From positions 1-44,876 of the forward strand of contig JAIBBI010000027.1 in NCBI GenBank assembly GCA_019694755.1: 44,876 nucleotides of DNA, read 5' to 3'. Shown here piece by piece: positions 1 to 44,876 of this stretch. The stretch is from Gemmataceae bacterium (GTDB lineage Bacteria; Planctomycetota; Planctomycetia; Gemmatales; Gemmataceae). Below the pieces are notes generated by a model. The model had not been told where the DNA came from. It searched no databases and worked only from the letters and a program-made list of their open reading frames with translations. Position 1 is the stretch's first letter; each line of letters begins with the position of its first letter. The translations under genes and the position numbers were made by a program.

Positions 1-714
1 GCAAGCCGTGCTCGCACTCAAGGCGACGTAGCCGGCGGCCGCGACGGCGGCCGTCTCAATCCGCAACACGCGCGAGCCCAGATGCAACGGCTGCCAGCCA
101 CTTCGCACCGCCTGCGCAAACTCCTCATCCGTGAAGCCGCCTTCCGGGCCGACGGCAATGGTCACGTCGAATCCCGCCGCCCGCGCCAGTTCCGCGGGCG
201 ACTTCGCGTCCGGCCCGGTGCCCGTGTGGGCCAGGTACCGTTCAGTCGCGGTCGAACCTGCCAGGTAATCGGCGAAGCGCGTGGGTGCCGCCACCTCCAT
301 CAGAACATTACGGCCGCACTGCTTGCTGGCTTCGATCACCGTGCGCTGCAATCGCTCCTGCTTCGGGACGACGACGCTGCGGGCGGTGATGAGCGGCACG
401 AATCGGGTCACACCCAGTTCGGTCAGTTTCTCGATCAGGAACTCTTCGCGGTCGCCCTTGGGCACGGCCGCGGCCACTTCGAGCTTTCCGGGCAATTCGC
501 GAACGGGGCGAAGAGGCTCGCCGAGTCGGAGCGTCACGTCCTTTTTGCCGACCGCCAGGACTTCGGCCGGGTATTCCGACCCGTCGCCGGTGAACAGAAT
601 GACCGAATCGCCGGGCCGAAACCGCCGGACCGTGGCAAGATGGTGAGCCTCGGGGCCCTGGAGAAGCAATTCTCCGGGTGCGATCGGAAAACTGACGTAA
701 AATCGGTCGGCCAT
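1..714 (-). CDS. rsmE: 16S rRNA (uracil1498-N3)-methyltransferase RsmE, C-terminus cut by window edge
   Basis: The reverse strand reads from an ATG at 714 without a stop to the window edge (238 codons). The start MADRFYVSFPI, the stretch VPKGDREEFLIEKLTELGV, the SAM-binding loop IAVGPEGGFTDEE and the C-terminal LGSRVLRIETA are characteristic of RsmE, a SPOUT-class enzyme that methylates N3 of U1498 in 16S rRNA of the 30S subunit. The family is usually about 240-250 residues, so only a few C-terminal residues are missing. The gene is divergent from the membrane-protein gene at 791, with 76 bp between them. No clear Shine-Dalgarno precedes the ATG. The identification is firm; the partial state is only due to the window boundary. 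Confidence 0.93.
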   Translation of the reverse strand, partial: MADRFYVSFPIAPGELLLQGPEAHHLATVRRFRPGDSVILFTGDGSEYPAEVLAVGKKDVTLRLGEPLRPVRELPGKLEVAAAVPKGDREEFLIEKLTELGVTRFVPLITARSVVVPKQERLQRTVIEASKQCGRNVLMEVAAPTRFADYLAGSTATERYLAHTGTGPDAKSPAELARAAGFDVTIAVGPEGGFTDEEFAQAVRSGWQPLHLGSRVLRIETAAVAAAGYVALSASTAC

Positions 715-790
715 GTATGCTATGGTACGCGGTGAAAACCGGGCGGGGCGAGTGCGCGCCGCCCGGAGAACGGCCGAGAAGGAACTCGCC

Positions 791-1411
791 ATGGCGACCA
801 CACTGCACAATTCGACGCGTCAGCAACTCGACGAGTTGGATACTCTCCTGCAGAAGATGCTGGACGGCCCGGGCAAGCCGAGCAACGACCCGCCCGCGCC
901 GGTGTTCCCGTCCGGACGCACGGCCGAAGTCCCGAAGTTCGACCTGCCGAAACTGGCACAAATTCCTGATCCAGTATCCGCGCCCGAGCCGGCGTCCTCG
1001 CCGGCACGCTGGGACATCGACCTGAATCCCAAATCGGGCAGCTCGGTGCTGGGGGATCGCAGCCCGCTCGCCGAAAAGCTCGCGGCCGGGCACTTCGACG
1101 ACGCACCCGAGGTGGCCGTCGCCCCGGCACCCGCACCGAAGCTGAATTTCGAGCCCGTGCCGGCGGTCGCGCCGTTTTCGGTCACGGATACCGCGGCCGT
1201 TCCGGTTCCATTCTGGTCCCGGCCCGCCGTGCGGATCAATCACGCCTTCGACGCCTGGGCGTCAAGTTGGGGCTTTCTCGGTAGGGTGGCGGTCTCGTCG
1301 TTCGGCCGGACCCTCCTCGGGTACGCCGGACTCTTGATGCTCTGCTACAGCGTTTACTGGCTGACTTCGTCGTGGGCGACTTGGTCGGCGTCGGTCGGCG
1401 GACTAAGATGA
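791..1411 (+). CDS. Hypothetical protein with one C-terminal transmembrane helix
   Basis: The 206-residue protein starts MATTLHNSTRQQLDELD. I chose the ATG at 791 because GAAGGA lies about 7 bases upstream; an in-frame ATG at 713 would overlap the start of rsmE. The first 30 residues look helical and amphipathic, residues 30-150 are rich in Pro and Ala and probably disordered, and the end holds a single hydrophobic helix (TLLGYAGLLMLCYSVYWL) followed by a short tail. No signal peptide is present, so the bulk is probably cytoplasmic with a C-terminal anchor. It is the first gene of the plus-strand run to 5026. I do not recognise a family and give no function. Confidence 0.7.
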   Translation: MATTLHNSTRQQLDELDTLLQKMLDGPGKPSNDPPAPVFPSGRTAEVPKFDLPKLAQIPDPVSAPEPASSPARWDIDLNPKSGSSVLGDRSPLAEKLAAGHFDDAPEVAVAPAPAPKLNFEPVPAVAPFSVTDTAAVPVPFWSRPAVRINHAFDAWASSWGFLGRVAVSSFGRTLLGYAGLLMLCYSVYWLTSSWATWSASVGGLR

Positions 1412-1443
1412 AAGACTTCGCCGCCGGAGCCGAATAACCCGAC

Positions 1444-2019
1444 ATGTCGAACGCGACCGCCCCTCACGTACCGTCGCCGGAAAAAATGGACCCGTCGGGG
1501 GCGTTCCTCAGCTTCGTCGTGCCCGGGCTCGGGCAGATCCTTCAAGGGCGGATCGGGAAAGGCCTGCTGTTTTTTGTCGGAGTTTATTCGCTGTTCTTCT
1601 ATGGCCAGTTTCTCGGCCAATGGCAGAACGTCTATTTCGGCGACACGGCCAGCGAAGCCCAGAAAAACTGGAGCTGGCCCCGTCTGCTCGTAAACCTGTA
1701 CAACCGGCCGCAGTACGCCGGGCAGTTCTGGGTCGGGGCGGCGGCTTGGCCCGCGGCCTATCACTATTGGGCCGACCCGCCGACCGAGTCGCCCCAGCAC
1801 CGCAACGCGATCGCCCAGCCCGAAAAAATGAACTGGTTGCAGCGGACGCAGTATGCCATCCCCGAGGACCGGCTCAACGAGCTGCAGCGGGACGGCGACA
1901 AGCGCTGGGACCTCGGCTGGGTGTACACGGTCATCGCCGGCGTGCTGAACGTGCTGGTGATTTACGACGCCTTGGCCGGGCCCGCGTTCGGGCGTGACGG
2001 GAAAGGGAAGCCGGCATGA
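1444..2019 (+). CDS. Multi-pass membrane protein of unknown function with a VPGLGQILQGRIGKG motif
   Basis: The 191-residue protein carries near its N-terminus FVVPGLGQILQGRIGKGLLFF. This Pro-Gly-x-Gly-x3-Gly-x-x-x-Lys-Gly pattern is also seen in TM2-like and planctomycete DUF6677-type membrane proteins; that family name is my recollection and was not checked. Hydrophobic segments lie at about residues 18-60 and 155-180. The middle part (WQNVYFGDTASEAQKNW) is polar. The gene is 32 bp downstream of the previous one, and its stop overlaps the next start in an ATGA arrangement, so it is probably translated as part of an operon. No catalytic motif is visible. Confidence 0.72.
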   Translation: MSNATAPHVPSPEKMDPSGAFLSFVVPGLGQILQGRIGKGLLFFVGVYSLFFYGQFLGQWQNVYFGDTASEAQKNWSWPRLLVNLYNRPQYAGQFWVGAAAWPAAYHYWADPPTESPQHRNAIAQPEKMNWLQRTQYAIPEDRLNELQRDGDKRWDLGWVYTVIAGVLNVLVIYDALAGPAFGRDGKGKPA

Positions 2020-2210
2020 ACCCGCTCCTCGCCGAATCGATCTACTGGCACTTCCCGATCCTGCTCGTCGTCGTGAGCCTGATCTACAGCGCAACGCGCT
2101 TTGAGGATTGGCCGTCGATCATGAGCGAAGCCCTGTCGTGGGGTTCGCGCATGGCCGGCTTCCTGGCGACCATCGGAATCGTGCTTTACGTCGTCTCCAC
2201 ATATTTCTGA
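2016..2210 (+). CDS. Small membrane protein (64 aa)
   Basis: The ATG at 2016 overlaps the stop of the previous gene by four bases (ATGA), which is typical of translational coupling and supports this short frame. The product has two hydrophobic segments, FPILLVVVSLIYSA at about residues 13-27 and MAGFLATIGIVLYVVSTYF at 46-64, joined by a polar loop FEDWPSIMSEALSWG. It is probably an inner-membrane partner of the 191-residue protein encoded just upstream. No family is recognised. Conservation of the coupled pair in relatives would be the best evidence that they act together. Confidence 0.68.
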   Translation: MNPLLAESIYWHFPILLVVVSLIYSATRFEDWPSIMSEALSWGSRMAGFLATIGIVLYVVSTYF

Positions 2211-2219
2211 CCGGCAGAT

Positions 2220-3497
2220 ATGGACCCGGCCCGCGACATTGCGGACGACGGACGTTGGCCCTCGCTGTTCCGCCGGGGCCGCGAACCTCTGTTCGTCCTC
2301 AACCGCCGGCGGCGAATCATCTTTGTCAATCCCGCGTGGGAGGCGCTGACCCAGGTCACGCCGACCGAGGCCCGCGGCATCACCTGTACGACGCGCGAGA
2401 TCGGCCACGCCCGCGCCGATCTGGCCGCCGCGCTCGCGCCGCCGGCGGAGGTGTTCGCCGGGCAGAGTGTGCAAGTCCGCCGACCCGCGCCCGGGAAAGA
2501 CGGCGGGCCGCCGTGGTGGGACATCGACTTTCTTCCGGTTCTCGGCGACGATCGCCCGGTCGGCATCCTCGCCCGGATTCACGTCGTCAGCGAACCGGAA
2601 CCATCGAAGTCGATGATGCCGACCGGCTGGGGCGAAATCCGCGTGACGGCGATTCGGCGATTCTCATGGTCGCTTTGGGAGTCGAGCGTGCCGGCTGTCC
2701 GGCGTGTTGTGACTCAGGCCCGACTCGCGGCCGAGACCGGCTGCTCCGTTGCCATCGTCGGCTCACTCGGGACTGGCAAACAGATGCTCGCCCGGACGAT
2801 TCACGCCGAATCGCCACGCCGCGAGTCAACTTGCGTCGCCCTCGAGTGCGACCGCTTGCCGCCGGACGCCGTGCGTGCCGCGCTCAAGCAAGCCGGCAAC
2901 ATCGGGCTGGTCTACCTGGCGAACCCAGCCTCGCTGCCGCGTGATTTGCAGGTGGAATTGGCCCGCTCGCTCCCGGCCCGACTGCAACTGGTCGTCGGAT
3001 TCACGACGGACCCCGCGGCGGAGATTCGCGAGGGGCGGCTGGCTGAGGAGTTCTGGTCGGTTGCCGCGACGATGGTGATTCAGTTACCGCGACTGGTCGA
3101 GCGGTCGGCCGATCTGCCACTGCTCCTCGGCCGGCTGGCCGCGGGCAAGTCGCTGCACATTTCGAACGAAGTCATGGACTTGATCCGTTCGGCCGACTGG
3201 CCGGGCAACCTTGACGACCTCGAGCGCTGGCTTGCCACGCGGGCCACCGGGACGACGATCGATGTGGCGGAGCTACCGTGGGCCGTCCGCCAATCGAGCG
3301 TGCCGTCGGCCGTGGTGCCGCCGCTGCCGCCCCTCGACGAGTTGCTTGCGCAAGTGGAAGAGCGGATGATCCGACTGGCGCTCGCCCGGTCCGGCGGAAA
3401 CAAACAGAAAGCCGCGAACCTGTTGGGCGTCTGGCGGCCGCGACTCCTGCGCCGGATGGAAGCGTTGAAGATCACTGATGCCGGAGGGCCCGACTGA
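2220..3497 (+). CDS. PAS-domain NtrC-like regulator with a degenerate AAA+ domain and Fis-type HTH
   Basis: The 425-residue protein follows the layout of a sigma54 activator: a PAS-like domain (about 15-120, REPLFVLNRRRRIIFVNPAWEAL), an AAA+ region (about 155-350) and a C-terminal Fis-type helix-turn-helix (about 380-418, GGNKQKAANLLGVWRPRLLRR). The P-loop survives as GSLGTGKQ (181-188) and the DWPGN signature as DWPGNLDDLERWL. However, the Walker B acidic pair is replaced (VYLANPASLP at 231-240), and the GAFTGA loop that contacts sigma54 is absent. It is therefore unlikely to hydrolyse ATP or open sigma54 promoters; it may act as a DNA-binding sensor or scaffold. It overlaps the next gene by one base. 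Confidence 0.8.
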   Translation: MDPARDIADDGRWPSLFRRGREPLFVLNRRRRIIFVNPAWEALTQVTPTEARGITCTTREIGHARADLAAALAPPAEVFAGQSVQVRRPAPGKDGGPPWWDIDFLPVLGDDRPVGILARIHVVSEPEPSKSMMPTGWGEIRVTAIRRFSWSLWESSVPAVRRVVTQARLAAETGCSVAIVGSLGTGKQMLARTIHAESPRRESTCVALECDRLPPDAVRAALKQAGNIGLVYLANPASLPRDLQVELARSLPARLQLVVGFTTDPAAEIREGRLAEEFWSVAATMVIQLPRLVERSADLPLLLGRLAAGKSLHISNEVMDLIRSADWPGNLDDLERWLATRATGTTIDVAELPWAVRQSSVPSAVVPPLPPLDELLAQVEERMIRLALARSGGNKQKAANLLGVWRPRLLRRMEALKITDAGGPD

Positions 3498-3862
3498 TGC
3501 GCCGTCCTCAGGTGGTGGTCTTCGAGCGAGACGGTCGACTGGCCCGCCAGTTGGACGAACTGGCCGCCGGGCGCAAGTGGGTCCTCCGCGAGTCGCGCCA
3601 GGTGGACTCGTGCGAGCGGTTGCTCATCGCGGGCGGCCCCAGCGTCCTCGTCGTGCGCCTGGGTGTGGATACCGAGTTGGAGTTGTCCCTGATCGCCCGG
3701 GCGGCCGGGTTCCCGGCGGAGTTACGGACAGTGGCGGTGACCGATGGGCCGCCGGCACTGTTCGGATTGGCCTGGGATCTCGGGGCGGCCTATGTCGTCA
3801 CGGCGGGGGCAACCCCGGAATTACTGCCCGGCGTCGTGGCCGGGCTGATGGGTGTTGGATGA
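3497..3862 (+). CDS. Small response-regulator-receiver-like protein without phosphorylation residues
   Basis: The 121-residue product begins MRRPQVVVFERDGRLARQLDEL and has the alternating strand/helix pattern of a receiver domain. The usual acidic pair after strand 1 is only partly present (FERDGR), and the phospho-acceptor Asp after strand 3 is missing (VLVVRLGVD). It probably does not accept phosphate in the usual way. Its ATG overlaps the TGA of the PAS/NtrC-like gene, and its own stop overlaps the start of the ferredoxin, so the three are likely translated together. The receiver assignment is by fold pattern only and could be wrong; it may simply be a small Rossmann-like adaptor. Confidence 0.62.
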   Translation: MRRPQVVVFERDGRLARQLDELAAGRKWVLRESRQVDSCERLLIAGGPSVLVVRLGVDTELELSLIARAAGFPAELRTVAVTDGPPALFGLAWDLGAAYVVTAGATPELLPGVVAGLMGVG

Positions 3863-4056
3863 ATGAGTTGCCCGCCCTCGACGACCGCCGATGCACCGGA
3901 TGCGGAGATTGCGTGACGGTCTGCCCGACGCAGTGCCTGGAGTTGGCCGGGCGGCTGCCGTGGATGCCCCGGCCGAAAGACTGCGTGAGTTGTACGCTGT
4001 GTGTGGCCGTGTGCCCTGCCGACGCGCTGCGAATGGCGCCTCCACCCCCGGCCTAG
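3859..4056 (+). CDS. 2[4Fe-4S] ferredoxin-type protein (65 aa)
   Basis: The ATG at 3859 sits in an ATGA overlap with the previous stop. The product MNELPALDDRRCTGC... carries two complete CxxCxxCxxxCP motifs, CTGCGDCVTVCP and CVSCTLCVAVCP, the hallmark of bacterial ferredoxins that hold two [4Fe-4S] clusters for one-electron transfer in the cytoplasm. A longer frame beginning at 3478 is read in the same phase, but it runs through the receiver-like gene, so I reject that start. A ferredoxin inside a regulator/MoxR operon suggests redox sensing or delivery of electrons during maturation of a partner, but no partner enzyme is evident here. Confidence 0.85.
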   Translation: MNELPALDDRRCTGCGDCVTVCPTQCLELAGRLPWMPRPKDCVSCTLCVAVCPADALRMAPPPPA

Positions 4057-4069
4057 CGCGAGACGCACG

Positions 4070-5026
<957 letters not shown>

Positions 5027-5057
5027 CCGTGATCTCTTCGAGTCAGGGAGAATAGTG

Positions 5058-7169
5058 ATGTTCCCGATCCTGCTCGCGCTGATAGGCTTTGCGGCCGACC
5101 CGCCGGCCGACGAACTCTTCGCGGCCGCCCGCAAGGGAGATGTGGCAGTCGTTCGCAAGCTGCTTGAAGACGGCATCGACCCTAACTCCAAAACCGCCTA
5201 CGGGGCGACGGCCCTCACATTCGCGGCCGACAAGGGACACGCCGCCGTCGTGCGACTGCTTCTGGAAAAGAAGGCTGACCCTAACAGCAAAGACACGTTT
5301 TACGGTACGACGGCGATCACATGGGCGTTCATGCGAGGTCATGCCGAGGTCGTCGGGCAGTTACTCGATGGCGGAGCCACCGGAGCATCGGGATTGCTCG
5401 TCGGGGCGGCCCGGTCCGGCGAGATCGACATGGTCAAAGTTCTCATCGAAAAGGGTAAGCCGAATGCCGCCACGCTGACATTGGCCTGGGCGGCGGCGAC
5501 GAAGTCGGAAGTCGTCGACCTGCTGAAGAAGGCCGGCGCAATCGCACCGGAAGCCAAAAAGAAGGTGACCGGGCCGCCGCCGGGGCCGTACCTCGGCCAC
5601 TTCAAGAACAGCGAGGCGGGCGAAGTCGAAGTCGCCGCCAAGGACGGAGAGCTGATTCTCAAGGTGGACGGTCAGGCGGTGTACACGCTGGTCCACGACA
5701 AGGACGAGATCTTCAAGCCCGAAGGCGGTAACGGAACTTTCGAGTTCACGAAGTCCGATGGCAAGGTGACGAAGTTTGTGCGCAAGTCGGAGAGTGGGCC
5801 GGATCGCACCTTCGAGCGGTTCGAGAAGACGGTAATGAGCCGTGACGTGGCCCGCGTTGCCCCGGAGCCGACCGGTCGGCCGGCGACGGCGGGGAATTGG
5901 CCGCAGTTCCGCGGCGAAGGCGCGACCGGCGTGGCCGACGGTCAATTCCCCCCGACCAACTTCGATGCGAAGACGGGCAAAAACATCAAGTGGAAGACGC
6001 CGATCCCGGGACTCGGCCATGCCTGTCCGGTGGTATGGGGGGACAGGATCTTCGTCGCGACAGCCGTTAGTGGCGATGCGAAAGCGACGCTCCGGCCCGG
6101 GCAGTACGGCGACGTGGATTCGGTCGAAGACAAGACCGAGCATGAGTGGAAGTTGATCTGTCTCGACAAGTCCACCGGTTCCGTCGTGTGGGACAAGACA
6201 GCGAGCCGGGGCGTCCCGCGGATCAAGCGGCACCTCAAAGGCACCCACGCCAACCCGACGCCGGCAACGGACGGCCGGCGCGTCGTCGTGAGCTTCGGCG
6301 CGGAGGGCCTGTACTGCTACGACCGCGACGGCCAGCTTGTCTGGAAGCAGGATCTCGGGCCGCTCGACGCCGGCTGGTTCTTCGACCCCGACTATCAATG
6401 GGGATTCGGCAGCTCGCCGGTGATCTGTGGCGACAAGGTCATCGTGCAGTGCGATGTAGGAAAGGACTCATACCTCGCGGCCTTCGCCCTCGCAGACGGC
6501 AGACAACTCTGGAAGTCGGTTCGAGAGGAAATTCCGAGTTGGGGCACGCCCACGGCCATCGTCGGTCCGACCCGCACGGAGGTCGTGACGAATGCTACGA
6601 AGTTTGCCCGCGGCTATGATCCGGATACCGGCAAGGAACTCTGGAAGCTCGGCAAGCACTCCGAGATCACGGTGCCGACGCCCTTCCTCGCCAATGGTCT
6701 CATCATCATTTGCAGCGGTTACCGGCCCGTGCAGCCGATCTATGCCGTCAGGCCGGGCGCGACCGGTGACATCAGCCTGAAGAAGGACGAGAAGTCGAAC
6801 GACTCGGTCGCGTGGAGCCTGGGCAAGGGCGGCCCGTACATGCCGACGCCGATCGCGTACGGCCCGCATCTCTATGTCTGCACCAACAGCGGCATGCTGA
6901 CCTGCTACGACCTCGCGACCGGCAAGAGCGTCTACACGGAACGCATGGGAGGCGCGGGCGGCTACACGGCAAGCCCCGTCGCGGCCGACGGCCGGATCTA
7001 CTTCACGAGCGAGGAAGGGGGAGTGCGGGTCGTGAAAGCCGGGCCGAAGTACGAGTTGCTCGCCGTCAACCCTGTCGGCGAGGTCTGCATGGCGACGCCG
7101 GCGATTGCCGACGGGCTGTTTCTACTGCGGACGCAAAGCCATTTGATCGCTTTCGGCCTCCCGCGTTGA
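5058..7169 (+). CDS. Exported ankyrin-repeat plus PQQ-like beta-propeller protein
   Basis: The ATG at 5058 has GGGAG seven bases upstream; a GTG at 5055 is the alternative. A short hydrophobic leader (MFPILLALIGFAADPPADE) suggests export. Ankyrin repeats follow at about 15-140 (for example DELFAAARKGDVAVVRKLL and GATALTFAADKGHAAVVRLL), then a small beta-rich linker domain at about 175-255, then a PQQ-type eight-bladed propeller from about 280 to the end, with blades such as NWPQFRGEGATGVADG and LICLDKSTGSVVWDK. Planctomycete genomes hold many propeller proteins of this kind, usually without bound PQQ. The ankyrin/propeller fusion suggests a periplasmic binding or scaffolding protein. Its stop is one base from that of the convergent gene. 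Confidence 0.85.
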   Translation: MFPILLALIGFAADPPADELFAAARKGDVAVVRKLLEDGIDPNSKTAYGATALTFAADKGHAAVVRLLLEKKADPNSKDTFYGTTAITWAFMRGHAEVVGQLLDGGATGASGLLVGAARSGEIDMVKVLIEKGKPNAATLTLAWAAATKSEVVDLLKKAGAIAPEAKKKVTGPPPGPYLGHFKNSEAGEVEVAAKDGELILKVDGQAVYTLVHDKDEIFKPEGGNGTFEFTKSDGKVTKFVRKSESGPDRTFERFEKTVMSRDVARVAPEPTGRPATAGNWPQFRGEGATGVADGQFPPTNFDAKTGKNIKWKTPIPGLGHACPVVWGDRIFVATAVSGDAKATLRPGQYGDVDSVEDKTEHEWKLICLDKSTGSVVWDKTASRGVPRIKRHLKGTHANPTPATDGRRVVVSFGAEGLYCYDRDGQLVWKQDLGPLDAGWFFDPDYQWGFGSSPVICGDKVIVQCDVGKDSYLAAFALADGRQLWKSVREEIPSWGTPTAIVGPTRTEVVTNATKFARGYDPDTGKELWKLGKHSEITVPTPFLANGLIIICSGYRPVQPIYAVRPGATGDISLKKDEKSNDSVAWSLGKGGPYMPTPIAYGPHLYVCTNSGMLTCYDLATGKSVYTERMGGAGGYTASPVAADGRIYFTSEEGGVRVVKAGPKYELLAVNPVGEVCMATPAIADGLFLLRTQSHLIAFGLPR

Positions 7170-7170
7170 C

Positions 7171-7956
7171 TCAGGGCGAGCCGACCGTCAGCGGCAGGGT
7201 GATGACGTCTTCCCGGCGGGCGAGTTCATCGATCACGGTGAGCTTGATCTGATACTCGCCAGGCTTGGCCAGCGGCAGCAACGTTTCGAGGCCGATCCCG
7301 CGGAACGGCCCGCCCTCCGTTATCTCCCGTCGTGTGGTGACCGGCTGGCGCGAGACAGTATTCCCTTCGAGGTCGGTCAGTTCGACGCGGAGCGCGACGG
7401 ACGACTTTCCTGCTTCCCACTTCGGGCCTGCGGCCAACACGCGCAGGTAGATCGACTGGCCCGCGAGGCCCCCCGCCGGGCCGGGCGTGGTGCGAGCCGC
7501 GTCGTGAAAGAACCGCGGGTTGATCGCGCGAAACTCACCCGGCTTGCACGTGAGCCGGCGGGAGAAGTGGGCGTCCCCGCCGCCGTTGCAATCGGTGACC
7601 GTGACCCTCAGCGTGTAATCACCGGGCGGCGCTGTCGGTCCGACTTGGATCGCCGCGGTGGCCGGCGTCGCGTCGCCGCTCATGACGGCAACGACGGAAT
7701 GCCTGCCCGTGTCGCTCAAAACGACCTTGCCCGTGCTATCGGTCATCGAATAGGCGATGTCGAATTGGAACTCACCATTGGCCGCTGGTTTCAACCCGGC
7801 GACGACAAAGCGGTACACGACTTCTTCGAGCGGAGTGACTTCGAGTCGGGTGCGGGCGGGGCCGAGCGGACCGTGGCACGCCTGGATGTTGCGAATCTCG
7901 AGTGACAACGCGGGCCCGGCACAAGCCAGCCACGCCAGGAGCGGTAGGAGTTTCAT
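7171..7956 (-). CDS. Secreted hypothetical protein with Ig-like beta domains
   Basis: The 261-residue product begins with a clear signal peptide (MKLLPLLAWLACAGPALS) and continues as a beta-rich chain with repeated phrases such as LEVTPLEEVVYRFVVAGLK, APPGDYTLRVTVTD and KPGEYQIKLTVIDE. The 'PGxYxxxxTVxD' pattern occurs twice and is typical of immunoglobulin-like or macroglobulin-like sandwich folds, so I infer two such domains (about 20-125 and 150-258). It has two internal cysteines in each part (CHG, CNGGG, CKPG). No enzyme motif is visible. It is the last gene of the minus-strand series and ends one base from the convergent propeller gene, leaving no room for a separate terminator. Confidence 0.72.
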   Translation of the reverse strand: MKLLPLLAWLACAGPALSLEIRNIQACHGPLGPARTRLEVTPLEEVVYRFVVAGLKPAANGEFQFDIAYSMTDSTGKVVLSDTGRHSVVAVMSGDATPATAAIQVGPTAPPGDYTLRVTVTDCNGGGDAHFSRRLTCKPGEFRAINPRFFHDAARTTPGPAGGLAGQSIYLRVLAAGPKWEAGKSSVALRVELTDLEGNTVSRQPVTTRREITEGGPFRGIGLETLLPLAKPGEYQIKLTVIDELARREDVITLPLTVGSP

Positions 7957-7998
7957 ACCGTCTTCTGTAGCCGGCGGCCGAAAACTGACGAGACCGTA

Positions 7999-8748
7999 CT
8001 ATCGTTTCGTCTGCGTGTGGCCGACCGTCGCGATGGCATTGGTTTCCGTCGAAGTTCCCGGGACCGGCGTCGCTTCCGGTTCCTTCCCGGTCATAGCGAC
8101 GTACGCTTCGCGGGCCCGGTCGCGCACGGCGATGTCCTTGTCGCCGACGGCCAGCATCTGAGCCGCGGAGGTGGCCGAGCCGTACTGCGGGAAATTCTTC
8201 AGCGATCGAACGGCGGCCAGCCGGACGTCGCGGGCCTGGCCGCGCTCGCGGTCATTGAGGTCCGGCTTGAGCGGAGTCTTCGCGACCTCCGCCAGGAAGT
8301 TGGCGGCATCCGGTTTGTGTGTTTCGCCGAGAGCGTTGAGCGCCTGGCACTTCACCATGGCGGCCGGCTCGGGCGTGAGCTGGTCGCTCGACTGATAAGC
8401 CGCGATCAATGCGGAGACGGCCCGCGGGTCTTCAAATCGGCCGAGCGTCCGAATCGCCGCCATCCGGCACAGCGGCTGTGGATCGCTGACCGCCGCCTGG
8501 GAGAGCATCTTGATGACCTCATCCTGTTCGGCAGCCGATCCCGTGCGCTTCTTCGGTTCCTCGAGGCGGGCGTAGGCCTTGGCCCGGGCGTCGCCGTCGG
8601 TACTTGTTTTGAGCACTGTCATCGGGTCGGGCGGATTCAGCGTGTTGGAGAGGCTGAATTCCCGGCTCGTGACTTCGTCCCAGAAGCCGGCGCAGCCGCT
8701 CAAAGCAAACGTTGCCGAGGCCACCATGAGACTGAACCGCGCGCGCAT
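7999..8748 (-). CDS. HEAT-repeat lipoprotein
   Basis: The longer frame opens at 8871, but the ATG at 8748 has GAGGG eight bases upstream and is followed directly by a lipoprotein signal peptide, MRARFSLMVASATFALSGC, with lipobox LSGC and the modified Cys at residue 19. The mature 230 residues hold helical HEAT-type repeats, for example RMAAIRTLGRFEDPRAVSALIAAYQ and VRLAAVRSLKNF. HEAT solenoids usually bind other proteins. The protein is expected to sit on the periplasmic face of a membrane. It follows the PAP2-type phosphatase gene on the same strand after 61 bp. The family is clear, the role is not. Confidence 0.85.
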   Translation of the reverse strand: MRARFSLMVASATFALSGCAGFWDEVTSREFSLSNTLNPPDPMTVLKTSTDGDARAKAYARLEEPKKRTGSAAEQDEVIKMLSQAAVSDPQPLCRMAAIRTLGRFEDPRAVSALIAAYQSSDQLTPEPAAMVKCQALNALGETHKPDAANFLAEVAKTPLKPDLNDRERGQARDVRLAAVRSLKNFPQYGSATSAAQMLAVGDKDIAVRDRAREAYVAMTGKEPEATPVPGTSTETNAIATVGHTQTKR

Positions 8749-8809
8749 CTGCCGACCCTCGGGACAATTCCGATGTCGCGATACCCGCGGGTCTATGTTC
8801 GCGTCAAGG

Positions 8810-9472
8810 TCAAAGCCACGCGCCGACGGCGACCAGCCAGGCGTCGAAGGTGGGGCCGATCGCGTCGGCAAAGAGTACGGCGACGACCGCCGTCATCGCC
8901 CCGGCGAAGACGTCCATGGTGTAATGGGCACGCAGGACAATCACAGCCAGCGCCTCGAACGCGGCGACCGCGCCGGCCGCGACGCCCCACACGGTGCCGC
9001 CCCACCGGCCGACCTCGATCGCGCCGAAGACGGCCATCGCCGTGTGGCCGGAGAAGAACAGATCGTTGGCCACGTCGTACGTCACGAGAAACGTCGGGAC
9101 GCCGGTCGGACGCCAGATGCAGCCTTCGGGCACCGGCAAAGTACACAATACCTGACACACCTGCCGCAGCCCGAACAGGAAGAGTAAACCGAAGAACGGC
9201 GCGACGGTCGGCCCCAGGAGAATCAGGCCGATCAGAAACAGGCCGAACAGGTCGATCCCCAATGAAGTGACGATCAGCAGCACGTCGGAACGTCGCCGCT
9301 CAGCCGAGAACCACCGCCAGAGCGGCTCTGTCAGCGTGTGCAGCCCGTCGCCAATCGTCCCCGAACCCCGGGGCCGGTAGTTGATCATGCGCTGCGTGGC
9401 AAACCAGAAGGCCAGCCCGATGACGATCAGCGCGACGCGCAGGACGATGGGCGGCGAGGCGACGTCCGGCAT
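8810..9472 (-). CDS. PAP2-type membrane phosphatase, sphingomyelin-synthase-like (PAP2_C) form
   Basis: The 220-residue membrane protein starts MPDVASPPIVLRVALIVIG. I chose the ATG at 9472 because GGAG lies 11 bases upstream and the next gene ends at 9481; the ATG at 9493 would overlap it. About six hydrophobic helices are visible. The catalytic signatures are SGHTA (141-145) and RAHYTMDV (181-188), the pair found in the C-terminal PAP2 domain of sphingomyelin/phosphatidylcholine:ceramide transferases, while the KxxxxxxRP first motif of classical PAP2 is not evident. It may therefore move or remove a lipid head group at the membrane surface. It sits directly after the acyltransferase gene, which suggests a shared lipid pathway. 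Confidence 0.85.
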   Translation of the reverse strand: MPDVASPPIVLRVALIVIGLAFWFATQRMINYRPRGSGTIGDGLHTLTEPLWRWFSAERRRSDVLLIVTSLGIDLFGLFLIGLILLGPTVAPFFGLLFLFGLRQVCQVLCTLPVPEGCIWRPTGVPTFLVTYDVANDLFFSGHTAMAVFGAIEVGRWGGTVWGVAAGAVAAFEALAVIVLRAHYTMDVFAGAMTAVVAVLFADAIGPTFDAWLVAVGAWL

Positions 9473-9480
9473 GGGCAAAG

Positions 9481-10689
9481 TCACTCCTTCCATGCGGTGC
9501 CGTGGCGGGCAAGTTCCGCCAGTTTGCTTTTCAGCGACTCCTCGAGCGCGACCATGGCCGGGTCGGCCGCGCCGCGGGGCCGCTCGGGCGATACCTCGAT
9601 GGCGTCGCACACTTCACCCACGCAGCGGAGCGGCTGGTGAATCGTCGTTTTGTCCGTCAGGTCTTCTTCGTACCGCTCGACGGTTTCCAGTATCCGCTCG
9701 ACCGACGGGTTGTCGTCAAGGTAGCCGACGGGGTAGCAGGCCAGGCACTGTGCGAAATAGCAATCGACGAGGAACCGCCAGCGGCGATCCACCTCGGCCT
9801 TCGGCAATTGCCCGGCAATCAGCTCGGCAACGATCAGCGAACGGATCTTCTTGATCCGCTCCATCACGTCGTTGCCCGGCTGCGACAGTTCGTACCGCTT
9901 CTCGAGCGGCGTCAGCACCTGATCGATGAGCCGGGGCAGGCGGTCCGCGATCGGGCCGGCCTGGGCGAAACCGAAGTACTCGAGTTCCTTGATCCCCAGC
10001 AGGCCTTCGCCGAGTTTCTTCACCCGTTCGACGAGTGGTAGGTCCTGTTGCGACTGCCAGCTGAGCCGCTTTTCGATCTTCGCGAGAACAGGTTCAACGG
10101 CGGCGCGCAGGTCGCCGTCGAAGTAGTAGTGCAGGGCAATGGGGAAGATGACGACCTTGCCGGGCGTGGACGACTTGGCCCGGATTTTGGCGGCCGCCCG
10201 GGCGATGAATGCCGTGCCGTCCATCACCGGCCGCAACCGGTCGTTGGACCGGCTGATGATCCCTTCGGGAAAAAGGATTAGCGGCCGGCGACCGTCGACG
10301 AGCATCGCCGTGGCAGCCTTGATCGACTCGCGGTCCGCGCCCTCGCGGTTGACGCTGAACACGCCGCCGGCCCGGAGCATGAACCGCTGGATCGCCCCCT
10401 GCTTGAACAGGTGCCAACTGGCCATCATGTAGCAGGGGCGAGCGATCTGGCAGCACAACACGCCGATGATTTCCGGATCGCAGGGGCGGCAGTGGTTGGG
10501 CGCGAGCAGGACGCCGTGCCCGGCATCGAGCGCGGCTGTGATCTTTTCCATGCCGCGGAATTCGAGAGACCTCACGCCGTAGGCCGAGCGGACGCGCCGC
10601 GGCAGCCAATACCGGATGGGCCAGGTCCAGACCGTCGTCGCGAGCGGAGGAACGAACTGATAAGGCTCGGCGATGACGATATTCTGCAT
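9481..10689 (-). CDS. 1-acyl-glycerol-3-phosphate acyltransferase-like (PlsC) protein
   Basis: The 402-residue protein starts at the ATG at 10689, four bases after the stop of the upstream esterase gene. The PlsC domain (about 40-240) shows the HX4D catalytic motif NHCRPCD (His66, Asp71), a substrate-binding RxxxNREG-type stretch (GVFSVNREGADRES) and the FPEG motif ILFPEGIISR. These define glycerolipid acyltransferases that move an acyl chain to lysophosphatidate or a related acceptor at the inner membrane. The 160-residue helical C-terminal extension is longer than in housekeeping PlsC (about 240 residues), so the acceptor may differ. The PAP2-type gene next to it would fit phospholipid or head-group remodelling. 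Confidence 0.88.
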   Translation of the reverse strand: MQNIVIAEPYQFVPPLATTVWTWPIRYWLPRRVRSAYGVRSLEFRGMEKITAALDAGHGVLLAPNHCRPCDPEIIGVLCCQIARPCYMMASWHLFKQGAIQRFMLRAGGVFSVNREGADRESIKAATAMLVDGRRPLILFPEGIISRSNDRLRPVMDGTAFIARAAAKIRAKSSTPGKVVIFPIALHYYFDGDLRAAVEPVLAKIEKRLSWQSQQDLPLVERVKKLGEGLLGIKELEYFGFAQAGPIADRLPRLIDQVLTPLEKRYELSQPGNDVMERIKKIRSLIVAELIAGQLPKAEVDRRWRFLVDCYFAQCLACYPVGYLDDNPSVERILETVERYEEDLTDKTTIHQPLRCVGEVCDAIEVSPERPRGAADPAMVALEESLKSKLAELARHGTAWKE

Positions 10690-10693
10690 CGGC

Positions 10694-12094
10694 TTACCGG
10701 GGCGGTAGTTTGTCGTACCAGGCAAACACGTCGGGCAGAGCAGCCTGCACAATTACGATGTGTTCTATGTCGGGGTACTCCCGAACGACGAGTGTCCCGC
10801 CGGCCGTCGCCGCCGATTTGCCGAGCGCTCGAGCCCCGCTCAGGGCGAAGTCTTCGGTGCCGACCCCGACGAACAGTGGGACCGACTTGAATGCCTCGGG
10901 CTTGCTGACTCGCGACCCGCCACCCAGTGCGGCCACCCCGGCCCACCGCCCGGGATGCTGCTGTGCCAGGCCAATCGCCTGGCCCGCACCCATCGAATGA
11001 CCCACGAGGAACACCCGCGACTTGTCAATCGGGTAACGCTTGGCCAGCTCATCGACGATGAGGTCTACTGGCGGTGCCCCGAAGAACTCTGTGCGGGTCG
11101 CGACCAGCATCCATCCGCGTTTCTCGCACTCGCGGACGACCGCGCCGTGACCGTACGCGTCGAAGAACATGTTCTCGGTCCCGCCCGCGCCGTGCAGTGC
11201 AACGACCAGCGGAACGGGTTGATTTTCCTTGGCCGCGGGCACCGCGACGCGCACCGTTGGTGCACCCTTCGCGGTTTCCAGCGTGATCCAATGCTGGCCG
11301 GTTCGCGACGCTTCGAAGAAGCGTCCATCCACCGGCAGCCTGTCCAGTGCCTCCGCATCATTGAGCAATCGGGCCGCAGGGTAATCAGTTTCGAGGCTCG
11401 CACCCTGGCTCAGTTTGGTGAGCAGGCCGGCGAGCATGCGCAGCGTCCGGTGTTCGCTCGTTTGTTTTTCGGTTGGCAGTTTCTCCACCGCTTGGGCCAG
11501 TGCCCCGAGTCGGTCGTCGAGTTTGTCGACGAGCGACACTGTGAACTCGCCGGTGCAGAGCGTCTTATCCCCGACCGCCAGTTTCCACGATACCGGCCAG
11601 TCGCCAGGGGGTATGTCGGTGATCGGCAGCGACACTTGAGTCGGCAGGACACGAATTGACTCGGTCGCAGTGGCCTTCTTATCGCCTGCGTTCAACTCGA
11701 CTGTCAGTTTCAGTTCGGGTGATTCGACTTTCGGGTCGTACAGTCGTGCGACGGTCAACTCCAGACGGCCTGCCGATCGGTCCAGCAAGCGCGCCCGGGG
11801 GCGTACGGCGAGGGCCGAGGCCGCACGCTGGTCGGGCGTCGGGTCGATCCCGGCCAGCGCGAATCGGGCCCGGTCGATCAACTGCCCCGCGTCTCCCAAT
11901 CGTCCGGAGAAAAACGTCGCCATGGCCTGCTTCAGAAACGGCAGCGTCTGCTTTCGAGCCGCGGCGTCGGACGTCGCGTCCCACGCCCTCTCGAACGCGA
12001 CGAGTCGCCGACCGGTGTCGTACCGGTCGGCTTGTGCCACTGACGGCGATGGGATCGCAAGAATTGCGAAGGCCGCGATAAGGCTTCGATACAT
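10694..12094 (-). CDS. Exported alpha/beta-hydrolase (esterase / PHB-depolymerase-like)
   Basis: The 466-residue protein starts with a signal peptide (MYRSLIAAFAILAIPSPSVAQ). Residues 25-250 are a helical and beta N-terminal part of unknown role. From about 280 an alpha/beta-hydrolase fold follows: oxyanion region LVVALHGAGGTENMFFDAYG, nucleophile elbow GHSMG with Ser367, acidic residue around Asp415 (GVGTEDFALSG) and His445 (YPDIEHIVI). This set resembles the poly(3-hydroxybutyrate) depolymerase and feruloyl-esterase-like group of exported esterases. The substrate cannot be told. It is placed between the FHA gene and the acyltransferase on the same strand with short gaps (27 and 4 bp), so co-transcription is likely. 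Confidence 0.85.
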   Translation of the reverse strand: MYRSLIAAFAILAIPSPSVAQADRYDTGRRLVAFERAWDATSDAAARKQTLPFLKQAMATFFSGRLGDAGQLIDRARFALAGIDPTPDQRAASALAVRPRARLLDRSAGRLELTVARLYDPKVESPELKLTVELNAGDKKATATESIRVLPTQVSLPITDIPPGDWPVSWKLAVGDKTLCTGEFTVSLVDKLDDRLGALAQAVEKLPTEKQTSEHRTLRMLAGLLTKLSQGASLETDYPAARLLNDAEALDRLPVDGRFFEASRTGQHWITLETAKGAPTVRVAVPAAKENQPVPLVVALHGAGGTENMFFDAYGHGAVVRECEKRGWMLVATRTEFFGAPPVDLIVDELAKRYPIDKSRVFLVGHSMGAGQAIGLAQQHPGRWAGVAALGGGSRVSKPEAFKSVPLFVGVGTEDFALSGARALGKSAATAGGTLVVREYPDIEHIVIVQAALPDVFAWYDKLPPR

Positions 12095-12121
12095 GGACCA
12101 TCCGCTCCGGGAACGTGAGTG

Positions 12122-12475
12122 CTACGAGTCTGTACCCGAATGAACGGGGGCTTCGGCGGGCGAGTCGGGGCGGGCGGTCCGACCTGTCGGGTCGTCGCCG
12201 AGCTCCACACGGTAGCGGAAGTTGCCGATCACGACTTCGTCACCGTGATACAGAAACCCCTCATCCACCGGTTCGCCGTTGATCCGGACGCCGTTGGTGC
12301 TACCCAGATCGCGGATGACAAGTTTCCCGTTCACCGTCGCGATGACGCAATGCCGGCGGGAGACTTTACCCGAATTGAGTTGCAGATCGCACTCGGCATG
12401 ACGGCCGACGAGCAGCACCGGCCGATCGAGCGGCAGGTTAGGCCCTTCCGAGAGCGCCACGAGATTCGCAGACAC
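12122..12475 (-). CDS. FHA-domain protein
   Basis: The product is essentially one forkhead-associated domain with the conserved phosphothreonine-binding residues: VGRHAECDLQL, KVSRRHC and LGSTNGVRING. FHA domains bind phosphothreonine peptides in Ser/Thr-kinase signalling, which planctomycetes use widely. I favour a GTG start at 12475 (117 residues, MSANLVALSEGP) because AAGGG lies five bases upstream and it begins exactly at the domain. The first ATG at 12511 has no Shine-Dalgarno and would overlap the M28 gene by 25 bases. The short tail after the domain is Pro-rich and probably disordered. Neither a kinase nor a phosphatase is encoded nearby. Confidence 0.85.
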   Translation of the reverse strand: MSANLVALSEGPNLPLDRPVLLVGRHAECDLQLNSGKVSRRHCVIATVNGKLVIRDLGSTNGVRINGEPVDEGFLYHGDEVVIGNFRYRVELGDDPTGRTARPDSPAEAPVHSGTDS

Positions 12476-12486
12476 GATCACCCTTA

Positions 12487-13653
12487 TCAAAACACGTTGA
12501 GCAGGGCCCATTGAGCAGTCCGAATGAGCCAGACGCGGTCGTCGGCCGTCATTGTGCCGCGGTCGGCGATTTCCTTCAAGCGGTCGCGGGACGCCTCGAA
12601 CCGTTTACGCTGGTCTTCCGTGAGCGGCACGACCTCCGGCTTGGCGAGCGACCGGTTGAACAATTCCAAGACAGCCGCCACTTCGTCGAGGCCGGGGCCA
12701 AGCGGGGCGGGGTCCCATTTCGGGGTGTCGGTCGCGTCGGCAACCTGACGCGTGGCCGCCTCGATCCACCGGCTGATCTTCGTGAGTTTGGCGTAGTTAA
12801 TCCGGTCCGGCAGATCCGTCGAGCGGTGGTAGTCCTTGTGAACTCCGGTGGTGAAGAACAGGAACGGCGTCTTGCGATCGCGAAACGGGCCGTAATCGCT
12901 CCGCGTGCCGACAAGATCGTGGCCGAGTCGGGCGACGCTCAAACCGGCTTCGGGTCTGACGGCTTTGCTTAAGTTCGTGAGTTCCGGGCTGGTCTCGCTG
13001 CCGAGGACGAAGAGGTGCTCGTCCATGACACCCGCCATCGAACGCCCGATGATGTCGGCAACGAGCATGGCCTTCAGTTTCGCGTAGGGCCGGGGCGGGT
13101 TCGTGACAAAGTGCGTCGAGCCCTGTAGGCCGATCTCTTCGAGGTCGAACGAGATGAAGAACACCGACCGCTTGGGCTTCTCGGGCGCGAGCGCCATCGC
13201 CTCGGCAACTTCCAGTAGCATCGCCACGCCGCTGGCGTTGTCGTCGGCCCCGGGGTGCATCTTGCCGAACCGCACGCCCAAATGGTCGTAATGCGCTGCG
13301 AGGATGATCCACTCGTCGGCCAGCGCGGGATCACTGCCGGGCAAATAGGCCCCGACATTCCGGCCGACCACCTTCTTGCCGTCGGCCCGGGGCGTGGTCA
13401 GAAGCCAGGGGATCGGTTGCAGATAGGAATCGCCGAACGCGGGCTTGAGCGGCAGCCGGCGGAACGCGTCGGCGATGTGGACGGCCGCCCGCTCGCCGCC
13501 GTCGCCCGACCGACCCATGAACTCCGAACCGGCAAGCCGGTACACGTGGGCCTTCAACTCGTGTTCGTGGATGTCGGCGGAAAGCTCCCGCTCATCCTTT
13601 TCATACGGGAACGGGTCGGCACACAGGGCCAGCATCAGGATCAGTCCGGTCAT
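12487..13653 (-). CDS. Exported M28-family zinc peptidase
   Basis: The 388-residue protein starts with a short leader (MTGLILMLALCADP). The di-zinc site of family M28 is complete by eye: HYDHLG (His121), GADDNASG (Asp137/138), LEEIG (Glu172/173), ADIIG (Asp200) and YHRSTD near residue 275. These enzymes are aminopeptidases or carboxypeptidases that act in the periplasm or outside the cell; specificity cannot be read from the sequence. The last 100 residues are helical and unassigned. It is the first gene of the minus-strand series down to 7171, divergent from gcvT with 99 bp between them, so both promoters must lie in that gap. Confidence 0.9.
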   Translation of the reverse strand: MTGLILMLALCADPFPYEKDERELSADIHEHELKAHVYRLAGSEFMGRSGDGGERAAVHIADAFRRLPLKPAFGDSYLQPIPWLLTTPRADGKKVVGRNVGAYLPGSDPALADEWIILAAHYDHLGVRFGKMHPGADDNASGVAMLLEVAEAMALAPEKPKRSVFFISFDLEEIGLQGSTHFVTNPPRPYAKLKAMLVADIIGRSMAGVMDEHLFVLGSETSPELTNLSKAVRPEAGLSVARLGHDLVGTRSDYGPFRDRKTPFLFFTTGVHKDYHRSTDLPDRINYAKLTKISRWIEAATRQVADATDTPKWDPAPLGPGLDEVAAVLELFNRSLAKPEVVPLTEDQRKRFEASRDRLKEIADRGTMTADDRVWLIRTAQWALLNVF

Positions 13654-13752
13654 CCCGGGAATCTAGCCAACAGCCGGGGAAAGGCCAAGTCCGGCGTGAC
13701 GACGGACGTGAAACATCTAACATGACCCCGGCACGATTCGCAGGAGTATCCG

Positions 13753-14832
13753 ATGGCGCTGCACACCCCGCTTTACGACTGGCACGTGGCCCACAAGGGC
13801 CGGATGGTCGAGTTTGGCGGCTGGCAGATGCCGGTGCAATACGCGGGGATCGTGGCGGAACACTCCGCCGTCCGCTCGGCCGCGGGCCTTTTCGACATCT
13901 CGCACATGGCCCGGTTCTCGATCGGCGGGCCCGAAGCCCTCGCGCTCATAGACCACGCCTGGACAAACGACGCCGCGGGAATGAAGGACACGCAGGTCCG
14001 CTACGGACTCGTCGGCAACGAGCAGGGCGGGATTGTCGACGACATTCTTGTCTACCGCTGGAGTTACGGCTGGACGATGGTCGTCAATGCGTCCAACCGC
14101 AAGGCCGTGTGGGACCGCCTGCAAACGTACGCCGCTGGCAAGGACGTGCAGATGCAGGACCAAACCGAGTCGACCGGCATGCTCGCGGTGCAGGGGCCGA
14201 AGGCGGTTGAACTGCTGGCCGGCCTATTCGAGGCGGACGTGGCCGGGCTGAAGTACTATTACGCGACGGCGACACGATGCCGGGGCAATCAGTGCGTCGT
14301 TAGTCGGACGGGTTACACGGGCGAAGACGGCTTCGAGGTCATGCTGGCGGCCGACAAGGTCGTGGAGCTGGCCGACGAGTTCGTTCGCCGCGGTGCCGTC
14401 TGTTGCGGGCTGGGCGCCCGCGACACGCTGCGACTCGAGGCCGGCATGCCGCTGTACGGCCATGAGCTTTCGATGGATATTGACCCCTTCCAGGCGGGGC
14501 TCGGCTGGGCGGTCAAGCCGGCCAAGGGCGAGTTCGTCGGCAAGGAACCGATGCTCGCGAAGAAGGGCGATGCCGCCCGGCGGAAGCGCGTCGGCCTCAC
14601 GCTCGAACCCGGCCGAAGCGCCCGCGAGGGCTGCGGCGTCGTCATGGCGGGCAAGAGCGTCGGCACGGTGACCTCGGGAGCGCCGTCGCCGACTCTGGGC
14701 CGACCAATCGCCATGGCATATGTTGACCCGGCACACGCCGAGGTCGGCACGAAATTGGAAGTGGATATCCGCGGGACGACGGTGCCTGCCACCGTGGTCG
14801 CGCTTCCGTTCTACCAGCGTCCGAAAAAGTAA
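13753..14832 (+). CDS. gcvT: Glycine cleavage system T protein (aminomethyltransferase)
   Basis: The 359-residue protein starts MALHTPLYDWHVAHKGRMVEF, with AGGAG correctly spaced upstream of the ATG. GGWQMPVQYAGIVAEHSAVRS, GLFDISHMARF, SRTGYTGEDGFEV and GLGARDTLRLEAGMPLYGHE are standard GcvT blocks. The enzyme takes the methylamine group from the lipoyl arm of GcvH, releases ammonia and passes the one-carbon unit to tetrahydrofolate, giving 5,10-methylene-THF. Its length matches the family (about 360-370). It is the first gene of a gcvT-gcvH-gcvPA-gcvPB operon. I see no glycine riboswitch in the 99 bp upstream. The C-terminal phrase TSGAPSPTLGRPIAMAYVD is also typical. Confidence 0.97.
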   Translation: MALHTPLYDWHVAHKGRMVEFGGWQMPVQYAGIVAEHSAVRSAAGLFDISHMARFSIGGPEALALIDHAWTNDAAGMKDTQVRYGLVGNEQGGIVDDILVYRWSYGWTMVVNASNRKAVWDRLQTYAAGKDVQMQDQTESTGMLAVQGPKAVELLAGLFEADVAGLKYYYATATRCRGNQCVVSRTGYTGEDGFEVMLAADKVVELADEFVRRGAVCCGLGARDTLRLEAGMPLYGHELSMDIDPFQAGLGWAVKPAKGEFVGKEPMLAKKGDAARRKRVGLTLEPGRSAREGCGVVMAGKSVGTVTSGAPSPTLGRPIAMAYVDPAHAEVGTKLEVDIRGTTVPATVVALPFYQRPKK

Positions 14833-14847
14833 ACGACGAGGCCGAAG

Positions 14848-15234
14848 ATGGACCCGAAAACGCTCCGCTATACAAAGACGCACGAGTGGGTGGCTGTCGA
14901 CGGCGACGTCGCGACGGTCGGCGTCAGCCGGTTCGCTGCCGACCTGCTCAACGACATCACATTCGTCGGACTCCCCGCGACCGGCAAAGCCGTCTCGGCC
15001 GGCAAGGATTGCGGCGCGATTGAGACCGTGAAGTCGGCCAACGACCTGTACTCGCCAGTCGACGGCGAAATCAGCGCGGCCAACCACGAAGTGGCTACGA
15101 ATCCCGGCCTGATTCAGGAAGATCCTTACGGGCAGGGCTGGCTGTTCAAGGTCAAGATGAGCCCCGGCGCGAGCCTCGGCCATCTGCTCGACGCGGCCGC
15201 CTACGAAGAGCATTGCGCGAACGAAGCCCATTGA
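14848..15234 (+). CDS. gcvH: Glycine cleavage system H protein (lipoyl carrier)
   Basis: The 128-residue protein matches GcvH in length and sequence: YTKTHEWVAVDGDVATVG at the start, DITFVGLPATGKAVSAGKD in the middle and the lipoylation site ETVKSANDLYSPVDGEI, where Lys62 carries lipoate. GcvH shuttles the aminomethyl group from the P protein to the T protein and the reduced lipoyl arm to the L protein. It starts 15 bp after gcvT, with GAGG upstream. No lipoate ligase or synthase gene is visible in the window. The C-terminal AAYEEHCANEAH is acidic, as is usual in this family. Confidence 0.97.
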   Translation: MDPKTLRYTKTHEWVAVDGDVATVGVSRFAADLLNDITFVGLPATGKAVSAGKDCGAIETVKSANDLYSPVDGEISAANHEVATNPGLIQEDPYGQGWLFKVKMSPGASLGHLLDAAAYEEHCANEAH

Positions 15235-15311
15235 TCGTTTTCAGTCACGCCGCTGCTGGGAGGCCGGTGGCGGCGCGACCGCTTCGCACCTATAGCTAAT
15301 GGTGTCCCTTC

Positions 15312-15318
15312 AGGGAGA
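15312..15318 (+). promoter_or_regulatory. Ribosome binding site that decides the gcvPA start
   Basis: AGGGAGA lies seven bases before an in-frame TTG at 15326. The only upstream ATG in this frame, at 15299, has no Shine-Dalgarno. Because GcvPA proteins generally begin M-x-Y-x-P/L-x-T followed by D-R-x-x-M-L, the TTG start (MAYTLLTPADRQEML) fits the family better. Confidence 0.65.
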
Positions 15319-15325
15319 TTCACCG

Positions 15326-16657
15326 TTGGCTTATACGCTGTTGACCCCCGCCGACCGACAGGAAATGCTCAAGGCGGTCGGCGCCTCCTCAGTCGAACAA
15401 CTTCTCGATCAAATCCCGGCGGATATTCGCCTCGGGCGACCGCTGGCCCTTCCCGCCGGCCTGTGCGAACAGGACCTTACCGAGCTGACGGCGAAACTCG
15501 CGGCGAAGAACTGCTCCGCCGACTCGCACGTCTGTTTCCTCGGCGGCGGGGCGTACGACCACTTCATCCCCGCGGTCGTCGATGCCATCGCCTCGCGTGG
15601 CGAATACTACACCGCTTACACGCCCTACCAGGCAGAAGCGAGCCAGGGCACGCTGCAGGTCGGCTTCGAGTTCCAGAGCCTTATCTGTGAACTCACCGGC
15701 CTCGACGTTGCCAACGCCAGCCTTTACGACGGCGCGAGCGCGGTCGCGGAAGCTGTGCTGATGGCTCGGGCCCTGACCGACCGGCCGGGCAAGGTCGTGA
15801 TCGCCGGCAGTGTGCACCCCGAATACCGCGCGACACTCGCCACTTACCTGACGAATCTGAGCACGGAACTGGTCACGGTCCCCGTGCCGAGCGGCGTCGT
15901 TGACCCGGCCGAGATCCGCAAGCATGTCGATGCCAACACCTCGGCCGTCGTCGTGCAGCACCCCAACTTCTTCGGCTGCCTCGAAGATGTGGAGCAGATT
16001 GCCGCGGCCACGAAGGCGGCCGGGGCTCTGTTCGTCGCGGTGTTCGACCCGATCAGCCTCGGCGTGTTGAAGCGGCCCGGCGACTACGGCGCGGATATCG
16101 CCGTGGCCGAGGGGCAGGGGCTGGGCGTACCGCTCGGGTTCGGCGGGCCCTACCTCGGAATCCTCGCGTGCCGGCAGGAGTACGTCCGCAAGATCCCCGG
16201 GCGGATCGTCGGCCAGACGACGGACCGCCGGGGCAAGCGCTGCTGGGTGCTCACGCTCCAGACCCGCGAGCAGCACATCCGCCGGGATAAGGCGACCAGT
16301 AACATCTGCACCAACCAGGCGCTACTCGCACTGCGGGCGTCGGTGTACCTCACCGCGCTCGGCCCGGCCGGCCTGCGCGAGACGGCCGACTTGTGCGCCC
16401 GCAAGGCGCACTATGCCGCGGCCCAATTGGCGAAGATCCCCGGCGTGAAGTTGGCGTACGACAAGCCGTTCTTCAAGGAGTTCGTGGTCCGCGTGCCGGG
16501 CGACCCCGCGAAGTTGCTGGCCGACCTTCGGGCCGACGGCTTCCTGGCCGGGTTGCAGATCGGGGCGCACGACATTGCCGTCGCCGTGACGGAGAAGAGA
16601 TCGAAGGACGAGATCGACCGTCTGGCCGCGGCCTGGGCCCGGCGTGCCGCCCGTTGA
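15326..16657 (+). CDS. gcvPA: Glycine dehydrogenase (decarboxylating) subunit 1
   Basis: The product is the N-terminal half of the split P protein, 443 residues from the TTG at 15326 (452 from the ATG at 15299). SHVCFLGGGAYDHFIPAVVD, SRGEYYTAYTPYQAEASQGTL and YDGASAVAEAVLMA are diagnostic of GcvPA. With GcvPB it forms the PLP enzyme that decarboxylates glycine and loads the aminomethyl group on GcvH. The TTG is supported by AGGGAGA seven bases upstream and by agreement with family N-termini. The 91 bases after gcvH could hold an mRNA structure but no clear hairpin. The start codon is the only uncertain point. Confidence 0.95.
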   Translation: MAYTLLTPADRQEMLKAVGASSVEQLLDQIPADIRLGRPLALPAGLCEQDLTELTAKLAAKNCSADSHVCFLGGGAYDHFIPAVVDAIASRGEYYTAYTPYQAEASQGTLQVGFEFQSLICELTGLDVANASLYDGASAVAEAVLMARALTDRPGKVVIAGSVHPEYRATLATYLTNLSTELVTVPVPSGVVDPAEIRKHVDANTSAVVVQHPNFFGCLEDVEQIAAATKAAGALFVAVFDPISLGVLKRPGDYGADIAVAEGQGLGVPLGFGGPYLGILACRQEYVRKIPGRIVGQTTDRRGKRCWVLTLQTREQHIRRDKATSNICTNQALLALRASVYLTALGPAGLRETADLCARKAHYAAAQLAKIPGVKLAYDKPFFKEFVVRVPGDPAKLLADLRADGFLAGLQIGAHDIAVAVTEKRSKDEIDRLAAAWARRAAR

Positions 16658-16690
16658 CCGCCCACCCCACACCACCGAACACCCACGAAC

Positions 16691-18133
16691 ATGAAAACCA
16701 TAGCGACCGAGTTGCTGAACGAGCTTTCCCGCAAGGGCCGGCGGTGCCACCACGTGCCGGCCAGCGACGTGGAGGCGGATCACGGCCTGCCGGCGTCTGC
16801 GCTGTCGGCCGCACCGCCCGCGCTGCCCGAAGTCGGCGAGATCGACCTGATCCGGCACTTTGTCAATCTTTCGACCCGCAACATGGCCATCGACACGAGC
16901 TTCTACCCGCTCGGGTCGTGCACCATGAAGTACAACCCGAAGCGGCACGAGCGCCTGGCCGGCCTGCCGGGCCTCGCGGGCGTTCACCCGCTGCAGCCCG
17001 ACGATTCGTGCCAGGGCATGCTGCAGATCATGTACGAGATGCAGCAGTTCCTCTGTGAGATCTCGGGCCTGCCGGCGTGTTCGCTCCAGCCCGCGGCCGG
17101 GGCACAGGGCGAACTCACCGCGCTGTATGTCGCGGCCGCCTACTTCCGGCACAGGAAACAGACGCACAAGTCGCGCGTGCTCGTCCCCGACAGCGCGCAC
17201 GGCACCAACCCCGCGAGCGCGGCCCTCGCCGGGTTCGAGGCGGTCACGGTCAAGAGCGGGCCGGACGGGCTTGTAGACGTCAACGACCTCGCGTCGAAAC
17301 TCGACGACAAGACGGCCGTGTTCATGATCACGAACCCGAACACGCTCGGCCTGTTCGAGAGCCGGATCGTGGAGATCGCAAAGCGGGTCCACGACGTCGG
17401 CGGCCTGGTCTACCTCGACGGCGCGAACATGAACGCCATCCTCGGGCTCACGCGCCCGGGCGACTTCGGTGCGGACATGCAGCATTACAACGTCCACAAG
17501 ACGTTCACCGGCCCGCACGGCGGCGGCGGCCCCGGCAGCGGCCCGATCACGGTCCGCGATTTCCTCGAGCCGTTCCTGCCGTCGCCGATGGTGGTCAAGG
17601 ACGGTGACCGGTATCGGCTCGACAGCGATCGGCCGCTGAGCATCGGCCGGGTGCGCGGCTACTTCGGGACGATCGGCATTCTGCTCCGCGGCTGGTTCTA
17701 CATCCGGACGCTGGGGGCGGCCGGGCTTCGCGAGGTCAGCGAGGTCGCGGTGCTCAACGCCAACTACCTGCGCGAGAAGGTGAAGGACATTTACGCGGTG
17801 CCGTACGGCGACCGCTGCCTGCACGAGTTCGTGGCCAGCGCGAAGAAGCTGCGGGCCGAGAAGAAGATCAGCGCGATGGAAGTGGCGAAGCGCCTGCTCG
17901 ACTTCGGCTTCCACGCCCCGACGGTGTACTTCCCGCTCGTGGTGCCCGAGGCCTTGATGATGGAGCCCACGGAGACGGAGAGCAAGGAAACGCTCGACCA
18001 GTTCGCGGAAGTGCTGCGGACGATCGCCGGGGAAGATGCCGCGTTCCTGAAGGAAGCCCCGCACACGACGGCGATCAGCAGGCCGGACGAGGTGAAGGCG
18101 GCCAAAGAGCCGATTCTGCACTGGAAGCGGTAG
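16691..18133 (+). CDS. gcvPB: Glycine dehydrogenase (decarboxylating) subunit 2
   Basis: The 480-residue protein is the C-terminal, PLP-binding half of the split P protein. Family blocks include IDTSFYPLGSCTMKYNPK, DSAHGTNPASAALAGFE, YLDGANMNAILGL and the cofactor lysine in NVHKTFTGPHGGGGPG (Lys270). It pairs with GcvPA to decarboxylate glycine. It starts 33 bp after gcvPA; no strong Shine-Dalgarno is seen, so coupling to upstream translation is possible. It ends the operon, and no terminator hairpin with a T-tract follows it closely. The L protein (dihydrolipoyl dehydrogenase) must be encoded elsewhere. Confidence 0.97.
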   Translation: MKTIATELLNELSRKGRRCHHVPASDVEADHGLPASALSAAPPALPEVGEIDLIRHFVNLSTRNMAIDTSFYPLGSCTMKYNPKRHERLAGLPGLAGVHPLQPDDSCQGMLQIMYEMQQFLCEISGLPACSLQPAAGAQGELTALYVAAAYFRHRKQTHKSRVLVPDSAHGTNPASAALAGFEAVTVKSGPDGLVDVNDLASKLDDKTAVFMITNPNTLGLFESRIVEIAKRVHDVGGLVYLDGANMNAILGLTRPGDFGADMQHYNVHKTFTGPHGGGGPGSGPITVRDFLEPFLPSPMVVKDGDRYRLDSDRPLSIGRVRGYFGTIGILLRGWFYIRTLGAAGLREVSEVAVLNANYLREKVKDIYAVPYGDRCLHEFVASAKKLRAEKKISAMEVAKRLLDFGFHAPTVYFPLVVPEALMMEPTETESKETLDQFAEVLRTIAGEDAAFLKEAPHTTAISRPDEVKAAKEPILHWKR

Positions 18134-18345
18134 GGGCGAACGGCGACGCCGACCCGCCCCGTACGAATTGTCTCCCTGGGAGCATTTCTCAGCCGGTCCA
18201 ACGGTGAATGGGCGCAAGTGGCGTCCGCAATGGATCTTGCGAAGTAAGGGCCGCAATCGCAAATTCGTTTTGGCGATATCACCCACCCCACCTGGGACGA
18301 ATTAAACGAACTGGACAAATGGAGGAAACCGGGGATCGGGCGCCG

Positions 18346-18387
18346 GGTGTCAGGTGTCGGGTGTCGGGTGTCGGGTGTCGGGTGTCG
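18346..18387. repeat. Heptamer tandem repeat, six units of GGTGTC(A/G)
   Basis: Six perfect 7-bp units run head to tail: the first is GGTGTCA and the next five are GGTGTCG. The array is intergenic and is followed immediately by the inverted-repeat cluster. Because the unit is not a multiple of a codon and no gene crosses it, copy number could vary without frame effects. Two other 7-bp repeats of different sequence occur at 21477-21497 and 21572-21585. Confidence 0.9.
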
Positions 18388-18401
18388 GGAAGAGGGGTAT
18401 C

Positions 18402-18530
18402 GGGTGCCATGCTTCCGGCTTTGCGGAAGCATGAGGCCAGCGCAAGCGGACATGCTTCCGCATCGTCGCGATCAACATGACTCTGCCCGGCGGAACACGA
18501 TCACGCGGGTTCCGCGGAAGCATGGCACCC
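18402..18530. repeat. Nested inverted repeats around CATGCTTCCG
   Basis: CATGCTTCCG at 18408-18417 pairs with CGGAAGCATG at 18424-18433 across a 6-base loop, giving a 10-bp hairpin. A third copy, CATGCTTCCG, is at 18451-18460, and a longer arm GGGTGCCATGCTTCCG (18402-18417) is perfectly complementary to CGGAAGCATGGCACCC (18515-18530), so the 129-bp unit has 16-bp terminal inverted repeats. This is the shape of a REP-like or MITE-like palindromic element. No transposase gene or target-site duplication was found. Confidence 0.8.
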
Positions 18531-18723
18531 GTCCAGCCATCCGAGCGAACCTGGCCAGTCATGGCCCGGGTGGTTTTCGAACATCTTCCGTTTCGTGCCA
18601 CCCATTCATTCCTGCTCAAAGTCCGGGTACAATGCGGTGGCATGAGAGATTCCATGGGTGCCCGACCGCCGGCGTCACCCCAACAACCGAGACTCGGTCC
18701 GGGGCGATGGATTGGAAGGTAGC

Positions 18724-19122
18724 ATGCTGTCGACTTTGCCCCGCGAAGACAAGTGCCTGGGAATGCTCGTTGTTGGAGCCTTGGCATTCGCGATGGTGAT
18801 GATTGCCTTTCCGAGGAATGACCTGCCATCGACCTCGCGCATCGCGGGGAACCGCGAACCATTGCCGGAAGATCAATCTCAGACTACGGAAAAGCCTGGC
18901 AGCTCCATGATGATGCCGCCGGATGATGTCATGGCCATTGCCATGAGGCACGTTCGCGAGAAGAATCACGCCTTGCCTGACGATTACGAAGTAAACATGA
19001 GGCGATCACCGGCGGGTGGCGCGTGGCTTATCGAGTTCATCCCGACCTCGCGGCAACACACACAGCACCTGTATGTTACCGTCGGAGATGACGGGACCTT
19101 CAGTGCCTTCGGCGGTCGGTAA
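18724..19122 (+). CDS. Small membrane-anchored hypothetical protein
   Basis: The 132-residue product begins MLSTLPREDKCLGMLVVGAL; GGAAGG lies four bases before the ATG at 18724, so I prefer it to the in-frame ATG at 18658. One hydrophobic segment at about 14-33 anchors a soluble domain (about 60-132) with DDVMAIAMRHVREKNHALPDDYEV and a beta-rich end GGAWLIEF...HLYVTVGDDGTFSAFGG. The helix-then-sheet order is loosely like small PepSY or NTF2-like domains, but I cannot assign one. Its base composition is visibly less G+C-rich than the flanking operons, which suggests a different history. Confidence 0.6.
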   Translation: MLSTLPREDKCLGMLVVGALAFAMVMIAFPRNDLPSTSRIAGNREPLPEDQSQTTEKPGSSMMMPPDDVMAIAMRHVREKNHALPDDYEVNMRRSPAGGAWLIEFIPTSRQHTQHLYVTVGDDGTFSAFGGR

Positions 19123-19218
19123 TGCGCACCCGACTGTGACCGCAAAAAAGTGTGAGACGCCGCAAACGTTCTGGCAAAGAATGAACTGGTCAGGATCGAG
19201 AACCGTAGTTGGCACCGA

Positions 19219-19572
19219 GTGAGATATGAGGCCCTGTTGGACCCGACTATGCTCGATTGGCAGAAGTTACCCTCCCACTTGAGCTACCTTGCGGCCGCCG
19301 CAGAGAAGTATGGTGTCGTAAGCGGCGATCAGGCCATTGGAGAGTTCTTTCGCATGGCCTCGTCTGACGAACTCAATGCACTGTCAATGCTCAGTTGGCG
19401 AGTGGCGGACGACTTTGATGATATCGACGCTTGGCTGGATAGATATCCGATGACGCACCACAAGGAGTCAGCGCTGGTCTATTTTGCGCTGCACCTCGTG
19501 GCAATCGGCAATGATTGCGGCGTGCTGACGGCGCGTCCGCGGAATCGGGAGAGTAACGAAACAGATTGGTGA
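19219..19572 (+). CDS. Small hypothetical protein (orphan)
   Basis: An open frame of 117 residues starts at a GTG at 19219; an internal ATG at 19249 is an alternative and neither has a good Shine-Dalgarno. The predicted product is mainly helical and acidic (LSYLAAAAEKYGVVSGDQAIGEF, LSWRVADDFDDIDAWLDRYP) with no signal peptide or membrane segment. Base composition and codon use resemble the preceding gene rather than the high-G+C surroundings, so the two may have arrived together. I recognise no family. The acidic, small, soluble character would suit an inhibitor or immunity-type protein, but no toxin is nearby, so this is speculation. Confidence 0.45.
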   Translation: MRYEALLDPTMLDWQKLPSHLSYLAAAAEKYGVVSGDQAIGEFFRMASSDELNALSMLSWRVADDFDDIDAWLDRYPMTHHKESALVYFALHLVAIGNDCGVLTARPRNRESNETDW

Positions 19573-19708
19573 ATGCACGGTGTGAGGAACGGCGACGTTT
19601 CGGCCGCAGTCGGTGCCCGGCAGCGGCTCGACAACATCGAATGGTGCTCGGTGTGGCGGGCGGCGGCGTGAAGTGCCCCTTACTTCGTGCGGGGCTCTTT
19701 CGGGGGAA

Positions 19709-21415
19709 TCACACCGTCGCCAGATACCGCAAGCGGAACGCTTGGAAGTCGGCAGCGGTGACTTGACCGTCGTTGTCGGCGTCGAAGGTGGGGTTGTTGC
19801 TGAGGAAGGCCAGGCGGAAGGCGAGGAAGTCGCTGGCGGTTACTGTGGCATCGCCGTCGGCGTCGCCGAAGAGGCGGTGGAGGCCGATGGTGTAGTCGCC
19901 GCCGGGCGTGCCGTTGGCGTCGCCGTCGAGCGGGCGGTTGATCGGGTCGAGCGTCTGGCTGGCGTTGACCCGCACGGTGTACCGCCCGTCGGCGAGTGGT
20001 GGGAACGTGACCCGGGCGATGGTCTGCGTGGCCGTGCTGCCGGTCGTGGTCACGATGACGGGGACCGTCACGCTGCCCGCGCCGGTGAGCGTGATCGCGC
20101 CGGTGCCCAGTGTCATCAGTTTGTCGAATGTCACGGTGGACTCCGTGACCCGCGAACGCTGGGCGGAGCCGTCGTTGATGACCACGCTGCTCACCCGTGC
20201 GGGTGCCTGCCGGAGGACCTGGCCGGCCGTGCGGACGAGGGCGTCGGCATTGGTGTCGGGCAGGTCGCTCGAGAGGTCCCAGAAGAAGACGCCGCCGAGT
20301 TGCTGCGAGGTCACGACGTTGACCTTGCGGAGAATGGACGCGGGATCTTCGAACGTGCTGAACAGCCCGCCGTTGATGCCGGGGGCGTAGACGTAGGGCA
20401 CGCCGGCGACGGTGTCCTGGTACTTCGCATAGCTGGCGGGCTGCGATTGCAGGCGGGCGTACATGTCGCGGTAGTCGATGACGCCGGCTTCCCAAGTGCC
20501 GGGCGCGGCCCCGGTGGCGGAGCGGTACAGGCCGTGGGTGGTGCCCGCGGTGACACCCTGCCAGGCGTGATTGTAGAGCGGCAGGCCCATGCTGAGCTTG
20601 CTGGCGGGCACGCCGGCCGCGAGGTAGGCGTTGAGCGACCACGACGTGTTGTAGGTGCCGCCGGCCGAGTTGGGGTCGGCCGGGCTGTGGTACAGCGGGG
20701 CTTGGTGGTTGGTCTGGTTCTCCCAGCGGCCGTGGTAGTCGTAGGTCATCACGTCGATGAAATCGAGGTGCTGGGCGACCGCGGCAATCTCGTAGTTCGG
20801 AATTGTGCCGGAGCCGGCCGCGAGCGCGGCGGACAGCTCGTAATACTTGCCGTCGGCCAAGCCGGCCGCGGTGAGTTGCGTGCGGAGTTCCTGACAGAGG
20901 AGCGTGAAGTTCTGCTTGTCTTGGGGCCGGTTGACGTTGCCGGCCTGGCCGCCGCCCACGGGGTATTCCCAATCGAGGTCGACGCCGTCGAACCCGTAGG
21001 TGCGGATGAAGTTCACGGCCGAGGCGGCGAAGGTGGCTCGGGAGGTCGGAGTCAGCGCGGCATCGGAAAAGGGGCTCGACAGAGTCCAGCCGCCGACGGC
21101 GATGGAGGTCCGCAGGTGCGGGTTGGCGGCCTTGAGTTGGAAGAGTTGGTTGAGGTTGCCGCGGAGTGGCTGGTTCCAGGTGTCGCCGGGAAACTGCTTC
21201 TCGACGGCGGCATAGGTGTCGTAGAGGGCGACCTGCCCGGCCGGGTTGATCTGCGCGAAGGCGTAGATCACGTGCGTGAGCCGCGAAGCGGGGATGTTGG
21301 CGACCTGATAGTTGCGGTCGTAGGTGCTCCACTCCGTGTAGTAAGCGGCCACTCGGTAACCGGCCGCCGGCGCGGTACGATCTTCGAGAAACTCAACGCA
21401 GAGCTTTCGCGCCAT
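19709..21415 (-). CDS. Secreted GH18 chitinase-like glycoside hydrolase with dockerin-like C-terminus
   Basis: The 568-residue protein has a complete GH18 signature: the SIAVGGW strand (104-110) and DGVDLDWEYP (143-152) with the catalytic Glu150, and MTYDYHG further on. GH18 enzymes cleave beta-1,4 linkages in chitin or related N-acetylglucosamine polymers. The N-terminus (MARKLCVEFLEDRTAPA) is the short planctomycete leader type rather than a classical signal peptide. After a beta-sandwich linker (about 400-500), the last 60 residues hold two Ca-binding loops, GDADGDATVTASDFLAFRL and FDADNDGQVTAADFQAFRL, as in type I dockerins. No cohesin is in the window. The large frames on either side in this interval are shadows of this gene. 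Confidence 0.9.
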   Translation of the reverse strand: MARKLCVEFLEDRTAPAAGYRVAAYYTEWSTYDRNYQVANIPASRLTHVIYAFAQINPAGQVALYDTYAAVEKQFPGDTWNQPLRGNLNQLFQLKAANPHLRTSIAVGGWTLSSPFSDAALTPTSRATFAASAVNFIRTYGFDGVDLDWEYPVGGGQAGNVNRPQDKQNFTLLCQELRTQLTAAGLADGKYYELSAALAAGSGTIPNYEIAAVAQHLDFIDVMTYDYHGRWENQTNHQAPLYHSPADPNSAGGTYNTSWSLNAYLAAGVPASKLSMGLPLYNHAWQGVTAGTTHGLYRSATGAAPGTWEAGVIDYRDMYARLQSQPASYAKYQDTVAGVPYVYAPGINGGLFSTFEDPASILRKVNVVTSQQLGGVFFWDLSSDLPDTNADALVRTAGQVLRQAPARVSSVVINDGSAQRSRVTESTVTFDKLMTLGTGAITLTGAGSVTVPVIVTTTGSTATQTIARVTFPPLADGRYTVRVNASQTLDPINRPLDGDANGTPGGDYTIGLHRLFGDADGDATVTASDFLAFRLAFLSNNPTFDADNDGQVTAADFQAFRLRYLATV

Positions 21416-21456
21416 GATCCTGCTCCGGAATTCACTCCAGTGTAGGGTATGGCGGA

Positions 21457-21585
21457 AATGCAGAATGAAGAGGACGGAGGTCAGAGGTCAGAGGTCGGAA
21501 TGCAGAATGAAAACGGGACGCACTGTGCTAGACGGGGATGGGTCGGGAATTGGTTTGGCGGATAGCGGAAAGCCGATAGCCGATA
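21457..21585. repeat. Short direct and 7-bp tandem repeats between the GH18 and PEP-CTERM genes
   Basis: AATGCAGAATGAA occurs at 21457-21469 and again at 21499-21511. Between the copies are three 7-bp units, GAGGTCA, GAGGTCA, GAGGTCG (21477-21497). Further on, GCCGATA is repeated twice (21572-21585). The stretch has no gene. The unit length of 7 is the same as in the array at 18346 although the sequences differ. Confidence 0.75.
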
Positions 21586-21590
21586 GCAGT

Positions 21591-21631
21591 CAACGACATC
21601 GCCGTGGTCGAAGACCACGGCGATGTCGTTG
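21591..21631 (-). terminator. Perfect 19-bp hairpin downstream of the PEP-CTERM gene
   Basis: CAACGACATCGCCGTGGTC (21591-21609) is exactly complementary to GACCACGGCGATGTCGTTG (21613-21631) with a 3-base GAA loop. It begins 7 bp beyond the stop of the PEP-CTERM gene, as expected for its transcription terminator. There is no T-tract on either strand, so release may rely on another factor, or the hairpin may protect the 3' end of the mRNA. It could serve both strands, but no plus-strand gene ends nearby. Confidence 0.8.
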
Positions 21632-21637
21632 ACCCGG

Positions 21638-21979
21638 TTACTTCTTACGGCGGGCGCGGAGGCCCATGATGCCCAGCGCGCTGAGGCTGAGTAGAAGGGT
21701 GCCCGGTTCCGGCGTTTGGGTGGTCGGGGGCGGGTTGCCGCCCGGCGGCGGATTACCGCCCGGGGGCGGGTTGCCACCCGGGGGCGGATTGCCGCCCGGA
21801 GGCGGATCCACCGGTGGCGGGTTGGTCGGCGGTGGATCGACTTCGCCGCCCACGCCGCCCGGTGGGACCGTAGTAACCGGAGGCTTGCTGACGATAATCC
21901 CGGCCTGGGCCAATGACGGCAGCACGAAGGCTGCGAGCGTCATGCCGAGCAGGCACCGGGTGAGAATCCAACGTTTCAT
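21638..21979 (-). CDS. PEP-CTERM protein with a PPPGGN repeat
   Basis: The ATG at 21979 has GGAG six bases upstream. The 113-residue product has a signal peptide (MKRWILTRCLLGMTLAAFVLPSLAQAG), a Pro/Gly-rich middle with PPPGGN-type repeats, and a C-terminal sorting signal: TPEPGTLLLSLSALGIMGL followed by RARRKK. The PEP motif, hydrophobic helix and basic tail define PEP-CTERM proteins, which are processed by an exosortase and released to or held at the cell surface, often with exopolysaccharide. No exosortase is in the window. The mature protein would be almost entirely the repeat, so it is probably a structural or spacer protein and not an enzyme. Confidence 0.85.
   Translation of the reverse strand: MKRWILTRCLLGMTLAAFVLPSLAQAGIIVSKPPVTTVPPGGVGGEVDPPPTNPPPVDPPPGGNPPPGGNPPPGGNPPPGGNPPPTTQTPEPGTLLLSLSALGIMGLRARRKK
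21728..21799. repeat. 18-bp coding minisatellite, four units
   Basis: Four near-identical 18-bp units (21728-21745, 21746-21763, 21764-21781 and 21782-21799) encode GGNPPP in the PEP-CTERM gene on the minus strand. Units differ by one to three bases, mostly at third positions. Two degenerate copies flank the array. Because the unit is a multiple of three, copy changes would alter protein length but keep the sorting signal in frame. Confidence 0.9.
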
Positions 21980-22045
21980 GTCCAACTCCACTAACCAGAC
22001 GTACTGAGGAGAGGGGACCATGCCCGACCCCCGGCCGTCTGTCAA

Positions 22046-22073
22046 CCTATATCGCCCGGCACGACCGTCACAA
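22046..22073 (-). promoter_or_regulatory. Possible sigma70-type promoter for the PEP-CTERM gene
   Basis: On the minus strand TTGTGA (22073-22068) and TATAGG (22051-22046) are separated by 16 bases and lie about 70 bp upstream of the start at 21979. The match to TTGACA/TATAAT is modest, and planctomycete promoters are poorly defined. The rest of the 287-bp divergent gap before the BBP7 gene shows no other feature. Confidence 0.25.
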
Positions 22074-22266
22074 TTGACTATTTTCGCGCATCCGGCCTGT
22101 AGCGGACGTAACGGTTGGCGTGAGCCGGCCGGATCGACCGGCTGGACGTTCGCCATTTCCCCTGCCTTGCCGGAATTCCCCATTCAATCGGCGCGTGCGT
22201 AGTCGATCCATTCAGCGTGAAACGACGGGGCATGATGCCCGCATAATCCAGGGAAGGGGTTCGGCC

Positions 22267-23853
22267 ATGACGGTACGCCAACGGTTGTTGGTGCTCGGCG
22301 GCACGCTCGCGCTGGCCGCCCAAGGGTATGGGCAGGAGCTGCAATGGCGGCCGGTCGGGGCGGCGAAGCCGTCAATCATCATCCCAGCCCAAGCCACCGA
22401 GACCGCGCTGGCTCCGCAGGCTCCCCCGGTGGTTACGCCGATCACACCGCCGCCGGTGATCAACCCGATCCCGGGCTTCCCGGCCAATGAGGCGTTGCCC
22501 GCGCCGAAGGCGGCCGTGGTGGTGCCGCCGAACGCGGGGGCCGGCAGCGACAGCCCGCTCCCGATGATTACAAACCCGGTGATGGCCGAGCCGGGCCCGG
22601 GCGGCGATTGCGGCGCGTGCGTGACTCATTCGATCAACTGGGCGTCGCCGGGCACCTGGCTGGCGTCGGCCGCGCCGGCTGACCACCGGGCGTGGGTGCG
22701 CGGCGAGTTTCTCGCCTGGGGCGTGAAGGGGGCCAACTTCCCGGTCCTGCTCACGACCTCGACGCGGACGTTTCCGATCGGTAACAACCCGGCCGCCCCT
22801 GTGATAAATCCGGCGAGGGTCGGCAACATCGGCTCGCTGGCCGACCCGCAAGCGGTCGTGTTGCTCGACGGCAACGACCTCAATGAACAGTTCCGCCCCG
22901 GCATGCGGTTCGGGGGCGGCTGGTGGTTCGACCCGTGCGGCGTGCAGGGCGTCGACGGCTCGATCTTCATCACGCCGCGACGGACGGGCAGTTACTCGGC
23001 AAACACCGGGCAGTACGGCAACCTGTATCGGCCGTACTTCGCCGTGAACCGCGGATTGCCCGAGACCGGCGGCGTGCCCGGCGAATCGCGCGAGGTCGTC
23101 GGCGTGGCGTCGGCCGGGATCAACGGCCAATTCAATGCCGAGCTTTCCAGCTTCTTCTGGGGCGCGGACCTGAACTACCGCCGAAACCTGTGGGCCGGCT
23201 GCACGACGCGGGTCGATGGGTTCGCGGGCTTCCGCTACCTGCATCTCGACGAGCGGTTCCAGGCCACCGAGTCGATCCAGTTCACCCGCGACACGACGTT
23301 TACGGATGCCGCGGGCACGGTGGTGCGTGTAGTCCCGGCGGGGCTGAACATCAGCATCCTCGACCGGTTCAACACGAAGAACAACTTCTACGGCGGTCAG
23401 GTGGGTGCCGATGTCGAATGGCGGCGCGATCGCTGGTCGCTGGGCTTGCGACCGAGCATCGCTCTGGGCTGCACGCAGCAGAATCTGAACGTGACGGGCG
23501 CGTATCAGGAGTCGATGAACGGCAAGGTGACCGCGGGCTTCCCGGGTGGCCTGTACGCCCTGAACAGCAACATCGGCTCGCGGTCGGAGACGAACTTCAC
23601 GTACGTGCCCGAGGTGCAGTTGAAGCTCGGCTACTTCGTGACCAACAACCTCCGGGTGACGGCCGGGTACGATTTCCTGTACTGGTCGAGCGTGATCCGC
23701 CCGGGCGACCAGATTGACCGCAACCTCGACGTGGTGCGGGTGCCCCCGCTGACGGGTGGCACGCCGGTGGTGCCCGCCAGCCCGGCTCCGCTGTTCAACA
23801 CGACGGATTTCTGGGCCCAGGGCGTGAGCCTGGGGATGGAATACCGCTGGTAA
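22267..23853 (+). CDS. BBP7-family outer-membrane beta-barrel protein
   Basis: The 528-residue protein starts at the ATG at 22267 with a signal peptide (MTVRQRLLVLGGTLALAAQGYG). A Pro-rich stretch (about 50-110) precedes a barrel region of alternating strands. The signature parts VRGEFLAWGVKGANFPVLLTTS, RFGGGWWFDPCGVQGVDGSIF, GADLNYRRNLWAGCTTRVDGFAGFRYLHL and the C-terminal VTAGYDFLYWSSVIRPGDQIDRN are those of the planctomycete BBP7 (DUF1551) family, thought to be outer-membrane proteins. It ends with a Trp (LGMEYRW), as many barrel proteins end with an aromatic residue. Paralogues are numerous in these genomes; the transported substrate, if any, is unknown. Confidence 0.9.
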   Translation: MTVRQRLLVLGGTLALAAQGYGQELQWRPVGAAKPSIIIPAQATETALAPQAPPVVTPITPPPVINPIPGFPANEALPAPKAAVVVPPNAGAGSDSPLPMITNPVMAEPGPGGDCGACVTHSINWASPGTWLASAAPADHRAWVRGEFLAWGVKGANFPVLLTTSTRTFPIGNNPAAPVINPARVGNIGSLADPQAVVLLDGNDLNEQFRPGMRFGGGWWFDPCGVQGVDGSIFITPRRTGSYSANTGQYGNLYRPYFAVNRGLPETGGVPGESREVVGVASAGINGQFNAELSSFFWGADLNYRRNLWAGCTTRVDGFAGFRYLHLDERFQATESIQFTRDTTFTDAAGTVVRVVPAGLNISILDRFNTKNNFYGGQVGADVEWRRDRWSLGLRPSIALGCTQQNLNVTGAYQESMNGKVTAGFPGGLYALNSNIGSRSETNFTYVPEVQLKLGYFVTNNLRVTAGYDFLYWSSVIRPGDQIDRNLDVVRVPPLTGGTPVVPASPAPLFNTTDFWAQGVSLGMEYRW

Positions 23854-23913
23854 TCGCCTTGACGCCGGCCAGCCGTCGCGGGTATGGCCCCCCGAATCGA
23901 ATCGAGGGGTCTT

Positions 23914-24372
23914 ATGCGCGGCGGCTGGGCCATTCTGGGCGTGTTCTGCATCCTGTTCACGGGGTGCGTGGAACGGCGATTCGTCATCGAATCGGACCCG
24001 CCCGGTGCGCTCGTGCTGGTCAACGGTCAGCCGATCGGCGCGACCCCGGTCGACGGGCATTTTCTGTTTTACGGCAAGTACCAGTTCACATTGATCAAGG
24101 ACGGGTACGAGACACTGCAGGTGGAGGAGTGCTTCAAGACCCCGTGGTATCAGTATTTCCCGCTCGATTTCGCGAGCGAGAACCTGTACCCGGGGCGGAT
24201 TGAGGACGTCCGCCGGCCCGCACCGTTCAAGCTCGTACCGAAGATGCAGCCGCGGACCGATGCAATTCTGGGTCAGGCCGACCAGTTCCGGAACAAGGGC
24301 CGGTCGCTGCAGGCGCCCGCCGCGACTCAGCCGGTGACGGCGGTCGGCATCGATCCGCCGGCCAAGCCCTGA
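23914..24372 (+). CDS. PEGA-domain lipoprotein
   Basis: The ATG at 23914 has GAGGGG upstream and directly starts a lipoprotein signal (MRGGWAILGVFCILFTGC, Cys18); the in-frame ATG at 23884 is less likely. The mature part begins with a PEGA domain, ERRFVIESDPPGALVLVNGQPIGATPV...YGKYQFTLIKDGYETLQ, a small beta module common in envelope proteins of this phylum. The Trp/Tyr-rich stretch PWYQYFPLDF follows. It lies 60 bp after the BBP7 gene, so the two may be co-transcribed. Its last 46 bases overlap the 3' end of the convergent RNase D gene. Confidence 0.88.
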   Translation: MRGGWAILGVFCILFTGCVERRFVIESDPPGALVLVNGQPIGATPVDGHFLFYGKYQFTLIKDGYETLQVEECFKTPWYQYFPLDFASENLYPGRIEDVRRPAPFKLVPKMQPRTDAILGQADQFRNKGRSLQAPAATQPVTAVGIDPPAKP

Positions 24373-25562
24373 TCCGGTGCGACGGGTGATTCGACCAGTT
24401 CCAGCGGCATCGCCTTATTGATGTCCGCCACTCTCAATGCACGCCGACCGGCAAGCACGTCGCGCAAGACGGGCAGGACGAACTCCGCGCGCCAGCCGCT
24501 GGCGAGGGCGCAGGAGTCGGGCAGCGGCGTGCCCTCGAGTGCGGAGCGGACGAGCGCTTTGATGTCGGACGCGGTGGCGACGAGGGCGGGAGTCAGCCGA
24601 TTGCCGGCACAGAACGTCGCCAAGGCGGATTGCATCAGCGCGGTAATCGATGCAACCTGCGGCGGGTCGTGCTCGCGGCCCTCGGGCTCTGGGTGTCGCT
24701 CGGGTGGCGTCTCCATGCCGCGGGCGATCACGTCGAGGAGAGCGGGGACGTCGTTCTTCGAAACACCGCGGACGACAGAGATGTCGCGCTCGGCCGTGGG
24801 GAGGCGCCGGGCAAGCTCGATGATGAGGTCGTCGCGGAGCAGGAAGCGGGCGGGTCGGTTGAGCTTCTCGGCCCGGGCGTCGCGCCAGGCGTAGAGTTCG
24901 CGGACGGTGGCGAGTTGCCGGCCGTCCATGCCGCCGAGGCCGCGGAGCTTGCGCCACGGTTCGCGGTCCGGGTCTTCAGCGAGCCACTTCTGAATCAGCC
25001 CGGAATGTTCTTCGACCACCCACGGCGCGCGGCCCAGGTCGCCGAGCTTGCGCGTGATCTTGTTGTAGATCGGCAGCAGGTAGCGGACGTCGTCGTAGGC
25101 GTAGCGGAGTTGCTGCTTGGTGAGCGGGCGGCGGGCCCAGTCCGTGAGCGTCTCGCCTTTGCTGAGGCGGACACGGAGGAAGTGATGGACGAGCGCGCCG
25201 TGCCCGGCCGGGTAGCCGGCCCCCAGCAGTCCCGCGGCTACTTGAAGGTCGAAGACGTTTTCCGGGGCTCGGCCGGAGAACAGCCGGCACATGCGCACTT
25301 CCTCGCGGCCCGCATGCACGACGGCTACTCGGTCCGGATGGGCGACGATCTGCCAGAACGGGTCGAGATTGTCGAGCGACAGCGGGTCGATGAGGTACAG
25401 GCGCTCGGGAGTCGCGACCTGGACGAGACACAGGCGGGGGTGGTAGGTGTTCTCGCCGATGAACTCGGTGTCGAAGCCGATCACGGAACACGATTCGAGA
25501 TGCGCGCAGCAATCCGACAGGTCGGACGCGCGGGAGACAATGTGTTCCGGCAGAGTGGCCAT
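24327..25562 (-). CDS. rnd: Ribonuclease D-type 3'-5' exonuclease
   Basis: The 411-residue protein has the DEDD exonuclease fold followed by an HRDC-like domain (about 210-290, KLRGLGGMDGRQLATVRELYAWRD). Exo I is DTEF (Asp31, Glu33) and Exo III is YAYDD (Tyr154, Asp158), placing it with the DEDDy group. Exo II reads HAGREEVRMC, with Glu88 where E. coli RNase D has Asp; this looks like a subfamily variant rather than loss. RNase D trims the 3' ends of tRNA precursors and other small RNAs. The C-terminal 50 residues are non-conserved and overlap the PEGA gene. Confidence 0.9.
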   Translation of the reverse strand: MATLPEHIVSRASDLSDCCAHLESCSVIGFDTEFIGENTYHPRLCLVQVATPERLYLIDPLSLDNLDPFWQIVAHPDRVAVVHAGREEVRMCRLFSGRAPENVFDLQVAAGLLGAGYPAGHGALVHHFLRVRLSKGETLTDWARRPLTKQQLRYAYDDVRYLLPIYNKITRKLGDLGRAPWVVEEHSGLIQKWLAEDPDREPWRKLRGLGGMDGRQLATVRELYAWRDARAEKLNRPARFLLRDDLIIELARRLPTAERDISVVRGVSKNDVPALLDVIARGMETPPERHPEPEGREHDPPQVASITALMQSALATFCAGNRLTPALVATASDIKALVRSALEGTPLPDSCALASGWRAEFVLPVLRDVLAGRRALRVADINKAMPLELVESPVAPDQGLAGGSMPTAVTG

Positions 25563-25651
25563 GGAGTCAGACGCGCATCCGCGTGTGGGCGAGGTACAGC
25601 TAACTTACGGCGGATGCCGACTCCGGCAGCGTGTCCCGGACCGCCGGAAGC

Positions 25652-28354
25652 TTACATCCGGCCCCGCGCCCGGTTCAGCAGGCCGCGGTCTTCGGCATTG
25701 AGTCGTTCCAGTTGCGCGTCGATCGCGCCGGCGTTCGGCAGGTTGCGCCGTTCGCGCTCGAGACCCTGCTGGAAATCGGCCTCGGCGTCTTTCGCGCGAC
25801 CCAGGCCGGCGCGGGCGAGGCCGCGGAAGTACCAGTAGCGGGCGTCGAGGCCGTTGATTGTCAGCGCGGCACCGAACTGCTTTTCGGCTTCGGTCAGATC
25901 GCCGGCCCGGTAGCTGACGAGGCCGCGAGCGAACGCCCTCTCGGATCGCGGATCGCTGAGGTACGCGCCGGGGAGGACCGGCGGGAGGTCGGCGCGGGTC
26001 GGCTTGGCTGCAAGGGCGGCGTCGAGGCCGGTCAGCACCTCGGCCGGGGCCGCGTTCGGCGGCACCTGCACGCGCTGCTTGATGGACTGCACGAGGCTGC
26101 CCAACTCGCGGGAGGTCATCTGGGCCCGCTCGCCCTGCTGGCGGACCGTCGCCAGTTGATCTTCGAGTTCCTTGACTTTGGCGTCGAGTCGGACGCGCTC
26201 GGCGTCGATCTTCGCGACGTCGGCCGGGTCTTTGGGGTTGATTGGCGGCGACTTCATCGCGGCGAGCAGGTCCTTGGTTTTCTTCAGCTCGTCTTCAAGC
26301 GCCTTCTGCGCTTCCACGGCTTTGTCGGCCTGGGCCTGGGCGGTCTTCAGGTTCGCCTCGACCGACTTGGCGAGCGCGGCAGAGTCGTCTGCCGACTTCT
26401 TCGCCGTCTTCACGGCCGCGTCGGCGACTTCCTTGGCCTTTACCAGTTTGTTGACCGCGGCGGGAAGGTCGTTCAGGTCGAGACCGCTCTGGCTCAGGGC
26501 GTCGCGAATGGCCGCGAGCCGACTGCTCAGCTGCTTCGATTCTTCGGCCTTGGCCTTGTACTGGGTCAGCGCCTGCGACACCGCCGCGCCGGCCGACGAT
26601 TGCTTCGTCAGGTCGAGGCTGGTGTGCAACTGGCTCTTGATCGCCCAGTAGTCTTTCAGCTCGTCGCAGCAGCGGAGGAAGATGTCTTCGAGCGGGTCGC
26701 TCTGCGGATTGAGTCCCTTGCGCGCGAGGACGAACCGCCGCTCGTCGTGCGCGGCCCGGGCGGCGGTCAGCGCGGCTTGGGCCTCGGAGTATTTGTGGCT
26801 GCGGGCGAGGCGGACGGCCTTCCAGAACTCGAAGCCGGCCTCGTCCTTTGCGGTCGGTTCGACCTGGAGCAGGAGCGTAAACAGCGTCGCCCCGAGTGGC
26901 TCGATCGCGGCGCGGGGGCCGGCATTGGCCGGGCGGGTGTCGAGGCGGTCGAGCGCGGCCTGGAACAGTTTCGCCTGGTCCGCATACTTCGTGAGCGCGT
27001 CTTTGTAAATCGTCTTCGCGGCATCGACCTGTCCGAACGACTCCTTGAGGAGCCCGAGCCACAACGCGCCGGCCGCGGAATTCGCGGCCTTCAGGTCCGA
27101 CTCGGCCAGCTGCACGGCTTCGTCGGCCACCTTGGGTGCGGTGTTCTGCACCTTGCAGTCGCGGAGGTATCGCAGCAGCCGGGCCTGGCCGAGCGACGCG
27201 CTCGTTTCGGGAGATGCCGGCAGTTTGGAAAGCGATTCGATCGCCTTGTCCAGGTTGCCGCTGTCGAGGAAGGCGAGCGAGCCGGCCAGATCGATGGTGG
27301 GGGCGGCGGCCTTGGGGGCCGGCTTGCTACCCGAGCCGGGCAACGCGCCGGACATCCAGACGCCGACGCAGACGGCCACGCCGGCGAGGCCGCCGAGCAC
27401 ACCGTTGATCCAGCCGTTACCACGAGGCTGGAACTCGACCGGGGTGGTGGCGGGCAGGTCCTGATCCCGGCGGGCGCTGCCCGCGACGGCGGTGAGGCCC
27501 GGGACGGTAGAGAGACCCGAACCCTTGCCGCTGCCGAGCAGGTCGACGGTGCCGCTGTCGCCCTGACTGGAGCCGGAACGCGATTTGCGCCGGCCGCTGC
27601 CGGGGCCCATGACTTTGGAATCGACGGCCGGGAACGGCAGGTCGATGACCGATTGCGAGCCGAGGTCGACGGCCGAGGATTCGATGCCGCCGACGGGGAT
27701 TGCGCCGATCTCCGCGGCCGCGTCGTCGTCATCCGGCGAAACAATCAGCGGCGAGTCGTATTGATCCGTCTTGTCGAGTTTCTGCGAGGAGCCGGTCTTG
27801 CCCGTGACGTCGCGCAAGAGGTTGATTCGGGAGGAATCGCCGGGCCGATCGGGGGTAAGGATGGACGATGCCTGCTCGTCTTCGATGAGGAAGTCGAGGA
27901 TGGAGTCGGTGTCCCGCTTGCCAGTGGCCTTCTTGTCGGCGGGCGCAGCCTCGCCGGGACTGACATTGAGCTTGCCCGAGGGCGGCTCGTCGTTGAGAGC
28001 CTTTTTCAGGATGTCGCGGTCGCTGGCAGCGTCGAAGTCGATCGATTCGGGGCCTTCGAGGTCGAACGCGCCGGCCTCGTCGGAGCGGGCCTTCATCAGG
28101 TCGGCCCAGGAGACGATTGACGTTCCGCTGAGGGGGCCGGAAAGCTGGCTGCGGGACATCGCCGTCGAGCCGCCATCTTCCGCCGACAAGCTGCTGAAGT
28201 CGACAACATCGTCGTCGTCCTCGCCAGTCATCGATGTCGGGATCGGGACGCAGCGCGGGCTGGACCCGTCGTCGGGGATCGGAGTGGGGACGGGGACCGC
28301 CTTGCCTTTCTCGGGGTCTTTCGGCTTCTGTGATTTGGAATCTTCGGGCGTCAT
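25652..28354 (-). CDS. Large single-pass membrane protein with acidic N-terminus, coiled coil and TPR
   Basis: The 900-residue protein has a disordered acidic N-terminal 310 residues carrying short repeated phrases (SAVDLGSQSVIDLP, GTVDLLG, SIDFDAA), one transmembrane helix at about 315-337 (WINGVLGGLAGVAVCVGVW), a helical region with TPR-like repeats (about 350-600), a long coiled coil (about 600-770, rich in KxxEx, AxA and EDQLA phrases) and a C-terminal TPR (about 820-880, YRAGDLTEAEKQFGAAL and YFRGLARAGLGRAKDAEADF). GGGGGA precedes the ATG. The domain order suggests a scaffold that connects cytoplasm and periplasm. I know of no function. It is divergent from the small gene at 28771. Confidence 0.78.
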   Translation of the reverse strand: MTPEDSKSQKPKDPEKGKAVPVPTPIPDDGSSPRCVPIPTSMTGEDDDDVVDFSSLSAEDGGSTAMSRSQLSGPLSGTSIVSWADLMKARSDEAGAFDLEGPESIDFDAASDRDILKKALNDEPPSGKLNVSPGEAAPADKKATGKRDTDSILDFLIEDEQASSILTPDRPGDSSRINLLRDVTGKTGSSQKLDKTDQYDSPLIVSPDDDDAAAEIGAIPVGGIESSAVDLGSQSVIDLPFPAVDSKVMGPGSGRRKSRSGSSQGDSGTVDLLGSGKGSGLSTVPGLTAVAGSARRDQDLPATTPVEFQPRGNGWINGVLGGLAGVAVCVGVWMSGALPGSGSKPAPKAAAPTIDLAGSLAFLDSGNLDKAIESLSKLPASPETSASLGQARLLRYLRDCKVQNTAPKVADEAVQLAESDLKAANSAAGALWLGLLKESFGQVDAAKTIYKDALTKYADQAKLFQAALDRLDTRPANAGPRAAIEPLGATLFTLLLQVEPTAKDEAGFEFWKAVRLARSHKYSEAQAALTAARAAHDERRFVLARKGLNPQSDPLEDIFLRCCDELKDYWAIKSQLHTSLDLTKQSSAGAAVSQALTQYKAKAEESKQLSSRLAAIRDALSQSGLDLNDLPAAVNKLVKAKEVADAAVKTAKKSADDSAALAKSVEANLKTAQAQADKAVEAQKALEDELKKTKDLLAAMKSPPINPKDPADVAKIDAERVRLDAKVKELEDQLATVRQQGERAQMTSRELGSLVQSIKQRVQVPPNAAPAEVLTGLDAALAAKPTRADLPPVLPGAYLSDPRSERAFARGLVSYRAGDLTEAEKQFGAALTINGLDARYWYFRGLARAGLGRAKDAEADFQQGLERERRNLPNAGAIDAQLERLNAEDRGLLNRARGRM

Positions 28355-28770
28355 GAGACGGTCCCCCAGAGGTCGGCGCAGGGTGCGTACGCAGAATGAG
28401 CGTTAGTGTTACCTTAACTCGCATTTGCAGGCCGGGGAAGCGGCAAAACCCCGCGACACGGATCACCCGGAGTCCGCCCTTGGCACGGCTCCCGCGACCG
28501 GAATAATCCTTACCGGAATCGCGGCGAATCCGAGTTTTCCGGCACCGGGTGTCGCGAGGCCGGGCACTGGCGGGCCCGGGCAGTTCCACGAATCCTCCCG
28601 CCGGGCTTGATTCGCCCGCGAATAATGCGGTGGTCCGACTTGCGACTCGATTGGCACCTGAATTGCTGCTGTTGTGCTGGGAGCGAACCAACGGCAGGGT
28701 CCGCGACTCTGTGTCAGGTGGACAGGATGCACCCCGGGATCCCTCTCACCCGGCGGTCGAGGACAACACA
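28355..28770. other. 416-bp divergent intergenic region
   Basis: No supported gene lies between the two divergent starts; frames crossing it lack start signals. It must hold promoters for both the 900-residue membrane protein (minus) and the 74-residue protein (plus). I see AT-richer stretches near 28400-28420 and 28495-28512 but no convincing -35/-10 pair, and no strong hairpin. Confidence 0.5.
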
Positions 28771-28995
28771 ATGACCATGCAACGTCTCGCCGGGTTTGTC
28801 CCGAGCGACCTCCGCGGCGAATCCGCGGAGCCCGAACTGATCGAGCTTTCCCTTCTCATTCCCCAATGGCAGGTCACCGCCATCGAGCGGACTGCCAGCA
28901 GACTCGGGATCACGGCCGGCCAGATGCTACGCCGCGTGCTCGGCGAATTCTGCCTCGCCAACTCCACGAAACCCATCGTCAATTGTCATTCGTAA
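28771..28995 (+). CDS. Small protein (74 aa), possible ribbon-helix-helix-like DNA binder
   Basis: Two ATGs (28771 and 28777) follow GAGGA with 7- and 13-base spacing; I use the first. The product MTMQRLAGFVPSDLRGESAE is followed by PELIELSLLIPQWQVTAIERTASRLGITAGQMLRRVLGEFC, that is, a strand and two helices with a turn (RLGITAGQML), which resembles ribbon-helix-helix or short HTH proteins. The longer frame from 28549 lacks start signals. Its 5' side faces the 900-residue membrane-protein gene, which it could regulate. The fold suggestion is by pattern only. Confidence 0.55.
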   Translation: MTMQRLAGFVPSDLRGESAEPELIELSLLIPQWQVTAIERTASRLGITAGQMLRRVLGEFCLANSTKPIVNCHS

Positions 28996-29022
28996 ACTGG
29001 ATGCCCGCTATCCACCTGCTGA

Positions 29023-30612
29023 TCACTCAAGATCCTTGAGGCCGGTCGTGTCTCGCTTGTAGAGCGGCAGGTGGCGGTAATAAACCTCGAGCGTGAGCAG
29101 CGACAGGCAGGTGGCGCAGAGCCGGCCGCCGCCGTCGCCGGTGTGCGTCCGGTCCGGGGTCCACGACCCGCGGTTCGGCCCGACGCCGTTGTCCTGCGTG
29201 TCGATCAGCAGGTCGCGCATTTGCGGGTTCCAGACCTTGTGCCAGTCCTCCTCGGTCGCGCAGAAGTGCATGACCTGAGTGGCGTAATAGTAGTAGTAGA
29301 TCTCGCTGAGCCCCTTGCGGGGAAGGTTCTTTTTCAGGTTCTCGACACCGGCCATCATCGCGGGGTTCTTCGGCCCCCAGCCGAGGTAAGCCCGGCAGAG
29401 CAGGCCCACGGCCGTCATGTTCGGCCGGCCGCCCGCGCTCGAATAGCCGTAAGCCGCACCCTTCTGCGTCTGCATCGTGTCGAGGAAATTGCCGACTTTG
29501 TAAAACGCTTCTGCGGGCACCTTCAGCCCGGCCAGCTTGGCCGACTGCAACGCCTGGAGGCACCATCCCGTGACGGAGACATCGCCCGGCTGGCCGACTG
29601 AGTACCGGAAGCCGCCGGCTGAGTGTTGCGCCTTGAGCAGATAGTCGACGCCGCGTTGGGCCGGGCCGCGGAGCGTGGAATCGTTGGTCATGCCGAGCGC
29701 TTCGCAGAGCGCGACGACACAGATGGCATGGCTGTAGTGGCGATAAGTGGTGTCGGTGCCCATCAGGCCGTTGCCCTGCTGTTTGTTGACCAGCCAGCGC
29801 AGGCCCAGTTCGACGCACTTGGAATACTCGACGGAGTTCTTGTCCTTCGGGTCGAGCTTGTGGGTAATGCCGCCGGCGAGGAAGGGCAGCAGCGCGAGTC
29901 CGGTCGCGCCGAAGTCGTCGTCGACGGTGCCCTCGAGCATCTTCCATTTGCCGTCAGGCTTCTGCTGCTTCTTGAGCCAGGCCAGGCCCTTCGCGACGGC
30001 CGCTTCGGAAGCGGGGTTACCGCCCTCGGCCGCGACCATCTTCTCGCGGGTCGCGCCGGACCGCCCGCCGAACATCTGACCGGGGATCAGCCGGCCGCCA
30101 ATGTAGCCGCCCGGCCCGCCGACCATGCTGGCTGCACCCGGAATGTTGGATTCGCTTCCGCCACCAGCGCCGCCGCCGACGCCGGGCGGCGGACTGACGG
30201 TTTGCCGAGCTGCGTTGTCCGCGCCGACGATGCCGACCGGTTCTTCGGGCCGGACGATGCCGGGTACGCTGATGTCTTCGATTCGGTTGAGGTCGTAATT
30301 CGTCTTCTTGTTCGGGTCGAGGCCTACGTCCTCGTTCGTCAGCGCCTGCTTTTCTTCGGGCTTCTCGTCGGCGCGGACGACGATCGGTTTGTCCTCCGGC
30401 ACCGGCGAGGCCTGATCGCCGGCCCGCGATGCGAGGAATGCGAAGATGATTGCGGCGGTAAGGTGCAGGCCGCCCGAGATGGCGAGGGCCGGCACCTGTC
30501 GGTGCATCAGACGATCGTCGTCGTCCGTCGCACGACGCACGACGCCCGGCTGGATCGTCTGCCGATCCGGCGCTTTTGCGGGTTCAGTCGTTGCCGGGCT
30601 TGCGCTGGCCAT
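29023..30612 (-). CDS. TonB-like single-pass protein with periplasmic prenyltransferase/squalene-cyclase-type repeats
   Basis: The 529-residue protein has a 41-residue cytoplasmic start, one helix ALAISGGLHLTAAIIFAFLA (about 43-62), a charged Lys/Glu/Pro stretch (EDKPIVVRADEKPEEKQ), a Gly-rich linker (about 140-180) and, from about 200, alpha/alpha-barrel repeats such as GLAWLKKQQKPDGKWK, GLRWLVNKQQGNGLMG, GVDYLLKAQHSAGGFRY and GDGGGRLCATCLSLLTLEVYY. The helix has Ser46-x3-His50, the spacing of the Ser-x3-His pair that TonB uses to couple to ExbB/ExbD. ExbB and two ExbDs are encoded just upstream. The Asp-rich catalytic motif of real squalene-hopene cyclase (DxDDTA) is missing, so this is a cyclase-fold module and probably not a cyclase. 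Confidence 0.85.
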   Translation of the reverse strand: MASASPATTEPAKAPDRQTIQPGVVRRATDDDDRLMHRQVPALAISGGLHLTAAIIFAFLASRAGDQASPVPEDKPIVVRADEKPEEKQALTNEDVGLDPNKKTNYDLNRIEDISVPGIVRPEEPVGIVGADNAARQTVSPPPGVGGGAGGGSESNIPGAASMVGGPGGYIGGRLIPGQMFGGRSGATREKMVAAEGGNPASEAAVAKGLAWLKKQQKPDGKWKMLEGTVDDDFGATGLALLPFLAGGITHKLDPKDKNSVEYSKCVELGLRWLVNKQQGNGLMGTDTTYRHYSHAICVVALCEALGMTNDSTLRGPAQRGVDYLLKAQHSAGGFRYSVGQPGDVSVTGWCLQALQSAKLAGLKVPAEAFYKVGNFLDTMQTQKGAAYGYSSAGGRPNMTAVGLLCRAYLGWGPKNPAMMAGVENLKKNLPRKGLSEIYYYYYATQVMHFCATEEDWHKVWNPQMRDLLIDTQDNGVGPNRGSWTPDRTHTGDGGGRLCATCLSLLTLEVYYRHLPLYKRDTTGLKDLE

Positions 30613-30649
30613 GATGCGCCTCGTTGCAATTCACCAGATCATTCTACCG

Positions 30650-31504
30650 TCAGTTCGCCGACGGGCTTCCGGGAAACGGGTTGATGTCCCGGAATTCGGG
30701 CGGCGATGCATTGCGGGCGGCCGCGACCCGGGCCTGGTTCCGCCGGTCGGCCATGCGAAACGCCAGGACCAACCCGAACACCACGACGCCGAACGCGATC
30801 AGGGCTATCAGCAGCAGGGGCACGGAGGCAAATGCAGCGTCCTGCGGCGACGGCTCTACTGGCGGCAGCACCCGCTCCGTCATCGGCCCCCCGACGATCA
30901 GCGGGGCAATCCGGTACCCGTCGCCCGCGCGGAAGCGGTAGATCTTGTAGAAAAACCCGGCGAGCGTCACACGCCGGTCCAGTTGCTCGGACACGGGAAT
31001 ACCCGCGGGCAGGTCCGTCAGCAAGACGCAGTACGAGTATTCCCGGTAGATTTCCGAGAAGACCCAGGCCTCGTAGAGGTGCTTGACGCCGTCGGCTTCG
31101 AGGGCGCGGGTCGGACCGAGATCGCGGATCCTCTTGAGCCGGCCCTCGACGATCACCACCTCTCCGCGGTACTTGGCTGAATCGGGGCCAAGCATGTTCG
31201 CGAAGGTGATCTCTTTCCGCGCCGCGGCGAGGAAGTCGGCGGGACCCACCTGACGGGCGAATCCGACGATGTAGTCGTAGGCCCGGGCTTCGTCGGGATT
31301 CTCCGTCTCGCTTCGGACGGGAGAATTGTCTTCCACGAAGCGGAGCAGAGAACGGTTCAGGTCCGCGGGCCGGAGCGTGGCCGGCTTGCCGACCGGCGGG
31401 TGTGGTTCGGGCGACGACGGATCGACCGGCTTCGGCTGCGCGGCTCCGGGCCCCGCCATCGCGAGGCTGAAGAAAGCGACCGTCACCATCCATCGAGTCG
31501 TCAT
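30650..31504 (-). CDS. Exported single-pass membrane protein inside the ExbB/ExbD cluster
   Basis: The 284-residue product has a signal peptide (MTTRWMVTVAFFSLAMAGPGAAQ), a periplasmic part with a helical region (RAYDYIVGFARQVGPADFLAAA) and a beta-barrel-like region (YRGEVVIVEGRLKRIRDLG, VTLAGFFYKIYRFRAGDGY) suggestive of an OB-type fold, then one transmembrane helix (about 226-250, SVPLLLIALIAFGVVVFGLVLAF) and a basic cytoplasmic tail ending near PPEFRDINPFPG. AAGG precedes the ATG, which is one base from the ExbD stop. Its strict position between ExbD and the TonB-like gene argues for a role in the same machine. No known family is recognised. Confidence 0.78.
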   Translation of the reverse strand: MTTRWMVTVAFFSLAMAGPGAAQPKPVDPSSPEPHPPVGKPATLRPADLNRSLLRFVEDNSPVRSETENPDEARAYDYIVGFARQVGPADFLAAARKEITFANMLGPDSAKYRGEVVIVEGRLKRIRDLGPTRALEADGVKHLYEAWVFSEIYREYSYCVLLTDLPAGIPVSEQLDRRVTLAGFFYKIYRFRAGDGYRIAPLIVGGPMTERVLPPVEPSPQDAAFASVPLLLIALIAFGVVVFGLVLAFRMADRRNQARVAAARNASPPEFRDINPFPGSPSAN

Positions 31505-31505
31505 G

Positions 31506-32015
31506 TTACCTTCGGATCAGGTCCGGGGGCGGGGAGAAGCCCACCGATTGGAACTTCACGCCCAGGCACACGTCCATCACGGCAATGAGGTACTCGTACT
31601 TGAGTGCGCCATCCGCCTCGATCTTCACGTTGGCCGGGCCGACTTCATTCCGGATCGTCGCCAGCACCGACTTCAGTTCTTTCAAGTTGCCCTCGGCGAT
31701 CACCGTCGAGTTCTCTTTCTCCTTGACGGTGAGCTTGTCGATGACGCCCAGACGCGATTCGATTGCCACGGTGATGTCGACGCCGGGTTCGTTCTCCGGG
31801 TTGCTGAGGGCGAACGGGTCGACCTGCTCCGCGGTCTTCGCCTTTGCCTGCCCTGCGGCCGGCATGAACATGTCCATCTGACCTTCGGCCACGCTGGGCG
31901 GGTTGAACGTCAGGATGAAGAACGACAGAAATTGAAACGTCATGTCGAGCATCGCCGGGATCGGGATCTCGACCTTGGCGTTGTCGCCTTGGGAGTGTTT
32001 CCGCTTGCGACGCAC
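31506..32015 (-). CDS. ExbD/TolR-family protein, second copy
   Basis: I start this at GTG 32015 (MRRKRKHSQGDNAKVEIPIP), five bases after the preceding ExbD stop; the ATG at 32081 would lie inside that gene. The 169-residue product has a short cytoplasmic N-terminus, a single helix with the essential acidic residue (AMLDMTFQFLSFFILTF, Asp24) and a periplasmic C-terminal domain (VKIEADGALKYEYLIAVMDVC). ExbD/TolR converts the proton-motive force with ExbB/TolQ. The two ExbDs differ considerably in sequence, so a heteromeric stator is possible. Confidence 0.88.
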   Translation of the reverse strand: MRRKRKHSQGDNAKVEIPIPAMLDMTFQFLSFFILTFNPPSVAEGQMDMFMPAAGQAKAKTAEQVDPFALSNPENEPGVDITVAIESRLGVIDKLTVKEKENSTVIAEGNLKELKSVLATIRNEVGPANVKIEADGALKYEYLIAVMDVCLGVKFQSVGFSPPPDLIRR

Positions 32016-32020
32016 GGGAC

Positions 32021-32500
32021 CTATCCTCGCAGTTGAACAGTGGCCCGGAGCTGAATCTTGCGTAGCCCGATGTCGGAACACTTCCGCATGACGCGGTAGA
32101 CGCTGGAGTATTCGGCCGCGCGATCGGCCCGGATGATGACGAGCGTCTCGACCGGGGCCTGCGCCGGGTCCGCGCCGGCTTTGCGGGCGGCCTCGCCGGC
32201 TCGCCTTTTAGCGTCGTCGTAAACTCCTTGCAGATACACGGCCACTTCGTCGTCGTTGGTCAGTGGGTGATTCCGGCCGACGGCGAGCATTTCGCCCTTG
32301 TTGTTGATGGTCAGAAACACGATGTCGGAGTCCGTGCCGGTGGTCGAGGGCTTCGCCGACTGCGCGACCGGCAGCTTGATCGTCTGGTCCACCTGCTCCA
32401 TGACGAAGTTGGCGCACATCATGAAGAACATGACGAGTTGAAGCACGAGGTCCAGCAGGGGGACCAGGTCCGGTTCTTCGTGTGCGTTGCCGCCGGCCAT
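32021..32500 (-). CDS. ExbD/TolR-family protein, first copy
   Basis: The 159-residue protein starts MAGGNAHEEPDLVPLLDLVL and has the single transmembrane helix of ExbD/TolR with a proton-carrying Asp (Asp17 in VPLLDLVLQLVMFFMM). The periplasmic domain ends in VIIRADRAAEYSSVYRVMRKCSDIGLRKIQL, the family's typical alpha/beta end. It follows the ExbB gene after 21 bp. Together the two ExbDs and ExbB would form the inner-membrane motor, moving protons to drive a TonB- or TolA-like transducer. Confidence 0.9.
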   Translation of the reverse strand: MAGGNAHEEPDLVPLLDLVLQLVMFFMMCANFVMEQVDQTIKLPVAQSAKPSTTGTDSDIVFLTINNKGEMLAVGRNHPLTNDDEVAVYLQGVYDDAKRRAGEAARKAGADPAQAPVETLVIIRADRAAEYSSVYRVMRKCSDIGLRKIQLRATVQLRG

Positions 32501-32521
32501 ATTCGGGTTCCGCCGGGGGGA

Positions 32522-33364
32522 TCAGGACTTGGCCGGGCTTGCCGCCCGCGATTCGGACGCCGGGGGCGGGGCGGGCGGCGTGCCGGTCGTCGGTGCTGTC
32601 GGCCGCTTCGAGTTGTGGTACATCTGCGTCAGCAGGTCGTCGGCCAGGTTCTCCGTGTCCATCGAGATTTTCGTGACCCGGTTGCGGAAGAACACCGTGA
32701 AGAACAATCCCGGCACCGCGAGGCCGATGCCGACCATGGTGACGACGAGCGCGTGCGAGATGCCGTCGGCCAGTCGCTGCGCCTCCACGCGGGCTCCGGG
32801 TTGGGCCAGCGCCTTGAACGACAGGATCATGCCGAACACGGTGCCGACGAGGCCGATGTACGGCCCCAGCGAACTGATCACCGCGACGTAGTTGATGAGC
32901 TGTTCCTTCTGCGAGCGGAGGCTGGCGACGGTGTTGAACGCGGCATCGCGGGCGTCTTCGAGGCCGTACTGGAGCCGGGCCATGCCGTTGGCGATCACCC
33001 GGCCGAGGAACGAATTGTCGGCCCGGGCCATGTCGAATGCTTCCTTGAACTTTCGCTGGTTCACCGTGTCGGTAAACGCCTCGACGAATCCGGGCGGGAT
33101 TGCCACCGCCATCCGCAAGTCGAGCGCGAGCATGACCACGAGCGCGACGAGGCTCATCGAGAGGAACAGAAAGATCGTGCCGAATACCCAGCCGATCGAA
33201 CGGAGAAAGTGGGAGACGAAACTCGGCTCGCCAGCGTCCGGGGGTGCTTCTGCGAGCGGCGAAGGGTCTTGTGGCTGAGCCATGGCACCCGGGACGGCCC
33301 AGAGCACCAGCAGCGTCGCCGCGAGGATCAAAAGCAATAGTCGCGTCGAGACCCGGATCCGCAT
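32522..33364 (-). CDS. ExbB/TolQ/MotA-family proton channel with N-terminal signal peptide
   Basis: The 280-residue protein starts at the ATG at 33364; a longer frame to 33514 lacks a good start. A leader (MRIRVSTRLLLLILAATLLVLWAVPGAMA) and a short Pro/Ala region precede the MotA/TolQ/ExbB domain: TM1 GWVFGTIFLFLSMSLVALVV, the cytoplasmic part DNSFLGRVIANGMARLQYG, then TM2 YIGLVGTVFGMILSFKALA and TM3 LVVTMVGIGLAVPGLFFTVFF. The GTVxGM and GIGLAVPG motifs are conserved. Extra N-terminal signal sequences are known in ExbB of several phyla. This gene begins the ExbB-ExbD-ExbD-membrane protein-TonB-like operon. Confidence 0.92.
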   Translation of the reverse strand: MRIRVSTRLLLLILAATLLVLWAVPGAMAQPQDPSPLAEAPPDAGEPSFVSHFLRSIGWVFGTIFLFLSMSLVALVVMLALDLRMAVAIPPGFVEAFTDTVNQRKFKEAFDMARADNSFLGRVIANGMARLQYGLEDARDAAFNTVASLRSQKEQLINYVAVISSLGPYIGLVGTVFGMILSFKALAQPGARVEAQRLADGISHALVVTMVGIGLAVPGLFFTVFFRNRVTKISMDTENLADDLLTQMYHNSKRPTAPTTGTPPAPPPASESRAASPAKS

Positions 33365-33541
33365 GAGACGCAATCCCTTGGCAGTAACAGTCGGGCGTGG
33401 GGCGGGCGATGTCCGCGGTGATGGGATAGCCGGGGCGACCGGGGGCGACCATGAGACGCGCCGGGTCGCCCGGGAGTTCCCGGGACGCGACCAGTCCCGA
33501 AAGATTATCCGCAAGCGGGGCGCAAGGCGAGGCGAATCGGC

Positions 33542-36500
33542 CTACCGCCCGCCGCCGTGTCGGTGGCCCGTTCCAGGGGTTGTGCCGAAGAGCGTGTGCT
33601 CCTTGTTGCCCCGCGAGTTGACGTACGCGATCAGGTCCAGGATCTCGTCGCGGCTGAGCTTGTCGAGCAGACCCTTCGGCATCAGAGACGACGGCGACTT
33701 CTCGCGGGCCTCGATGTCCGACTTGCGGATCGTGATCGGCTTGGAGCCCGCCACCGGGTTGTCCACGATCTTGAACGCGTCGGCCGTCTCTTCGACGATC
33801 AGCCCGGTCACCGTCTGCCCGGAGGCGAGTTGAATGACGTACGACTGGTATTTCTCGTTGATCCGCGCCGACGGGTCGACCATCTCGCGCCAGATGTCGA
33901 GCGGAGTCCACTTCGGGTCGATCTTCATGAGGTCGGGGCCGTACTCCTGGCCAACGCCGTCAAGCTTGTGACAGGCGACGCAGTTGGCGATGCCGAACAT
34001 CGATCGGCCGTTGGCGAACGATCTGCCATGCGTCATTGTGGCGACCGTCTCTGCCAGATCCTCGTACTTCCATTCCGTGCGCGTCCGGCGATCTTTCAGC
34101 AACGGGTCCTTCGCCGCGATACCGTGGGCGACAAGGTACGCGTCGGGGCCTGCCTGGAAAGCCTCCTGATCCGCGACGACGTACAGCGCACCGTACATCG
34201 TCCGCCAGTGGCCGGGGTACGTGCACACGTACGGGTACACGCCCGGCTCGCGCGGCGCGGTAAAGGCGAGTCGCTCGCTCCGGCCCGGCTGAATCAGCTT
34301 GCTGCTGAGGAGGACGGCCGGGAGTCGCGGCACGTAGTGGCGGGCGGCGGCATCCGCGCTCGTGGCATCCGCCTCGGCCGCGTTGCCGACGGCCTCGAGT
34401 GTGCCCGGCTGGGCGATGACGAAATTGTGCGGCATGAAGTCCGAGTTTTCGAACAGGAACTCGACCCGCTGCCCGGCCTTCAGCGTGAGCGTGTCCTTGT
34501 CGTACGACATGCGCTCGGGGAGCGTGCCGACCCGGATTACGCGAATGCCCAACTCGCCGAGTCGGGCCCGCGCTTTGCGTGCGTCGTCCGGCGGCAGCAA
34601 TGCCGCGAGCGAGTCGGCAAAGTCGAGTGCGCTCGTGGCCGCCGGGCCGGTCCGCTCACCGACCGGCGTCTCGGCAATCATCCGGGTCAGCGAATCGATT
34701 AGCGCTGGGGCGGCTTGCCGGGGCCAGTCGGCCCGCGGCAGCTTTTGCAGCGCGAGGATCGCGAAGTCGCGATCGGCCGGGTCGGAGACGAACCGCGCCA
34801 GCGCGGCAAAGGTCTCCGACTCCCGGCCACGCACGCTCGTCAGCGCGTTCATTGCCGCACGACGAATCGGGGAGTCGTTGCCGGCGATCGCTATCGCGCG
34901 CTTCGACTCGGGCGCAGGGAATGGCCCGGCGACGGCGACCGGCCGCCGCATGTCGTCGAGGATCGTGACGGTGAATCCGTCGAGTCGCCGGCCGAGCTTT
35001 CCGTCGGTCCGGTTCCAGACGACGACGGATTCCACGGGCACGGCCGAGCCGAGGTCGACTTCCCACCACGGGTCGGCGATGTTTTCCTGCGTGTGGGTCA
35101 CGCTGTTTTCGGTGTAGATGCCGGAGGTATTGCGGTCGATGGCCCGCTTGGCCTGCCCGCCGCTGGCCGTGGACTTCTGAGTCGCGCGGCCCTGCGGGGC
35201 GACGTTCGTACCGGCAGAGATGACCTCGACCTCGGCGAGCGACAGCGTCCGCTGCCGGCCCGGCAGATCGATGCGGACGAACCGCCCGATCGGAGGTGAG
35301 GAGGACTCGGTTGAAGCCGTGCCGTCGAGCATCTTGAGCACGCGCGGGTAGGCGGCGGTGCGCAAGGCCGGGTCGGGCAGCATAGGCAGCGAGGCGAGCC
35401 AATCGGTCGTGGCCCCCGGAGACTTTCGGGCCAACTCCCAAGCTGGCTCGATTGACCCGGCCGAGAGCGCGAGCGCAACAAAGGCAGCCTGCCGCGAGAT
35501 GGCCCGGCGGGCGGAGGTGGCCAGTTGCTCCCAGTCGCGCCGCAGCACTTTACTGTCGGATAACCCGGCAGCAATCCGGACCAGGTCCGCCAGCGCGGTC
35601 GGCGATTCCACGACATCGGGCCGGCCGTCGAATTGGCGGACGACTGAGATGAGGATCGATCCCTCCGTCGACTTCTGCCGGGCTGCCAGGTCGCGAAGCG
35701 CGGCCTTGCGGAGGTCCAACCCCAGCCCGGGCCGGGTAAGCAACTCGGCCAGCACTTCCATGTCGCGGGGCATCTCGAGCAGTTGATCGATCGGTGCTTC
35801 GCGGATGATGAACCGCCGGCCTGCGTCGGTCGTCAGCGCGAGCCGTTTGCCCGCCACCAGCGCCGACTTCCAGAGCGGATCGAGCACCCGGTGCGATTCG
35901 GTGATCACGAAGTCGAGATACCGGTCCGTCGGTTGCGTCTTTGCCAAAAGCAGCACTTCGACCGCCTCGGGATTCGTCAGAAAGCTTGCCGCCCGCGCCG
36001 CTTCGAGGCGGACGCGCGGGTGCCGGGCCGATGCGGCGGTCCGCAGCAGGTCGAGCGCTTCGGGGACTCGGTGCCGCTGATAGCACATCACCCGGACAGC
36101 GCCCGCCTGTGCGCGGAAGTCGGGGGAATTGAGGAGGGGCTTCAGGTCGGCGGCAGTGACCCGGTCGTGCCACTGACGGACCCAGAGCGATTCCAGCCGG
36201 TGATGCTCCACTTCGGGGTCTTTCGGGTCGAGCGATGCGGTCCAAGTGTCGAGTTCCTTCATCACGGTGTCGGAGTCGCGGGAGCCGAGTTCGCCGCGGA
36301 CGCGGTAGCGAACGCGGGCCTCGGGGTGTTTCAACAGGTCGAGCAGTTCCCGCACCGGTCGGCCGGAGATGGCGGGCGGCCGGGAGAGTGGCCGGCCCTC
36401 GTGCGACACGCGGTAGATCCGACCGTGCGTACGGTCGCGGCTGGGATCGCGGAGGTTGTGCTGCATGTGGCCGATGATCGGGTTGTGCCAGTCGCTGATG

Positions 36501-38473
36501 TAGATCGCGCCGTCCGGCCCGATCTTAATGTCGCTGGGCCGGAAGTTCGGGTCGCTCGACGACAGTACCGGCTCCTGCTCGACGCCCTGAAAGCTCGCGC
36601 CGTCGTCGTCGATTCGGTAACGAAGCACGCCTTGGAAGCCGATCACGTTGCCGACGAGCATGTGGCCCTGCCAGTCATCGGGCAGGTGCCGGCTACTGAC
36701 CACTTCTATCCCCGGGCACGGTCGCGTGCGTTGCTGATACACCTGCGGCGGGGCCGGGTGCTTCATCGGGTACGGCAGGTGACCGCTGAACAGAGCGGCA
36801 TGGTACGGCTGCGATCCCGTGCCGTCGACGACGATGTCCTGACCCCAACGGTCGAATGCATGACCGTGCGGGTTGGCAAAGCCGAAGGCGACATAGGTCT
36901 CGAACCGATAGCTCCGCGGTTCGAAACGATACACGCCGGCGTTGGCGTTGCGGAGCGGCGGGCCCCAGGGAGTCTCCACCTGCGTGTGGTGAAAGGTGCC
37001 TTCCTGCATGTAAAGTGCACCGCCCGGGTCGAGCACAAAGCTGTTGGCGGCATGGTGAGTGTCGGCCGAGTCGAGGCCGTGCAGGATGCGCTCGCGCACG
37101 TCCGCTTTGCCGTCGCCGTCGGTGTCTTTCAGGAAGATCAGGTCGGGGACGTTGGCGACGATGACTCCGCCGTTGACGAGTTCGAATCCCGTCGGGTTGT
37201 GGAGCCGGTCGGCGAAAACGGTCATTTTGTCGGCCTTGCCGTCGCCGTCGGTGTCTTCGAAGATCAGGATCTTGTCGTTGGCCGGCTCGGTGGGCAGTGC
37301 GTGTGGGTAGGTCTGCCAGACGGCGACCCAGAGCCGGCCCTGTGCGTCCCAAGTCATCTGCACGGGATTGACCAGGTACGGGAACTGTTCCTCGGATGCA
37401 AACAGATTGACCTTGAGCCCCGGGCCAACTTTCATCGCCTTGATTGATTCCTCGCCCGAGAGGAAGAGGTGCTTTCCGCCTGGGCCGTTGCCGGGCTTGT
37501 TGGTGATGACGGGGATGGGAGCGGGCACGTTGGAGTCGTCGGGCAACATCGCCTTCCGATCGGTCTCGCTCCAGGGCGACTTGTCCTTGATCCGGGCAGC
37601 CGCCCAGATCACCTTGTCGCGGTTGGCCGTTCCGACGTCGAGAATCTCCATCTCCCGCTGGGCGACCACTCGATTGGTCTGGTCGTTGACGAACTTCAGA
37701 TCGGCCCGGCCGCCGAAGATGGAGTAGCCGTCGGTCGTCCGGTAACGCTGGAACCACATGGCATTCTTCTGATTCACCAGGTCTCGCAATCGCTCGGCAC
37801 CTGTGACCGCCCGGCCGCCTGTCAGCTTTGCGGTAACGATGCGGGCGACTTCCTTCGCGCCGGCCTCGTTGAGGTGGATGCCGTTGAAAGTCAAGGGGCC
37901 GACGCCTTTGTTGGTGGCTGGTTGCTCGAGCGAAACGAAGTCCACGCCGTTGGCCCGGGCGACCTTCTCCATCGCGGCCGAGTACAGCTCAATGTTGGCG
38001 TTGATCTCCGTGCCGGCATGCAGCGACGGGATCCCCGGGTTGTGAAACCGGACGGGCGAGAACAGCACGACCCGCGGAGCAGAAGTGCCGTTGTACTTTT
38101 GCGACGCGAGGTGTTTGAGATAGTCGTCGAGTTCGGCGCGGAACTTCGGCAAGCCCGCGGGGCCGGCGAACGACTCGTTGTAACCGAAGAAGGCGAAGAC
38201 CACGTCGGCCCGGCACCGCTTCAGCCAGTCGTCCGGTGAGCCGAAGTTCGCGCTGCGGAGTCGCTTCGTGATCTCGTCGCCCGAGAAACCGAGATTGCGG
38301 ACGGTGAGGTTGTGCTCGGGAAACGCGGCGTGGAGGTGGGCTTCCATCCAGCCGTCATGCTGCATGCGTTCGGCTAGGGTGTTGCCGACGAGGCATATGT
38401 GATCGCCGGGCCGGAGTTCGACGGCACGGGCCGGGAACGCACAAAGTAGAATCAGGAGTATCGCCGTACGCAT
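33542..38473 (-). CDS. Giant multidomain SGNH / propeller / HEAT / discoidin / cupredoxin / cytochrome c protein
   Basis: The 1643-residue exported protein (signal MRTAILLILLCAFPARA) combines, in order, an SGNH-hydrolase-like domain (about 20-215), a PVC-type membrane-bound-dehydrogenase propeller (about 345-740, with DTDGDGKAD calcium loops), HEAT-type helices (about 740-1050), an F5/8-type discoidin domain (about 1060-1200), a cupredoxin (His1349, Cys1417, His1422, Met1426 in VCTYPGHWRTM) and a haem c domain (CVACH 1498-1502) with the usual C-terminal LASGQTVTGLIVEE tail. The SGNH triad looks lost: GNT (30-32) stands for GDS and NGIH (197-200) for DxxH. It is probably a periplasmic redox or carbohydrate-related enzyme; the electron donor is unknown. 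It is divergent from the HEAT gene at 38620 and stands just upstream of exbB. Confidence 0.9.
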   Translation of the reverse strand: MRTAILLILLCAFPARAVELRPGDHICLVGNTLAERMQHDGWMEAHLHAAFPEHNLTVRNLGFSGDEITKRLRSANFGSPDDWLKRCRADVVFAFFGYNESFAGPAGLPKFRAELDDYLKHLASQKYNGTSAPRVVLFSPVRFHNPGIPSLHAGTEINANIELYSAAMEKVARANGVDFVSLEQPATNKGVGPLTFNGIHLNEAGAKEVARIVTAKLTGGRAVTGAERLRDLVNQKNAMWFQRYRTTDGYSIFGGRADLKFVNDQTNRVVAQREMEILDVGTANRDKVIWAAARIKDKSPWSETDRKAMLPDDSNVPAPIPVITNKPGNGPGGKHLFLSGEESIKAMKVGPGLKVNLFASEEQFPYLVNPVQMTWDAQGRLWVAVWQTYPHALPTEPANDKILIFEDTDGDGKADKMTVFADRLHNPTGFELVNGGVIVANVPDLIFLKDTDGDGKADVRERILHGLDSADTHHAANSFVLDPGGALYMQEGTFHHTQVETPWGPPLRNANAGVYRFEPRSYRFETYVAFGFANPHGHAFDRWGQDIVVDGTGSQPYHAALFSGHLPYPMKHPAPPQVYQQRTRPCPGIEVVSSRHLPDDWQGHMLVGNVIGFQGVLRYRIDDDGASFQGVEQEPVLSSSDPNFRPSDIKIGPDGAIYISDWHNPIIGHMQHNLRDPSRDRTHGRIYRVSHEGRPLSRPPAISGRPVRELLDLLKHPEARVRYRVRGELGSRDSDTVMKELDTWTASLDPKDPEVEHHRLESLWVRQWHDRVTAADLKPLLNSPDFRAQAGAVRVMCYQRHRVPEALDLLRTAASARHPRVRLEAARAASFLTNPEAVEVLLLAKTQPTDRYLDFVITESHRVLDPLWKSALVAGKRLALTTDAGRRFIIREAPIDQLLEMPRDMEVLAELLTRPGLGLDLRKAALRDLAARQKSTEGSILISVVRQFDGRPDVVESPTALADLVRIAAGLSDSKVLRRDWEQLATSARRAISRQAAFVALALSAGSIEPAWELARKSPGATTDWLASLPMLPDPALRTAAYPRVLKMLDGTASTESSSPPIGRFVRIDLPGRQRTLSLAEVEVISAGTNVAPQGRATQKSTASGGQAKRAIDRNTSGIYTENSVTHTQENIADPWWEVDLGSAVPVESVVVWNRTDGKLGRRLDGFTVTILDDMRRPVAVAGPFPAPESKRAIAIAGNDSPIRRAAMNALTSVRGRESETFAALARFVSDPADRDFAILALQKLPRADWPRQAAPALIDSLTRMIAETPVGERTGPAATSALDFADSLAALLPPDDARKARARLGELGIRVIRVGTLPERMSYDKDTLTLKAGQRVEFLFENSDFMPHNFVIAQPGTLEAVGNAAEADATSADAAARHYVPRLPAVLLSSKLIQPGRSERLAFTAPREPGVYPYVCTYPGHWRTMYGALYVVADQEAFQAGPDAYLVAHGIAAKDPLLKDRRTRTEWKYEDLAETVATMTHGRSFANGRSMFGIANCVACHKLDGVGQEYGPDLMKIDPKWTPLDIWREMVDPSARINEKYQSYVIQLASGQTVTGLIVEETADAFKIVDNPVAGSKPITIRKSDIEAREKSPSSLMPKGLLDKLSRDEILDLIAYVNSRGNKEHTLFGTTPGTGHRHGGGR

Positions 38474-38619
38474 TGCAGTGGTTATCCGCGGCGAGGGGGC
38501 GTGTCGGGCAGGTGGGATATCCAGATCATATTCGTTCGCGCCGCCGAGTCAGCGGGGGCAAGTTTCGCCGGCCGCCGCGTCCGTATACTGACCGGACGCA
38601 ATCGAGTTGAGGAGCGACC

Positions 38620-39696
38620 ATGCGCATTTCTTTCGGGTGGGTCGTCGTTGTCGCCATCGCCGTATCGTCATCGCACGCACAGCCTCCGGCCTCGGGCCCG
38701 GTCCGACCGACGCCGACAGCTAGCCCGGAGATCGGCGGCAAGTCGCTGGACCAGTGGATCAAGGACATCGAAGACAAGGACCCGAGCGTCCGCGAGCACG
38801 CGATCAAGATGGTGGCGATGCTCGGGCCGCAGGCGCGAAAGGCCGTCCCGGCTCTGATCCGTCAGATGCGCACGCCGAACGACCTCAGCCCGATGACCAA
38901 CGCGGCCATCGCCATAGGCCTGATACTGCCCGACGACCCGAAACACCAGAAGGAGGCTGTCGCCGGGCTGATGCAACTTCTTGGCAGTTCGCAGGGGATC
39001 ATCCGGCTTCAAGCCGCGACCGCCCTCGGCAACATCGGCCCGCCGGCCCGGAATGCCGTGCCTTTGCTCGTCGGTATGACCCGCGACCAATTCTCGTGGG
39101 AGATCCGCAAGGCTGCCGCGTACGCCTTGGGCCGATGCGGTGTCGATGAGAAAAACCTCCCGGATATCAAAGCGCTCACCGCCCTGGCCGATGCCGTAGA
39201 CGACCTAAGCAAGGAAGTCCGGGTCGAATCGCTGCAGGGGCTGATCAACCTCGGCTCACCCGTCACGCCGGCCGACCAGCAGGCGCTCAAGGTCGTACTC
39301 GAAAAGCGGGTGCGGTCCGACCGGGACAAGTATGTCGGCATCTGGGTCCGGGTGGCCCTGATGCGGCTCGATCCCAACCTGATCAATGATCAGAACCTGA
39401 CCTACATTGCCAAGCACCTCAAGCAATCCGATCCGCCAGGCATCAATGCCGATTCTGCTCGCGCGTTGGGCGCGATGGGCAGCACGGCCCGTAGTAAGGT
39501 TCCGGATCTGATCGACGCGCTGAAGTCCAGTGACACGTCGCTTGTTTCATGGGCCGCCTGGGCGCTCGGGCAGATGGGCGGTGAGGCGAAGTCGGCCGTC
39601 CCCGCGCTGACCTCGCTTCTGGAGAGCGCGGACACTGCCGTGAAGACCTCGGCGTCCGAGGCGATCAAAAACATCAACAACCCGAAGAAGCCGTAG
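38620..39696 (+). CDS. Exported HEAT-repeat protein
   Basis: The 358-residue product has a signal peptide (MRISFGWVVVVAIAVSSSHAQ) and six or more HEAT/PBS-lyase-type repeats, for example DPSVREHAIKMVAMLGPQARKAVPALI, GIIRLQAATALGNIGPPARNAVPLL and SLVSWAAWALGQMGGEAKSAVPAL. GAGGAG precedes the ATG. Such repeats make a curved solenoid that binds proteins. The gene is alone on the plus strand between two minus-strand genes and ends one base before the stop of the RCK gene, a convergent pair without intergenic space. Its role is unknown. Confidence 0.88.
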   Translation: MRISFGWVVVVAIAVSSSHAQPPASGPVRPTPTASPEIGGKSLDQWIKDIEDKDPSVREHAIKMVAMLGPQARKAVPALIRQMRTPNDLSPMTNAAIAIGLILPDDPKHQKEAVAGLMQLLGSSQGIIRLQAATALGNIGPPARNAVPLLVGMTRDQFSWEIRKAAAYALGRCGVDEKNLPDIKALTALADAVDDLSKEVRVESLQGLINLGSPVTPADQQALKVVLEKRVRSDRDKYVGIWVRVALMRLDPNLINDQNLTYIAKHLKQSDPPGINADSARALGAMGSTARSKVPDLIDALKSSDTSLVSWAAWALGQMGGEAKSAVPALTSLLESADTAVKTSASEAIKNINNPKKP

Positions 39697-39697
39697 G

Positions 39698-41335
39698 TTA
39701 CGCGCCCCTTCGGTAGAACCGGTCGAGGTCGGCGAGGGATGCGATCACTGTGAGCCGGTCGCCCGCTGCCAGCTTGTGTGCCGCGCCCTCCGACCAGGCC
39801 GGTTGATGCGAAACCAGAAGCATCCCGAACCGCTTCATCATTTCCCCGGCCGACACGCCGAGCAATTCCGACTCGCCTTCCTCGACGTGGATCTCGATGG
39901 CGGCCAACAGCCTGCCCGCGATCAGAAACACCGACTGCACGCGGTCGCCGAACAGTGCGGCCGCGAACGCCGGGGCGGCCAGGTTCGGAATCGCGACCGC
40001 GTGGCGAATGCCCGCCGAGCTTCGAAGAGTCTCGGCGAGATCGGATTCCCCGAGTCTCACGACGATCCTCTGGGTCGGATGCAGTTCTCGCACCAGCAGA
40101 GCAGATTCAAGATTGGCGAGATCATCGCTGGTCGTCACCACGACGGCTCGGGCCGACGCCACGTTGGCCTGCTTGAGCGCGTCCGGGAGCGTGCAATCGC
40201 CCACGACCACGGCGGCGCCAAGTCGCCGCGCGCTCGTGAGGAACCTGTTTTCCCGGCTGCGCTCGAGTACCACGACGGGCCGCCGGCCGCGGATCAACTC
40301 TTCCACCACGCGATACCCGACGTTTCCCAATCCGCAGACGACAACGTGCCCGCGATCCGGAATGCGCAAAGCCTCGAACGCGCCGCCGAGCCGGGCGCGG
40401 ATCAGGTAGTTGGTCAGCGCGGCCGTGAACGCGGCCAACAGCGCCGCGCCCGACAACCGCAGGCCGCTTTCAAACCACTTCAGGAACGGCCCGTATCGCT
40501 CGCTTCGCAGTGAACCTGACGTGGCTATCACGCTCACCGTGTGGTGAAACGCGTCGGCGAGCGGTTCGTCGTCGACAAAATGAAAAACCAGCGTGCTCAG
40601 CGCGAGTACGGAAAGCAGCACGAGCAGCGAGACCTTCACCAATGTCTCGATCTCGCGACACGTGCGCACGGCGGCCCGCCACTGCCGGCGGAACCACGGA
40701 GCCCATTGCACGCTCTCGGTGTCGGACACTTTTTCGCAGACGACGACGCGGTCGCCGGGGGCGAGCGTCTCGTGCCCCGTGATCTCGGGATGGAATCGCG
40801 GCTTGCCCGACTCGGGGAGCCAGGCGACAAGTTGCGCGTCAGCCGGGACGAGGGCGTTGACCGGGGCGGCATCGGCGGCCGTGATCTCGTGGACGGTCCG
40901 CAGTCCGGCTTCGACCTGAAAGCTCCCGTACGCCGTGCCGTTCTGCGCGAGCAGCGAAAGCAGCGGGGCGGCCAGGCCGGACACGCTGAGCGCGACGACG
41001 TTGTTGACGGCCGAGCCGAGCCGCGGGACCAGCCGCGGGTTAAACGCCCGCACGACGATGCGCACGTCCGGCGACAGACTGCGGACGGTCAAGGTCGCTG
41101 CAATGTTGACGAGATCGTTCGAGGTGCAGATGATGACGCCGCGGGCTGCGGCTACGCCCGCCTCGGACAGCACACCGCGATTCCGGCAATCGCCGGCCAC
41201 GAACGTGACGCGGTCCGGCAGGTCGGCCGGTTTCTCGAGGGAGACGACGACGACGGGGAGATCGTCGGACAGCAGGCATTCGACGACCCGCCGGCCAACT
41301 TTGCCGTAACCACACAAGACAACGGGCCGATTCAT
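39698..41335 (-). CDS. RCK-2TM-RCK potassium-channel-like protein without a canonical filter
   Basis: The 545-residue protein has a TrkA-N/RCK domain at the N-terminus (Rossmann loop CGYGKVG, 8-14) followed by a possible TrkA-C part (about 140-205), a two-helix pore unit (TM1 about 234-253, pore region 261-280, TM2 about 292-312), a second TrkA-N (CGLGNVG, 334-340) and a C-terminal TrkA-C-like part. RCK domains bind nucleotide or cations and gate K+ channels. In the pore loop, HTVSVIATSGSLRSERYG stands where TVGYGD would be expected, so K+ selectivity is doubtful. The order, with RCK on both sides of the pore, is unusual in a single chain. Confidence 0.85.
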   Translation of the reverse strand: MNRPVVLCGYGKVGRRVVECLLSDDLPVVVVSLEKPADLPDRVTFVAGDCRNRGVLSEAGVAAARGVIICTSNDLVNIAATLTVRSLSPDVRIVVRAFNPRLVPRLGSAVNNVVALSVSGLAAPLLSLLAQNGTAYGSFQVEAGLRTVHEITAADAAPVNALVPADAQLVAWLPESGKPRFHPEITGHETLAPGDRVVVCEKVSDTESVQWAPWFRRQWRAAVRTCREIETLVKVSLLVLLSVLALSTLVFHFVDDEPLADAFHHTVSVIATSGSLRSERYGPFLKWFESGLRLSGAALLAAFTAALTNYLIRARLGGAFEALRIPDRGHVVVCGLGNVGYRVVEELIRGRRPVVVLERSRENRFLTSARRLGAAVVVGDCTLPDALKQANVASARAVVVTTSDDLANLESALLVRELHPTQRIVVRLGESDLAETLRSSAGIRHAVAIPNLAAPAFAAALFGDRVQSVFLIAGRLLAAIEIHVEEGESELLGVSAGEMMKRFGMLLVSHQPAWSEGAAHKLAAGDRLTVIASLADLDRFYRRGA

Positions 41336-41362
41336 CCGGATAACGTAGCGAATTGCGACGGC

Positions 41363-42850
41363 TCAGCCGCCGTTGGCCGCGCGGTCGATTTCGGTGAAGG
41401 TAGCCCGCAGCCAGCGGTCCTGCAGCGTGGCAACATCGTTGATACCGTAATGGCTGCGGAGGGCGGCCTCGAGTCCGCCGGACGAGTCGCGCATGAACGC
41501 GGCAAACTCGGCCGGGCCCTTCTGGTTGACCAGGAACTCCACGACCGAAACGCTCTCGACGTAAAAGACCGTGACCGAGGCCGCGTCCGGATACTCCGAC
41601 TTCCCCAAAATCTGGGCTAGCGGCACGAGCTTGCCCTCCTGGCGGAGTCGGATCATCGTCTTCAAATAGCGATCGACTTGCGTGCGCGGTTCGGCCAGCA
41701 CGGCCATGCCCTCGTCGGCCCAGCGGGGCAGGGGCGCGTCGACGAACAGGTCGCCCAGAACGATGTGCGTGATCTCGTGCGGCATCGTGACGTTGGCCAA
41801 CTCCGGATTGTCGGCCCGCAGGTCGATTCGCCGGGCCGTGATTTTGCCGCCCGCGGACCTGATCGACGAGTGCCCGGGGGCCGTCGGCGACTGCTTCGTC
41901 GCCTCGGCATAAGCCGTCCCGGTGGCGTGCAGCACAATCTCGCAGGGAGTTTTCCACGCGGCCGGCGTGGCCGTGCCCCACTTGGCGAAGGCGGCGAGGC
42001 GATGCTGCTCGGCAGCCGCGAGGAACTTCTCGGCATAACCGCGGTCTTGCGAATGCGTGAGCCGGAAGTTCGTGCTCTCCGAGCGAGTCCAGTTCTTCCC
42101 GGCGTCGGCGTGACGCACAGCAATGGGCCCGGGCGTCGGCGCGGTGGCAGGCGATTCCCGCCCTGCCGGGAGTTCCTGCAGCACCTGGTTCGCAAACGCA
42201 TTCAACCGGGCGTCCTGCGGCACCAGGTTCATTGCAAAACGGATGTCCCGTTCGATATCGGCACGCGGGGCCCGGCCGGCGTTGATGGCCGCGACCGAGT
42301 CGTGGAGCAGGCAGTAGGCGTATTGCGATTTTTGTTCGCCGCCGAAGGCGACTCCCCCCTCGCGGAGCCGGTCAAACTCCCGGCGGGCGGCGGAGTAGTT
42401 CTTCGTCGCGAACTCGCGCGAGGCGGCCTCGCACGGGTCTTTCGCGGAGTCGCCAATGGGAGTTTGCTGAAACGGGTCTTCTTCCGGCCGGATGCCGCGG
42501 ACGATATCGCGCTTCACCGGAGCGACCGGCTGGGCGACGACGATCTTGTCGATCACCGCCAGCCGTTTGCGGTAAAGCTCGTGAGTTTCAAACTTGTTGT
42601 CGAGTTGCAACCTCTGAAGGTAGGCCTGATACGCCTCTTTCAGGGCGGCGAGAAATGTCGGGTCGCCCTGCACCCGGCCGAGTTGCTTCTCGAGCAGGGC
42701 CACGGCTTGGGCCGAGTCGCCGCGGACCATCGCGGCTTTCGCCTCGGCCATCGCATCGCGGACGGCCTGGGCATCGGTGGTATCCGCGCGGAGCGAGCCG
42801 GCGATGAAGACGAGGAGGGAGAGCGCACCAACGCGCAGCACGGTCGCCAT
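41363..42850 (-). CDS. Exported gluzincin-like metalloprotease (peptidase MA-like)
   Basis: The ATG at 42850 starts a 495-residue protein with a signal peptide (MATVLRVGALSLLVFIAGSLRAD). An N-terminal helical/TPR-like region (about 25-230) is followed by a zinc-protease domain: HEITH (358-362) supplies two ligands and the catalytic Glu359, and RWADEGMAVL with Glu380 is the third ligand. This HExxH...DEG arrangement is typical of the peptidase MA-like group. It probably acts in the periplasm or outside. The open frame continues to 43225 but overlaps the next gene and lacks a good start. It is 27 bp upstream of the RCK gene. Confidence 0.87.
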   Translation of the reverse strand: MATVLRVGALSLLVFIAGSLRADTTDAQAVRDAMAEAKAAMVRGDSAQAVALLEKQLGRVQGDPTFLAALKEAYQAYLQRLQLDNKFETHELYRKRLAVIDKIVVAQPVAPVKRDIVRGIRPEEDPFQQTPIGDSAKDPCEAASREFATKNYSAARREFDRLREGGVAFGGEQKSQYAYCLLHDSVAAINAGRAPRADIERDIRFAMNLVPQDARLNAFANQVLQELPAGRESPATAPTPGPIAVRHADAGKNWTRSESTNFRLTHSQDRGYAEKFLAAAEQHRLAAFAKWGTATPAAWKTPCEIVLHATGTAYAEATKQSPTAPGHSSIRSAGGKITARRIDLRADNPELANVTMPHEITHIVLGDLFVDAPLPRWADEGMAVLAEPRTQVDRYLKTMIRLRQEGKLVPLAQILGKSEYPDAASVTVFYVESVSVVEFLVNQKGPAEFAAFMRDSSGGLEAALRSHYGINDVATLQDRWLRATFTEIDRAANGG

Positions 42851-43005
42851 GACGGGAGCGTCCTTGCTCGGAGGGGATCGGACGGAGGGGCTGCGAGTGG
42901 CCCCTGTTCGGCCGGGAACGGCCGGGCGGGTCGGTCGCGGCTTCCTGCCGCGGGAAGGGGACGATACCCGATGGGCCCCGGACGGGCAAGTCCAGCTCCC
43001 GGCCT

Positions 43006-43761
43006 TCAGCCCGGTTGCTTCAGCAGCTTTTTCAAGCTGAGCCGCACTTCCTTCTTCTCGGCGGCCCGGGTCAGCGCGTGATTCGCCTTCTCCAGCAGCT
43101 TTCTCTCGAGCGACGGTTTCCACTGGTGGATCAGGTTCAGGCCCGCACCGCCCAGAGCCTTCGCGGCCTCGCCCCCGAGGCCGGCGACGTGTTCGACGAC
43201 AAGATTTTCGTACCCCACGTCGCACTTCGGGACCTTGAGGGCGACCACGAACTCGAGAATCCCCGCGACCATCTCCGTCCGCACTGTCGCCTCACACTGG
43301 ATCGTCGCGCGGACTTTCGTGCGGGCCCTGACGGAGACGCCGTACAACCGGATGCCGGACTCCCATTGTTCCTGTGCGGCGTCGATGCGCACGTCGCAAG
43401 CCACGAAGAGCGTAAACTTCACGGACGTCAGCGTGGGCTGGGAAACATCGCGCAGATCGAGAATCAGGCTTTCACGCGGATTCAGAGCGTCGACGCGAAC
43501 CCGCTTCCAGAGGCCGTCGTTTTTCAGCTTCGATTCCATGACCGGTTTGCCGCGGCGGATTCGCAAGACATCGAAGCCGCGCTGCTTGTCCCACTCGTCC
43601 TTCTTTTCGTAGAGCGGGTTTGGCAGGTTCTGGAGGAGCAGGCCACGGAGGAGCCCGGCCAATTCGTCTTCCGACTTGCCGAGCAGCACGGGCGGGCCTG
43701 CGCGGAGCGAGGCACCGGTGGCGGCTGCCAAGACGGATGCGAGCCAGGTTCTACGGTTCAT
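43006..43761 (-). CDS. Exported hypothetical protein with possible Tat signal
   Basis: The 251-residue product starts MNRRTWLASVLAAATGASLRAG; the twin arginine before a weakly hydrophobic helix resembles a Tat signal, although the full motif is not present. The mature part is beta-rich (VKFTLFVACDVRIDAAQEQWESG, VRATIQCEATVRTEMVAGILEF, LVVEHVAGLGG) and ends with basic amphipathic helices (KPSLERKLLEKANHALTRAAEKKEVRLSLKKLL). The repeated strand pattern would suit a lipid- or ligand-binding beta fold, but I cannot assign it. It is 26 bp downstream of the nucleoside-hydrolase-like gene and likely co-transcribed. Confidence 0.7.
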   Translation of the reverse strand: MNRRTWLASVLAAATGASLRAGPPVLLGKSEDELAGLLRGLLLQNLPNPLYEKKDEWDKQRGFDVLRIRRGKPVMESKLKNDGLWKRVRVDALNPRESLILDLRDVSQPTLTSVKFTLFVACDVRIDAAQEQWESGIRLYGVSVRARTKVRATIQCEATVRTEMVAGILEFVVALKVPKCDVGYENLVVEHVAGLGGEAAKALGGAGLNLIHQWKPSLERKLLEKANHALTRAAEKKEVRLSLKKLLKQPG

Positions 43762-43787
43762 GGGCCATCCTGTTGCCGGGGGGCGGG

Positions 43788-44711
43788 CTATTTCCAGCCC
43801 AGCGTCCGCGCGAAATACTCGCGGACCACCGTTTCATCGACGTCGATGGCGAGGTCGATATTCGCTCGCCCGGCCGGGATAGGCCGGCCGTCTACGACCA
43901 GCATGCCGCGGGTCAGGTCGCCGTGGACTTCGACGTCGGCATAAACGCTCTTGATCGCAAAAGCGTGTGGCCGGGCGATCGCGGCGATGCCGAGCACGTC
44001 CTTGAGATGAAACCCCTCAATGCCATACTGGTTGGCCGTCGCCCGGATCCCATACGCGACGATTTTTCGCAGAAATGAGCAGACCTGCGACTCGGGCTCG
44101 GGATGAGTGAGGAGATCGGTCGGGGCGAGGATGAAACGACGCGTCACGTCGAGCGGGACCACGGTGATCGGCACGTTGGCCTTCAAGACGGCCCGTGCCG
44201 CCTCGGGGTCGAGCCAGAAGTGGAACTCGCTGACCGGGCCGGAGTTGCCGTGCTCGCGCCAGGTGCCACCGACAACAATGATCCGATCGAGTAGCGAAGC
44301 AAGTTCGGATGATCGTTCGAGGGCGATTGCGAGCGTTGAGAGTGGCCCCAGGCAGATTAGAGCGATCTCTTTGGGATGTTGGCGGACGAGTTCGATAAGC
44401 AGGCGATCGCTGGAGATCTGCGAGTGCAGGTTCACCTGCGGGCAGCGGATGCCGCCGAGTCCGTCCGGCCCGTGGACCGATGTGCCGTCGGCCGGGTACG
44501 TGATGGGCAGTGCGGCCCCGATGCGCGGCCAGCGCGGCGGATCGAGTTGGTCGTTGAGCAGCAGGCAGTTTTGCGTCGCCTGCTCGGCGGAGACGTTGCC
44601 CGCCGTCGCGAGCAGGCCCAGCACCTCGAGCTTCGGATCGTGCAAGGCCAGGGCGATGGCAAAAGATGTGTCGATTCCCGGGTCGGCCAGCAGGACCACC
44701 TTTTGCGGCAT
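43788..44711 (-). CDS. Nucleoside-hydrolase homologue with altered catalytic motif
   Basis: The 307-residue protein starts MPQKVVLLADPGIDTS; GGGAGG precedes the ATG at 44711. The fold is clear from LEVLGLLATAGNVSAEQATQN, LICLGPLSTLAIALE, IIVVGGTWREHGN and VPLDVT. Nucleoside hydrolases need DxDPGxDD to bind Ca2+; here it reads LADPGIDT, so the first and last Asp (positions 8 and 15) are gone while Asp10 and Asp14 remain. The AEFN motif is SEFH, and the late HD is KD (FHLKDVLG). It may hydrolyse another substrate, bind ribosides without cleaving them, or be regulatory. The family call is firm, the activity doubtful. Confidence 0.82.
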   Translation of the reverse strand: MPQKVVLLADPGIDTSFAIALALHDPKLEVLGLLATAGNVSAEQATQNCLLLNDQLDPPRWPRIGAALPITYPADGTSVHGPDGLGGIRCPQVNLHSQISSDRLLIELVRQHPKEIALICLGPLSTLAIALERSSELASLLDRIIVVGGTWREHGNSGPVSEFHFWLDPEAARAVLKANVPITVVPLDVTRRFILAPTDLLTHPEPESQVCSFLRKIVAYGIRATANQYGIEGFHLKDVLGIAAIARPHAFAIKSVYADVEVHGDLTRGMLVVDGRPIPAGRANIDLAIDVDETVVREYFARTLGWK

Positions 44712-44733
44712 GGCGGATACCTCCCAGAGGACA

Positions 44734-44876
44734 CTATTGTACTCGCAGAACCGGCTGCTTACGAAGGGCAACAAACAGGCGATTCCGCGGGTCCGGCTTG
44801 GTCGGCTGGCCCGCTTCGTCGGTGATCACTTTCCAGCCGGGGGCTTTGAGGAGCTGCTGGCAGATGGCGAAATTCT
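44734..44876 (-). CDS. 3' end of an unidentified gene, cut by window edge
   Basis: The reverse strand has an open frame entering from the right edge and ending at a TAG at 44734-44736. The last residues read NFAICQQLLKAPGWKVITDE then AGQPTKPDPRNRLFVALRKQ. The tidy 22-bp spacing to the next start at 44711 on the same strand, and the good fit of a Shine-Dalgarno in that gap, support a real gene end. Forty-seven codons are too few to name a family. Confidence 0.5.
   Translation of the reverse strand, partial: NFAICQQLLKAPGWKVITDEAGQPTKPDPRNRLFVALRKQPVLRVQ

Follow-up and report, generated by a model that had tools for sequence, protein, structure and literature searches.

The window, the whole 44,876-nucleotide stretch analysed here, corresponds to contig C34 in a genome of 5.6 Mb and carries a compact unit of five minus-strand genes encoding an ExbB/TolQ-type subunit, two distinct ExbD/TolR-type subunits, a protein of no recognized family (P4) and a membrane protein with an alpha/alpha toroid domain (Table 1). 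Read from ExbB to the toroid gene, the gaps are 21, 5, 1 and 37 bp, which confirms the gene positions, common strand and spacing given in the original prediction. All three motor subunits scored above their Pfam cut-offs. Among the 52 related loci whose sequence reached far enough upstream, 37 showed the order ExbB-ExbD-ExbD-P4-toroid, and at the remaining loci some of these genes lay at another place in the genome. Members of the toroid family were found in 216 of 246 genomes sampled from the whole phylum, typically with several members per genome.

Table 1. Genes and protein features of the five-gene unit, in window coordinates.
Feature	Position	Strand	Description
ExbB/TolQ-type motor subunit	32522-33364	minus	280 aa; N-terminal signal-like segment, long-ExbB type; PF01618 E 9e-23
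ExbD1, first ExbD/TolR-type subunit	32021-32500	minus	159 aa; PF02472 E 4.6e-18
ExbD2, second, distinct ExbD/TolR-type subunit	31506-32015	minus	169 aa, GTG start; PF02472 E 7.6e-10
P4	30650-31504	minus	no family; AlphaFold pLDDT 86; kept in operons
Putative toroid transducer	29023-30612	minus	529 aa; a cytoplasmic N-tail and a single membrane helix, then a disordered linker and the alpha/alpha toroid
Transmembrane helix with Ser46 and His50 (toroid protein residues 40-62)	30427-30495	minus	
Disordered linker (toroid protein residues 67-184)	30061-30414	minus	pLDDT mostly <50
Alpha/alpha toroid, six helix hairpins (residues 186-512)	29077-30057	minus	pLDDT mostly >90
C-terminal signature TLEVYYRHLPLYKR of toroid protein (residues 507-520)	29053-29094	minus	

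The motor subunits carry the features of their families. In addition to the Pfam scores, ExbB keeps the pore Thr motif GLVGTV, and the transmembrane Asp is invariant in both ExbD1 (Asp17, 44/44) and ExbD2 (Asp24, 46/46). With positions matched by eye, ExbB Ser69 is the counterpart of E. coli ExbB Ser34 and is invariant in 44/44 operon ExbBs, while Trp38, the other E. coli ExbB residue that contacts TonB, is not kept. At the position of E. coli ExbB Glu176, His is found here and in most operon ExbBs. The presence of two different ExbDs suggests a mixed ExbD1/ExbD2 pair in the pore. P4 has an N-terminal hydrophobic or signal segment, a predicted periplasmic OB-like beta barrel (about residues 116-210) and a C-terminal membrane helix (220-266); the AlphaFold model likewise combines an OB-like barrel with a long C-terminal helix. 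Its top Foldseek matches were OB-fold proteins (E about 1e-3), and searches of Pfam, NCBIfam and PHROGs returned no family match. P4 accompanies either the toroid gene or the motor genes.

The single membrane helix of the toroid protein contains Ser46 and His50 within PALAISGGLHLTAAIIFAFLA, exactly where a TonB-like Ser-x3-His pair had been proposed, and the predicted charged Lys/Glu/Pro region follows it, with a Gly-rich stretch after that. In the cryo-EM structure, TonB Ser16 and His20 touch ExbB Ser34 and Trp38 (PMC12215075). Among operon copies (37 complete units and the window, giving 39 aligned sequences) Ser46 was found in 39/39 and His50 in 37/39, the remaining two having Asn, and the other positions of the helix vary. 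The pair is thus conserved in homologues, as the original prediction needed it to be. Asn at this position is reported to replace TonB His20 fully in E. coli (Swayne and Postle 2011, as cited in PMC8928145). Across all fetched loci, S-x3-[H/N] lay in the membrane helix of 115 of 120 toroid proteins versus 19 of 505 other membrane ORFs with one to three helices, a comparison in which the background holds some non-genes and the homologues are not independent samples. The likeness to TonB/TolA helices holds for Ser and His. It does not extend to the other two SHLS residues, Leu and the second Ser, whose positions (57 and 61) vary among the operon copies. The linker shows weak hydrophobic alternation at residues 76-81 and a conserved L91-T-x-x-D-x-G-x-D segment (91-99); the linker does not clearly show a classical D-box, and by sequence this segment is a possible equivalent of the motor box.

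AlphaFold predicted a confident toroid preceded by the disordered linker. Its best structural match was the squalene-hopene cyclase 2sqc (Z 28.4 over 288 residues, VIA-align), an HMM of the toroid family matched 3sqc at E 6e-14 and QW-like repeats occurred in 191 of 196 homologues, bearing out the proposal of an alpha/alpha-barrel head of cyclase type. Matches of the protein to SQHop_cyclase_N/C and Prenyltrans in Pfam were all sub-threshold, with PF13249 at 21.8 versus a curated cut-off of 26.2 bits and PF13243 at 20.1 versus 26.1, and TIGR01507 fell far below its cut-off (24.1 versus 431.1). The catalytic DxDD of squalene cyclase aligns with Tyr293-x-His295, and Tyr293 is invariant in 43 homologues. 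The DxDD acid is absent at the aligned site. A D-x-DD string was present at some point within the final 360 residues in 14 of 196 homologues; in the twelve of these that were inspected it stands in other contexts.

Conservation in the toroid is concentrated toward its interior. With inner and outer helices assigned by hairpin order rather than from coordinates, conserved positions made up 37/94 of the inner, cavity-lining helices and 16/97 of the outer ones (p 6e-4). Most of the residues conserved in the cavity are polar or aromatic. Together these features suggest that the cavity has a specific ligand unlike squalene; a hopanoid or sterol would suit such a cavity less well than a glycan, a peptide or a polymer of the envelope. 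A C-terminal signature, E509-V-Y-Y-R513 with P516 and R520, is also invariant across the 43 homologues.

Within the order, relatives of the toroid protein were detected in 100 of 102 genomes, and ExbD was present in 238 of the 246 genomes drawn across the phylum, most of the surveyed genomes being draft assemblies. A single-sequence search of named genomes with the toroid protein gave no match, whereas an alignment search did, and the records with the closest relatives were mostly labelled Gemmataceae or Planctomycetota. The toroid gene often lies without adjacent ExbB/ExbD, chiefly in Pirellulales-type genomes, a situation that the original prediction had named as damaging. Such copies are indeed common, but many keep S-x3-H, and the genomes checked encode the motor elsewhere: ExbB was matched in 18/18 checked genomes, comprising 16 of the same order chosen for unlinked copies (16/16, although the match was weak in G030 and the copy sampled from G092 lacked the motif) and two with the linked unit. 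Neighbours of unlinked Pirellulales-type copies revealed no gene cluster common to at least six loci. Around close ExbB relatives, 12 of 13 fetched regions had two or more ExbDs behind ExbB, the thirteenth being cut off by a contig end, and seven of the twelve included P4. Gene-by-gene inspection of six unlinked motor sets identified no other adjoining S-x3-H membrane protein, ExbB itself excepted in two.

A second ExbB lineage, 23% identical to the first, is followed by ExbD and a toroid protein at five loci (L226, L181, L162, L286 and L285). Toroid proteins behind ExbD genes in L221, L222 and L225 have S-x3-H in their last N-terminal helix, and second-group toroid proteins from other genomes of the class and phylum are longer, carry S-x3-H at the same place and have ExbD in front and, in several cases, ExbB. 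A TPR gene heads the toroid cluster of L226 and a similar long gene occupies that place in L285. With toroid genes behind both ExbB groups, the head is, on the evidence of gene order, joined to at least two motor lineages. The genome of the window also encodes three toroid paralogues without the N-terminal linker and helix region, two of which have a signal-like N-terminus.

The absence of TonB_C (PF03544) from the whole genome of the window, and from 93 of 102 genomes of the order, bears on what the motor drives. Neither this search nor inspection of the six motor sets yielded a separate TonB for ExbB/ExbD, the pairing that the original prediction had named as refuting. The lack of TonB_C and the scarcity of Plug domains (26/102 genomes; 14 of the 71 better genomes) speak against a conventional Ton system. 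That the toroid system energizes TonB-dependent outer-membrane receptors in place of TonB could be proposed from the single receptor barrel in this genome (L251, PF00593 6e-20), encoded without any TonB_C; that receptor could equally well be served by a second transducer, at C260, and Plug is far rarer than the toroid family across the order. Such receptors as a general target are unsupported by the Plug distribution, and this replacement role is highly improbable. Even harder to credit is the lipid output first suggested for the head, in which the toroid would act as an outer-membrane lipid transducer that binds hopanoid or sterol. The fold and sequence ancestry of the head lie in the squalene-cyclase superfamily, and a genuine squalene/oxidosqualene cyclase is encoded in the window's genome (C72, 552 bits). 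However, at E 1e-30 squalene cyclase was detected in 77 of 102 order genomes and absent from 25. Among these 25 are G094 and G044, both fairly complete and both with the whole unit (L051 and L073), and the single-contig G071, in which the system is present in split form. The presence of the unit in genomes without squalene cyclase argues against hopanoid or sterol as an obligate ligand, the polar or aromatic character of the conserved cavity likewise counts against a lipid, and the hopanoid/sterol link is unsupported by the distribution of the cyclase over these 102 genomes.

The same conserved polar and aromatic residues of the inner helices and rim could instead mark a membrane-anchored periplasmic enzyme, active on glycan or lipid, which the motor moves or gates to control its activity or position. 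The fold is common to cyclases, epimerases and GH76. We consider this unlikely, as no known catalytic motif is complete (Tyr293-x-His stands at the DxDD place), no Pfam or NCBIfam family scores above cut-off and conserved cavities also occur in binding proteins. A proton-driven enzyme or clamp, in which ExbB/ExbD would mechanically drive a catalytic or ligand-threading periplasmic toroid, is a rather improbable variant; if true, it would couple ion flow to envelope chemistry or polymer handling rather than to an outer-membrane receptor. A toroid protein that acts independently in the inner membrane, and lies near ExbB/ExbD through operon hitch-hiking with no mechanical coupling, is very unlikely. 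Many homologues do lie away from motor genes, and the three paralogues in this genome lack the linker and helix region. Yet the TonB/TolA docking residues are kept in linked and unlinked copies alike and are rare in other membrane ORFs, the toroid associates with two different ExbB lineages and the motor co-occurs in the sampled genomes.

Most probably the locus encodes a toroid-headed transducer of the proton-motive force that works in the manner of TonB/TolA, a reading built from sequence and structure prediction on the gene unit, the motor subunits and their key residues, the Ser/His conservation, the toroid fold and the co-occurrence in sampled genomes. This was the core of the original prediction, which survived the tests on motif, motor and fold and now extends across the phylum. 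We infer motor coupling of the toroid protein, and with it physical docking, a 5:2 assembly with mixed ExbDs, force transmission and a cavity ligand. In the proposed mechanism, an ExbB pentamer and an ExbD1/ExbD2 pair would assemble into a 5:2 inner-membrane motor, each ExbD supplying a proton-binding Asp. The membrane helix of the toroid protein would dock on the outside of ExbB via Ser46 and His50, the disordered linker would transmit the pull to the periplasm, and the toroid, as output head, would grip a specific partner inside its central cavity. P4, as a membrane-anchored OB-fold protein, may be an accessory subunit. The data suggest a widespread, apparently undescribed machine that acts outside the inner membrane in planctomycetes. 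Ser46, His50 and the cavity residues provide handles on the role of the proton-motive force in planctomycete envelopes, in an order mostly without TonB.

The transducer would work like TonB-ExbB-ExbD and TolA-TolQ-TolR, with which it shares an ExbB/ExbD motor, one N-terminal Ser-x3-His helix, a linker and a periplasmic head, as well as, with TonB-ExbB-ExbD, the contact residue ExbB Ser34. By its head domain it falls outside the TonB/TolA family: TonB_C and TolA heads are absent from the unit, only the S and H of SHLS are conserved, and two different ExbDs and the extra P4 are present. The heads of E. coli TonB and TolA are small, and a large toroid head is unusual. Squalene-hopene and oxidosqualene cyclases have the same alpha/alpha toroid fold and QW-like repeats; in contrast to them, the toroid protein has one toroid domain of ~330 aa, lacks the DxDD acid and, by its inferred topology, is tethered to the membrane in the periplasm. 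In the openly accessible literature searched, no pairing of ExbD with squalene, prenyltransferase or toroid proteins was found in planctomycetes, in line with the original statement that no described system joining ExbB/ExbD to a cyclase fold was known.

The closest case described so far is the vWA force-transducer family (Williams-Jones et al. 2025, PMC12204202), which matches in helix, linker and motor layout and differs in its head. Its genes lie with a tolQ-like gene and, in the PVC group, with two tolR-like genes. These transducers have an SHLS-type Ser/His helix, a disordered linker and a large non-TonB head, in clusters that start with a TPR gene as does the toroid cluster of L226. The head there is of von Willebrand A fold, unlike the alpha/alpha toroid here; no vWA domain was found among the Pfam matches of the toroid unit, the section consulted on that family describes no P4-like gene, and the paper does not mention squalene, toroid, prenyltransferase or cyclase. 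A new output head would join the small list of ExbB/ExbD-driven transducers, and the comparison suggests 5:2 motors with interchangeable heads, among them TonB, vWA and toroid.

The toroid head, an alpha/alpha squalene-cyclase-type domain, also occurs at the C-terminal end of giant proteins, roughly 1,170 to 1,300 aa long, that are encoded behind ExbB and ExbD at four loci (L181, L154, L286 and L285). Pfam identified PD40 (TolB-like propeller) repeats in the L286 protein, and by-eye inspection indicated the same layout in L181 and L154, together with a second membrane helix carrying S- or A-x3-H ahead of the toroid. Three toroid paralogues in the window's own genome lack the long N-terminal linker, and two of these begin with a signal-like segment. 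A toroid gene accompanied by a P4 fragment (the fourth product of the ExbB unit) was found in a record titled Bacteroidales bacterium (L114), which is probably a mislabelled metagenome bin.

Most members of the ExbB lineage to which the window's gene (32522-33364) belongs carry His where E. coli ExbB has Glu176, a possible change of the ion path; a few members (L051 and L052) retain Glu. The 1,643-aa ORF upstream looks by eye like a planctomycete protein in which GDSL, dehydrogenase-like, cupredoxin and cytochrome c parts are fused; because 177 bp separate its stop from the ExbB start, it may lie outside the unit.

Features within the window and at fetched loci
Feature	Position	Strand	Remarks
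1643-aa ORF	33542-38473	same as ExbB unit	upstream of unit
TonB-dependent receptor barrel	L251:1003-3279		own genome, C65; PF00593 6e-20
vWA protein	L106:9619-10881	+	own genome, C80
Three toroid paralogues	L107:8912-9922; L108:9007-10071; L109:3539-4648		own genome
Second TonB-like protein	L104:7558-8556 = C260:49557-50555	+	own genome
Giant toroid-ended proteins	L181:5038-8574; L154:751-4638; L286:2339-5875; L285:4468-7992

The window's own genome encodes one TonB-dependent receptor barrel and has no TonB_C. Its second TonB-like protein combines a TM helix bearing S-x3-H (ISGLSSAAIHVGCAVLLVLLLNF) with a Gly-rich linker and a C-terminal domain for which no Pfam match was found, and a separate ExbB-ExbD-ExbD set adjoins the gene on the opposite strand. 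The vWA protein, with an Asp in its N-terminal helix and a MotA/ExbB-family match ~1.2 kb from its gene, resembles the pore-helix vWA class (PMC12204202).
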